A program made the translations under genes and the position numbers. The notes below the pieces were generated by a model. The model ran no database searches, was not told the origin of the DNA, and was given only the letters and a program-made list of their open reading frames with translations. From Rikenellaceae bacterium (GTDB lineage: Bacteria; Bacteroidota; Bacteroidia; Bacteroidales; Rikenellaceae), in the NCBI GenBank assembly GCA_031256675.1, contig JAIRQC010000071.1:1-41903 (forward strand): 41,903 nt of DNA. Direction: 5' to 3'. Below, one piece after another: positions 1 through 41,903 of the stretch (position 1 is the stretch's first letter; each line of letters begins with the position of its first letter).

Positions 1-126
1 GCTTCGCCTGACACAAAAGTAATTCTTTAAAACAAACCAAGAGTCGGGCAATGCCCGCATGAACTCTCCGCCGAGCGACAAGACAAAACCAAGCGAAGCA
101 CAGATGAAAAAGAACGGGAGATCACG

Positions 127-335
127 TACAAAACAAGAAAAGCCATACACAAAACTTGAAGACTCATGCATAAAACAATAAAACCCAGACACAAAACATG
201 AAAAGTTGCACACAAAACAATAAAAATCCAAAATATGAAAACTCATGCGTAAAACAATAAAACGCAAAACAATAAAAGCCACGCACAAAATCAAGAAAGA
301 CCAAACATGAAAAGTCAAATACAAAGAACAGAAAG
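127..335. repeat. A-rich degenerate tandem repeat downstream of leuA
   Basis: About eight to nine imperfect units of roughly 20-28 nt, built on ACAAAACAATAAAA or ACAAAACATGAAAA separated by variable GC-containing linkers. The plus strand is almost free of T runs, so the strand that continues from leuA is pyrimidine-rich. No gene is supported in positions 1-346: the one minus-strand reading frame here simply translates the repeat into a monotonous Val/Leu/Cys/Phe pattern. Confidence 0.6.
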
Positions 336-346
336 CGACTAAAAAG

Positions 347-1912
347 TTATTGTTTTATTTTTGCTACTATCTTGTTGCGTATCTGGCGGATAGCGAACTG
401 CGGATCGAGACGTTCGCTGACGTTCAACTTGCGCAGAGCGTCGACGAACGCTTCGACGGCAGCCCACACAACGTCGGTGTTGGCTGCGAAACCGTGCACC
501 GTGCGGCCGTCGCGCTTGACCTGGATGTGGACGCGCCCCACGTCGTCGCTCCCCCTGGTCATCGACTGGATGAGGAACTCCTGTATGCGCACCTTCTCGC
601 GGATCATCTTCTTGATGGCGTTGACGGCGGCGTCAACAGGGCCGTTACCCGTCGCGGAGGCCATCTGCTCGTGGTCGCCGAACGAGATGGAGACCGTGGC
701 CGTCGGCACGAGCGAACCGGTGACGACTTGCAGGTAGTTCAACCTTATGCTGTTCGTGTTGCCTCCGTCGATGTTGCCGACAAGCGTTAGCAGGTCGTCG
801 TCGCGAATGTCCTTTTTCGAGTCGGCGAGTTGCAGGAACTTCCCGTAAACCTCGTCCAGCTCATTGGCCTCCAGACGATAGCCCAACAGTTCCAAATGAT
901 AGTTCAACGCCGCCCGGCCGCTGCGGGCCGTCAGGGCGATGACCGATTCGTCCACTCCGACCTCCTTCGGATCGATGATCTCGTAATTTTCGCGATTTTT
1001 CAACACCCCGTCCTGATGAATACCGGACGAGTGGGCGAAGGCGTTGCGCCCGACGATGGCCTTGTTGGGCTGCACGGGCATGTTCATCAGGCTCGACACA
1101 AGGTGGCTCGCTTTGGTTATAAGCCGTGCATCTATCTCCGTGTCAATGCCCGACGTCTTGTGGCAGCGCAACGCCATCACCACCTCTTCGAGCGAGGTGT
1201 TGCCCGCCCGTTCGCCGATGCCGTTTATCGTAACCTCCACCTGCCGCGCGCCGTTCAGCACGCCCGCCAGAGTGTTGGCCGTGGCCATGCCCAGGTCGTT
1301 GTGACAGTGGGTGGAGATGATGGCGTTGTGAATGCCGTCGACATTCTCCATCAGGTAACGGATCTTGGCCCCGTACTGGTCGGGCAGACAGTAGCCGGTG
1401 GTGTCGGGAATGTTGACGACGGTGGCCCCTGCCTTGATGACCGCCTCGACCACCCGCGCAAGGTACTCGTTATCGGCCCGTCCGGCATCCTCGGCGTAAA
1501 ATTCAACATCCTCCACATAGCGCAGGGCATATTTCACCGCCTCGACCGCCCGTTTGAGTATCTCTTCGGGGTTCGATTTGAGCTTGTCGTAGATATGGTA
1601 GGTCGAAACGCCTATTCCGGTGTGGATGCGCCCATGCCTGGCCAGCGATAATGCGTCGGCCGCCACGTCGATGTCGCGTTTCACGGCCCGGGTTAGCGCG
1701 CAGATCGTCGGCAGCGAGACCGCCTTCGAGATGGCCTGCACCGAGGCGAAATCGCCCGGGCTCGATACCGGAAAGCCCGCCTCGATCACATCCACCCCCA
1801 GCGACTCCAACATGCGGGCCACCTCGATCTTTTCGGTCGTGTTGAGCTGGCAGCCCGGGACCTGCTCCCCGTCGCGGAGAGTGGTGTCGAATACATACAG
1901 TTTTTCGTTCAT
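347..1912 (-). CDS. leuA: 2-isopropylmalate synthase
   Basis: Condenses acetyl-CoA with 2-oxoisovalerate in the first committed step of leucine synthesis, in the cytoplasm. The 521-residue product has the HMGL-like TIM barrel first, with DTTLRDGEQ at residues 9-17, STHCHNDLG around 200-208 (metal-binding H202 and H204) and [11 protein letters not shown] near 233. A C-terminal LeuA allosteric dimerisation domain follows, from about residue 380 to 510. The length fits the full leucine-regulated type. The open frame extends 37 codons further upstream, but the ATG at 1912 is preferred: AGGA lies 5-10 nt before it and the protein then starts directly in the conserved barrel. No other leu gene is in the window, so the gene stands alone. 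Homocitrate synthase and citramalate synthase are relatives, but the HQDGVLK stretch and the C-terminal domain favour LeuA. Confidence 0.95.
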
Positions 1913-1925
1913 GGCGCTTTCCTGT

Positions 1926-1960
1926 TTTGTTGCGATTGTTGTGATTGTTGCGCAAAAATA
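1926..1960 (-). promoter_or_regulatory. Candidate leuA promoter box and CAACAATC leader repeat
   Basis: On the minus strand TATTTTTG (1953-1960) matches the Bacteroidota -7 consensus TANNTTTG, about 40 nt ahead of the leuA ATG. I see no good -33 TTTG at the expected distance. Between the box and the start codon, a 9-nt motif of the CGCAACAAT/CACAACAAT type is repeated three times (1926-1953). No leader peptide or attenuator was recognised. Confidence 0.4.
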
Positions 1961-2207
1961 GCCGTTCGGCAGGGAGGTGTTTGAGCTGCGAAGATACGAA
2001 TTACGACGGCAAAAAACAGACAAAATGTTCTGAAATAGTTACTAAACCCTGCCACAGTGCGCTATAAGCCCGATTACGGCTGCTTTGCCGACCGAAAAAC
2101 ATGGTACAATTCTACAATACCTAATCGGATTTTCTTTTCGCAACCTTGTGCCCCTCGGCGTCCCTGCACCCCTCGGGCCCATTGCAGGACAGCCGGGCTT
2201 TAGCCGG

Positions 2208-3002
2208 AAAGTCTTTCGGCCTTGCTTGCGAAGCGGGGTCGGCATCCCGCAGCAACTCAGGGCGACGGTGTGCTTGCGACCTGCTTTTGCCGCCTCGCGC
2301 CTTGGACCTATACGCTATGGGTGAGCGGGCATGGTGGCCCGACGTGGAAACGCTCCGTCTCCGGCGGCTTTTGGTCTGCTGCCCGTTGGCAGTGTCAACG
2401 GTGACGCTTAGCCTTACGGAGGCAGCGTTTATAGACGAGGTCACCGTGCTCTGCAAGCGAGACGTTATGCCGAAACTTCGCCGCCCTGTTCGCCTGCCTG
2501 CGCCGCAGTTTTTTATTGCGGAGCGTGCAGTCCGCCCCCTCTTTTTGGACTTTGAGCGATAAAGGGGGAGGCCGACAGGCAGCAGGGCCTGTGTGCATCA
2601 GGGCAGGCGCGCTATCCGCAGGCCCAAACACTGTTGGCACGGTGCAGTCACGACCGAAACCGCACAGCATTGTGGCAGTCAAAACGACGGCGCCCGACGC
2701 TCCCGCCTTCCGCAGGCGCCCGACACTCCTGCGGACGGTGCAGGCTGCGGCACGGACGGTGCGGGCGGTGCGGGCGACGCCCACACAAGCGGGTTTAATT
2801 GCGGGCAGCGGTTGCTGGTTCGGCCCGCAGAGGCCCGGCCCGCAGTAAAACCGTCGCGGCTATGCTATCGCCGCCAAACCGTCGCCGTTATGCTGTCGCC
2901 GCCAAGTCCGGCACAGGCGCGGTCGTCGGGACAAAAGAGGCGGTTAAAGGTGGTGCGTAACCGGCCCTGCATCGACCATGTTTCGCAGGGCCGAAAGACT
3001 TT
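2208..3002. repeat. Inverted repeat pair bracketing the gene-free segment
   Basis: The left arm AAAGTCTTTCGGCCTTGC (2208-2225) and the right arm GCAGGGCCGAAAGACTTT (2985-3002) are reverse complements at 17 of 18 positions. Similarity continues inward more weakly (GAAGCGGGGTCG on the left against GAAACATGGTCG on the right in reverse complement). The arms carry the GGCCGAAAG core that recurs at other gene ends in this window. No transposase lies between them. Confidence 0.55.
2849..2904. repeat. 28-bp tandem duplication
   Basis: Two adjacent 28-bp units, 2849-2876 and 2877-2904, both of the form AACCGTCGC..TATGCT.TCGCCGCCA, differ at a few positions. They lie inside the gene-free stretch between leuA and recN. 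Confidence 0.7.
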
Positions 3003-3103
3003 TGTTCAGTACCCGGCAGTCGCCCATTTCGGCGTGGTCTCGATCGCGCCCACTCGGAGGCCTCATGTCGACTTGCAGCATGTGCCGGACGGTTCGGGTG
3101 CGC

Positions 3104-4744
3104 CTACCCAAGCAGCAGCCTTGCCTGCTCCATTGCTGCGTCGGTTACTGTGTTGCCGCTGAGCATCTTGGCGATCTCGGCCACGCGCTCCTCGCGGCTG
3201 AGCCGACGGATGAACGTGCGCGAATTTTCCTTGTAAACAAGCAGGTGACGCTCGCCTTTGGAGGCTACCTGCGGCAGGTGGGTGATGTTCACAACCTGCA
3301 TCGCCCCGGCCAACTCGACAATGATCTCGCCCATGTCGTCGGCAATGCGCCCCGACACGCCGCTGTCGATCTCGTCGAAAATAATTGTCGGCAATTTTAT
3401 ACTCTTGGCCACGAGCGACTTTATGGCCAGCATCAGACGCGACAGTTCACCTCCGGAGGCTGTCTTTTCGGCGCGCTGCGGGGCCATGTTTCGGTTTGCC
3501 GAGAAGAGGAAATCCACCGTATCCGACCCCGTCGAACTCAACTGTTCCTTTACGTTGACGGATATACTGAATTGGGCGTCAGTCATTCCGAGGCGGCGCA
3601 ATATCTCGGCAACATGCTTTTCGACCCTTGCGGCAGCCTTGCGGCGTCCCTTGCCTATCTCGGCGGCCAACCCCGAGGCCTTTTCGCGCAGAGCGTTCAC
3701 TGTGCGCTCTGTTCCGGCTACTGCCTCGTCGAAGCTCTCCACGAGGGCCAGCCGGCGAACAAAATCGTCGCGCAGGGCGATAAGTTCGGCCTCCGACGCT
3801 ACGCGATGCTTCTGCTGGAGCGAATAGAGCATCGACAGCCGCTCGTCGGCGCGTTCAAGCCGCTCGGGATCGGCGTCGATGCGTTCGAGCCCCGCGACGA
3901 GCTCTGTCAGTATGTCTTTCAACTCAATATGCAGGCTCTCGATGCGCGGCGCGAGCGTGGCGGAACGCGAATAAACCGCCTCTATCCGGCTCAGCGACCC
4001 ACGCGCGTTTCGCAACAGTGTCAACGCCCCGGTATCCTCGCCGTCGATGGCCGCTATGGCCGCGCTTAACTCCTCGCGGATCTTTTCGGCATGGGCCAGC
4101 TCGGTGCGAATGGCTTCCAGTTCAGCCTGTTCGCCCTCTTTGAGCGCGGCGGCGACGAGTTGCTCCGACTGAAAACGCAGGTACTCTTCGTCTTTTCTGC
4201 TTGCGGCAGCCTCGCTGTGCAGCCTTGCCAGCTCCTTTTCGCGCGCCAGCAACTCCGCATAAACTTCACGGTAGCGCGCCAGCAGTTCGGGATGAGCGGC
4301 CAGCGTGTCGATAGCCTCGATGCGGAAACCTTCGTCGCCGATGGCAAGACTCTGATGTTGCGAGTGAATGTCTATAAGTTTGAGTACAATTTCTTTAAGC
4401 GTGGTCAATTGAACCGGTACATCATTTATGAAGGCACGGCTTTTGCCCCCCGGTGCGATCACCCGGCGGACGACGGCCTGCTCGTCGCAGTCGACGTCGG
4501 CGGCCTCGAACAGCGGTTGCAGGTTGTATCCCGCCACGGAGAAAGTCCCCTCGACCACGCAGTTGCGCGACTGGTCGGCGATGACGCCAGCCTCGGCCTT
4601 GGCGCCGAGCAGCAGCGACAACGCGCCCAAGAGGATAGATTTGCCCGCCCCGGTCTCGCCCGTGACGATGTTCAGGCCGCGGGCGAACTCGATGTCGAGC
4701 CGCTCGATCAGTGCGTAATTCTCTACCGTCAGTCTGGTCAGCAT
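3104..4744 (-). CDS. recN: DNA repair ATPase RecN
   Basis: SMC-like ATPase of recombinational double-strand break repair, acting on DNA in the cytoplasm. Of its 546 residues, the N-terminal half-site holds Walker A at 29-36 (GETGAGKS). A long Glu/Arg/Leu-rich coiled-coil centre runs from about 150 to 370. The C-terminal half-site has the ABC signature SGGELSR at 430-436, Walker B TIIFDEIDSG near 454 and the H-loop region NITHLPQVA. The length is normal for the family. It is the last gene of the bamD-rpoZ-coaBC operon. Its ATG (4744-4742) would share a base with the TGA of the frame-corrected upstream gene, so the two were probably translationally coupled. Confidence 0.96.
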   Translation of the reverse strand: MLTRLTVENYALIERLDIEFARGLNIVTGETGAGKSILLGALSLLLGAKAEAGVIADQSRNCVVEGTFSVAGYNLQPLFEAADVDCDEQAVVRRVIAPGGKSRAFINDVPVQLTTLKEIVLKLIDIHSQHQSLAIGDEGFRIEAIDTLAAHPELLARYREVYAELLAREKELARLHSEAAASRKDEEYLRFQSEQLVAAALKEGEQAELEAIRTELAHAEKIREELSAAIAAIDGEDTGALTLLRNARGSLSRIEAVYSRSATLAPRIESLHIELKDILTELVAGLERIDADPERLERADERLSMLYSLQQKHRVASEAELIALRDDFVRRLALVESFDEAVAGTERTVNALREKASGLAAEIGKGRRKAAARVEKHVAEILRRLGMTDAQFSISVNVKEQLSSTGSDTVDFLFSANRNMAPQRAEKTASGGELSRLMLAIKSLVAKSIKLPTIIFDEIDSGVSGRIADDMGEIIVELAGAMQVVNITHLPQVASKGERHLLVYKENSRTFIRRLSREERVAEIAKMLSGNTVTDAAMEQARLLLG

Positions 4745-4781
4745 CAGTATAGATCGTCTATTGTTTGTCCGGACAGTCTTA

Positions 4782-5324
4782 TCAGATATTTACCGATATT
4801 ATATACTGCGCCGCTATGCGGCGTTTGTATTTTCCGTCGATATTTATCTCGATTATCCACTGTGAACCGTCGCAGACAGGCTCTTCGATTGTCGACGGCT
4901 GATCGAAAATATCGTATTTTTTCGTCAGTCCGATCAGTTCGCCGAGTTGCGCGGCGGTTAATTTTCTTCTGAAACGTGTTGTCAATATCCCTGCACCATA
5001 ACCGCCTGCTCCGTTCGACATGCTGAATGTCAACACTGTTTTTTCAGAGCCGTTCCACGTCGTTTTTATGGAAAACGGCCCGTGAAACGTTCTCAGATAG
5101 GTGAAACGTATGGCGTTTTGGTGCACGGTCAATTTCTCCCTGTCCAGTACATCCAGGTGCTTGCCATACCAGATCTGCCTGAACGCATCCGAATCGTTAT
5201 CGGTCGAAAAAGAGTTTTTCGGAAAATAATAGTCGGAAACGCTCCTGTCTCTTTGCGACGTCTTTTGCGCAGGGACGGGCGCAGTTATCAATAACAGCAG
5301 GGCTATGGCGGCATATCTTTTCAT
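4782..5324 (-). CDS. Secreted protein of unknown function, C-terminus apparently frameshifted
   Basis: A 180-residue product with a signal peptide (residues 1-19, MKRYAAIALLLLITAPVPA) and no lipobox, so probably periplasmic. It has the core pattern CDGSQWIIEINIDGKYK near residue 155, which resembles a widespread family with a DGxQWIxE..DGKY motif. Function is unknown. The current frame ends soon after that motif. Another frame of the same strand from 4827 to 4744 reads QTPHSGAVYNIGKY then LIRLSGQTIDDLY, which looks like the missing family C-terminus, and it stops at TGATG on the recN start. The start overlaps the coaBC stop as ATGA (5321-5324). In many Bacteroidota this slot between coaBC and recN holds a DUF4835 protein instead (from memory, not checked). 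Confidence 0.7.
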   Translation of the reverse strand: MKRYAAIALLLLITAPVPAQKTSQRDRSVSDYYFPKNSFSTDNDSDAFRQIWYGKHLDVLDREKLTVHQNAIRFTYLRTFHGPFSIKTTWNGSEKTVLTFSMSNGAGGYGAGILTTRFRRKLTAAQLGELIGLTKKYDIFDQPSTIEEPVCDGSQWIIEINIDGKYKRRIAAQYIISVNI

Positions 5325-6631
5325 AGTTCTGCCTCTTGGCCGAAGAACTCCTCCATCCTGTCGACAATCACCCGCGCAACTTCGCTTTTCGGGGCGAGAG
5401 GGTAGGGGACGACGTTGCCGAAACGGTCAAGGATAGTTATGCGATTGGTTTCGGTGCCGAACCCTGCGCCTTTGTCTTTCAGTGAATTGAGTACGATGAA
5501 GTCGAACCCCTTGCGTCGCAGTTTTTCCTCGGCGTTGGCCTGTTCGTTCTCGGTTTCGAGAGCAAAGCCCACCAGAAGACGCTCGCCTTTGATGCGACCC
5601 AGTTCGGCAGCTATGTCTTTGGTTTTGTGCAGTTCCAGCGTCATAACCCCGCCGCTTTTCTTGATCTTCTCGGCTGCGGGCGATGCGGGAGCATAGTCGG
5701 CCACCGCCGCCGCCATCACAGCCCCGTCGGCGTTGGTAAAATGCTCTACGGCAGCATCGTACATCTCCTGTGCTGAACTAACGCTTACGTTGCGGATGGT
5801 CGGGCTTGCGGTGAGCGCGGTGCGTCCCGAGACGAGCGTCACCTCTGCTCCGCGCGCAGCCAGCTCTTCGGCTATGGCGTAACCCATTTTGCCCGACGAG
5901 TGGTTGGAGATATAGCGCACCGGATCTATGGCCTCGATGGTCGCCCCGGCCGTGACGACTATTTTCCGTCCGGAGAGCTTACTCTTTTTTTTTTCACCAC
6001 CGGCCGCGCCGACCCCGACCCCGACCACTCCGGCGGCCCCGACCCCGGTCGCTCCGGGCACAGAACCGACAGCCCCTGCCGCGGGCGGACATAGAACCTC
6101 GGCAAGAAAGGTCAGTATCTCCTCAGGTTCGGCCATGCGCCCCTTGCCTGTCAGTCCGCTGGCGAGTTCGCCCTCGGAGGGCTCGACGACCAAAACGCCG
6201 TCTGCCCGCAAAGCGGTCAGATTGCGCTGCGTGGCTGCGTGGGCATACATGTCGAGGTCCATGGCCGGGGCGACGACCACCGGCGCGCAGGCGGACAGGT
6301 ATGTGGTCAGCAGCAGATTGTCGGCCACGCCGCAGGCCATTTTGGCCAGTGTGTTGGCCGTTGCGGGGGCTATGAGGTAACAGTCGGCCCACTCGCCGAG
6401 GCTGACGTGGCTGTTCCACGCGCCGTTCTCGGGGTCGAAAAATTCTACAAGTATCGGATTGCGCGACAGTGTGGCCATTGTCAGCGGCGTGATGAACTCC
6501 TTGGCCAGCGGGGTCATGACCACCCGCACCTTGGCCCCGGCACGCACCAGCAACCTCGCGAGCGTTGCCGCCTTGAAAGCCGCTATGCTTCCCGTGACGC
6601 CCAGCAGGATATGCTTGCCGCTCAGCGACAT
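5321..6631 (-). CDS. coaBC: Bifunctional phosphopantothenoylcysteine decarboxylase/phosphopantothenate-cysteine ligase
   Basis: Two steps of coenzyme A synthesis, cytoplasmic: joining of cysteine to 4'-phosphopantothenate (CoaB) and FMN-dependent decarboxylation (CoaC). The CoaC flavoprotein domain covers about residues 1-180, with the active-site histidine at H75 (NSHVSLGEWAD) and the substrate-binding PAMDLDMY at 122-129. That motif has Asp125 where the E. coli protein has Asn. The CoaB domain covers about 219-436, with ISNHSSGKMG at 241-250. Between the two lies a Gly/Ala/Val/Pro-only linker (about 182-212) followed by EKKKSK, which is unusually long and simple. The gene starts 3 nt after rpoZ stops and overlaps the next gene by ATGA. 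The Asp125 variant may be normal for the phylum. Confidence 0.95.
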   Translation of the reverse strand: MSLSGKHILLGVTGSIAAFKAATLARLLVRAGAKVRVVMTPLAKEFITPLTMATLSRNPILVEFFDPENGAWNSHVSLGEWADCYLIAPATANTLAKMACGVADNLLLTTYLSACAPVVVAPAMDLDMYAHAATQRNLTALRADGVLVVEPSEGELASGLTGKGRMAEPEEILTFLAEVLCPPAAGAVGSVPGATGVGAAGVVGVGVGAAGGEKKKSKLSGRKIVVTAGATIEAIDPVRYISNHSSGKMGYAIAEELAARGAEVTLVSGRTALTASPTIRNVSVSSAQEMYDAAVEHFTNADGAVMAAAVADYAPASPAAEKIKKSGGVMTLELHKTKDIAAELGRIKGERLLVGFALETENEQANAEEKLRRKGFDFIVLNSLKDKGAGFGTETNRITILDRFGNVVPYPLAPKSEVARVIVDRMEEFFGQEAEL

Positions 6632-6634
6632 ACC

Positions 6635-6955
6635 TTATGCCTCCTCGTTGCCGCCCCTGCGGAAGTAGATCTTGCCGTCGAGGAACTCTTCGGTGGCGAT
6701 GATGCTCGGTTTGGGCAGGCGCTCGTAGAAGCGCGAGATCTCGATCTGCTCGCGGTTTTCGAATGTCTCTTCGAGCGAGTCGGTCGAGGTGGAGAACTCC
6801 GACAGTTTGCGGTTGAGTTCCTGTTTGGTCTCGGCGGCGATCTGGTTGGCGCGACGGGCTATGATGGCCACCGACTCGTAAACGTTGCCCGTCGGGGCGT
6901 CTATGTCGGTGATCTTGCGCGTAACGGTCGATGTGGGGATCGGTCTTTTTTCCAT
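6635..6955 (-). CDS. rpoZ: RNA polymerase omega subunit (Rpb6/RpoZ family)
   Basis: A 106-residue protein of the type annotated as RNA polymerase omega subunit in Bacteroidota. The omega-like part is NVYESVAIIARRANQIA (about residues 24-40), followed by a charged helical middle and an EEFLDGKIYFR end. It helps assemble and stabilise RNA polymerase. It starts 2 nt after the bamD stop and ends 3 nt before coaBC, so it is co-transcribed and probably translationally coupled. Position between bamD and coaBC is the conserved arrangement in the phylum and supports the call. Confidence 0.88.
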   Translation of the reverse strand: MEKRPIPTSTVTRKITDIDAPTGNVYESVAIIARRANQIAAETKQELNRKLSEFSTSTDSLEETFENREQIEISRFYERLPKPSIIATEEFLDGKIYFRRGGNEEA

Positions 6956-6957
6956 TG

Positions 6958-7779
6958 CTATTGTTTTTTTTCGGTCTCTTCTCCGTGGTTTGCGATGAAC
7001 TTTTTCGACCGCTCCTGCATCTGGTCGAGTTCGCGGCGATATTTGCTCTCGGGATACTCCGATATGAAGTTGTAGTAGTCGTCCATTGCGCTCATGTAAC
7101 GGTCGCGCTGCTTGTGCTCATACGACTTGGCGGCGAACAGATAGCTCGACTTGGCCGTCAGGTACATCAGCTCCTCGCGGTGGTTCGACTCGGGATAGGT
7201 GTTGAGCGCGTTCTTCAACGCAACGACCGCCGACTTGTAACGTTCTATCTTGTAGTATGTATAGGCGCTTTGAAACTCCTTGTCCCACAGTTTCTGGGTG
7301 AGTTCCGCCAGACACTTGTCCAGCTTCTCCTTTTTTGTGGTGGCCGGATAGCGGGCCATGTATTCGGTGATCGAGTTGATGGCCTTGACGGTCGAGGACT
7401 GGTCGCGTTCGACGGCGGGCGAGGAGTAGTAGAAGCCCATCGCGTAGAGATATTCGGCCTCCTCGATGAACTTGCTGCGGCCATACTTGAAACGGAACGT
7501 CTCGAACAACTCGCTGCTGGTCTCGAAATACCCCATGTTGTAGTTCGAGGCGGCCAGGTAGAATGATGCGCTGTCCTCGCGCATCGTGCCGACGAAATAG
7601 GGGCCCGACTCCTCGAACAGCTGCAATGAACGGCGGTAGTCCTTTGCCTGGTAATATTGCAGCCCGCGTTCGTACATCCTGTTGTAATCCTTGCTGTTGA
7701 GCAGCTTGTTGTAGCTGCTGCACGCGGCTGTCAGCGCCACTGCGGCGGCGATCGGTATAACTCTCAGGGCTCGCATCAT
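6958..7779 (-). CDS. bamD: Outer membrane assembly lipoprotein BamD
   Basis: A 273-residue TPR lipoprotein of the BAM complex, which inserts beta-barrel proteins into the outer membrane from the periplasmic side. The ATG at 7779 (or 7776) is chosen because it gives a short lipoprotein signal peptide ending LTAAC, with the lipidated cysteine at residue 20. The open frame reaches back to 7842, but that would put 21 polar and aromatic residues in front of the signal and would overlap the promoter. Helical repeats with Tyr/Ala/Phe patterns (YYQAKDYRRSLQLFEE, YMARYPATTKKEKLDK) are TPR-like. It is the first gene of the operon running to recN. Confidence 0.92.
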   Translation of the reverse strand: MMRALRVIPIAAAVALTAACSSYNKLLNSKDYNRMYERGLQYYQAKDYRRSLQLFEESGPYFVGTMREDSASFYLAASNYNMGYFETSSELFETFRFKYGRSKFIEEAEYLYAMGFYYSSPAVERDQSSTVKAINSITEYMARYPATTKKEKLDKCLAELTQKLWDKEFQSAYTYYKIERYKSAVVALKNALNTYPESNHREELMYLTAKSSYLFAAKSYEHKQRDRYMSAMDDYYNFISEYPESKYRRELDQMQERSKKFIANHGEETEKKQ

Positions 7780-7803
7780 GTCTGAAATGGGATATAAATC
7801 GCA

Positions 7804-7834
7804 CAAAGTTATATATTTTTTGGAGAATAACCAA
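7804..7834 (-). promoter_or_regulatory. Promoter of the bamD operon
   Basis: On the minus strand the -33 element TTG lies at 7834-7832 within TTTTGG. The -7 element TAACTTTG lies at 7811-7804, with 20 nt between them. Both elements and the spacing fit the Bacteroidota consensus TTTG-N19-21-TANNTTTG. Transcription would start near 7797, giving a leader of about 18 nt before bamD. Confidence 0.75.
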
Positions 7835-7863
7835 AATGTCATCTCACGCGAAGCGAATAATCC

Positions 7864-7896
7864 CGTTCCGTCATTGCGGGCCGCAACGGTGGAACG
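7864..7896. repeat. Palindromic hairpin between divergent genes
   Basis: A nested palindrome: CGTTCC/GGAACG outside (7864-7869, 7891-7896) and TTGCGG/CCGCAA inside. It lies in the 306-bp gap between bamD and the divergent lipoprotein gene. The inner GTCATTGCGGG resembles the GTCATTGCGAGG arms of the MITE-like element at 12281-12546, which suggests a dispersed repeat rather than a gene-specific site. Confidence 0.5.
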
Positions 7897-8039
7897 CTCC
7901 GCGCCTCATAAATTGTTTCACTTCGGGCTGTTTTTTTAATACATTGTATATCAATCTAAAATAATCTCCGAGTAAAAAAATTTTGCGAAAAAAATTTGCG
8001 AAAATCACATTAAATGTGTTTATTCTAACCTCATATAGC

Positions 8040-8047
8040 TACCTTTG
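8040..8047 (+). promoter_or_regulatory. Candidate -7 box of the lipoprotein gene
   Basis: TACCTTTG matches TANNTTTG and lies 38 nt before the ATG at 8086, in an AT-rich stretch. The -33 position has no clear TTTG. Confidence 0.5.
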
Positions 8048-8085
8048 CAGCGAAACAGAGTTAAACCCACTAAAATCACACTGTT

Positions 8086-8607
8086 ATGAAAAAACTGTTT
8101 TTTGTTGCATGCGCCGCGCTCGCGCTGAATATTTTCGGCTGCGGCAAACCGGTCGCGGAGACCGAGGGTCCCGTAACCCGCCTCGTTGAAACCACCCGCA
8201 CGCCGGGCGACACTGTCGCCGGCACGGACAGCGATTACACCCTGCCGTGGCCCGTGAACGATTATCCGGCAGGCCCGGCCGTAGGCCAAGTGCAGATAGT
8301 CCGCACGAAGGAGCAGTTTGCAGTTGCGAACCGCTACGCCAACGACTCGGTACCCGACCTCGATTTCAATACCTGCTCGGTGGTCAACGCCTGCGGCGGG
8401 TCGACCAGCGGCGTCGACAAGCTCAACGTCTGCCTCACGTGGCTGGGCGAGGGCAGGTACAGGCTCACGGTCAAGGTCTATCAGAACTATTTGACCATAG
8501 CGCCGATATGGAAGGTCAGCCTGCCGGTCAAACCCGCCATCGGCCCGAACGAGGCGGTGGAACTCGACGTGCAGTACATATCCGCCAGGCAGAATACCCT
8601 GCATTGA
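8086..8607 (+). CDS. Lipoprotein of unknown function
   Basis: A 173-residue protein that I do not recognise. The N-terminus is a lipoprotein signal peptide (MKKLFFVACAALALNIFGC, cysteine 19 in an IFGC lipobox), so it is probably anchored in the inner or outer membrane and faces the periplasm or surface. After a Thr/Glu-rich linker (about 24-50) the body is a single small domain with mixed beta pattern (GRYRLTVKVYQNY, AVELDVQYISAR) and two extra cysteines in TCSVVNAC near residue 103 that could form a disulfide. The upstream TANNTTTG box and the strong terminator 25 nt after the stop indicate a single-gene transcript. Confidence 0.8.
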   Translation: MKKLFFVACAALALNIFGCGKPVAETEGPVTRLVETTRTPGDTVAGTDSDYTLPWPVNDYPAGPAVGQVQIVRTKEQFAVANRYANDSVPDLDFNTCSVVNACGGSTSGVDKLNVCLTWLGEGRYRLTVKVYQNYLTIAPIWKVSLPVKPAIGPNEAVELDVQYISARQNTLH

Positions 8608-8631
8608 CGACAGCACGCAGCGATAAAAAAG

Positions 8632-8662
8632 CAGGGGGCCCGAACAGGGCCCCTGTTTTTTT
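8632..8662 (+). terminator. Rho-independent terminator after the lipoprotein gene
   Basis: Stem CAGGGGGCCC/GGGCCCCTG with a 5-nt loop, followed by seven T residues (8656-8662). Confidence 0.85.
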
Positions 8663-8692
8663 GCTATCTTTGCGCAAAAAATAAAAAATATT

Positions 8693-9619
8693 ATGGCAAG
8701 CATAGGCGCTACGCTCAGACTTTGGCGTATTGGGGTGGTGGATACGCCCACGATTTTCTGGTTCGCAGTGAGGCGGGCCGCGTTGACGGTCGGCGTGTCA
8801 CCCGACAGGATCGGCAGGCTCATGCTTGCCAACAACCACCGCAAGTTTGCCCGTTTCGATCGCCGCTGGGTGCGCACGGGGAGTGACGGGGCGCAGTATT
8901 ACGACTTCAAGGGGGCGCGGCTGCCGTTCGAAGAGAAATACCGGATGTACAAGGTTTTTTTCGACTCGCTGGCCGTCTACTGCCTTAATAAAGACCGCTA
9001 TACGCCACGGCTGGCGCACGATCTGGACGAGTGGTTCGAGGGGCCATACGGCTACACGGGCGACGGCATTGACGTGCGCGTGGAGCCGGGCGACGTGGTG
9101 ATCGACGCAGGGGCGTGGATCGGCGATTTCAGCGCTTACGCCGCAGTCAGGGGGGCAACGTCATACGCTTTCGAGCCCACGCCGGAACTCTTCGAGATGG
9201 TCTGCCGCACCGCCGCATTGAACGCCGATGGGGCGATCGTCCCGGTACAAAAAGGGTTGGGCGACAGCGCGGGCGAGCTCGGTTTTTCGGTCTGCGGCCT
9301 CGACCAGAACGGCGAGGGCAACACATTCCTGCCGCACGCGGGATACGACACGATACAGGTGAAAATCACAACAATAGACGACTTCGTGCGCGAACAGGGG
9401 CTGTCCCGCGTGGATTTTATCAAGGCCGACATCGAGGGCTTCGAGCGCAACATGCTGGCAGGGGCGCGCGAGACCCTGCAACGTTTCGCCCCGAAGCTGG
9501 CCCTGTGCACCTACCACCTGCCGGACGACCCGCAGGTGATGGAGCGGCTGATCCTCGAAGCCAACCCGCGCTACAGGGTCGTTCAACTCGGCAAGAAACT
9601 TTTTGCACAGGCGAGGTGA
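8693..9619 (+). CDS. FkbM-family methyltransferase
   Basis: A 308-residue SAM-dependent methyltransferase of the FkbM/Methyltransf_21 type. Members O-methylate sugars or other small acceptors; the substrate here cannot be told. Motif I is VIDAGAWIGDFS (about residues 137-148), the acidic strand-end motif is AFEPTPELFE (about 160), and the family signature VDFIKADIEGFE lies near 242. The first 90 residues are a helical cap rich in Arg and aromatics, without signal peptide or membrane segment, so it is cytoplasmic. A TATCTTTG box (8665-8672) sits 20 nt before the ATG, overlapping the upstream terminator's T-tract. It lies alone, 15 kb from the polysaccharide cluster, so a role there is not implied. 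Confidence 0.85.
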   Translation: MASIGATLRLWRIGVVDTPTIFWFAVRRAALTVGVSPDRIGRLMLANNHRKFARFDRRWVRTGSDGAQYYDFKGARLPFEEKYRMYKVFFDSLAVYCLNKDRYTPRLAHDLDEWFEGPYGYTGDGIDVRVEPGDVVIDAGAWIGDFSAYAAVRGATSYAFEPTPELFEMVCRTAALNADGAIVPVQKGLGDSAGELGFSVCGLDQNGEGNTFLPHAGYDTIQVKITTIDDFVREQGLSRVDFIKADIEGFERNMLAGARETLQRFAPKLALCTYHLPDDPQVMERLILEANPRYRVVQLGKKLFAQAR

Positions 9620-9715
9620 TAAAATTTGCTTTTTAATTTTATTGTTTGTAAATTTGTCATGGGTTCGCACGTTGCGGGCCCATAAAAATTTATTAACCTT
9701 AAAATTTTCACCATC

Positions 9716-9931
9716 ATGAAAAACTTTAAGTTTACTGGGGGGGGCTATCGCCCTGAATCTTAGGTAATTAGGTGCACACTAAGGGGTGCGCTGTCGGCTT
9801 GCGCCGTAGCTCTGGCGGCCGTAGTACTGTCGATCGGCTGTTCGCAGGAATCCGTATTTCGCTACGCTTCATTTCGCTCAGGGCGGCATAATACCTGCCC
9901 GCAACAGCACCCAACAGAACATTGGAACTGA
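9716..9931 (+). pseudogene. Broken lipoprotein gene fragment
   Basis: From the ATG at 9716 the frame reads MKNFKFTGGGYRPES and stops at TAG (9761-9763). In the same frame, after the stop, a clear lipoprotein signal core follows (ALAAVVLSIGCSQES, 9811-9855). The frame then runs through a repeat-like stretch to TGA at 9929. It looks like a signal peptide split by an in-frame insertion of about 51 nt (9737-9787, starting with a G8 run) and cut off soon after the lipobox. The leader AACCTTAAAATT just upstream recurs before the next gene. Confidence 0.5.
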
Positions 9932-9962
9932 ACAGTTTTTCAAACCTTAAAATTGCATGGTA

Positions 9963-10256
9963 ATGAAACAATATCTTAAACGGCTGCAACAATATTTCAA
10001 CACTTTCCTTTGTGCTATTGGCTGGTTCAGCCTTCTTCATTTCGTCTATATTATCGGGCGTCATTTGTTCGGGTGGAAAATCGAAAGCAGCACTTTTCCA
10101 TTAGAGACGGAAATCACAGATTTCAGAAAGTTCATTGTTAGTTTCCTTCTTTTTATTGTGTCTATTATAGGTTTAACGATTATTTTTGAACAGGACAAGC
10201 GCGCAAGGCAACGCAAGGCAGCCCAAAAAGCAGCCGAAGAAGCTGCGGAGAAATAG
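9963..10256 (+). CDS. Small membrane protein of unknown function
   Basis: A 97-residue product that I do not recognise. It has two hydrophobic segments, about residues 16-36 (FLCAIGWFSLLHFVYIIG) and 57-76 (FIVSFLLFIVSIIGLTIIF). A strongly charged C-terminal tail of Arg, Lys, Glu, Ala and Gln follows, probably a cytoplasmic helix. An in-frame ATG two codons earlier (9957) is possible. It is followed by a terminator at 10297. AT-rich composition contrasts with its neighbours. Function and reality both rest on the membrane pattern alone. Confidence 0.55.
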   Translation: MKQYLKRLQQYFNTFLCAIGWFSLLHFVYIIGRHLFGWKIESSTFPLETEITDFRKFIVSFLLFIVSIIGLTIIFEQDKRARQRKAAQKAAEEAAEK

Positions 10257-10296
10257 ATTCTTTGCCGGCGGCACGGCAACCGCCCTCATGCAAATC

Positions 10297-10328
10297 GAAA
10301 ACCGCCCTCATGCACGGGGGCGGTTTTT
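10297..10328 (+). terminator. Rho-independent terminator
   Basis: Stem AAAACCGCCC/GGGGCGGTTTT with an 8-nt loop and a T-tract. A copy of the left half (AACCGCCCTCATGCA) also occurs directly upstream at 10279-10293, so the terminator arm is tandemly duplicated. Confidence 0.8.
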
Positions 10329-10374
10329 GTTGAATAATATTCCGCCGCGAAGGGATATTTCCGAACAAAAATAT

Positions 10375-10382
10375 TAATTTTG
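10375..10382 (+). promoter_or_regulatory. Candidate -7 box of the alpha-oxoamine synthase gene
   Basis: TAATTTTG matches TANNTTTG and lies 25 nt before the ATG at 10408. No good -33 element is visible at the expected spacing. Confidence 0.5.
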
Positions 10383-10407
10383 CCGCATCAAAAACATCGC
10401 AAGTATC

Positions 10408-11658
10408 ATGGACATATTCGACAGGATCAAACGCAATGCCGGCGGCCCGATCGGCATGTACCAGAAGCAGAGCCACGGCTACTTCTCCTTTCCGAAACTG
10501 GTGGGCGAGATCGGCCCGCGCATGGAGTTCCGCGGTCGCGAAGTGCTCAACTGGAGCCTGAACAACTATCTCGGACTGGCCAACCACCCCGAAGTGCGCA
10601 AGGCCGACGCCGAGGCCGCCGCAAAGTACGGCATGGCCTCGCCAATGGGGGCGCGCATGATGAGCGGCCAGACCGTATATCACGAGGAGCTGGAGCGTCG
10701 ACTGGCCGCGTTCGTCGGCAAGGAGGACGCTTTCCTGCTCAACTTCGGCTATCAGGGGATGATCTCGATCATCGACTCGCTGCTCTCGCGCAATGACGTG
10801 GTTGTCTACGACGCCGAGGCCCACGCCTGCATCATCGACGGGTTGCGGCTCCACACCGGCAAACGGTTCGTCTTCGCCCACAACGACGAGGCGAGTTTCC
10901 GCAAGCAGATGGAGCACGCCGCGAAGGTGGTTGCCGAGACCAAAGGGGGCATACTGGTCATCACCGAGGGGGTCTTCGGCATGAAGGGCGACCTGGGGAT
11001 GCTCGACAAAATAGTCGCCGCCAAAAAAGAGTTCGACTTCCGCCTGCTGGTCGACGACGCCCACGGCTTCGGCACGATGGGGCCCGGCGGCAAGGGCACG
11101 ACGCACCATTTCGGGGTGACGGAGGGGGTGGACGTGCTGTTCAACACCTTTGCCAAGTCGATGGCCGGTATCGGGGCGTTTGTCGCCTCGCATAAGTATA
11201 TTATTGATTTTCTGCGCTATAACATGCGTTCGCAGACCTACGCCAAGTCGTTGCCGATGCCGATGGTGATGGGGGCGATGAAGCGTCTGGAGTTGATCGA
11301 GGCCCATCCGGAGTTCCAGCAGAAGTTGTGGGAGATCACGCGCGCCTTGCAGGGCGGCTTCCGCGAGCGCGGCTTCAACATCGGCGCTACCGCCTCGCCA
11401 GTAACGCCGGTTTACATGAAGGGCGGGCTGGAGGAGGCCACCAACCTTGTGGTCGACCTGCGCGAGAACCACAACCTGTTCTGTTCGGTGGTGGTTTATC
11501 CGGTCATCCCGAAGGGCGAGATCATTCTGCGCATCATCCCCACGGCCGTCCACACGCTGGATGACGTCAATTACACGCTCGGTTGTTTCGACGCGGTGCG
11601 CGGCAGGCTCGAAAGCGGCGAATATCAAAAACCAATCCCCGATATGGGAGACCGGTAA
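10408..11658 (+). CDS. Alpha-oxoamine synthase, serine palmitoyltransferase-like (PLP)
   Basis: A 416-residue PLP enzyme that condenses an amino acid with an acyl-CoA or acyl-ACP thioester and releases CO2. Fold-type I features are visible: WSLNNYLGL (about 50-58), a His/Asp pair in DAEAHACIIDG near 137-147, LLVDDAHGFG (about 214-223), and the PLP lysine K250 in NTFAKSMAG. Relatives are 8-amino-7-oxononanoate synthase, glycine C-acetyltransferase, serine palmitoyltransferase and cysteate C-acyltransferase. In the Bacteroidota the last two make sphingolipid and sulfonolipid bases. BioF is less likely because the only biotin gene in the window (bioD) lies 5 kb away in a separate unit. The precise substrate cannot be read from sequence. 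Confidence 0.75.
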   Translation: MDIFDRIKRNAGGPIGMYQKQSHGYFSFPKLVGEIGPRMEFRGREVLNWSLNNYLGLANHPEVRKADAEAAAKYGMASPMGARMMSGQTVYHEELERRLAAFVGKEDAFLLNFGYQGMISIIDSLLSRNDVVVYDAEAHACIIDGLRLHTGKRFVFAHNDEASFRKQMEHAAKVVAETKGGILVITEGVFGMKGDLGMLDKIVAAKKEFDFRLLVDDAHGFGTMGPGGKGTTHHFGVTEGVDVLFNTFAKSMAGIGAFVASHKYIIDFLRYNMRSQTYAKSLPMPMVMGAMKRLELIEAHPEFQQKLWEITRALQGGFRERGFNIGATASPVTPVYMKGGLEEATNLVVDLRENHNLFCSVVVYPVIPKGEIILRIIPTAVHTLDDVNYTLGCFDAVRGRLESGEYQKPIPDMGDR

Positions 11659-11693
11659 GTTCTATCGGCAAATAAAGCCGCCTCTGTTTTGAA

Positions 11694-11741
11694 CTGCACC
11701 CCAAAAGTATGCGTATGTGCGTCGCAACTTTTGGGGTGCAG
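11694..11741 (+). terminator. Long perfect hairpin after the alpha-oxoamine synthase gene
   Basis: Two 15-bp perfectly complementary arms, CTGCACCCCAAAAGT (11694-11708) and ACTTTTGGGGTGCAG (11727-11741), with an 18-nt loop. It lies 36 nt after the stop codon. There is no long T-tract on the plus strand, so it may act as a transcript end protector or bidirectional terminator. Confidence 0.55.
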
Positions 11742-11865
11742 TGCGTTTTGGTGGCGGCTTGTTTTATGGGCATTGACAGCTGGTTGCATCCGGCGCATGG
11801 CCGCCACATAAAGCAGCAGGCGAGGGATAGGGACAACTGCTTGCGGACATGCGCGAGGTTGCAGG

Positions 11866-11894
11866 CTTTCGGCCTCGTTTTGCGAGGCCGAAAG
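11866..11894. repeat. REP-like hairpin with GCGAGGCCGAAAG core
   Basis: Arms CTTTCGGCCTCG (11866-11877) and CGAGGCCGAAAG (11883-11894) are perfect over 12 bp with a TTTTG loop. The core recurs near 2208, 2985, 12827 and 37893, each time beyond the 3' end of a gene. Confidence 0.6.
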
Positions 11895-11948
11895 GCTCCT
11901 TGTTGCTGCATGTGAGTGCAACGAGCGAAGCAATCCGGTCGAGGCTCC

Positions 11949-12181
11949 GTTGTCGCAAGGGTGGATCTGTAAGCTCGAAACAATCGCTTGGCGGGGTGCG
12001 AGAGGGTGGTTTCGGTTGTCGCAAGGGTGGATCTGTAAGCTCGAAACAATACCGAGAGGTTTTTGTATATCGGGGCCGCCGTTGTCGCAAGGGTGGATCT
12101 GTAAGCTCGAAACAATAAGATGCCGGTGAAGCTGCTCGGCGCGTCGTTGTCGCAAGGGTGGATCTGTAAGCTCGAAACAAT
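11949..12181. CRISPR. CRISPR array, 4 repeats and 3 spacers, no cas gene in window
   Basis: Four identical 36-nt repeats at 11949-11984, 12015-12050, 12081-12116 and 12146-12181. Each starts GTTGTCGCAAGGGTGG and ends CTCGAAACAAT. The three spacers are 30, 30 and 29 nt (11985-12014, 12051-12080, 12117-12145) and unrelated to one another. A 36-nt repeat with GTTGT..ACAAT ends and 30-nt spacers is typical of type II, and also seen in type VI-B. I found no cas gene and no antirepeat (tracrRNA-like) segment in the window. The right flank (12182-12210) is AT-rich and could be a leader; the orientation is therefore unsettled. Confidence 0.88.
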
Positions 12182-12280
12182 CCGAGTCTTTTAATATAAG
12201 AAAGAATTGTATCGGCGAATAATGCCGATGTTTCGAAGGTTTGGTGTCTTCTCCCGACTTTGGGACTACTGCAATAAAGA

Positions 12281-12546
12281 GGCTGTTTCAAAAGCCTGAT
12301 TTTCCGTCGTCGCGTTTCGTCATTGCGAGGGCAGGGGCAAACTCGGAATAATCAGGAGATATTCGCCTCACAGGGTTACCTGCGCTATGCCTGATTTACG
12401 CTGTCGCGCCTCGGCCATTTCGAACAAACTCGACGGCCCTTGGCCTGGCTCTGTTGCTTCGCCTGACAGCCCTCGCCGACGGAGAGTGATTTACGCATGG
12501 CAAACCCGCCCTCGCAATGACGCGAGGGCGGACTTTTTAAGCAGCC
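12281..12546. mobile_element. MITE-like element with imperfect terminal inverted repeats
   Basis: The ends are GGCTGTTTCAAAAGCCTG (12281-12298) and the reverse complement of GACTTTTTAAGCAGCC (12531-12546), matching at about 14 of 18 positions. A GGCTGTTTCAAAA terminus is common among insertion-sequence inverted repeats. Inside lies a second perfect pair, CGTCATTGCGAGGGC (12318-12332) and GCCCTCGCAATGACG (12508-12522). The right end also forms a terminator-like hairpin CCGCCCTCG/CGAGGGCGG followed by T5. There is no open frame for a transposase in its 266 bp, and no clear target-site duplication. Confidence 0.5.
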
Positions 12547-12891
12547 ACTTTCTTACAAGCCGCACAAGACGGCGCAAAGAAATACGATAGCGATTATTAT
12601 CGCCATTATCACCCTGCCCGTTGTGATTCTCTTCGACGGGCGATAGATTATCCTATTCATACCGCTTGAATTTTGCTACGACAAATTAAACTGTTTTTTT
12701 TGCAAGCAAATATTTACCTGAAATTATATCAAATTTATCTGTTTTCAAAACTTTCAAAATTTAAGAGTTGAAAATCGGCAATGCCATGCAATTTTGGCAA
12801 GGTATTGTTAATATGGACTTTCCGACCTTTGCGAGGCCGAAAACCAGGGACGGTTTTCGATTCTGTTGCGCCCCGCTCAAAATGACATAAA
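12547..12891. other. Gene-free AT-rich stretch with a REP-like motif
   Basis: About 345 bp without a gene, AT-rich from 12650 to 12780. CTTTGCGAGGCCGAAAAC at 12827-12844 is one more copy of the motif seen at other gene ends, here downstream of the minus-strand operon that stops at 12892. Confidence 0.5.
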
Positions 12892-13440
12892 TTACGCCCC
12901 TGCCGGCCGTGTCGATACGCGGTCGAAATAGGGGCTCTTGCCGGTGCAGCTCAGGGGGATGGCCAGCGCGGTGTGGCAGCCGTTCATCAGGCCGGTCTTG
13001 CGCGCCACGAGCCCTGCGGAGAACATCACCCGCGAGTCTATCCTGTGGTCGGCGGCCACGGCGCAGGCCGACCCAACGGCGATGCCCAGGTCGGTAAGGT
13101 TGAAGCCGCACGGGAATGCCGGATGAGACCCTCGCTCCTCGCAGGTCGGGAAGCCGCACATGCCGCAGTTCATTCCGATGGCCGCCGCCCGCGTGCCGAC
13201 GAGCACAACGGCCTCGCTCGCGAGAATGTTCTCCGCGTCGCGATGAAAAAACATGTAGCCCAACTCCTCGGCGTAACGGTGCATCTGTTCGCCCAGCCGC
13301 CGCAGCTCGTCGCCCGTGACGGTTACGAGTTCGAGATTGTCAATGCCCTTGCCCTTGGGGGCCGTCCGCGCCGCCGCCATCATAGCCCGCGCCACAGCCT
13401 CCACAAATTCCGTCCGTGTGTTGTTTTCGGTGAGTATCAT
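12892..13440 (-). CDS. DUF2148 ferredoxin-domain protein
   Basis: A 182-residue protein of the DUF2148 family. Five cysteines stand out: NCGMCGFPTC (C92, C95, C100), then FPCGF (C111) and GSACAV (C126), a spacing that suggests an iron-sulfur cluster. No signal peptide, so cytoplasmic. Function is not established. The ATG at 13440 is chosen because conserved sequence starts there (MILTENNTRTEFVEAVARAM); the frame runs further upstream only as an Arg-rich shadow of the neighbouring gene. It starts 8 nt after the NfnB-like gene ends, so it is the last gene of that operon, and a redox role linked to it is plausible. Confidence 0.85.
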   Translation of the reverse strand: MILTENNTRTEFVEAVARAMMAAARTAPKGKGIDNLELVTVTGDELRRLGEQMHRYAEELGYMFFHRDAENILASEAVVLVGTRAAAIGMNCGMCGFPTCEERGSHPAFPCGFNLTDLGIAVGSACAVAADHRIDSRVMFSAGLVARKTGLMNGCHTALAIPLSCTGKSPYFDRVSTRPAGA

Positions 13441-13448
13441 GGCCTTAG

Positions 13449-14828
13449 TTATTTGGTAGAGAGATATTCGTCTATCGCCTTTGCTGCTGTGCGTCCGGCG
13501 CCCATGGCGAGGATGACGGTGGCGGCGCCGGTGACGGCGTCGCCGCCGGCGAAGACCCCTGGACGCGATGTGGCCCCGCTTTCGGAGGCTACGACGCCGC
13601 CCCAGCGTTGCGTGGCGAGCCCCTCGGTTGTCGAGGCGATCAACGGATTGGGCGAGGTGCCGAGGGCCATCACCACCGCCTCGCATTCGATCTCGAACTC
13701 CGACCCGGCCACCTCCACCGGCGAACGCCGCCCCGAAGCGTCAGGCTCGCCAAGCTCCATGCGCACGCAGCGTATGGCCCGCACCCAGCCGCGTTCGTCG
13801 CCGAGAATGGCCACAGGGTTGGTCAGCATCCGGAACTCGATCCCCTCCTCGCGGGCGTGATGCACCTCCTCCGCGCGCGCCGGAAGCTCCGCTTCCGAAC
13901 GGCGGTAGACAATTAACGCCTCTGCCCCGAGCCTGCGCGCCGTGCGGACGGCGTCCATCGCCACATTGCCCCCGCCGACCACCACGACACGCCGCCCGAC
14001 GTGTACCGGCGTGTCGTAACGTTCGTCGCAGGCGCGCATCAGGTTGCTGCGGGTCAGGAACTCGTTGGCCGAGATAACGCCGTTGAGGTTCTCGCCTGCT
14101 ATGCCCATGAATTTCGGCAATCCGGCCCCGGAGGCTATGAACACCGCCTCGAAATGCTCGTCGTTCATCAGCGAGTCGACGGTAACGGTGCGCCCGACGA
14201 TCGTATTAGTCTCTATCACAACCCCCAGCCGCCGCAGGCTGTCGATCTCCGCCGCCACGATCCGCTGTTTGGGCAGACGAAATTCGGGTATCCCGTATTC
14301 CAGCACCCCGCCCGGCTTGTGCAACGCCTCGAAGATCGTCACGCTGTAACCCATCTTCGCCAGGTCGCCCGCACAGGCCAGCCCCGCCGGGCCGCTGCCG
14401 ACGATGGCCACCTTACGACCGGCGGTCTGTTGGGCCACGCTTTTGTCGCCGTTCTCGATGTTCCAGTCGCCCACGAAACGTTCCAGTTTGCCGATGGCCA
14501 CCGGTTCGCCCTTTATGCCGAGGATGCATGCCCCCTCGCACTGCGTCTCCTGCGGACAGACGCGCCCGCACACCGACGGCAGCGAGCTGTCGCGCAAGAT
14601 GGTACCGGCTGCCGCCCGAAGATCGCCCTCGAGCAGCTTACCGATAAATTCGGGGATCGCTATCGACACAGGGCATGCCGCCACGCAGCGCGGCTTGCGG
14701 CAGTCGAGGCAGCGCGAGGCCTCCCTCTGCGCCTCCTCGACGCTGTAACCGTAACAAACCTCCTCGAAATTGGCCGCCCTCGCCGCAGGTTCCTGTTCTC
14801 GCGCAGGCACTCTCGCTATTTTGTTCAT
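13449..14828 (-). CDS. nfnB: NfnB/GltD-like NADPH-dependent flavoprotein
   Basis: A 459-residue iron-sulfur flavoprotein of the glutamate synthase small-subunit family. The N-terminal domain has two cysteine clusters, C40/C43/C48/C52 and C87/C91/C97/C101, for two [4Fe-4S] centres. Then come an FAD-binding Rossmann motif VAIVGSGPAGLACAGDLA (about 144) and an NAD(P)H-binding one, VVVVGGGNVAMDAVRTA (about 283). It shares ATGA with the end of the NfnA-like gene. That pairing is typical of NfnAB, the electron-bifurcating NADH-dependent ferredoxin:NADP oxidoreductase. The alternative reading is a stand-alone glutamate synthase small chain, but no large subunit is present here. Sulfide dehydrogenase SudAB is built the same way. 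Confidence 0.8.
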   Translation of the reverse strand: MNKIARVPAREQEPAARAANFEEVCYGYSVEEAQREASRCLDCRKPRCVAACPVSIAIPEFIGKLLEGDLRAAAGTILRDSSLPSVCGRVCPQETQCEGACILGIKGEPVAIGKLERFVGDWNIENGDKSVAQQTAGRKVAIVGSGPAGLACAGDLAKMGYSVTIFEALHKPGGVLEYGIPEFRLPKQRIVAAEIDSLRRLGVVIETNTIVGRTVTVDSLMNDEHFEAVFIASGAGLPKFMGIAGENLNGVISANEFLTRSNLMRACDERYDTPVHVGRRVVVVGGGNVAMDAVRTARRLGAEALIVYRRSEAELPARAEEVHHAREEGIEFRMLTNPVAILGDERGWVRAIRCVRMELGEPDASGRRSPVEVAGSEFEIECEAVVMALGTSPNPLIASTTEGLATQRWGGVVASESGATSRPGVFAGGDAVTGAATVILAMGAGRTAAKAIDEYLSTK

Positions 14829-15676
14829 AATCCGATTTTACATTTGTGCAGAGCTCTCTCTTCCTGCGTTTTATACATTCCCTGACGGCGCATTGCCTCG
14901 TCGAAGTCCACCAGATGGGCGTCGAACTCCGGCCCGTCGACACAGGTGAAGAGCGTCCGCCCGCCGATGCTCACCCGGCACGCGCCGCACATGCCGGTGC
15001 CGTCGACCATCAGCGAGTTGAGGCTGGCTATCGTCTTGACGCCGTAGGCTTTGGTGGTCAACGCGACGAACTTCATCATGATCATCGGGCCGACGGTTAT
15101 CACCTCGTCGTACCTCTGCCCGCGGTTGTCGATAAGCTCTTTCATCAACTCGGTGACCAAACCCCTGAACCCTGCGCTGCCGTCGTCGGTGGCGAGGTAG
15201 AGATTTCGTGCCACACTCTGCATTTCGTCTGTCATGATCAGCATTTCGCGGTTCTTTGCGCCGATTATGACGTCTGCCTCCACGCCGCGTTCGTGCAGCC
15301 ACTTCACCTGCGGATAGACAGGGGCCGCGCCGACCCCTCCGGCGACGAACAGTATGCGTTTCGCGCAGAGTCCGCCCTGAGTCTCTGTCACAAAGTCGGA
15401 CGGACGGCCCAACGGCCCGGCAAAGTCGAGCAGCGTATCGCCCGGCTCCAATGCGTTGATTTTCCGTGTAGACACGCCGATGGTCTGGGTGACGATCACG
15501 ACGCTGCCCTTTGCCGCGTCGTAATCGGCTATGGTCAACGGTATCCGCTCGCCCGGCTCGTCGGCCCGCACTATGACGAACTGCCCCGGCAGGGCCGCCC
15601 GCGCCACCCGCGGGGCCTCGACCTCCATCCGTATTATTCCGGCGGCTAACTGTTTTTTGCTTAATATTTTATACAT
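14825..15676 (-). CDS. nfnA: NfnA-like FAD/[2Fe-2S] NAD(P)H oxidoreductase subunit
   Basis: A 283-residue ferredoxin-NADP reductase-like protein of the sulfide dehydrogenase/dihydroorotate dehydrogenase electron-transfer type. It has an FAD barrel (about 1-100, with PGQFVIVRADEPGERIPLTI), an NAD-binding stretch ILFVAGGVGAAPVYPQ (108-123) and a C-terminal [2Fe-2S] site with C230, C233 and C245. The length is close to known NfnA subunits. Its partner NfnB-like gene starts inside its stop codon (ATGA, 14825-14828). The pair is likely to balance NADH, NADPH and ferredoxin in an anaerobe. Distinguishing NfnA from SudB needs structural or biochemical evidence. Confidence 0.82.
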   Translation of the reverse strand: MYKILSKKQLAAGIIRMEVEAPRVARAALPGQFVIVRADEPGERIPLTIADYDAAKGSVVIVTQTIGVSTRKINALEPGDTLLDFAGPLGRPSDFVTETQGGLCAKRILFVAGGVGAAPVYPQVKWLHERGVEADVIIGAKNREMLIMTDEMQSVARNLYLATDDGSAGFRGLVTELMKELIDNRGQRYDEVITVGPMIMMKFVALTTKAYGVKTIASLNSLMVDGTGMCGACRVSIGGRTLFTCVDGPEFDAHLVDFDEAMRRQGMYKTQEERALHKCKIGL

Positions 15677-15695
15677 GATTATATAATCCTGTGCA

Positions 15696-16790
15696 TTACT
15701 TAACGTTGCTCACTACCCGCAATTCGCGCAGGGGCTTTGCAGGGTCGTTGAGTATGATGGTCACTGTGCCCGCGGTACGACCGTTTGCGGTGTCATTCGT
15801 AGACAGCATTACCTTGAATGTTATCTCTTTGCCTGCCGCTATCTGTGTTTCTGCTTTAAGTGAAGTGGACGCCTTGCCGCCGCACTGCACATCCCGCACT
15901 GTCAGAGGACTTTTGCCCTCGTTGCTAAGCGTAAACTCCTTGACAAGGGTTTTGCCCGCCGCCGCCTCGCCGAAATGGTGGAACAGCGACGGTAGTTTGG
16001 CGCGCGGGGCAGCGTCCGCTGCAATCCCGCCGAAAGCGTCCACCCCCACAGCGGCGGTCATAATGGGATTTTCAACCTTTATACCGTTGAGCCACAGATA
16101 TATATCGTCCGACATGCGTCCCCATGCCGGCCCTCCTGAAAGATCGTAGGTGACGGTGATCTCACCCCGCGTGCCGGGCGCCAACTGTTGCGGCGCGGTG
16201 ATACTGAGCTGATCGAGAGCACGTGCCGTGGTTATACGTAAAGTAACGCTTTTGTTGGAAGTGTTTACATAGCCGACTGTCTTCGACTTGGCCCTGCCCT
16301 GACCTATAAAATCGAAGTCGAGCCACAGCCCCGTAAGGCGCACCCCTGCTGTCAGCTCCACAGGGTAATCGTCGGCCACGGTTCGCGGGCGCGGGATTAC
16401 GGCGCCTTTGAGGGTCAGCCTGTTATAATTCGTGCCATTGCCGCTCCACACCTCTATCGCGCGAAGGAATGCGCCGGGGCGGTTGGTCGGGTCGTAGGTT
16501 ATGGCGATCGTCCCGCGCTCGCCGGGCTTCACGGGGGCTGTGGAGTATTCGGGCTTCGTGCAGCCGCACTCGACCTCCACGCGCTCAATGACCACAGGAT
16601 TGCGCCCCTTGTTGGTGAAGCCGAAACGGTGCGTCACCGTGCCGTCCTGCTCGCGCACCGTGCCGAAATCCCACTGCTGCTCGTCAAAAACCAGCGTCGA
16701 AGAGGGGTTGCCCTGCGCCGCAATGTCTGTCGCAACGCCTGTCGCAAAGGCTGCGCAGCATAGCGCAACCATAAATATCGATCTTTTCAT
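15696..16790 (-). CDS. Secreted DUF1573-domain protein
   Basis: A 364-residue exported protein with a signal peptide (MKRSIFMVALCCAAFATG, cleavage probably near residue 25 at IAAQ). Two DUF1573 immunoglobulin-like modules are visible: about 35-130, with FDFGTVREQDGTVTHRFGFTN-like sequence and VECGCTKPEY, and about 270-364, with GEAAAGKTLVKEFTLSNEG and VQCGG. Function is unknown; such modules occur in periplasmic or surface proteins of the phylum. The start at 16790 is preferred over one six codons earlier because it gives a clean signal peptide. It ends 19 nt before the nfnA-like gene and may be co-transcribed with it, although a common function is not evident. Confidence 0.85.
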   Translation of the reverse strand: MKRSIFMVALCCAAFATGVATDIAAQGNPSSTLVFDEQQWDFGTVREQDGTVTHRFGFTNKGRNPVVIERVEVECGCTKPEYSTAPVKPGERGTIAITYDPTNRPGAFLRAIEVWSGNGTNYNRLTLKGAVIPRPRTVADDYPVELTAGVRLTGLWLDFDFIGQGRAKSKTVGYVNTSNKSVTLRITTARALDQLSITAPQQLAPGTRGEITVTYDLSGGPAWGRMSDDIYLWLNGIKVENPIMTAAVGVDAFGGIAADAAPRAKLPSLFHHFGEAAAGKTLVKEFTLSNEGKSPLTVRDVQCGGKASTSLKAETQIAAGKEITFKVMLSTNDTANGRTAGTVTIILNDPAKPLRELRVVSNVK

Positions 16791-16869
16791 GGCTGCAAAT
16801 TTAGGCATATTATGTCAGAATCTGATTAAGTTTTAAGTATTATGCCTCATTTCCCGATGAATTTTCTGC

Positions 16870-16902
16870 CGCAATCGAAGCGCAACCGAAGCGCAACCGA
16901 AG
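16870..16902. repeat. Three tandem 11-bp repeats
   Basis: CGCAATCGAAG, CGCAACCGAAG and CGCAACCGAAG follow each other without gaps in the divergent gap between the DUF1573 gene and bioD. They could be a direct-repeat binding site or slippage product. Confidence 0.6.
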
Positions 16903-16981
16903 CGCGAAGGAGATAAATAACCGCGCACGGAAAACATAAAACTTTTTGACGGCTAAATTTTAATCGAGCCCTTAAAAACAC

Positions 16982-16989
16982 TACTTTTG
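16982..16989 (+). promoter_or_regulatory. Candidate -7 box of bioD
   Basis: TACTTTTG matches TANNTTTG but is only 8 nt from the ATG at 16998, so the transcript would be almost leaderless. No -33 TTTG at the right distance. Confidence 0.45.
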
Positions 16990-16997
16990 CAGCCGCT

Positions 16998-17666
16998 ATG
17001 AAACGGCTCTATTTTGTCTCGGGCATCGACACCGACGCAGGGAAAAGTTACGCTACGGGCTATCTTGCCCGCAAGTGGCGGCGGGAGGGGATCGACGTCG
17101 TCACGCAGAAGTTCATCCAGACCGGCTGCCCCGACGGCGCTGTCTCGGAGGACGTTGCCCTCCACCGCCGTATCATGGGCATGGAGCTGCTGCCCGAAGA
17201 TCTCGACCACACCACATGTCCGGTGCGTTTCGCCTGTCCCGCCTCGCCCGACCTGGCCGCGCGTCTCGAAAACCGCCGGATAGACTTTGCAGCCATCGAA
17301 CGCGCCACCGAACGGCTTTTGCAACTTCACCAAACGGTGTTGCTGGAGGGGGCCGGCGGACTTATGGCCCCGCTGGAGGGGCTCTACACCACGATCGACT
17401 ATATCGCCGAACGCCGCCTGCCGCTGATACTGGTAACAAATCCGCGCCTGGGCAGCGTCAACCACACCCTGCTGAGCCTCGAAGCGTGCCGCGCGCGGGG
17501 GGTGGAGGTGGAGTGGCTGATATATAACATGCATCCCGAAACCCTACCCGAGATCACCGCCGACACCCGCCTGACGCTGCAACGTTATCTCGCCCTGCAC
17601 CATCCCCGGTGCCTGTTCATGGAGGTTCCGTACATGCAACCCGGCCATTGCGGGGGACGTGGGTAG
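16998..17666 (+). CDS. bioD: Dethiobiotin synthetase
   Basis: ATP-dependent closure of the ureido ring of 7,8-diaminopelargonate with CO2, the penultimate step of biotin synthesis, cytoplasmic. The 222-residue length is normal. The P-loop is GIDTDAGKS at residues 9-17, the substrate-contact region QKFIQTG is near 37, and the family stretch LLEGAGGLMAPL lies near 115. NPRLGSVNHTLLS is also typical. No other biotin gene is in the window. Note that the alpha-oxoamine synthase at 10408 is a BioF relative, but it is not adjacent. Confidence 0.93.
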   Translation: MKRLYFVSGIDTDAGKSYATGYLARKWRREGIDVVTQKFIQTGCPDGAVSEDVALHRRIMGMELLPEDLDHTTCPVRFACPASPDLAARLENRRIDFAAIERATERLLQLHQTVLLEGAGGLMAPLEGLYTTIDYIAERRLPLILVTNPRLGSVNHTLLSLEACRARGVEVEWLIYNMHPETLPEITADTRLTLQRYLALHHPRCLFMEVPYMQPGHCGGRG

Positions 17667-17764
17667 AAGCAACCCGGCGAGGCTGATTTTCCGCTCCGTT
17701 TCGCCTTTTGGGGCCGCTATGACGAAATATTTTGGATAAGGAGTGAATTTTTTTTGCCCGTTTG

Positions 17765-17795
17765 TTTGTCGGAAACAATAAAAGCCTTATATTTG
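17765..17795 (+). promoter_or_regulatory. Promoter of the tRNA-Asn gene
   Basis: TTTG at 17765-17768, a 19-nt spacer, and TATATTTG at 17788-17795 form a full match to the Bacteroidota promoter consensus. Transcription would begin near 17802, leaving a 5' precursor of about 44 nt. Confidence 0.8.
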
Positions 17796-17845
17796 CACTT
17801 CGAATCCGGAACGTTGGGTATGCGCGGGACGGGCAAAACAGATAT

Positions 17846-17919
17846 TCCTCAGTAGCTCAGTTGGTTAGAGCACCTGACTGTTAATCAGGGGGTCCCAGGT
17901 TCAAGTCCTGGCTGAGGAG
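17846..17919 (+). tRNA. tRNA-Asn (GTT)
   Basis: A 74-nt cloverleaf. The acceptor stem is TCCTCAG/CTGAGGA, the D-loop is AGCTCAGTTGGTTAGAGC, the anticodon arm CTGACTGTTAATCAG carries anticodon GTT, and the T-arm is CCAGGTTCAAGTCCTGG. The discriminator base is G, as expected for asparagine. CCA is not encoded. Confidence 0.97.
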
Positions 17920-17926
17920 CGGAACG

Positions 17927-17961
17927 AAAAAAGGCGATCGCAAACATGTGGTCGCCTTTTT
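17927..17961 (+). terminator. Rho-independent terminator after tRNA-Asn
   Basis: AAAAAAGGCGA pairs with TCGCCTTTTT across an inner loop; the T-tract ends at 17961. It starts 8 nt after the tRNA. Confidence 0.75.
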
Positions 17962-18215
17962 CTATTGGCAGAGAAAGTCCGTTACGACGTTCCGGCGCCC
18001 GCACTCGTCCGTCCCTACCTGCCCGCACCCGTCCGCGCGACATACGCTATTGACAGCCAGCGTGCAAAGGATAAAAATATATTTTAGATTGTGGAGACGC
18101 TTGCGTTTGTCTCCGATTATTGCTAATATTGCCCCGTATTGACAATCGGTCGGGTTGGCCGGAGCGCTTTAACGGCCTCCCAACCATAATTAAAAGTATA
18201 GTAAAAAAAGTTCCG

Positions 18216-19313
18216 ATGAAAAATATTCGTTTCCTGCTGTCGACGTTTTTGGCGTTGGCGGTCGTTTCGGTGGTTGCGGCGCGCGACCCGAAGGTGCACA
18301 ATATTATCTTTATGGTCGGCGACGGCATGGGCGTGACGCAGCTGACCTCGGCGATGCTCCGCAACAGCTGGCAGCCCCTGAACATGGAGCGCGCCCAGGC
18401 CGTCGGGCTCGTCAAGACCTGCTCGGCAAACAACACCGTCACCGACTCCGCCGCCGCAGGCACGGCGCTGGCCACCGGTCACAAAACCGACAACAAAATG
18501 ATCTCACAGGGCCCCGACGGCACGAAACTCGAAACCATTGCGGAAAAGGCGCGCAGGAAAGGGATGTCGACCGGCCTGGTGGTAACCTCGTACATCACCG
18601 ACGCTACGCCCGCCGTCTTCTATGCCCATGCCGGAAATCGCAATGAACATCAGAACATAGCGTTGCAGCTCGTCGAGTCGGGCGCGGAGGTCTTCATGGG
18701 AGGCGGCAACGAGAGCTTTACCGACCGCAGGGACAAACGCGATCTGGCCGCCGAACTTGCGACCAAAGGCTATACGGTTGCCCGCAACATCGACGAGGCC
18801 ATGAAAACCGCCTCGGGCAGGCTGGCCGGACTGATGTGCAACGGCTACATGCCCCGCAGGGACAAGCGCGGCGACTACCTGCCCCGCGCCACGGCCAAAA
18901 CGCTCGAGTTGCTGTCGCAGAACAAAAAGGGCTTCTTCGCGCTGATCGAAGGGTCGCAGATCGACCTGGGCGGGCACGCAGCCGACGCGGAGACGGTCAT
19001 CGGCGAGACGCTCGACTTCGACGCCGCCGTTAAGGTGGCTTTCGACTTTGCCGACCGCACTCCCGGAACGCTTGTCGTGATAGTGGCCGACCACGAGACG
19101 GGCGGCATGGCTATCGTCCCCAACAACGCCGACTTCACCGCCGGCGAAAGCGGGGTAGCCTTTGCTTTCGCCGGCTCGGGCGGCGCAAGCAAAAGCCACA
19201 CGGCTGCAATGGTGCCCCTGCTGGCCTATGGCGCAGGGGCAAAAGAGTTCAGCCGCATAATGGATAACACGGAGGTCAACAGGATAATGTGCAGGCTGTT
19301 GGGAGTAGAGTAA
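18216..19313 (+). CDS. Secreted alkaline phosphatase
   Basis: A 365-residue PhoA-family phosphomonoesterase with a signal peptide (residues 1-22, ending VVAARD), acting in the periplasm or at the surface. Metal and catalytic residues are in place: D36 in MVGDGMG, nucleophile S78 in TDSAAAG, SQIDLGGHAAD (about 249) and VADHETGG (about 289). The ATG at 18216 is preferred, since the open frame extends 32 codons upstream without a signal-like sequence. It is a single-gene unit, closed by a strong hairpin at 19378. No PHO-type control element was recognised. It is shorter than E. coli PhoA but normal for the DeoB/NPP-like bacterial alkaline phosphatases. Confidence 0.92.
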   Translation: MKNIRFLLSTFLALAVVSVVAARDPKVHNIIFMVGDGMGVTQLTSAMLRNSWQPLNMERAQAVGLVKTCSANNTVTDSAAAGTALATGHKTDNKMISQGPDGTKLETIAEKARRKGMSTGLVVTSYITDATPAVFYAHAGNRNEHQNIALQLVESGAEVFMGGGNESFTDRRDKRDLAAELATKGYTVARNIDEAMKTASGRLAGLMCNGYMPRRDKRGDYLPRATAKTLELLSQNKKGFFALIEGSQIDLGGHAADAETVIGETLDFDAAVKVAFDFADRTPGTLVVIVADHETGGMAIVPNNADFTAGESGVAFAFAGSGGASKSHTAAMVPLLAYGAGAKEFSRIMDNTEVNRIMCRLLGVE

Positions 19314-19377
19314 AGTGGCGGCAATGCCGACCGGTGTTAACAGGCCATTGTAAAGTGACGCCACGGGGAACCCGCCT

Positions 19378-19417
19378 CCGGTTTTTTCCGCCATATAATT
19401 TTGGCGGAAAAAACCGG
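19378..19417. terminator. Strong hairpin terminator after the alkaline phosphatase gene
   Basis: Perfect 16-bp arms CCGGTTTTTTCCGCCA (19378-19393) and TGGCGGAAAAAACCGG (19402-19417) with an 8-nt AT loop. Located 65 nt after the phosphatase stop and before the next promoter. Confidence 0.7.
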
Positions 19418-19439
19418 ACGGACTTTCAGGCAAAATCAT

Positions 19440-19447
19440 TATCTTTG
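19440..19447 (+). promoter_or_regulatory. Candidate -7 box of the nagB operon
   Basis: TATCTTTG matches TANNTTTG, 22 nt before the ATG at 19470. No strong -33 element. Its position downstream of the hairpin supports the start at 19470 rather than the earlier ATG at 19401. Confidence 0.55.
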
Positions 19448-19469
19448 TCGACGAAATCAATACCGACAG

Positions 19470-21389
19470 ATGACAGGCAATTACAGATTTCAGCGACAGG
19501 CTGAGCTTGTTCCGGGGGCCGAGCCGCCGGAGATCATCACCCGCTTCGAGCGTATCCCCGCCTCGATATTCGACTCCGAGGCCGACGGGGCGCAGTATGT
19601 GGCCGGAGCGATCGCAGAACAGATAAGGGCCGCAGGGAACAGTGGTTTCGTGCTGGGCCTCACCACAGGCAAGACCCCGGTAGGGGTTTACCGCAAGCTG
19701 GTCGAGATGTACCGCGCCGGCGAGGTCAGCTTCGCCGATGTGACCATTTTCAGCCTCGACGAGTTCTATCCGATGACCGGCGCAGAGATCGAGGGCCGCG
19801 GGCGCAACATCCGCGAGGATTTCATCGACCACGTCGACCTGCGGCCCGAGAACATCTTCCTGCTCGACCCGACCGTCGCCCCCGAGGAGGTGGCCGCATG
19901 GTGTCACAACTACGAAAAAACCATTGCCGAACGCGGAGGAATCGACCTGATGATTCTCGGCGTGGGCGTTTCGGGGCAGATCGGCTTCAACCAGCCGGGC
20001 TGCCACTCCGGCACGCGCACCCGTCCCGTGGCCCTCGGCGTGCGCGAACAGCGTTACGTCTTCGGACGGCTCGACAACGTGCCGCGCATGGCCATAACGA
20101 TGGGTATCGGGACTGTCCTCTCCGCGCGAAGGATAATCCTCATGGCGTGGAGCGAAGAGAAGACCGAGGTCGTGGGCCGCCTGGTCGAGGGCGAGATAAC
20201 CGCGTCGCTGCCGGCATCCTACTTGCAGGCGCACCCCAACATCGAGGTGGTTGTGGACGAGAATGCAGCAGGGGAGCTCACCCGCGTCAAAACGCCGTGG
20301 CTCGTGGGTACATGCAACTGGACGCCCAAAGCCATTCGCAAGGCGGTGATCTGGCTCTGCGGGGCGGTAGGCAAGCCAATCCTTAAACTCACCTACGGCG
20401 ACTACACCGACAATTCGCTCGGGCAGCTGCTCGACGGCGTAGGGGCTTACGATCAGGTCAACATTCGCGTGTTCAACGACATGCAGCACACCATATCGGG
20501 CTGGCCGGGGGGCAAACCGGGGGTCGACGACTCGACACGTCCCGAACGTTCGCTGCCCTTCCCGAAGCGTGTGGTGATCTTCTCGCCACACCCCGACGAC
20601 GACGTGATCTCGATGGGCGGAACATTCCTGCGGCTGGTCGACCAGGGCCACGACGTGCATGTGGCCTACCAGACGTCGGGCAACATAGCCGTTCACGACG
20701 ACGTGGTGCTGCAAAATCTCGACACCGCGCGCGAGTGCGGCATGGAGGATCTCTACGACAGGTTCCGCGCCATTATCGCCTCCAAACAGCCGGGACAGCC
20801 GCAGCCCGAAGCGTTGCTGCGCATAAAATCGGCCATCCGTCGCGCCGAGGCCAAAGCGGCCTGCCGTCACTTCGGGCTGAACGACCGTACCAACGTTCAC
20901 TTCCTCAATCTGCCGTTCTACGAGACGGGCGGGGTGAAGAAGGGGGCCATAACCGACGCCGACATCGACATAGTCATAGAGCTGCTGCAACGCATACGCC
21001 CACATCAGATATATGCCGCGGGCGATCTCTCCGATCCCCACGGCACACATCGCGTCTGCATCGAGGCGGTACTGGCGGCGCTCGAACGTGTGCGCGGCGA
21101 GGAGTGGATGAAGGATTGCCGGCTGTGGCTCTACCGCGGCGCATGGCAGGAGTGGGGCCTCGACATGGTCGACATGGCAGTGCCGCTCAGTCCCGACGAG
21201 GTGATCCGCAAGCGTCACGCCATCTATCGCCATCTGTCGCAGAAGGACATAGTTCCATTCCCGGGCGAAGATTCGCGCGAATTCTGGCAGCGGGCCGAGG
21301 AGCGCACACAGCACACCGCCGAACTCTACAACCGCCTCGGCATGGCAGAGTATCAGGCCATTGAGGTGTTCGTCAAGTTGAGCGTCTGA
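19470..21389 (+). CDS. NagB-like/PIG-L fusion protein with altered deaminase active site
   Basis: A 639-residue two-domain protein of the kind annotated as glucosamine-6-phosphate deaminase in Bacteroidota. Residues about 25-290 are NagB-like. The base aspartate is kept (D97 in FSLDEFY), but the catalytic loop reads GVSGQIGFNQPG, so the residues matching E. coli D141, H143 and E148 are S168, Q170 and Q175. This domain is therefore unlikely to deaminate glucosamine 6-phosphate in the normal way. The C-terminal part (from about 366) is a PIG-L/LmbE-type zinc N-deacetylase with PHPDD (373-377) and DPHGTH (522-527), which looks intact. The gene is followed 99 bp downstream by a complete nagB. Role is inferred as amino-sugar metabolism, perhaps deacetylation plus sugar-phosphate sensing. 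Confidence 0.85.
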   Translation: MTGNYRFQRQAELVPGAEPPEIITRFERIPASIFDSEADGAQYVAGAIAEQIRAAGNSGFVLGLTTGKTPVGVYRKLVEMYRAGEVSFADVTIFSLDEFYPMTGAEIEGRGRNIREDFIDHVDLRPENIFLLDPTVAPEEVAAWCHNYEKTIAERGGIDLMILGVGVSGQIGFNQPGCHSGTRTRPVALGVREQRYVFGRLDNVPRMAITMGIGTVLSARRIILMAWSEEKTEVVGRLVEGEITASLPASYLQAHPNIEVVVDENAAGELTRVKTPWLVGTCNWTPKAIRKAVIWLCGAVGKPILKLTYGDYTDNSLGQLLDGVGAYDQVNIRVFNDMQHTISGWPGGKPGVDDSTRPERSLPFPKRVVIFSPHPDDDVISMGGTFLRLVDQGHDVHVAYQTSGNIAVHDDVVLQNLDTARECGMEDLYDRFRAIIASKQPGQPQPEALLRIKSAIRRAEAKAACRHFGLNDRTNVHFLNLPFYETGGVKKGAITDADIDIVIELLQRIRPHQIYAAGDLSDPHGTHRVCIEAVLAALERVRGEEWMKDCRLWLYRGAWQEWGLDMVDMAVPLSPDEVIRKRHAIYRHLSQKDIVPFPGEDSREFWQRAEERTQHTAELYNRLGMAEYQAIEVFVKLSV

Positions 21390-21488
21390 TTAAATTCCCC
21401 TGTCCCGCAGAGGCCGGCGGCATTTATTCTCCTGAAACACGATGCAATTAAGTAAGAGCAAAATAACACAAATCAATCTCAACGCTAT

Positions 21489-22292
21489 ATGAGAGTACTG
21501 ATCCATCCCACGGAACGGGAGGCGTCGGTTTGGGTGGCGCGCCACATTGCTGCGCGTATCAACTCGTGCCTCAAACAGGGCGACGGCCCGTTTGTGCTCG
21601 GCCTGCCGACAGGTACCACGCCGCTCGGCGTCTACCGCGAGTTGATCCGCCTGTACGAACAGGGCAAGGTATCGTTTGCCAACGTCGTGACCTTCAACAT
21701 GGACGAGTATGTCGGCCTGCCCGCCGACCATCCGCAGAGCTACCACTATTTCATGTGGGAGAACTTTTTCCGCCACGTAGACGTTCGGCCCGAGAATGTC
21801 AACATTCTCAATGGAATGGCCAAAGACATAGCATTGGAGTGCGGCGAGTATGAGGAGAAGATCGCCGAGGCGGACGGCATCGACCTGTTTCTCGGCGGCG
21901 TAGGTTCGGACGGCCACATAGCTTTCAACGAACCATTCTCGTCGCTCGCTTCGCGCACGCGCATGAAGACCCTCACGGACGAGACCATTGTGGCCAACTC
22001 GCGGCTGTTCAACGACATATCGGAGGTTCCGCGTACCGCCCTGACCGTCGGCGTCGGGACGATACTCGACGCCGACGAGGTGATAATCCTCGCCACGGGT
22101 TTCAACAAGGCCCGCGCGCTGCATCACGCCATTGAGGGCAGCTACAACCACCAGTGGACGGTCAGCGCGTTGCAGACCCATCGCAACGGCATGATAGTCT
22201 GCGACGAAGATGCAGCGAACGAGTTGCAGGTATCGACCTACCGCTACTTCAAAAACCTCGAAAAAGATCACATGGCCCCGGCGGAGCTTTAA
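21489..22292 (+). CDS. nagB: Glucosamine-6-phosphate deaminase
   Basis: Converts glucosamine 6-phosphate to fructose 6-phosphate and ammonia, cytoplasmic. The 267 residues align without gaps to the E. coli numbering at the active site: D72 in FNMDEYVG, then D141, H143 and E148 in [14 protein letters not shown]. The family stretch [11 protein letters not shown] follows. All catalytic residues are present, in contrast to the NagB-like domain of the upstream gene. The 99-bp gap and shared orientation suggest one operon. Confidence 0.96.
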
Positions 22293-22526
22293 GGTTCGGC
22301 TTAAAACTTCCGGACGCATCTTTCTTGTCGGCAGGTTTCGTCTCGCAGCCGTGGGGCATGGCGGCGTTCCATGACAGCGGGGTTGCGAGATGAAACCCGC
22401 GAGACATGGTTGCATAGGGAAAGTTCGGGCAACCTCTGAAACTGCGCCACTGCAATCTTACTGTCGCACAAGCATACAGCCCGTCATTGACGGGCTGCTA
22501 ACGTTAAAAAGCAGGGGAGCGACCCA

Positions 22527-22612
22527 CCGCTTGACCCTCACTTGATCTCCGCTTGGCTCCCGCTCTTGGCCTCCCGCTCGACCACCTCCGCTTGGTACTC
22601 GCTTGCGTCGCA
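22527..22612. repeat. Degenerate CAAGCGGRG short repeats
   Basis: Read on the minus strand, about seven units of 11-14 nt follow one another: CAAGCGAGTAC, CAAGCGGAGGTGGT, CGAGCGGGAGGC, CAAGAGCGGGAGC, CAAGCGGAGAT, CAAGTGAGGGT, CAAGCGGTGGGT. The purine-rich strand is the one transcribed beyond the 3' end of the minus-strand gene that stops at 22714. Confidence 0.55.
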
Positions 22613-22617
22613 ACCAA

Positions 22618-22661
22618 AACGCTCCTGCTCCCTGCGTATAAACAGAGGGAGCAGGAGCGTT
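22618..22661. terminator. Strong bidirectional hairpin
   Basis: Perfect 16-bp arms AACGCTCCTGCTCCCT (22618-22633) and AGGGAGCAGGAGCGTT (22646-22661) with a 12-nt loop, between convergent genes. It lies about 50 nt after the stop of the minus-strand gene. Confidence 0.65.
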
Positions 22662-22713
22662 GCCGCATTGAGAATGGAGGGCTCCGGCCAGTATGCGCCC
22701 GCGTTTACCTCTC

Positions 22714-23262
22714 CTATTCGCCTGATTCGCCGGATTCTTCGCAGGGCAGCGGCCCTTCTTCGTCGGACAGAGGACTTTCGTCGTCGTGTAGCGTCCCGTC
22801 ATAGCGATAGAGGCGGGTTTTTATCGCCCCGTTGCCTTTGATCCTGATCGACTGCGGCGCGTCGACGAACAGGTAGTCGATCGCAACCACGTCGGCCCGG
22901 TACAATTCGCCTGGCAGGATCAGCGCCTTGTCAGGCGTCTCGCCCTCGTCCACACTGCCGTACATCACGTACTCGAACACCAGGCTGTCAGGGCCCATGT
23001 TGTTGATGTAGTTGTACCTGCCCAACTTGTAATCCTTTGATGGAAAGAGCACTACGCGCCGGTCGATCTGTCCCGTCCCGTCAACGTCGATGATGGTCGG
23101 GGTGTACCAGTTGAACGGCAGCAGCACGACGAGCAGCACGAACGAGTATTGCCAAAAGCCCGGTTCCTGGCGTTTTGTCAGCTTGCCGACGATGAAGGGC
23201 AGCAGCGCGGCGGCCGCAATGGCGGCAAAGATAATGGCGTAAACTCCGCTTGAAACGATCAT
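22714..23262 (-). CDS. Small membrane protein of unknown function
   Basis: A 182-residue protein that I do not recognise. Two hydrophobic segments form the N-terminus (about residues 7-25, VYAIIFAAIAAAALLPFIV, and 38-52, YSFVLLVVLLPFN). A soluble mixed alpha/beta domain follows, rich in Tyr and Asp, and an acidic Glu/Ser tail. The soluble part is likely periplasmic. It starts 19 nt after the pentapeptide-repeat gene ends and is the last gene of a three-gene operon with flavin reductase. Confidence 0.75.
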   Translation of the reverse strand: MIVSSGVYAIIFAAIAAAALLPFIVGKLTKRQEPGFWQYSFVLLVVLLPFNWYTPTIIDVDGTGQIDRRVVLFPSKDYKLGRYNYINNMGPDSLVFEYVMYGSVDEGETPDKALILPGELYRADVVAIDYLFVDAPQSIRIKGNGAIKTRLYRYDGTLHDDESPLSDEEGPLPCEESGESGE

Positions 23263-23281
23263 TTTTTTACAGTTTTAAGGG

Positions 23282-23848
23282 TTAAAAGCCTTCCGTAATA
23301 ATATCATATTTTTCCAGCAGCCCCGCCAGCCCGGATAGCGAGAAGCGGGCGCGGCGGATGTAGTTGGCTTCGGGGTCTATGGAGAAGTTGCGCGCGCTGC
23401 GCAGGTCGGCCTGCTCGACGATGGTGTTGTCGAAGATCGCCCCCGTCAGGTCGCATTCGTCGAACACCGCGCCGGTCAGGTCGCACCCCGCAAGGTCTGC
23501 CTCGCGCAGGCTGCACCGCCGGAACGTCGTGTGCGGCAGGCGCAGCGAACACAGCGACGCATTGTCCATCCGGCACTCCTCGAACGCCATTTCCAGCCCG
23601 AACGCATTGCACTCGTCGAACCTCGCGCCCAGCATCTTGCACCCCACGAACAACACCTCGCGCAGGGCCGTCCCCCGCAACGAGGCCAAACTCATGTCGC
23701 ACTCCTCGAACCGGCACTCTATAAATATGCGCCCCGGCAGCTCCGCCTCGCGCATGTCGCACCCCGCGAAACGGCAACGCTCGTACTCGGCCACCGCAGG
23801 AGGCATGGGGTCGGAGCGGGTGAAGGTCGTATCAAGGATGCAATTCAT
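23282..23848 (-). CDS. Pentapeptide-repeat protein
   Basis: A 188-residue right-handed quadrilateral beta-helix protein. Repeats of the A(D/N)Lxx and C.F..C type run from about residue 22 to 155 (for example CRFAGCDMREAEL, CDLTGAVFDECDLTGAIF). There is a break near residues 92-100 and a C-terminal helical end FSLSGLAGLLEKYDI. Relatives include Qnr and McbG, which shield DNA gyrase, but most family members have no known job, so gyrase protection is only a possibility. Cytoplasmic, no signal peptide. Its ATG overlaps the flavin reductase stop as ATGA, so the two are translationally coupled. Confidence 0.88.
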   Translation of the reverse strand: MNCILDTTFTRSDPMPPAVAEYERCRFAGCDMREAELPGRIFIECRFEECDMSLASLRGTALREVLFVGCKMLGARFDECNAFGLEMAFEECRMDNASLCSLRLPHTTFRRCSLREADLAGCDLTGAVFDECDLTGAIFDNTIVEQADLRSARNFSIDPEANYIRRARFSLSGLAGLLEKYDIITEGF

Positions 23849-24342
23849 ACAAATACGTTCAGGATCTCGCCTATGAATAATTTATGCAGATCGCGCGCCG
23901 GATATATCGCCTCTACGATGCTTTTATCGATAAAATTCTCCTCGGACAGACAATCGGCATAGATTTTGCGACACTCGATGATCAGGCATGCCTGGTCGAA
24001 GGCAACGCTGCCGCCCGGGGTGGGGCAGGGGGTAAGCCCCGCCTGGCCGACCTTGTCGCAGTCGCGTCCCGACTTCGTGCCGCAGATGTTCAGCGCGCCA
24101 CGGTAACGCTCGTCGAAGAACGAAAGGGTGAACAGTTTGCTGCGCTCGACAAAGCCGAGGGTGTGGCGTTGCGGACGGATGAAAATGATGGCCACCCGGC
24201 GCTTCCACAACTCGCCCATGGCGCCCCAGCTGGCGGTCATGGTGTTGAAATCCTGCATGTCGCCGGCTGTGATCAGCATCCATTGACGGCCGATCAGCTC
24301 GATGAGGTTGCCCTCAATTTGGGTTGGTGATATTTTTCTCAT
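23845..24342 (-). CDS. Flavin reductase-like FMN-binding protein
   Basis: A 165-residue split-barrel flavin reductase-domain protein. Family features are the N-terminal GRQWMLITAGDMQDFNTMTA (about 18-37), SWGAMGELWKRRVAIIFIRP (flavin phosphate and barrel) and LFTLSFFDERYRGAL near 90-104. Such proteins bind FMN and reduce or transfer flavin for partner oxygenases, or act as general NAD(P)H:flavin reductases. The partner here is unknown. It is the first gene of the operon with the pentapeptide-repeat and small membrane proteins, and is divergent from ugd. Confidence 0.88.
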   Translation of the reverse strand: MRKISPTQIEGNLIELIGRQWMLITAGDMQDFNTMTASWGAMGELWKRRVAIIFIRPQRHTLGFVERSKLFTLSFFDERYRGALNICGTKSGRDCDKVGQAGLTPCPTPGGSVAFDQACLIIECRKIYADCLSEENFIDKSIVEAIYPARDLHKLFIGEILNVFV

Positions 24343-24421
24343 GGTTTCGGTGTGTGTGATGATTTATGGTTTGTGCGCATGTAGTTGCTTGGCGCAAAAC
24401 ACGGCAAACCATAAAACGATA

Positions 24422-24429
24422 CAAATTTA
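24422..24429 (-). promoter_or_regulatory. Candidate -7 box of the flavin reductase operon
   Basis: TAAATTTG on the minus strand matches TANNTTTG, 79 nt before the ATG at 24342, in an AT-rich divergent promoter region. The -33 element is weak. Confidence 0.45.
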
Positions 24430-24454
24430 ATATTTTTTAGTATAGTTATCTTAA

Positions 24455-24482
24455 TTTGAATGTCTAAATTTTGTTAACTTTG
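24455..24482 (+). promoter_or_regulatory. Candidate promoter of the polysaccharide operon
   Basis: TAACTTTG (24475-24482) matches TANNTTTG. A TTTG lies at 24455-24458, but the 16-nt spacing is shorter than usual. The box ends only 8 nt before the ugd ATG at 24491, so the transcript would have almost no leader and no room for a NusG-type antiterminator site. Confidence 0.5.
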
Positions 24483-24490
24483 CCGACATT

Positions 24491-25804
24491 ATGAAGATTG
24501 CCATTACTGGTACGGGTTACGTGGGGCTGGTTTCGGGGGCCTGTTTCGCCGAAATGGGGGCCGAGGTGACCTGTGTCGACGTCGACAGCGGCAAGATCGA
24601 CGCCTTGAAGCGCGGCGTTATCCCCATTTACGAACCGGGGCTGGAGGAGCTGGTGAGCAGGAACACGGCGGCCGGACGACTGCGATTCACCACCTCGCTC
24701 GACGAGGCGTTGCCCGGCTGCGAGATAGTTTTCAGCGCCGTGGGCACGCCGCAGATGGAGGACGGCAGCGCCGACCTGCGGTATGTTCTGGCTGTGGCGT
24801 GCGAAGTGGGCTGCAAGATGAGCGACTACCTGCTTTTCGTCACCAAGAGCACCGTGCCCGTGGGGACGGCGCAGAAGGTCCGTGCCGCAATTCGGGCCGA
24901 GCTCGACCGCCGCGGCGTACAGCTCGACTTCGACGTGGCCTCGAACCCCGAATTTCTGAAAGAGGGGGCGGCCATCAAGGACTTTATGAGCCCCGACCGC
25001 ATAGTGGTGGGGGTGGAGAGCGAGCGCGGGCGGCGGCTGATGGAGGCGTTGTACAAACCTTTCCTGCTCAATAACTTCAGGGTGATATTCATGGACGTAG
25101 CCTCGGCCGAGATGACCAAATATGCCGCCAACGCCATGCTGGCCACGCGCATCAGTTTCATGAACGAAATCGCCAACCTCTGCGAGCGGGTGGGGGCCGA
25201 CGCGGAGATGGTGCGCAAGGGGATAGGCAGCGACAACCGCATAGGCATGAAGTTCCTCTACCCGGGCGTCGGTTACGGAGGGTCGTGCTTTCCGAAGGAC
25301 GTTCGCGCCCTGGCCCGCACGGGCCGCGAGAACGGCTGTGCGATGAGGCTTGTCGAGGCGGTGGACGAGGTGAACAACATACAGAAACAGAGGCTGTTCG
25401 AAAAGCTGACGGCACACTTTGGACGACTGGACGGGCGTTGTGTCGCAGTCTGGGGGCTGGCCTTCAAACCGGAGACCGACGACATACGCGAATCGCCGGC
25501 CCTTGAATTGATCTCCCGACTGTTACAGGTCGGAGCTAAAATAAAAGTTTATGATCCGGAGGCTATGTCTGTGGCAGCAGGGGTTTTGGGCGACAGGGTA
25601 GGGTATGCCGACGACATGTTCGGCGCGGCGGCGGGGGCCGACGCGCTGTGCGTGGTGACCGAGTGGAAAGAGTTTCGTCTGGTGGACTGGGGGCGCGTCC
25701 GCAGGAGCATGACAGCAGAGAACGCAGCGGTCTTCGACGGCAGGAACATATACGACCGTGACGAGTTGCAACACCACGGTTTTGCATATTACCGTATAGG
25801 ATGA
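24491..25804 (+). CDS. ugd: UDP-glucose 6-dehydrogenase
   Basis: Oxidises UDP-glucose to UDP-glucuronate with two NAD, cytoplasmic. The 437-residue protein has the NAD-binding Rossmann start GTGYVGLVSGACFAEMG (7-23), the central helical dimer domain, and catalytic C266 in YGGSCFPKD. The C-terminal UDP-binding domain has VWGLAFKPETDDIRESPA. UDP-mannose/ManNAc dehydrogenases share this fold; the residues around C266 fit UDP-glucose dehydrogenases. It heads the polysaccharide operon and overlaps the flippase gene as ATGA, so the polymer probably contains glucuronic acid or a sugar derived from it. Confidence 0.93.
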   Translation: MKIAITGTGYVGLVSGACFAEMGAEVTCVDVDSGKIDALKRGVIPIYEPGLEELVSRNTAAGRLRFTTSLDEALPGCEIVFSAVGTPQMEDGSADLRYVLAVACEVGCKMSDYLLFVTKSTVPVGTAQKVRAAIRAELDRRGVQLDFDVASNPEFLKEGAAIKDFMSPDRIVVGVESERGRRLMEALYKPFLLNNFRVIFMDVASAEMTKYAANAMLATRISFMNEIANLCERVGADAEMVRKGIGSDNRIGMKFLYPGVGYGGSCFPKDVRALARTGRENGCAMRLVEAVDEVNNIQKQRLFEKLTAHFGRLDGRCVAVWGLAFKPETDDIRESPALELISRLLQVGAKIKVYDPEAMSVAAGVLGDRVGYADDMFGAAAGADALCVVTEWKEFRLVDWGRVRRSMTAENAAVFDGRNIYDRDELQHHGFAYYRIG

Positions 25805-27336
25805 GTGCGACAGCCGCCAGGGTTGCCAGAAATACCATGTTCCTCTACGGGAAGATGGCTATTACGGTCGGCATGTCGCTGTACACCACCCGCCTGATAC
25901 TCGGCTCGCTGGGGGCGGCGGACTTCGGCGTTTTCAACCTTGTGGGCGGAGCGATCGCCATGCTCGGCTTCCTGAACGCCTCGATGGCGGCGGCGACCAT
26001 GCGCTTCATAGCCCATGCAGAGGGGGCGGGCGACAGGGCGAAACTGCGCGAGATATTCAACGTAGGGTTTTTTATCCACCTCGGCCTCTCGCTGCTGGTC
26101 GGGCTGATGCTCTACGGGGCGGGTTACATATTTTTCGACGGCTTCCTGCAAATCCCGCCGGAGCGGCTCCTTGCGGCGCGGTGGGTCTATTATTTCATGA
26201 TACTCAGCACGATGGTCACGGTGACGTCCGTGCCCTACGACGCCGTGCTGAACGCCCGCGAGAACATGCTCGTCTACTCGATCGTCGGGGTGGGGGAGGC
26301 GTTGCTCAAACTGGGCGTCGCGCTGGCGGTGGTGCGCACCGCAGGCGACAAACTCATAACCTACGGTTGGCTGACGGCCTCCGTGACCGTAGTCGTCCTG
26401 CTGACCTACCGCATCTACTGCCACCGAAAATATGACGAATGCCGCGTCAACTACCGATACTTCAACCGCAAAATGTTCAGAGAGATGTTTGCGTTCTCGG
26501 GGTGGTCGTTCGTCCTCTCGACGGCAAGCATGGTGACCGTCTATGGCATGGGCGTCGTGCTGAACCGCTTTTTCGGGGCCGTGCTCAATACGGCGCAGGG
26601 GATAGCGAACCAGATCAACGGACAGCTGGCCGCCTTCTCGAACACCATGCTCAAGGCGCTCCACCCGACGATAGTCAAGAGCGAGGGGGCGGGAGACAAG
26701 CAGACGATGCACCGCGCCGTGATGACAGGGGCCAAAGTGAGTTTTTTTCTCAACGCGCTGCTCTTTGTGCCGTTTATTGTCGAGGCCGACTATATCCTTG
26801 CCCTCTGGCTGAAAAATGTGCCGCAGTGGACGGCGATATTTTCACGGCTTATCATGCTCCAGACTTTGGTAACCTCCTTTATCATGCCGTTGAACTCGGC
26901 GGTAAACGCCACCGGCAACCTGAAAAATATGACGCTGTGGCATTCGGCAAGCTATTGCCTGGTGTTGCCGTTCATTTGGCTACTGTTCCGCGCGGGCTGT
27001 CCGCCATACGCCATGTATTTGACCTCCATTGCATTTATGGTTGTCAATCTGGGCATTGTCATCCGGTTTGCCCACAGGCAGTGCGGGGTTTCGATCGGAG
27101 GTTACCTGATGCGGGTTGTCGCCCCATGCCTTGCCGTCGTCGCCATGTCGGGGGGGGTGGGCTGCATACCACGCCTGCTTATGGCAGAGGGCTGGGTAAG
27201 GTTGACAGCCGTATTGGCGCTTTTCTGGCTGGCGTTTACGGTTTTTGCGCTATATTTGGGCTTCGATACGGATGAACGACGGACGTTTATGGCGGTTGTA
27301 CGGAGAGGAATGGCACGAACAGGAGGAAAAATATGA
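25801..27336 (+). CDS. Wzx-like lipid-linked oligosaccharide flippase
   Basis: A 511-residue integral membrane protein of the MATE-like polysaccharide transporter superfamily with about 12-14 hydrophobic segments. Expected features are the N-terminal RNTMFLYGKMAITVGMSLYT, then YTTRLILGSLGAADFGVFNLVGG, and the middle repeat start FREMFAFSGWSF. These proteins flip undecaprenyl-linked repeat units across the inner membrane for polymerisation. It is joined to ugd and to the next transferase by ATGA overlaps. Length and position between sugar-nucleotide synthesis and glycosyltransferases support the call; specificity is unknown. Confidence 0.88.
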   Translation: MSATAARVARNTMFLYGKMAITVGMSLYTTRLILGSLGAADFGVFNLVGGAIAMLGFLNASMAAATMRFIAHAEGAGDRAKLREIFNVGFFIHLGLSLLVGLMLYGAGYIFFDGFLQIPPERLLAARWVYYFMILSTMVTVTSVPYDAVLNARENMLVYSIVGVGEALLKLGVALAVVRTAGDKLITYGWLTASVTVVVLLTYRIYCHRKYDECRVNYRYFNRKMFREMFAFSGWSFVLSTASMVTVYGMGVVLNRFFGAVLNTAQGIANQINGQLAAFSNTMLKALHPTIVKSEGAGDKQTMHRAVMTGAKVSFFLNALLFVPFIVEADYILALWLKNVPQWTAIFSRLIMLQTLVTSFIMPLNSAVNATGNLKNMTLWHSASYCLVLPFIWLLFRAGCPPYAMYLTSIAFMVVNLGIVIRFAHRQCGVSIGGYLMRVVAPCLAVVAMSGGVGCIPRLLMAEGWVRLTAVLALFWLAFTVFALYLGFDTDERRTFMAVVRRGMARTGGKI

Positions 27337-28526
27337 ATATTTTGATAATCGGCGAGAATGAGTTCCATCCGCGCACAGGCGGGACTGAGAGCGTTTCGCT
27401 GCTGCTGGGCGACGAGTTCAGGCGGGCAGGCCACAACGTGTGGTTTGTGGCCTGCCGACGTTCGGGCTATGTCGTGGAGGGTAGCGACATTCACGAACAG
27501 TCGATGCTGCCCGGCGGGGCGGAGAACAGTGAAGGGAACCTCGAGGCGCTGTCGCGGTTCGTCAGGGAGCATGAGGTGCAGATCATCATGAACCAGTTCT
27601 GTCACCTGCCGTGGCTTACCGACCTCTGCATCGACGTCAGGCAGCGAACGGAGGCAAAGCTCGTCTCGACGCTGCATATCAATCCCGATTACGCGATAAT
27701 GCGGCTTCTCAACCTGCCGCGCAAGGGAAACAGTGCGATCGAGCGAGTGGGGCGCGACCTCTTGCGGCGGCTTCAACGTCCCTCGGCGTTGCGCCGCGCA
27801 TGCCGCCGCTTTTCGGCTATCTATAAACGGGTGTACGAAAACAGCGACCGCACGGTGCTGCTTTCGGAGAACTACCGCCGGACGTTTTGCCGTATGATCG
27901 CAGCCGACGAGCACAATCTCGACCGTCTGGTGGCCATACTCAACCCGACCCCGATAGCCTCGCAGCGGCTCGACATGTCCGAAAAGGAGAACATCGTGCT
28001 GTTCGTCGGACGCATGGACATTGCGCACAAGCGGCCGGACAGGATGTTAAGGATATGGAGCGAGATTGAGAAACGCCATCCGTCGTGGGAGCTAGTCCTG
28101 CTTGGCGACGGACAGGCGATGGGGCAGATGAAACGGCTGAAAGGGCGGCTGAAACTGAAACGGGCGACATTCACCGGTTTTGTCCCCCCCGAGGAGTATT
28201 ATCGCCGTGCCTCCGTTATATGTATGACAAGCTCTTACGAGGGATTGCCGATGACGCTGATAGAGGCCATACGGTTCGGGGTGACGCCGGTGGCGTTCGA
28301 TAGCTTCGAGAGTTTGAGCGATATTGTCGACGACGGGACGGACGGCTTTCGGGTAGCCCCGTTCGACATGAAAGCCTATGTCGGCAGGCTCTCGCAGCTG
28401 CTGGACGATGGAGAGTTGAGAGGGCGTATGGCCGTGAATGCGATACGCAAGTCCGACCGTTTCGCCCCCGAGGTCATAATCCCGCAGTGGCTGGAGATGT
28501 TCGACAAGATACTGAAAGAGGCATGA
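27333..28526 (+). CDS. GT4-family glycosyltransferase
   Basis: A 397-residue GT-B retaining glycosyltransferase. The N-terminal acceptor domain starts NILIIGENEFHPRTGGTE, with the Gly-rich loop that contacts the nucleotide sugar. The C-terminal donor domain has ENIVLFVGRMDIAHKRPDR, LVLLGDGQ, ATFTGFVPPEEYY, and the EX7E region SSYEGLPMTLIEA with its two glutamates. It acts at the cytoplasmic face on the lipid-linked repeat unit. The sugar added is not predictable. Starts in the flippase stop codon (ATGA). Confidence 0.9.
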   Translation: MNILIIGENEFHPRTGGTESVSLLLGDEFRRAGHNVWFVACRRSGYVVEGSDIHEQSMLPGGAENSEGNLEALSRFVREHEVQIIMNQFCHLPWLTDLCIDVRQRTEAKLVSTLHINPDYAIMRLLNLPRKGNSAIERVGRDLLRRLQRPSALRRACRRFSAIYKRVYENSDRTVLLSENYRRTFCRMIAADEHNLDRLVAILNPTPIASQRLDMSEKENIVLFVGRMDIAHKRPDRMLRIWSEIEKRHPSWELVLLGDGQAMGQMKRLKGRLKLKRATFTGFVPPEEYYRRASVICMTSSYEGLPMTLIEAIRFGVTPVAFDSFESLSDIVDDGTDGFRVAPFDMKAYVGRLSQLLDDGELRGRMAVNAIRKSDRFAPEVIIPQWLEMFDKILKEA

Positions 28527-29779
28527 AGGTTTTGTGGATAACATTCGAGATCTTCCCCGAGGTTGCGCAAAAGGCGGGGCTTGCCCCGACCGACGGAGGG
28601 CTGGTGACCGCTTATGCGCGGGCATTGGCCGACTTCGTCCCGGAGGTCGAGCTGGCTGTGGCGGCGCCCTGCTCGGGCAAAACGTTCAGGCGGATCACCA
28701 CAGGGGGCGTTACCTGTTTTCTGCTGCCGAAAGCGGGATGCAGGCCTGACGACTACTCCGCCATGGGGCCCTGCTGGCAGCAGGTACGCGATATGTTCGC
28801 ACCGGAGGTCATACACATACACGGCTCCGAATATCCGCTGGGGCTGTCGTGGGTGAGGATGTTCGGCGCAAAGGGGGTTGTGCTCTCGATGCAGGGGCTG
28901 GTGAGCGTTATAGAGAAATATTATTACGGCGGCATCCCTGTGACGACGCTCCTGCGGAACGTTACGCCGAGGGATATTGTGCGGTTCGACACGCTGTTTG
29001 ACCAACGCCGCAGAATGAGGACCCGCGGCAGGCTCGAAGCAGAGCTTATACGGAAGATAAGCCATGTCATCGGCCGCACCGGCTGGGACAGGGGCCACAG
29101 CTGGGCGATTAACCCCGATATAAACTATCATTTCTGCAACGAGATACTGCGCGCGAACTTCTTTGAGAAACAGGGCGCATGGCGGGCTGATGGTTGCGAA
29201 AAACATTCGGTGTTCCTCAGTCAGGGCCAATATCCCATAAAGGGATTGCACCGAATGGTGGAGGCTTTGCCGTCGATAGTCCGGCAATATCCCGATGTAA
29301 AGGTTTATGTCGCGGGGTCTAATTTATTTACCGGCAGGGAGTTGAAAATACACGGATATGCAAAATATGTCAACAGGCTGATCGCCGGACGTCGCCTGGA
29401 GAAACATTTTGTCTTTCTCGGCCCCCTTTCGGCGCAGGAGATGGTCGAGAGGTATCTGCTCTCCAATGTTTTCGTCTGTCCGTCGGCTATCGAGAACGGC
29501 TGCCTCTCCGTCGGCGAGGCCCAGATGCTGGGCGTGCCGTGCGTGGGGGCCTATGTCGGCGGAGTTGGTGAGATCACGATAGATGACGGGGCGTCGGGAC
29601 TGGTTTACCGTTACGACGAACCGGAACAGCTGGCCTGGAACATATGCCGCATATTTGCCGACGCTTCTCTGGTCGCACGGCTCTCCGCCGGCGGCAACAG
29701 GGCGGCAATGCGCCGCTTCGACAGACAGGCCAACGCCAACGGGTTGCTCGCAGCATATAAATCCATTGTGGAAGAATGA
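28523..29779 (+). CDS. GT4-family glycosyltransferase
   Basis: A 418-residue GT-B glycosyltransferase. The start MKVLWITFEIFPEVAQKAG carries the acceptor-domain beta strand, and TDGGLVTAYARAL the glycine loop. In the donor domain, HSVFLSQGQYPIKGLH and VKVYVAGSNLF precede HFVFLGPLSAQEMVERY and the EX7E segment SAIENGCLSVGEAQMLG. The ATG at 28523 overlaps the preceding stop (ATGA) and is preferred over an in-frame ATG 12 codons earlier. The N-terminal domain is divergent from its neighbours, so the acceptor probably differs too. Confidence 0.87.
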   Translation: MKVLWITFEIFPEVAQKAGLAPTDGGLVTAYARALADFVPEVELAVAAPCSGKTFRRITTGGVTCFLLPKAGCRPDDYSAMGPCWQQVRDMFAPEVIHIHGSEYPLGLSWVRMFGAKGVVLSMQGLVSVIEKYYYGGIPVTTLLRNVTPRDIVRFDTLFDQRRRMRTRGRLEAELIRKISHVIGRTGWDRGHSWAINPDINYHFCNEILRANFFEKQGAWRADGCEKHSVFLSQGQYPIKGLHRMVEALPSIVRQYPDVKVYVAGSNLFTGRELKIHGYAKYVNRLIAGRRLEKHFVFLGPLSAQEMVERYLLSNVFVCPSAIENGCLSVGEAQMLGVPCVGAYVGGVGEITIDDGASGLVYRYDEPEQLAWNICRIFADASLVARLSAGGNRAAMRRFDRQANANGLLAAYKSIVEE

Positions 29780-30870
29780 AAGTATTGCATGTTTTCAACG
29801 AATTGCGCTTTTCGGGGGCGGAGAAGATGTATGTCGCCGCCGCGCCGATCTTTCAGGCCGAAGGTTGCGAACTGATAGCCGTTGCGACAGGGCGTGAACT
29901 GGGAGACTATGCCCCGCAATTTGTCGAGGCGGGGTTCGATGTGCGCCATATGCCCGCTCCCCGGTGGCGTGACTGGGTCGGCTTCATAAAGTATATGATC
30001 GCCGTCAGACGAATGGTGCGAAAAGAGAGGATCGACGTTGTGCATGTTCATGGCTACTGGCTCTTCGGTTTGGGCGCGTCGGGAGGGAACAGAGTAGTGG
30101 TAAAAAGTCGTCACAGTGTTTTCCGTCACCGCAAACTGACCTGGATATATGGCTGGTTTACCCGCTGGATGAGCAGAAACTGGTTTGGAATTACGGAACA
30201 CACCATTGGCGACTCGGTCTACCGCAACGAACGCGACTATTATTTTAATAAAACCGTAAAGATAAACAACTGGTACGACGGGAGGATGTTCTTTCCGGCA
30301 CGCAACGCCGATGAAAAACAGGAGTTGCGCCGCCGGCTGGATATTCCGCAGGAGAGTTGTGTCCTGATCTCGGTCGGCGGGTGCACTGCGAACAAAAACC
30401 ATCACGACATTATCCGTGCGTTGCCGCTTATTGAAGCGCCAGTCCTTTATCTGCATCTCGGCAGCGGAGCGACCGAAGATGAGGAGCGACGGCTGGCCGA
30501 CGAGTTGGGCGTGGCCGAAAATGTGAGGTTTGTCGGCAATGTGACGGATGTGCGGGACTATCTGGTAGCCTCGGATGTTTTCGTTATGCCGTCGAGGTTA
30601 GAGGGGTTGGGAATGGCGGCAGTAGAGGCATTGGCTTGCGGCGTGCCGTCGATAATGTATGATTCGCCAGGGTTGCGCGACCTGATACATGACGACGACA
30701 ACGGATTTCTTGTCGCCCACGACTTTCGTCTGATAGCGCAGCGGTGCAACGAGATACATCGCGACCCTGCGTCGGTACTCGCCAGTACCGTGGCCGCACG
30801 GAGGTTTGTCGAGGAAAATTTCTCGATGGCGCGAAACGTTCCGGAGATATGCAAACTGTACGGGCCATGA
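29776..30870 (+). CDS. GT4-family glycosyltransferase
   Basis: A 364-residue GT-B glycosyltransferase. The acceptor domain begins KVLHVFNELRFSGAEKMY, with the SGAE loop typical of this group, and DVVHVHGYW near residue 90. The donor domain has VLISVGGCTANKNHHDIIRA, NVRFVGNVTDVRDYL and the EX7E region SRLEGLGMAAVEALA. The gene starts and ends in ATGA overlaps with the genes on either side. AT content is higher toward the 3' end, where the Wzy-like gene begins. Confidence 0.9.
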   Translation: MKVLHVFNELRFSGAEKMYVAAAPIFQAEGCELIAVATGRELGDYAPQFVEAGFDVRHMPAPRWRDWVGFIKYMIAVRRMVRKERIDVVHVHGYWLFGLGASGGNRVVVKSRHSVFRHRKLTWIYGWFTRWMSRNWFGITEHTIGDSVYRNERDYYFNKTVKINNWYDGRMFFPARNADEKQELRRRLDIPQESCVLISVGGCTANKNHHDIIRALPLIEAPVLYLHLGSGATEDEERRLADELGVAENVRFVGNVTDVRDYLVASDVFVMPSRLEGLGMAAVEALACGVPSIMYDSPGLRDLIHDDDNGFLVAHDFRLIAQRCNEIHRDPASVLASTVAARRFVEENFSMARNVPEICKLYGP

Positions 30871-32159
30871 AAAATGCCGCATTTGTCAATTGGACGCTGC
30901 TCCTGCTGATAGCCGGAAATTCCATCGTTGCATTTGGGATGCCGAATATAGGCGTGAATATCCATATTTTCTTTGCAACATCTTATCTGGCGTTGATAAT
31001 GATTTTGTTTCGCGCTTTCGGCCCGAAGTATCGACGAATGGGGGAAGGGGTGAAAACAATTGTAATGCTGTTTCTGGCCTACTCCCTGATAACCGTCGCG
31101 CGCGGGTTCTTCATTGCCGAATCTTACTGGGACTGGAAGTTGCTGGCGGTTGCCGCCATGCGTATTTTTGTTCCCGTCGCCCTCCTGACAGGCGTTGATA
31201 AGGCCTTGACGCAGTCATTTTTCAGAATGTTCGTCACAGTGTTGTTGCCGCTGGCGTTCCTGCTGGCCCTGCCGCTCAATTTTATCATTGCGAACGACGA
31301 GTTTTTTTCGCGTACTGTCATGCCGTGCTATTATCTCGTCCTTTTCATTCCGTTCTTTTTCAAGAGAAAGCACAGGGTTGCCGTTTTTGCCATAGCTGTT
31401 TTTTCGGCGGCACTGTGTATGGGACTAAGGTCGCATCTTGCCAGAACTGCGGTAGTTGCGGGGTTGGCTGCGTTCTTCATGCTGTTTCGCCGTCCGTACA
31501 GGGCTGTTTTGGAGACAGGTCGCAATATACTGTTCTTTGCTCCGCTGCTACTGTTCACGCTTGCCGCCACTAACGTGTTCAATGTATTCCACATGGATGA
31601 TTACATTGAGTGGAGCGCAAATACGGGAAACAAGGCTATTGACAAAGAACTGACATCCGATACACGCACGTTTCTCTACATGGAGCTGATCTCATCGGTC
31701 GTAAAACACGACAAAGCGATCTTTGGCGAGAGCGCCGCCGGAAAATACGAGTCGCAATATTTTAAATATGCTGATACCAACGCTTTTCGCGAGGGGAACG
31801 ACAGGGGTGGCGCAGAGGTGGGCATTCTGAATGTTTTCATGTATGGCGGCATTGTCGGGGTGATCATTTACGGGGTGATGTTCTATATGGCCTCGTTTCT
31901 GGCCGTCTGTCGATCGCGCAATACTGCGGCCAAAGCGTTGGGACTGTTCATAGCCTTTCGCTGGGCATGGTCGTTTGTGGAGGAGATTCAGGCTTTCGAC
32001 CTCAACTACTTTTTCCTCTGGCTGACGATCGGGCTGTGCCTGTCGAAGGAGTTTCGCGATATGACCGACGTCGAGGTTAAGGTGTGGATCAACAATATGT
32101 TCTATCGCAAGGAGAGATATTATGTCGAGGATCGCGGCGCTGCTGACGGTGCACAATAG
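30867..32159 (+). CDS. Wzy-like O-antigen/capsule polymerase
   Basis: A 430-residue integral membrane protein with about 10-12 hydrophobic helices and a large periplasmic loop (around residues 245-320, from NTGNKAIDKELTSDTRTF to FREGNDRGGAEVG). That topology fits Wzy/WaaL-type proteins, which polymerise or ligate lipid-linked repeat units on the periplasmic side. Sequence conservation in this family is poor, so the call rests on topology and on the position in a flippase-transferase operon. The start at 30867 overlaps the preceding stop (ATGA); its 3' end overlaps the next gene by 38 nt. Base composition is lower in GC than its neighbours. Confidence 0.75.
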   Translation: MKNAAFVNWTLLLLIAGNSIVAFGMPNIGVNIHIFFATSYLALIMILFRAFGPKYRRMGEGVKTIVMLFLAYSLITVARGFFIAESYWDWKLLAVAAMRIFVPVALLTGVDKALTQSFFRMFVTVLLPLAFLLALPLNFIIANDEFFSRTVMPCYYLVLFIPFFFKRKHRVAVFAIAVFSAALCMGLRSHLARTAVVAGLAAFFMLFRRPYRAVLETGRNILFFAPLLLFTLAATNVFNVFHMDDYIEWSANTGNKAIDKELTSDTRTFLYMELISSVVKHDKAIFGESAAGKYESQYFKYADTNAFREGNDRGGAEVGILNVFMYGGIVGVIIYGVMFYMASFLAVCRSRNTAAKALGLFIAFRWAWSFVEEIQAFDLNYFFLWLTIGLCLSKEFRDMTDVEVKVWINNMFYRKERYYVEDRGAADGAQ

Positions 32160-32955
32160 ACGTGAGGCTACCCTGCGCTCGCTCGACGCGCTTTTCGGGG
32201 CCGCATTGCCGCAAGGGTGCGCATTGGAGGTGTTCCTAACCGACGACGGGTCGACCGATGGCACGGCCGTGGCTGTGGCGGCGCGCTTCCCGCAGGTGCG
32301 CGTGCTGCACGGTGACGGCGAGCTCTACTGGAACCGAGGCATGATCAACTCGTGGCGCGCCGCCGCCGCACAGGCCGATCACGATTTTTACCTCTGGCTC
32401 AACGACGACACGTTCCTGTTCCGCGACGCTCTGACGGAGCTTCTGGAATGTTCGGCCCGTGCGCAGGACAAGGCCGTGATCGTCGGCTCGACCCGCTCGG
32501 AACAGGACGGCACGATGACCTATGGCGGCTACGGCCCTCGTGGGCTGTTGCCGCCCGACGGCGCGATGCAACGGTGCCGGATGTTCAACGGCAATGTGGT
32601 ATTAGCACCGCGAGAGGTCTTTCGGCGCGTGGGGATGCTCGACCCGCATTTTCGCCACGCAATGGGCGACTTCGATTACGGGTTGCGCGCTGCCCGGCTG
32701 GGTGTGGAGGCTTTTACGACCACCCGGTACAGCGGCCTGTGCGAACGTCACGACAGGCTGCCCGTGTGGTGTCTGCCGGAAACGCCTTTGTGCGGACGGC
32801 TCCGCAGTCTCTACTTGCCGTTGGGATGCCCTCCCTGCGAGTTTTTCCGCTTCGACAGGCGGCATAACGGCCTGCGTAAGGCATTGATACACTGGTTTAC
32901 CATTCATCTGCGGGCCGTGTCGCCAGGCCTGTGCGCCAAATTGAAAAGAGTATGA
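32122..32955 (+). CDS. GT2-family glycosyltransferase
   Basis: A 277-residue GT-A inverting glycosyltransferase. LLTVHNRREATLRSLDAL opens the nucleotide-binding domain. FLTDDGSTDGT (about 38-48) is the family signature, LWLNDDTFLF (about 91-100) provides the metal-binding DD motif, and MGDFDYGLRAAR (about 183) is the acceptor and catalytic-base region. It resembles rhamnosyl- and related transferases, but the sugar is not determinable. A clear AAGGAGAG Shine-Dalgarno lies within the end of the wzy-like gene, so it is translated from its own site in spite of the 38-nt overlap. Confidence 0.9.
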   Translation: MSRIAALLTVHNRREATLRSLDALFGAALPQGCALEVFLTDDGSTDGTAVAVAARFPQVRVLHGDGELYWNRGMINSWRAAAAQADHDFYLWLNDDTFLFRDALTELLECSARAQDKAVIVGSTRSEQDGTMTYGGYGPRGLLPPDGAMQRCRMFNGNVVLAPREVFRRVGMLDPHFRHAMGDFDYGLRAARLGVEAFTTTRYSGLCERHDRLPVWCLPETPLCGRLRSLYLPLGCPPCEFFRFDRRHNGLRKALIHWFTIHLRAVSPGLCAKLKRV

Positions 32956-34148
32956 GGGTGGTTGTCACACATAACGATTTCCGCGTCTATTTTCCGCCGC
33001 GCCTGCTGGCTTTGCAGCGGTTCTTGGAGGCGAGGGGCGACGAGCTGTACGTTGTCGAACTGTTCGGGGAGAGCATTGATTACAAGTTTGCCGAGGATGA
33101 CAAAAGCGCATTCCGTCATCATGAGTTTCTGTTCCCGACATATCGGGGCGTGTCGATGAACGAGATACGGCGCAGGCTCGTGCGGCGGCTGGACGAGATC
33201 GCGCCGGATGTGGTGGTAGCCGTCGGGGCGGTGGCGTTCCCTGCCGGAGCGACGGCGGTCTATTGGGCGGCCCGGCGCGGCAGGGCCGTGGCTACGATGG
33301 ACAATGCACAGTGGGATACCTTCCCGCGCAATGTGCTGAACCGTCAGGTGAAAAAACGCATATTCCGCCATGTCGGCGCATTTCTGGTACCTGCCCCCGC
33401 ATGGGACGGTTCGATGCTTCGCTGGGGATTCCGACAGGAACAGATATTTTACGGGCTGAATGTCTGCGACAACGACTTCTGGATGACGGCTCCGGACGTG
33501 CAGGATGCACAGGGCGCTTCGGGCGCGCCGGATGCTTCGGAGGGTTTTTTCCTCTCCGTGGGGCGGCTCGTGTCGAAAAAGAATCACCTCGACATTGTCA
33601 GGGCATATAAAAGATATGCAGGCCCGCGCGAACTTGTCATCATCGGCGACGGCCCTGTGCGGGGCGAGTTGCAGGAATATATCTCCGCCCACGGCCTGAA
33701 TGTGCGTATCCTGCCGTTCAAGGGGGCGGAAGAGTTGCGCGAATATTACCACCGCGCCGCGTGCTTCATTATTGCCAGCAACCGCGAAGAGACCTGGGGC
33801 ATAGTGGTCAACGAGGCGATGTGCGGCGGCTGCGCCGTGATCGCAAGCGACCAAACCGGCTGCGCCTCGACGCTGGTACGTCCGGGCGAGAACGGCTATA
33901 TCTTCCCGACGGGCAACGTCGAGGGGCTGGCGGCCTGCATGGCGGACTACGACGCCCTGACCGTGGAGCGTCGAAAACAGATGGGGCGCGCCTCGACGGA
34001 GATCGTCGGCCACTGGGGGCTCGAGAACTTCTGCGCAGGGATCGTCGGCGCGGTGGATTACGCCGTTGCGCATAAAAGAGGAAAACCCTGCCTGCTCGAC
34101 AAGCTGATACTGTGGTTGTGGCGGGGACGGCATTCTTATCAAGTATAA
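32952..34148 (+). CDS. GT4-family glycosyltransferase
   Basis: A 398-residue GT-B glycosyltransferase. The acceptor domain begins RVVVTHNDFRVYFPPRLLA. The donor domain carries GFFLSVGRLVSKKNHLDIV, LVIIGDGPVRGEL, VRILPFKGAEELREYY and the EX7E segment SNREETWGIVVNEAM. A short Ala/Gly/Ser/Asp-rich insert (PDVQDAQGASGAPDASEG, about 187-204) separates the domains. It begins at the ATGA overlap with the GT2 gene; an ATG seven codons earlier is less likely. The next gene starts 11 nt after its stop, one of only two junctions here that are not ATGA. Confidence 0.9.
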   Translation: MRVVVTHNDFRVYFPPRLLALQRFLEARGDELYVVELFGESIDYKFAEDDKSAFRHHEFLFPTYRGVSMNEIRRRLVRRLDEIAPDVVVAVGAVAFPAGATAVYWAARRGRAVATMDNAQWDTFPRNVLNRQVKKRIFRHVGAFLVPAPAWDGSMLRWGFRQEQIFYGLNVCDNDFWMTAPDVQDAQGASGAPDASEGFFLSVGRLVSKKNHLDIVRAYKRYAGPRELVIIGDGPVRGELQEYISAHGLNVRILPFKGAEELREYYHRAACFIIASNREETWGIVVNEAMCGGCAVIASDQTGCASTLVRPGENGYIFPTGNVEGLAACMADYDALTVERRKQMGRASTEIVGHWGLENFCAGIVGAVDYAVAHKRGKPCLLDKLILWLWRGRHSYQV

Positions 34149-34159
34149 GTATTTGGAGT

Positions 34160-35419
34160 ATGAAAAGCATATTGATAAGCGCCTATGCGTGCGCTCCCGA
34201 TCACGGTTCGGAGCCGGGTATGGGGTGGAATTGGGCGATCTCGCTGGCCCGCTACTGCAAAGTTCACGTGATCACCGAAGGTGAATGGCGTGTGCAGATC
34301 GAGGCGGCGTTGCAAGAGCTGCCTCAGCGGGAAAATATCACATTTTATTACAGCCCTGTGAGCGAGCGGGTTCGGGCAATGTGCCGAAATCAGGGCGACT
34401 GGCGTTTTTACCTATATTACCGCCGGTGGCAGCGGCGAACGTTGGGCATTGCCCGGCGCATAATGGCGGAGAATGATATAGATATTGTACATCAGCTAAA
34501 TATGATAGGCTTCCGCGAGCCGGGCTTTCTGTGGAAAATCGCCGACAGGCCTTTTGTTTGGGGGCCGATAGGCGGTATCGGAAGTTTTCCTGCGGCCTAT
34601 CTGCGCGGCGCGGCGCTGAAAATGAGGCTGTTTATGCTGACCAAGAATTTTATATCGGCCTTACAGTTGAGGTTTTCTCCGAGGGTTCGCAAGGCCGTTT
34701 GCCGCGCCGATGTTCTGCTCGGCGCAATGTCGGGGGTGGCGCGGCATATCGGACGGAGGGAGGTCGTTGTCATGAATGAGACAGGAAGCTGGCCAGTCGT
34801 CTGTTTGACGGAAGATCAGGTCGGGCGCTTCGCCGGTAGCGGTTTCGATATTCTTTGGGTCGGGAAGTTCGACTTCCGCAAGCAACTGCAACTGGCTTTG
34901 AAGATCATCGCCCAAGTGCGGGAGCTGGCCGGATTGCGGTTTCATATAGTCGGTTCGGGTTACAAAGAACAGGAGGCAGGGTACAAACGGCTGGCAGCCG
35001 AGATCGGCATTGAGAAGCTGTGCCTGTGGCACGGTCAGGTTGAGCACGGCGAGGCGTTGCGTCTGATGCAATCGTCCCAGTTGCTTCTTTTCACCAGCCT
35101 GTCGGAGGGTACGCCTGCCGTTGTCTTGGAAGCTGTCGGCAACCGTTTGCCGGTGGTCTGCTTCGACGCCTGCGGCATGGGCGACGTGGTCGACCGGCGG
35201 ATCGGGGTGAAGGTTCCGGTGAGAGGCCCCGACGATTCGGTGCGCCGTTTTGCCGAGGCGATCAGGGCATTGCATGGCGACAGGGAGCGGTTGCAAAAAA
35301 TGTCGGACGCCGCCACTGCCCGCGCCGAGGAGTTGTCATGGGACAATAAGGCCCGGCTAATGGTCGATTTGTATGATGAAGCGGCGGCAAATTTCGATAA
35401 ACGCTGCAAAAGGCGATGA
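34160..35419 (+). CDS. GT4-family glycosyltransferase
   Basis: A 419-residue GT-B glycosyltransferase of the group whose N-terminus reads ISAYACAPDHGSEPGMGWNW. WGPIGGIGSFP follows near 133. The donor domain has FDILWVGKFDFRKQLQLAL, LRFHIVGSGYKEQ and SLSEGTPAVVLEAVG (EX7E). The start at 34160 has a TTGGAG Shine-Dalgarno and begins exactly at the conserved domain; the longer frame is not supported. It overlaps the following transferase as ATGA. Confidence 0.9.
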   Translation: MKSILISAYACAPDHGSEPGMGWNWAISLARYCKVHVITEGEWRVQIEAALQELPQRENITFYYSPVSERVRAMCRNQGDWRFYLYYRRWQRRTLGIARRIMAENDIDIVHQLNMIGFREPGFLWKIADRPFVWGPIGGIGSFPAAYLRGAALKMRLFMLTKNFISALQLRFSPRVRKAVCRADVLLGAMSGVARHIGRREVVVMNETGSWPVVCLTEDQVGRFAGSGFDILWVGKFDFRKQLQLALKIIAQVRELAGLRFHIVGSGYKEQEAGYKRLAAEIGIEKLCLWHGQVEHGEALRLMQSSQLLLFTSLSEGTPAVVLEAVGNRLPVVCFDACGMGDVVDRRIGVKVPVRGPDDSVRRFAEAIRALHGDRERLQKMSDAATARAEELSWDNKARLMVDLYDEAAANFDKRCKRR

Positions 35420-36555
35420 GGATTCTGCTGATACATAACGATTACGCCCGCTTCGGTGGCGAAGAGGTGGTGGTCGCCCTTCAACGGCGTTTGCTGGAGG
35501 AGGCGGGCTGCGAGGTGGCCGTAATGCGTCGCAGCAGCGCGGAATTGCAGGGGTGGCGCGGGCAGCTGCGCGGCCTTTTCTCTGCGTTTTACAGCCGCAG
35601 TGCGGTGCGCGAAGTGCGGCGGACGGTGCGCGACTTCCGCCCCGATGCGGCGATCGTGCACAACCTGTTCCCGCTGATCTCGCCCGCCGTGCTGCCCGTG
35701 TTGAGGCGCGCGGGGGTGCGGGTGGCGATGACCGTGCACAACTTCCGGCTGGTCTGTCCCAACGGCCTGCTTTTCAACCGCGGACGGATATGCGAACGGT
35801 GCGCTTCGGGATGGCGCGAGTTTAACTGTCTGTTGCACAATTGTTGCGGCTCGCCTTACAAGAGCCTCGGCTATGCGCTGCACAGCCTCTGGGCGCGCGC
35901 GAGTGGCTGTTATGTCCGCAATGTAGAGGTTTTTATGGCCCTGTCGGAGTTTCAGCGCGACAAATTAGCCGAGGCGGGATTGCCGCGCGGGAAAATCGTC
36001 GTCGTGCCCAACTGTCTGGACGTGAACTCAATGCCCTTGCCGTCGGCGAACGTTGCGCGGGATTATGTCGGCTTTGTGGGGCGGCTAAGTCGCGAAAAGG
36101 GGGTGGACGTGCTTTTCGAGGCGGTGCGTCGGCTGCCGCACATCCGCTTCAGGGTTGCCGGGGCCGGTGACGCGCCCGACGGCAAGCCGGAGAATGTGGA
36201 ACTGTGCGGCTTTCTCGACCGTGGCCAGTTGGCCGATTTCTATTCGGGGGCCAGTATGATCGCGGTCACCAGTATTTGCTATGAAACTTTCTGTCTGACT
36301 TTAATCGAAGCGATGTACTACGGTGCCCCGACCGTCGTGCCGCAAATCGGGGCCATGCCGGAGGTCGTAGGGCGTGGCGGGGTGTTCTACCGCGCGGGCG
36401 ATGCGGCGGAGTTGGCGGCGAGGATCGAAACCTTGTGGCGCGACGGCGCTTTACGCGCGCAGGTTGCCAAAGAGGGGCGCAGGCGGATCTTGGAGCATTA
36501 CACAGGGCAGCAGTATGTGGAACGTATTTTGCATGCTGTCGATGTGAATAAATAG
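35416..36555 (+). CDS. GT4-family glycosyltransferase
   Basis: A 379-residue GT-B glycosyltransferase. RILLIHNDYARFGGEEVVV opens the acceptor domain. A cysteine-rich insert CERCASGWREFNCLLHNCC (about 129-147) follows MTVHNFRLVCPNGLLF, a pattern typical of one GT4 subgroup and possibly a metal site. The donor domain has YVGFVGRLSREKGVDVL and the EX7E segment ICYETFCLTLIEAMY. The last 37 nt of the gene are the first copy of a 117-bp tandem repeat that continues downstream. Confidence 0.9.
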   Translation: MRILLIHNDYARFGGEEVVVALQRRLLEEAGCEVAVMRRSSAELQGWRGQLRGLFSAFYSRSAVREVRRTVRDFRPDAAIVHNLFPLISPAVLPVLRRAGVRVAMTVHNFRLVCPNGLLFNRGRICERCASGWREFNCLLHNCCGSPYKSLGYALHSLWARASGCYVRNVEVFMALSEFQRDKLAEAGLPRGKIVVVPNCLDVNSMPLPSANVARDYVGFVGRLSREKGVDVLFEAVRRLPHIRFRVAGAGDAPDGKPENVELCGFLDRGQLADFYSGASMIAVTSICYETFCLTLIEAMYYGAPTVVPQIGAMPEVVGRGGVFYRAGDAAELAARIETLWRDGALRAQVAKEGRRRILEHYTGQQYVERILHAVDVNK

Positions 36556-36840
36556 ATAGTATGTGTGCATGTAAAGTATTGTTGATTAATATTTTCTATT
36601 TTGTATGCGCAGGCTGCCAGCAGTCACTGCCGGCAGGAATGTATTTTGAATGCAGTCGATGCGAACAAATAGATGAGATATATACCTGTAAAGTATTGTT
36701 TGTTAATATTTTCTATTTTATATGCGCAGGCTGCCAGCGGCCACTGCCGGCAGGAATGTATTTTGAATGCAGTCAAATGAATCAGATATATGTTTATAAA
36801 ATATTGTTAATAAAAGTCTTCTGCTTTATAAAAGCTTGAT
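36519..36840. repeat. 117-bp tandem repeat that includes the 3' end of the last GT4 gene
   Basis: Copies of GGAAYGTATTTTG begin at 36519 (inside the GT4 gene), 36636 and about 36753. TGTAAAGTATTG begins at 36570 and 36687 and is decayed near 36795, so the first period is 117 bp and the next about 108. The units at 36570 and 36687 differ at about 5 of their first 86 positions. Each full unit carries a CTGCCGGCAG palindrome. An in-frame 92-codon stretch (36561-36839) stays open because both periods are multiples of three, but it has no sign of being a protein. Confidence 0.75.
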
Positions 36841-37038
36841 AGCCAGCAGCAACCAACAGGCGCAGGGACGCTACATGTTTTTCGTCTGCGGCTCGGGAGC
36901 AAGGTTCAATGAAGCCACACTTTGCCCGGCTGCGGACTACAAATGGCCATACTCACCAATAAACAGGCCGCGCAACATATTGGCAGCCTGTATTTTACCG
37001 AATAGTACAAATAAATTTCAACTGTTAAAGCAATCAGG
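36841..37038. other. Gap between the tandem repeat and the WecG-type gene
   Basis: Nearly 200 bp with no gene. A weak AG-rich site (AATCAGG) precedes the ATG at 37039. Together with the repeat this makes a 483-bp break in an otherwise gapless operon. Confidence 0.5.
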
Positions 37039-37776
37039 ATGACAACGCAACAGATAGGCGAGTACCGTGTGGCCACCGCGCTGCCGGAGTTCGATTTCGG
37101 GGCCAATGCGCCGCGGGGATATGTGATAGCCTGCATCAACGCCCACTCGTGGGTGGTGGCGCGGCGCGACAGGGCGTTTCGCCGCGCCCTGAAAAGCAGC
37201 GACCTGCTGCTGCCAGACGGCGAGGGTATAGTATTGGCTGCCAAGATGTTATCAGGGGCGGCCATCAACAAGATAGCCGGGGCGGACGCTCACGGCGCGC
37301 TGCTCGAAGCGCTCAACCGTCGTGGAGGGCGCTGTTTCTACCTCGGCGCATCGGAGGCGACGCTCGCCATGATCCGCGCGCGCGTGGCGCAGGAGTATCC
37401 GAAGATAAAGGTCGAGAGCTACTCGCCGCCGTTCCGTCGCGCGGGCTTCAACGAAAACGATTCGTCGGCGATGGCCTATGCCGTAAACGCCTTTGCGCCA
37501 GACGTTTTGTTCGTCGGGATGAGCGCCCCGAAGCAGGAGCTGTGGGTGGCCGCCTGCCGCGACAGGCTCAACGCCGGAATCATATGCTCCGTCGGGGCGG
37601 TGTTCGACTTTTATGCCGGCGTAAAACGTCGCCCGCCGCAGTGGATGATCCGCATGAAACTCGAATGGTTTGGCCGGCTGCTGCTCGACACGCGCAACTA
37701 TTGGCGTCGCGCCGTGTTCTCCAACTCCGCTTTCTTTATAAGCCTCTGTTTTACGTGGCTGAAGCAGAAATTCTAA
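37039..37776 (+). CDS. WecG/TagA/CpsF-family glycosyltransferase (GT26)
   Basis: A 245-residue GT26 enzyme, which transfers a sugar such as N-acetylmannosamine(uronate) to a lipid-linked first sugar at the inner face of the membrane. Family features are CINAHSWVVARRDRAFRRAL (about 32-51), LLLPDGEGIVLAAK, RCFYLGASEATLAM, VGMSAPKQELWVA and the C-terminal GAVFDFYAGVKRRPPQWM. The length is normal. It likely adds the second sugar of the repeat unit. It is separated from the other transferases by the tandem-repeat region. Confidence 0.92.
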   Translation: MTTQQIGEYRVATALPEFDFGANAPRGYVIACINAHSWVVARRDRAFRRALKSSDLLLPDGEGIVLAAKMLSGAAINKIAGADAHGALLEALNRRGGRCFYLGASEATLAMIRARVAQEYPKIKVESYSPPFRRAGFNENDSSAMAYAVNAFAPDVLFVGMSAPKQELWVAACRDRLNAGIICSVGAVFDFYAGVKRRPPQWMIRMKLEWFGRLLLDTRNYWRRAVFSNSAFFISLCFTWLKQKF

Positions 37777-37811
37777 CTTGCTGCGGGTCGGGAGCGGCTC
37801 TTGGCCGGGGC

Positions 37812-37846
37812 GGTGTGGTGTGGCGTGGTATGGTGTGGTGTGGCGT
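37812..37846. repeat. GGTGTGG low-complexity duplication
   Basis: GGTGTGGTGTGGCGT occurs at 37812-37826 and again at 37832-37846, in the 133-bp gap between the convergent WecG-type gene and cysE. At 37893-37909 a copy of the GCGAGGCCTGAA-type motif abuts the cysE stop. Confidence 0.6.
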
Positions 37847-37909
37847 CTCCGAAGCTGTTTGCGGCCCTGCGCTGTCGGTTTCGGGCCGTCGACTTTTGCG
37901 AGGCCTGAA

Positions 37910-38713
37910 CTATTTTTGCCTCCCCTTGATGACGATCTCAGGGCGGTGGTAGACGGTGGAGTGGGGCGGGACGGACTCCGTGAGCCAGACGTTGCCGCCG
38001 ATGACCGTGTCGTGGCCGATGACGGTCTCGCCGCCGAGGATGGTGCTGCCGGCGTAGATGATCACGTTGTGTTCGATTGTCGGGTGGCGGCGCGTGCCCT
38101 GCAACTCCTTGCCGACGAAGGTCGCACCGAGCGTAACTCCCTGATATATCTTGACATTGTCGCCGATGACGCAGGTCTCGCCGATGACGATGCCCGTGCC
38201 GTGGTCGATGTAGAAATGGCGGCCTATGGTCGCGCCCGGGTGGATGTCGATGCCGGTGACGCTGTGGGCGTACTCGGCCAGCACACGCGGCAGGATCGGC
38301 ACGTCGAGGCGGTAGAGCACGTTGGCGAAGCGGTGCACCATCATGGCGAAAAAGCCAGGATAGCAGAGTATTACCTCCTCCTTGCAGTATGATGCAGGGT
38401 CGCAACGGTCGTACATCTCGGCGTCTTTCATTAACCCGGTGTATATCAGCGGTATCTCGTCGAAAAAGCTCGCAGTCATCGCTTCGCACGAACTGTCTTG
38501 TCCGCACAGCGGCCGGATGATGTCGAGCAGTTCGGCCTCCAACGCCTCCCATTGCGCCTCGACCTCACCCTGCGACGCCTCGCCCCGCGCCCTGAGCGGA
38601 AATAGCAGCTCGACGAGGCTGTCGACAAAGCGGCGCGCCTGCTCGGTCGACGGCACCTCGCGATAAAACGCCTTCGTCATCTTATAAAGCCTTTCCGGAA
38701 AGTTCTTTGCCAT
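37910..38713 (-). CDS. cysE: Serine O-acetyltransferase
   Basis: Acetylates serine with acetyl-CoA to O-acetylserine, the first step of cysteine synthesis, cytoplasmic. The N-terminal helical domain (about 1-150) is followed by a left-handed beta-helix of hexapeptide repeats. TGIDIHPGATIGRHFYIDHG carries the catalytic-region histidines, followed by GTGIVIGETCVIGDNVKIYQ and a TRRHPTIEHNV loop. The product is 267 residues from the ATG at 38713. A second in-frame ATG at 38680 has a better Shine-Dalgarno (AAAGG, 10 nt away) and would give 256 residues, so the start is uncertain. It stands alone, with the 111-bp repeat block upstream. Confidence 0.93.
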   Translation of the reverse strand: MAKNFPERLYKMTKAFYREVPSTEQARRFVDSLVELLFPLRARGEASQGEVEAQWEALEAELLDIIRPLCGQDSSCEAMTASFFDEIPLIYTGLMKDAEMYDRCDPASYCKEEVILCYPGFFAMMVHRFANVLYRLDVPILPRVLAEYAHSVTGIDIHPGATIGRHFYIDHGTGIVIGETCVIGDNVKIYQGVTLGATFVGKELQGTRRHPTIEHNVIIYAGSTILGGETVIGHDTVIGGNVWLTESVPPHSTVYHRPEIVIKGRQK

Positions 38714-38790
38714 CCTATGATTATGTTACGTGTCGCTCTGCTGTTATGTTTTTATTTTCAATATGTTGTTGTAATTTGCATGAACAATAA

Positions 38791-39371
38791 GTTGAGTTGC
38801 CAAATATCATGCAGGGCGATATGAGGTTGAGCGCAGTTAATAAAATACATATACTATAATCCCCATTTCTAATATATTTTATGTGGATTATAAATGTCGT
38901 GCGAAGTGAAGCAAAATAAGAGCGCAGTTTGAATGTATATTTGTTAAGATCTTTATATTTAGTTAATTGTTGCTGCTATATGAATTAAAAATTGAAATAT
39001 GCAATATCATGCCGAATGAAGCAAAATATAGTGCAGCCTGAATATTTGTTGTTTATACTCTTTATTTTTTAATTAATTATCACTGTTTATATAAATTAAA
39101 AATTGAAATATACAATGTCATGCCGAATGAAGCAAAATATAGTGCAGTCTGAATATTTGTTGTTTATACTCTTTATTTTTAATTAATTATTTCTATTTAT
39201 ATAAATTAAAAGTTGAAATATGAATATCATTATAGCGAAAGGGAGCAAGTATAATAAGATAGGAATATTTATTGTTATATTTCTTGTTTTTAGTAAATTA
39301 TCGCCATTAATATAAATCAAAGGTTGAAATTATTGTATTATGTTGAGCAAAACAAAATAATATAGCGAAAC
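38791..39371. repeat. 111-bp AT-rich tandem repeat, about five copies
   Basis: Marker (A/G)TTGAAATAT begins at 38991, 39102, 39212 and 39323, and a decayed copy (GTTGAGTTGCC) at 38791. The unit from 38991 and that from 39102 are about 95% identical over 110-111 bp, while the outer copies are much more diverged. The best conserved core of each is CATGCCGAATGAAGCAAAAT then TAGTGCAG. The block is about 75% AT, carries no open frame, and fills most of the 896-bp gap between cysE and the next gene. Confidence 0.8.
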
Positions 39372-39440
39372 CGAGACGTCCGCCACTGTGCGTTCGTATT
39401 CAAAACAAATATGTGAATACTTAACGGTTGTGATTCACCG

Positions 39441-39448
39441 CAAAGGTA
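39441..39448 (-). promoter_or_regulatory. Candidate minus-strand -7 box upstream of the 111-bp repeats
   Basis: TACCTTTG on the minus strand matches TANNTTTG and points through the repeat block toward cysE, 728 nt away. No -33 TTTG is present at the normal distance, so the evidence is partial. Confidence 0.35.
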
Positions 39449-39480
39449 CGACTTTTTACGAATTTTTCCTCTGATTTACC

Positions 39481-39600
39481 GCCAGGCCTCCCCGTTCTCC
39501 GTCTGCTCACTGCTATCTTTACCGCTCCTCCCCGCCTGCCTTCACCTTCTGCTCACCACCCACTTGCTTTCCCGTCTGCCTCCCGTTCGTTTTTCACCTG
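39481..39600. repeat. Pyrimidine-rich degenerate repeat at the 3' end of the membrane-protein gene
   Basis: The plus strand is a run of C/T-rich words (CTCCCCG, CTGCTCAC, CTTCACC, CCCGTCTGCC) with few purines. The minus strand, which is the continuation of the gene ending at 39610, is correspondingly purine-rich. Several words recur (CCGTCTGC twice, CTGCTCAC twice). Confidence 0.5.
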
Positions 39601-39609
39601 CGACCAGGC

Positions 39610-40509
39610 CTATGATGTGCACTCCCAGCTCGCTATTTCGTCCAGTCCCTCGCCGTCGTCCGCATAAATCGCCAGAAAGTCGAAACACTCCTCCGGCGCG
39701 GGAGAGTGTCCGGTTGCAGGGCGCTCCGGCAGGGAACTCCCTCCCGCACAGGGGAGCTCTGCCTCGTGGCCATCATATTGAAACACAACAATCAACTCCA
39801 TTTCGCGCCCGAAATCGACAGGTTTGAACAGCGATGCGGCGTCGGCGTCATCCCTGACAAGCCCCAGCTGCCCGTTATGGCCGTGTTTGGTCAGGTCGAA
39901 CAGTGTAACAGTCTCGCCATCAGCCCTTATGCCCCGCAGCGACGAACCTGCGCAGTCGAAGCCCGCGAACTTCCCCGCCACGCGAAAGACGGTGATATTC
40001 TCGCCGTAATTGTCCTGCATCAGCTCCAGTATACTGTCGTCCACATCGTCGACCAGCCCTTGCAGATGGCTTGGCGCGGGACGGGGCCTCGCGTAGGGCC
40101 GCTCGCCGCGAATGGGGATCTTTACCCACTCCTGACGTTCCTCCGACCACTCGAAACCCTTCATCACGCGCCACGTCTTCGTTTGGAGCGAATATTCCAG
40201 TCCCTTCTCGCGAGCGTAGCGGCGGTAGTTGCCGGACGCAACAGCGCCAGCCGCGATAATAAAGCCGACGGCCCCTATCTCGGCCAGCATTCTGATACCA
40301 CCGTTATTGCTGATACCCAGCCCGAAACAGGCGATCCCCATGCCAAACACAGCGGCGACATGGAGCCACATCACGACCCGTCGCTCGACGAAAGTCAACT
40401 GTCTGATACGCAACTCGCGCCTGTCCGACAGCCGCGATGGTTTTGTTAGTAACCAGCCAATAATCAGGCAGATTAAGGCAGCAATTAAACTATAAATGCA
40501 GATATGCAT
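39610..40509 (-). CDS. Membrane protein of unknown function
   Basis: A 299-residue protein that I do not recognise. Three hydrophobic segments lie in the first 100 residues (about 3-21 IYSLIAALICLIIGWLL, 46-66 and 77-93). A large soluble C-terminal domain of about 200 residues follows, with mixed alpha/beta pattern and motifs such as GENITVFRVAGKFAGFDC and EMELIVVFQYDGHE. It starts 2 nt after the CLC channel stop, so the two are in one transcript, and a supporting role with the channel is possible but unproven. Confidence 0.78.
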   Translation of the reverse strand: MHICIYSLIAALICLIIGWLLTKPSRLSDRRELRIRQLTFVERRVVMWLHVAAVFGMGIACFGLGISNNGGIRMLAEIGAVGFIIAAGAVASGNYRRYAREKGLEYSLQTKTWRVMKGFEWSEERQEWVKIPIRGERPYARPRPAPSHLQGLVDDVDDSILELMQDNYGENITVFRVAGKFAGFDCAGSSLRGIRADGETVTLFDLTKHGHNGQLGLVRDDADAASLFKPVDFGREMELIVVFQYDGHEAELPCAGGSSLPERPATGHSPAPEECFDFLAIYADDGEGLDEIASWECTS

Positions 40510-40511
40510 AA

Positions 40512-41903
40512 TTATTCTTCACTGATTTCCACCAGTTGCTGGCGGTATGCGTCGAGGATGCGCGACTTGGAGATGAAGCCGAGATATTTGTTTCTGCGGT
40601 CGATGACGGGCAGCATCCACGCCTTCGATTGTTCGAAACTGTTCAGGATGCTCTCCATCCGCTCGTTACGGTAGATGATGTCGGGCGGCGGGATCATGTA
40701 TTTGTCCATCGTCTCGCCATATTTTTCGGACGAAAACATGTCCGAACGCAGGTCGTCCAGCTGCACTATGCCGAGCAGAACACCCTCATTATCAACCACA
40801 GGGAAGATATTGCGCCGTGCGCGGGAGATCAGGCGCACCATGTCGCCGAGCGTGGCGTCGACGGCGATCGGGTGAAAATCGGTCTCCATCAGGCTCGGCA
40901 GGTCGAGGAAAACCATCACCGACTTGTCCTTGTTGTGGGTCAGCAACTCGCCCTGTTTCTGCAACTTGCGGGTGTAGATCGAGTAGGGGTCGAAGTAGTA
41001 GCCGATGGCGAAGGCCAGCGAAGCCACCAGCATCAACGGTATAAAGAGCGTGTAACCGTTTGACAACTCGGCAATTAGAAATATCGAAGTCAGCGGCGCA
41101 TTCATCACCCCGGCCATCACTCCGGCCATGCCGACCAGCGTGAAATGGGCTATCGGCAGGTCGAGCGCGAAGAAGTGGTTGCAGACGTAAGCCATTGCGC
41201 CTCCGGCAAATGCACCCACGAAGAGCGACGGGGCAAAGGTGCCGCCTACGCCGCCCGAAGCGTTGGTGGCCGCCATAGCGATCACCTTAAAGAACAGTAT
41301 TGCAACGAGATAGATTACCACCACCCATGCCGCGTCGCGATAGGCAAAGAACATTGAGTTGTTGAACAGCGACTCAATGTTGCCGTGCATCAGATCGTCA
41401 AACGCCTCATAACCTTCACCGTACAGTGGCGGGAAGACGAAGATCAGCACGCCGAGGATCGTTCCCCCCAGTATCCACCGCTTGTACTGTTTGTCTATTT
41501 TGGCGAAAATTCCTGCTATCCAGCGGTTTATGCGCTTGAAATAGTATGACAGCAGGCCGCACGCCATGCCCAGCAGGGCATAGTATGGTAAATTTCCTAT
41601 GGCAAAAGTCTCACGAAGTTTTACTGTAAATAGCGGCTCGAATCCGGTGAGTATCAGAATTAAAGTCGTGGCAGTTACGGATGAAATAAGAAGTGAGATA
41701 ATCGCCGAAGTGGTGATGTCGAGCATCAGTATTTCGAGCACGAAGACCACCCCCGTGATCGGCGCCTTGAAGATGGCCGACAGCGCCGCCGCAACACCGC
41801 AACCGAGCAGCAGCGTCGTCTGGCGGTAGTTCATCCGCAGAGTGCGCGCAATGTTCGAGCCGATAGCCGCTCCGGTCATAACTATCGGGGCCTCAGGGCC
41901 TAC
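40512..41903 (-). CDS. CLC-family chloride channel or H+/Cl- antiporter with CBS domains (5'-truncated by window)
   Basis: The 3' 463 codons of a CLC protein; the start lies beyond 41903. The first visible residues VGPEAPIV correspond to the GxEGPxV chloride filter, with the gating glutamate in the fourth codon. The second signature, GGVGGTFAPSLFVGAFAGG, lies near residue 210 of the visible part, and at least seven further hydrophobic helices are visible. The last 125 residues form two CBS domains (from about PSLMETDFHPIAVDATLG to RKYLGFISKSRIL), which usually bind adenine nucleotides and regulate transport. Likely an inner-membrane Cl-/H+ exchanger. No frameshift is seen in the visible part. 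Confidence 0.93.
   Translation of the reverse strand, partial: VGPEAPIVMTGAAIGSNIARTLRMNYRQTTLLLGCGVAAALSAIFKAPITGVVFVLEILMLDITTSAIISLLISSVTATTLILILTGFEPLFTVKLRETFAIGNLPYYALLGMACGLLSYYFKRINRWIAGIFAKIDKQYKRWILGGTILGVLIFVFPPLYGEGYEAFDDLMHGNIESLFNNSMFFAYRDAAWVVVIYLVAILFFKVIAMAATNASGGVGGTFAPSLFVGAFAGGAMAYVCNHFFALDLPIAHFTLVGMAGVMAGVMNAPLTSIFLIAELSNGYTLFIPLMLVASLAFAIGYYFDPYSIYTRKLQKQGELLTHNKDKSVMVFLDLPSLMETDFHPIAVDATLGDMVRLISRARRNIFPVVDNEGVLLGIVQLDDLRSDMFSSEKYGETMDKYMIPPPDIIYRNERMESILNSFEQSKAWMLPVIDRRNKYLGFISKSRILDAYRQQLVEISEE

Follow-up and report, generated by a model that had tools for sequence, protein, structure and literature searches.

Probable origin of an orphan CRISPR-like array in a Rikenellaceae genome by off-target integration of a type II Cas1-Cas2

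How did four identical repeats and three spacers come to lie by themselves in an intergenic stretch of a Bacteroidota chromosome? The source genome (G000) is a metagenome-assembled genome (MAG) of 2.38 Mb in 140 contigs, 81.7% complete, and the window that was analysed is the whole of contig C51 (41,903 nucleotides). The array lies inside a 1.2-kb intergenic stretch, and its parts and neighbours are arranged as follows.

10408-11658, + strand: left neighbour gene, class I/II aminotransferase
11659..11948, no strand: left flank, presumed leader side, ending GAGGCTCC, then the GTTGT of repeat 1
11949..11984, + strand: repeat 1, 36 nt, first duplicated copy, presumed leader side
11985..12014, + strand: spacer S1, 30 nt, with a match on the genome's own contig C79
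12015..12050, + strand: repeat 2
12051..12080, + strand: spacer S2, 30 nt, with a match on own contig C82
12081..12116, + strand: repeat 3
12117..12145, + strand: spacer S3, 29 nt, with a match on own contig C79
12146..12181, + strand: repeat 4, the last copy, presumed leader-distal end
12182..12240, no strand: right flank, AT-richer, beginning CCGAGTCTTTTAATATAAG, with CCGAGTC directly after repeat 4
12892-13686, - strand: right neighbour gene, DUF2148 protein

The 36-nt repeat, GTTGTCGCAAGGGTGGATCTGTAAGCTCGAAACAAT, occurs in four identical copies with start-to-start distances of 66, 66 and 65, leaving spacers of 30, 30 and 29 nt. The original prediction had described the array in this way; the coordinates confirmed it, and dinucleotide-shuffled sequence gave 0 matches to the array pattern. 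We would place the leader on the left side, because in the arrays of relatives the degenerate last repeat stands at the 3' end. The fold of the repeat RNA was no more stable than those of shuffled sequences. The intergenic DNA of this contig carries other repetitive features. Part of the left flank (about 11914-11938) belongs to a dispersed intergenic element with another copy on contig C2, and a dispersed intergenic element at 12374-12456 of the window has several partial copies both here and in G001, a genome of the same genus. An imperfect palindrome at 11670-11765, whose 39-nt arms carry AACTGCACCCCAAAAGT, may be a terminator or what is left of an insertion-sequence end. AT-rich intergenic tandem repeats, with units of 117 bp and 111 bp, were seen at 36519-36774 and 38950-39230.

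No cas gene was found beside the array or among the scanned genes of the window, in agreement with the earlier statement that cas1, cas2 and effector genes are missing there. In the assembled genome of this 82%-complete MAG, we failed to detect cas1 or a full cas9, and the single HNH_4 match was an ORF of 230 aa. A Cas12k profile had no match in the relatives searched. A complementary antirepeat, which had been suggested as a check, was absent from the window at ≤5 mismatches per 20 nt and stood at chance level in the assembled, incomplete genome, where the two strands together gave three matches at 3 mismatches and the reversed control gave two. The one Cas9-like piece detected is an N-terminal fragment at C82:21830-22280 (PADLOC Cas9, E=2e-19); it has an in-frame stop, is cut by the contig end and adjoins apparently degraded mobilisation genes. 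Just upstream of it lies TTATTGTGATTTGCTTCAAAATTGT, resembling a different type II repeat known from relatives, and this fragment may represent a decaying second type II locus.

The repeat itself proved to be private to its site. At ≤3 mismatches it was found in its own genome only and in 0 of the 267 other genomes of the family (268 in total), and two exact degenerate-pattern scans of 84,980 species turned up no array like it. The one true repeat pair that these scans returned, in Desulfobacterales, is unrelated to the orphan repeat. Within the family genomes and the species scans, the sequence is thus not that of any CRISPR-Cas system.

The spacers could be traced to the chromosome of the bacterium. 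S2 is identical (30/30) to C82:9479-9508 (-), inside a DUF6850 gene, and S3 (29/29) to C79:16727-16755 (+), inside an SppA-like peptidase S49 gene; S1 agrees at 29/30 positions with C79:11261-11290 (+), inside an NAD-dependent epimerase gene, and its single difference from the gene is synonymous, in a Gly codon (GGC/GGT) (gene assignments by Pfam). S2 and S3 were found by a DNA search of the array region against the own genome, S1 by direct comparison. As background, when 29-mers were drawn at random from the retrieved 1.63 Mb of the genome, only 0.65% recurred exactly elsewhere in it. The source genes are ordinary, unlinked to the array and located on contigs without the repeat. Phages and plasmids, against which the original prediction had suggested matching the spacers, gave no match: blastn of the array stretch against phages and plasmids returned nothing, and neither the exact 20-nt 3' ends of S1-S3 nor a 27-nt piece of the repeat occurred in IMG/VR. 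Self-targeting spacers are usually toxic when an active effector is present, as summarised in PMC6990116.

We scanned 1.63 Mb of the 2.38-Mb genome for stretches of ≥27 nt that are repeated exactly at a spacing of 56-79 nt, and besides one microsatellite and N runs obtained only three loci: the C51 array and the following two.

C32:11949-12049: two identical 36-bp copies of GTTGTAGATATTGGTTTAATTTGAACAACATCCAAG enclosing one 29-nt insert; left flank GGAGGCCT, right flank GGAAATC
C86, contig end: end of a canonical type II array, 36-nt repeat GTTGTGGTTTGATGTAGAAAGGGGATATAAGACAAC with a 29-nt spacer

The 36-mer on C32 is another private repeat, different from that of C51, and its insert is identical (29/29) to C22:10050-10078, inside a Porin_O_P gene (Pfam). 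We regard this unit as a second candidate neo-CRISPR. All four spacers of the orphan units, S1-S3 and the C32 insert, are therefore self-matching; if the + strand is transcribed, S2 and S3 are antisense to their target mRNAs and S1 and the C32 insert are sense. The flanks of the four self protospacers revealed no PAM consensus, in a sample as small as n=4. Two of these protospacers (C79:11261-11290 and 16727-16755) lie less than 5.5 kb apart, which may mark a hot spot of sampling.

The C86 repeat is the type II repeat of the family, its first 18 nt being identical to repeats downstream of cas1 and cas9 in relatives. Since the contig ends inside this canonical array, the cas genes of the system are probably in an assembly gap; cas1 and cas2 are absent from the assembly, and in the same-genus relative G001 the order is cas9-cas1-cas2-array, with Cas1_II and Cas2_II assigned by PADLOC. 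The array of G001 has 36-nt repeats with periods of 65/66 bp, the same as the C51 array. The canonical C86 spacer had no match in the retrieved own genome (1.63 Mb). An exact 20-mer of it occurs in three related viral contigs, but the overall agreement is 23/29 and this was not counted as a phage match. All three repeats, those of C51, C32 and C86, are 36 nt long with GTTGT at position 1 and CAA at 33-35, and the sites have nothing but GTTGT and CAA in common, with no shared PAM or leader motif detected. Hence the orphan site resembles the ends of the canonical repeat, though this is suggestive only because about 53 GTTGT-N28-CAA sites exist in 1.63 Mb. Inside these ends, orphan and canonical repeats agree at 4 of 26 positions.

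Taken as a whole, we consider it probable that the orphan array is a naturally formed neo-CRISPR, produced by off-target integration of the host's type II Cas1-Cas2. This reading is favoured because the repeat is private, all spacers are of self origin and an independent unit on C32 carries another unique 36-mer. Off-target integration is in itself a known process. In type II systems, Cas1-Cas2 makes its first attack at the leader-repeat junction, and the position of the second is fixed by a ruler; purified type II-A Cas1-Cas2 performs low-level integration at G-preferring non-CRISPR sites that resemble the leader-repeat junction (PMC6895254). Non-canonical, off-target integration in vivo is credited to Nivala (2018) where that study is cited in PMC11788318 and PMC9456107. 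In the present genome, Cas1-Cas2 would have captured a 29-30-bp piece of the own chromosome and placed it in a non-CRISPR site resembling the ends of the normal repeat (GTTGT...CAA, 36 bp in all), and gap repair would have duplicated the 36-bp target to give two 'repeats'. Two more insertions at the same site would then have led to the present four repeats and three spacers, and a separate single-spacer event may have founded the C32 unit. The exact duplication of canonical length around spacer-length inserts, a trait of neo-CRISPR loci, is present at both sites (on C51, 36 bp in four copies around 29-30 nt; likewise on C32). The loci that Nivala, Shipman and Church (2018) reportedly described likewise hold a spacer-sized insert at a non-CRISPR site with a repeat-length target duplicated, a repeat unrelated to the canonical one apart from the end motifs, and no cas genes at the site. 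An empty pre-integration site was not found among relatives, in which only the coding flanks, and not the intergenic ones, are conserved.

What became of the array after its formation is suggested by the repeat. The first 20 nt of a type II repeat pair with the tracrRNA, and over this stretch the orphan and canonical repeats are identical at GTTGT and two positions only. Because the tracrRNA-pairing half differs nearly everywhere, the orphan transcripts are probably unable to pair with the host tracrRNA, and the spacers were probably never loaded into Cas9. If so, the tolerated self-targeting would be explained, the self-matching spacers being harmless and unselected. Without loading there would be no selection for or against a spacer, and the array may therefore record the raw sampling of Cas1-Cas2. 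The wider claim, that type II-driven birth of arrays took place naturally twice in one genome, with C51 as a stable hot spot of three successive insertions and an unselected, entirely chromosomal record of Cas1-Cas2 sampling, seems to us slightly better than an even bet.

Other origins have to be weighed against this one. A genuine second type II array, whose own cas9-cas1-cas2 or tracrRNA was lost from the assembly or the genome and which collected self spacers after the death of its effector, is unlikely in our judgement; nor is the remnant of a deleted locus that was proposed before the best fit. The MAG is only 82% complete, the C82 end does carry the N-terminal part of a Cas9, interrupted by an in-frame stop, and the GTTGT/ACAAT ends and 30-nt spacers are type II-like. 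However, the repeat has no relative in the 268 family genomes or the species collection, no antirepeat rises above chance in the own genome, and the stretch preceding the C82 fragment is similar to another type II repeat, one that relatives carry. Such a lost system would need separate accounts of why the repeat is private, why all spacers are self and how the C32 unit arose; the C32 unit, with its other private 36-mer and self insert, it leaves unexplained. The original prediction had also suggested service in trans by a system elsewhere in the genome, and C86 does carry the end of a type II array whose repeat is equally long and likewise begins with GTTGT. Its repeat differs from the orphan repeat nonetheless, as does that of C32, and no second array with the orphan repeat was found in the own genome. 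The limited likeness in the tracrRNA-pairing first 20 nt, and the fact that functional loading would cut three chromosomal sites, make service by the canonical type II system highly improbable.

The array might instead be a regulatory mini-array, in which self guides under selection silence their targets by antisense pairing or through a non-cutting Cas9; the scaRNA of Francisella is the comparison case. Every spacer matches an own gene with no or one difference, and two of them would be antisense. But S1 and the C32 insert are sense, the targets are unrelated and matched inside coding sequence, not at gene starts, and the array occurs in no relative, so that we give this reading little credence, only a shade more than service in trans. 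Two further possibilities, a simple tandem repeat and an artefact of assembly, we regard as negligible. The few units, their identity and the fragmented MAG would fit, whereas the segments between the repeats are mutually unrelated and trace back to three places, on two contigs other than this one, and C32 has a unit of like architecture but different sequence. The original prediction had named presence of the units unchanged in distant species as one sign of a tandem repeat; the repeat is in no other genome scanned.

Off-target integration by the host's Cas1-Cas2 thus remains the reading that we prefer, and it can be set beside known cases. Natural cases described by Nivala and co-authors are reportedly from Yersinia pestis and Sulfolobus islandicus, both with type I systems. 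The present case is different from these: it is of type II and comes from a Bacteroidales-like MAG, with one array that has expanded to three spacers, and it involves two independent sites and four spacers that are all chromosomal. To our knowledge, no type II, multi-spacer, all-self natural neo-CRISPR has been known before. The origin of new CRISPR arrays has largely been inferred from overexpression experiments. Two independent off-target integrations in a natural genome, one of them expanded, would offer a rare natural view of how new arrays can be born and would make array genesis testable by strain comparison. They would also show spacer choice without selection, with four of four spacers being self; in the CRISPR array survey of Stern (2010), quoted in PMC6990116, such spacers accounted for 0.4% of the total. 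Moreover, they would serve as a warning for databases, where some entries regarded as 'orphan arrays with self-targeting spacers' may have arisen as by-products of integration and be neither regulators nor leftovers of lost systems. Ectopic spacer acquisition in Streptococcus arrays, as described in PMC7999890 and PMC5338259, is similar in that type II integration takes place away from the leader-proximal repeat. There, however, the insertion occurs inside an existing array, while here it would found a new one.

In its geometry the orphan array is like the canonical type II (II-C-like) arrays of the family in G001, G036 and G011, which have a 36-nt repeat starting with GTTGT, 29-30-nt spacers and a 65/66-bp period. 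It is unlike them in its unrelated repeat interior, its own-chromosome spacers and the lack of an adjacent cas9-cas1-cas2; the canonical repeats end in ACAAC and the orphan repeat in ACAAT. The earlier classification therefore stands as to an orphan CRISPR-like array of type II geometry, and its other option, type VI-B, was not supported. Arrays of type VI-B (Cas13b) do share 36-nt repeats, GTTGT/ACAAC ends and spacers of about 30 nt. However, a Cas13b homologue was found neither in the own genome, an 82%-complete MAG, nor in 36 family genomes by one Cas13b-like query from the same order, and the interior of the orphan repeat differs from that of the one VI-B-like repeat, beside the Cas13b-like protein of G055:C90. 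This order-level relative carries a reverse-transcriptase-Cas1 fusion (756 aa) together with the Cas13b-like protein (1171 aa) and a CRISPR array. Finally, GenBank MT838156.1, a 5.6-kb 'Bacteriophage sp.', shares pieces with the canonical array of G001 and is perhaps a mislabelled array-bearing contig.
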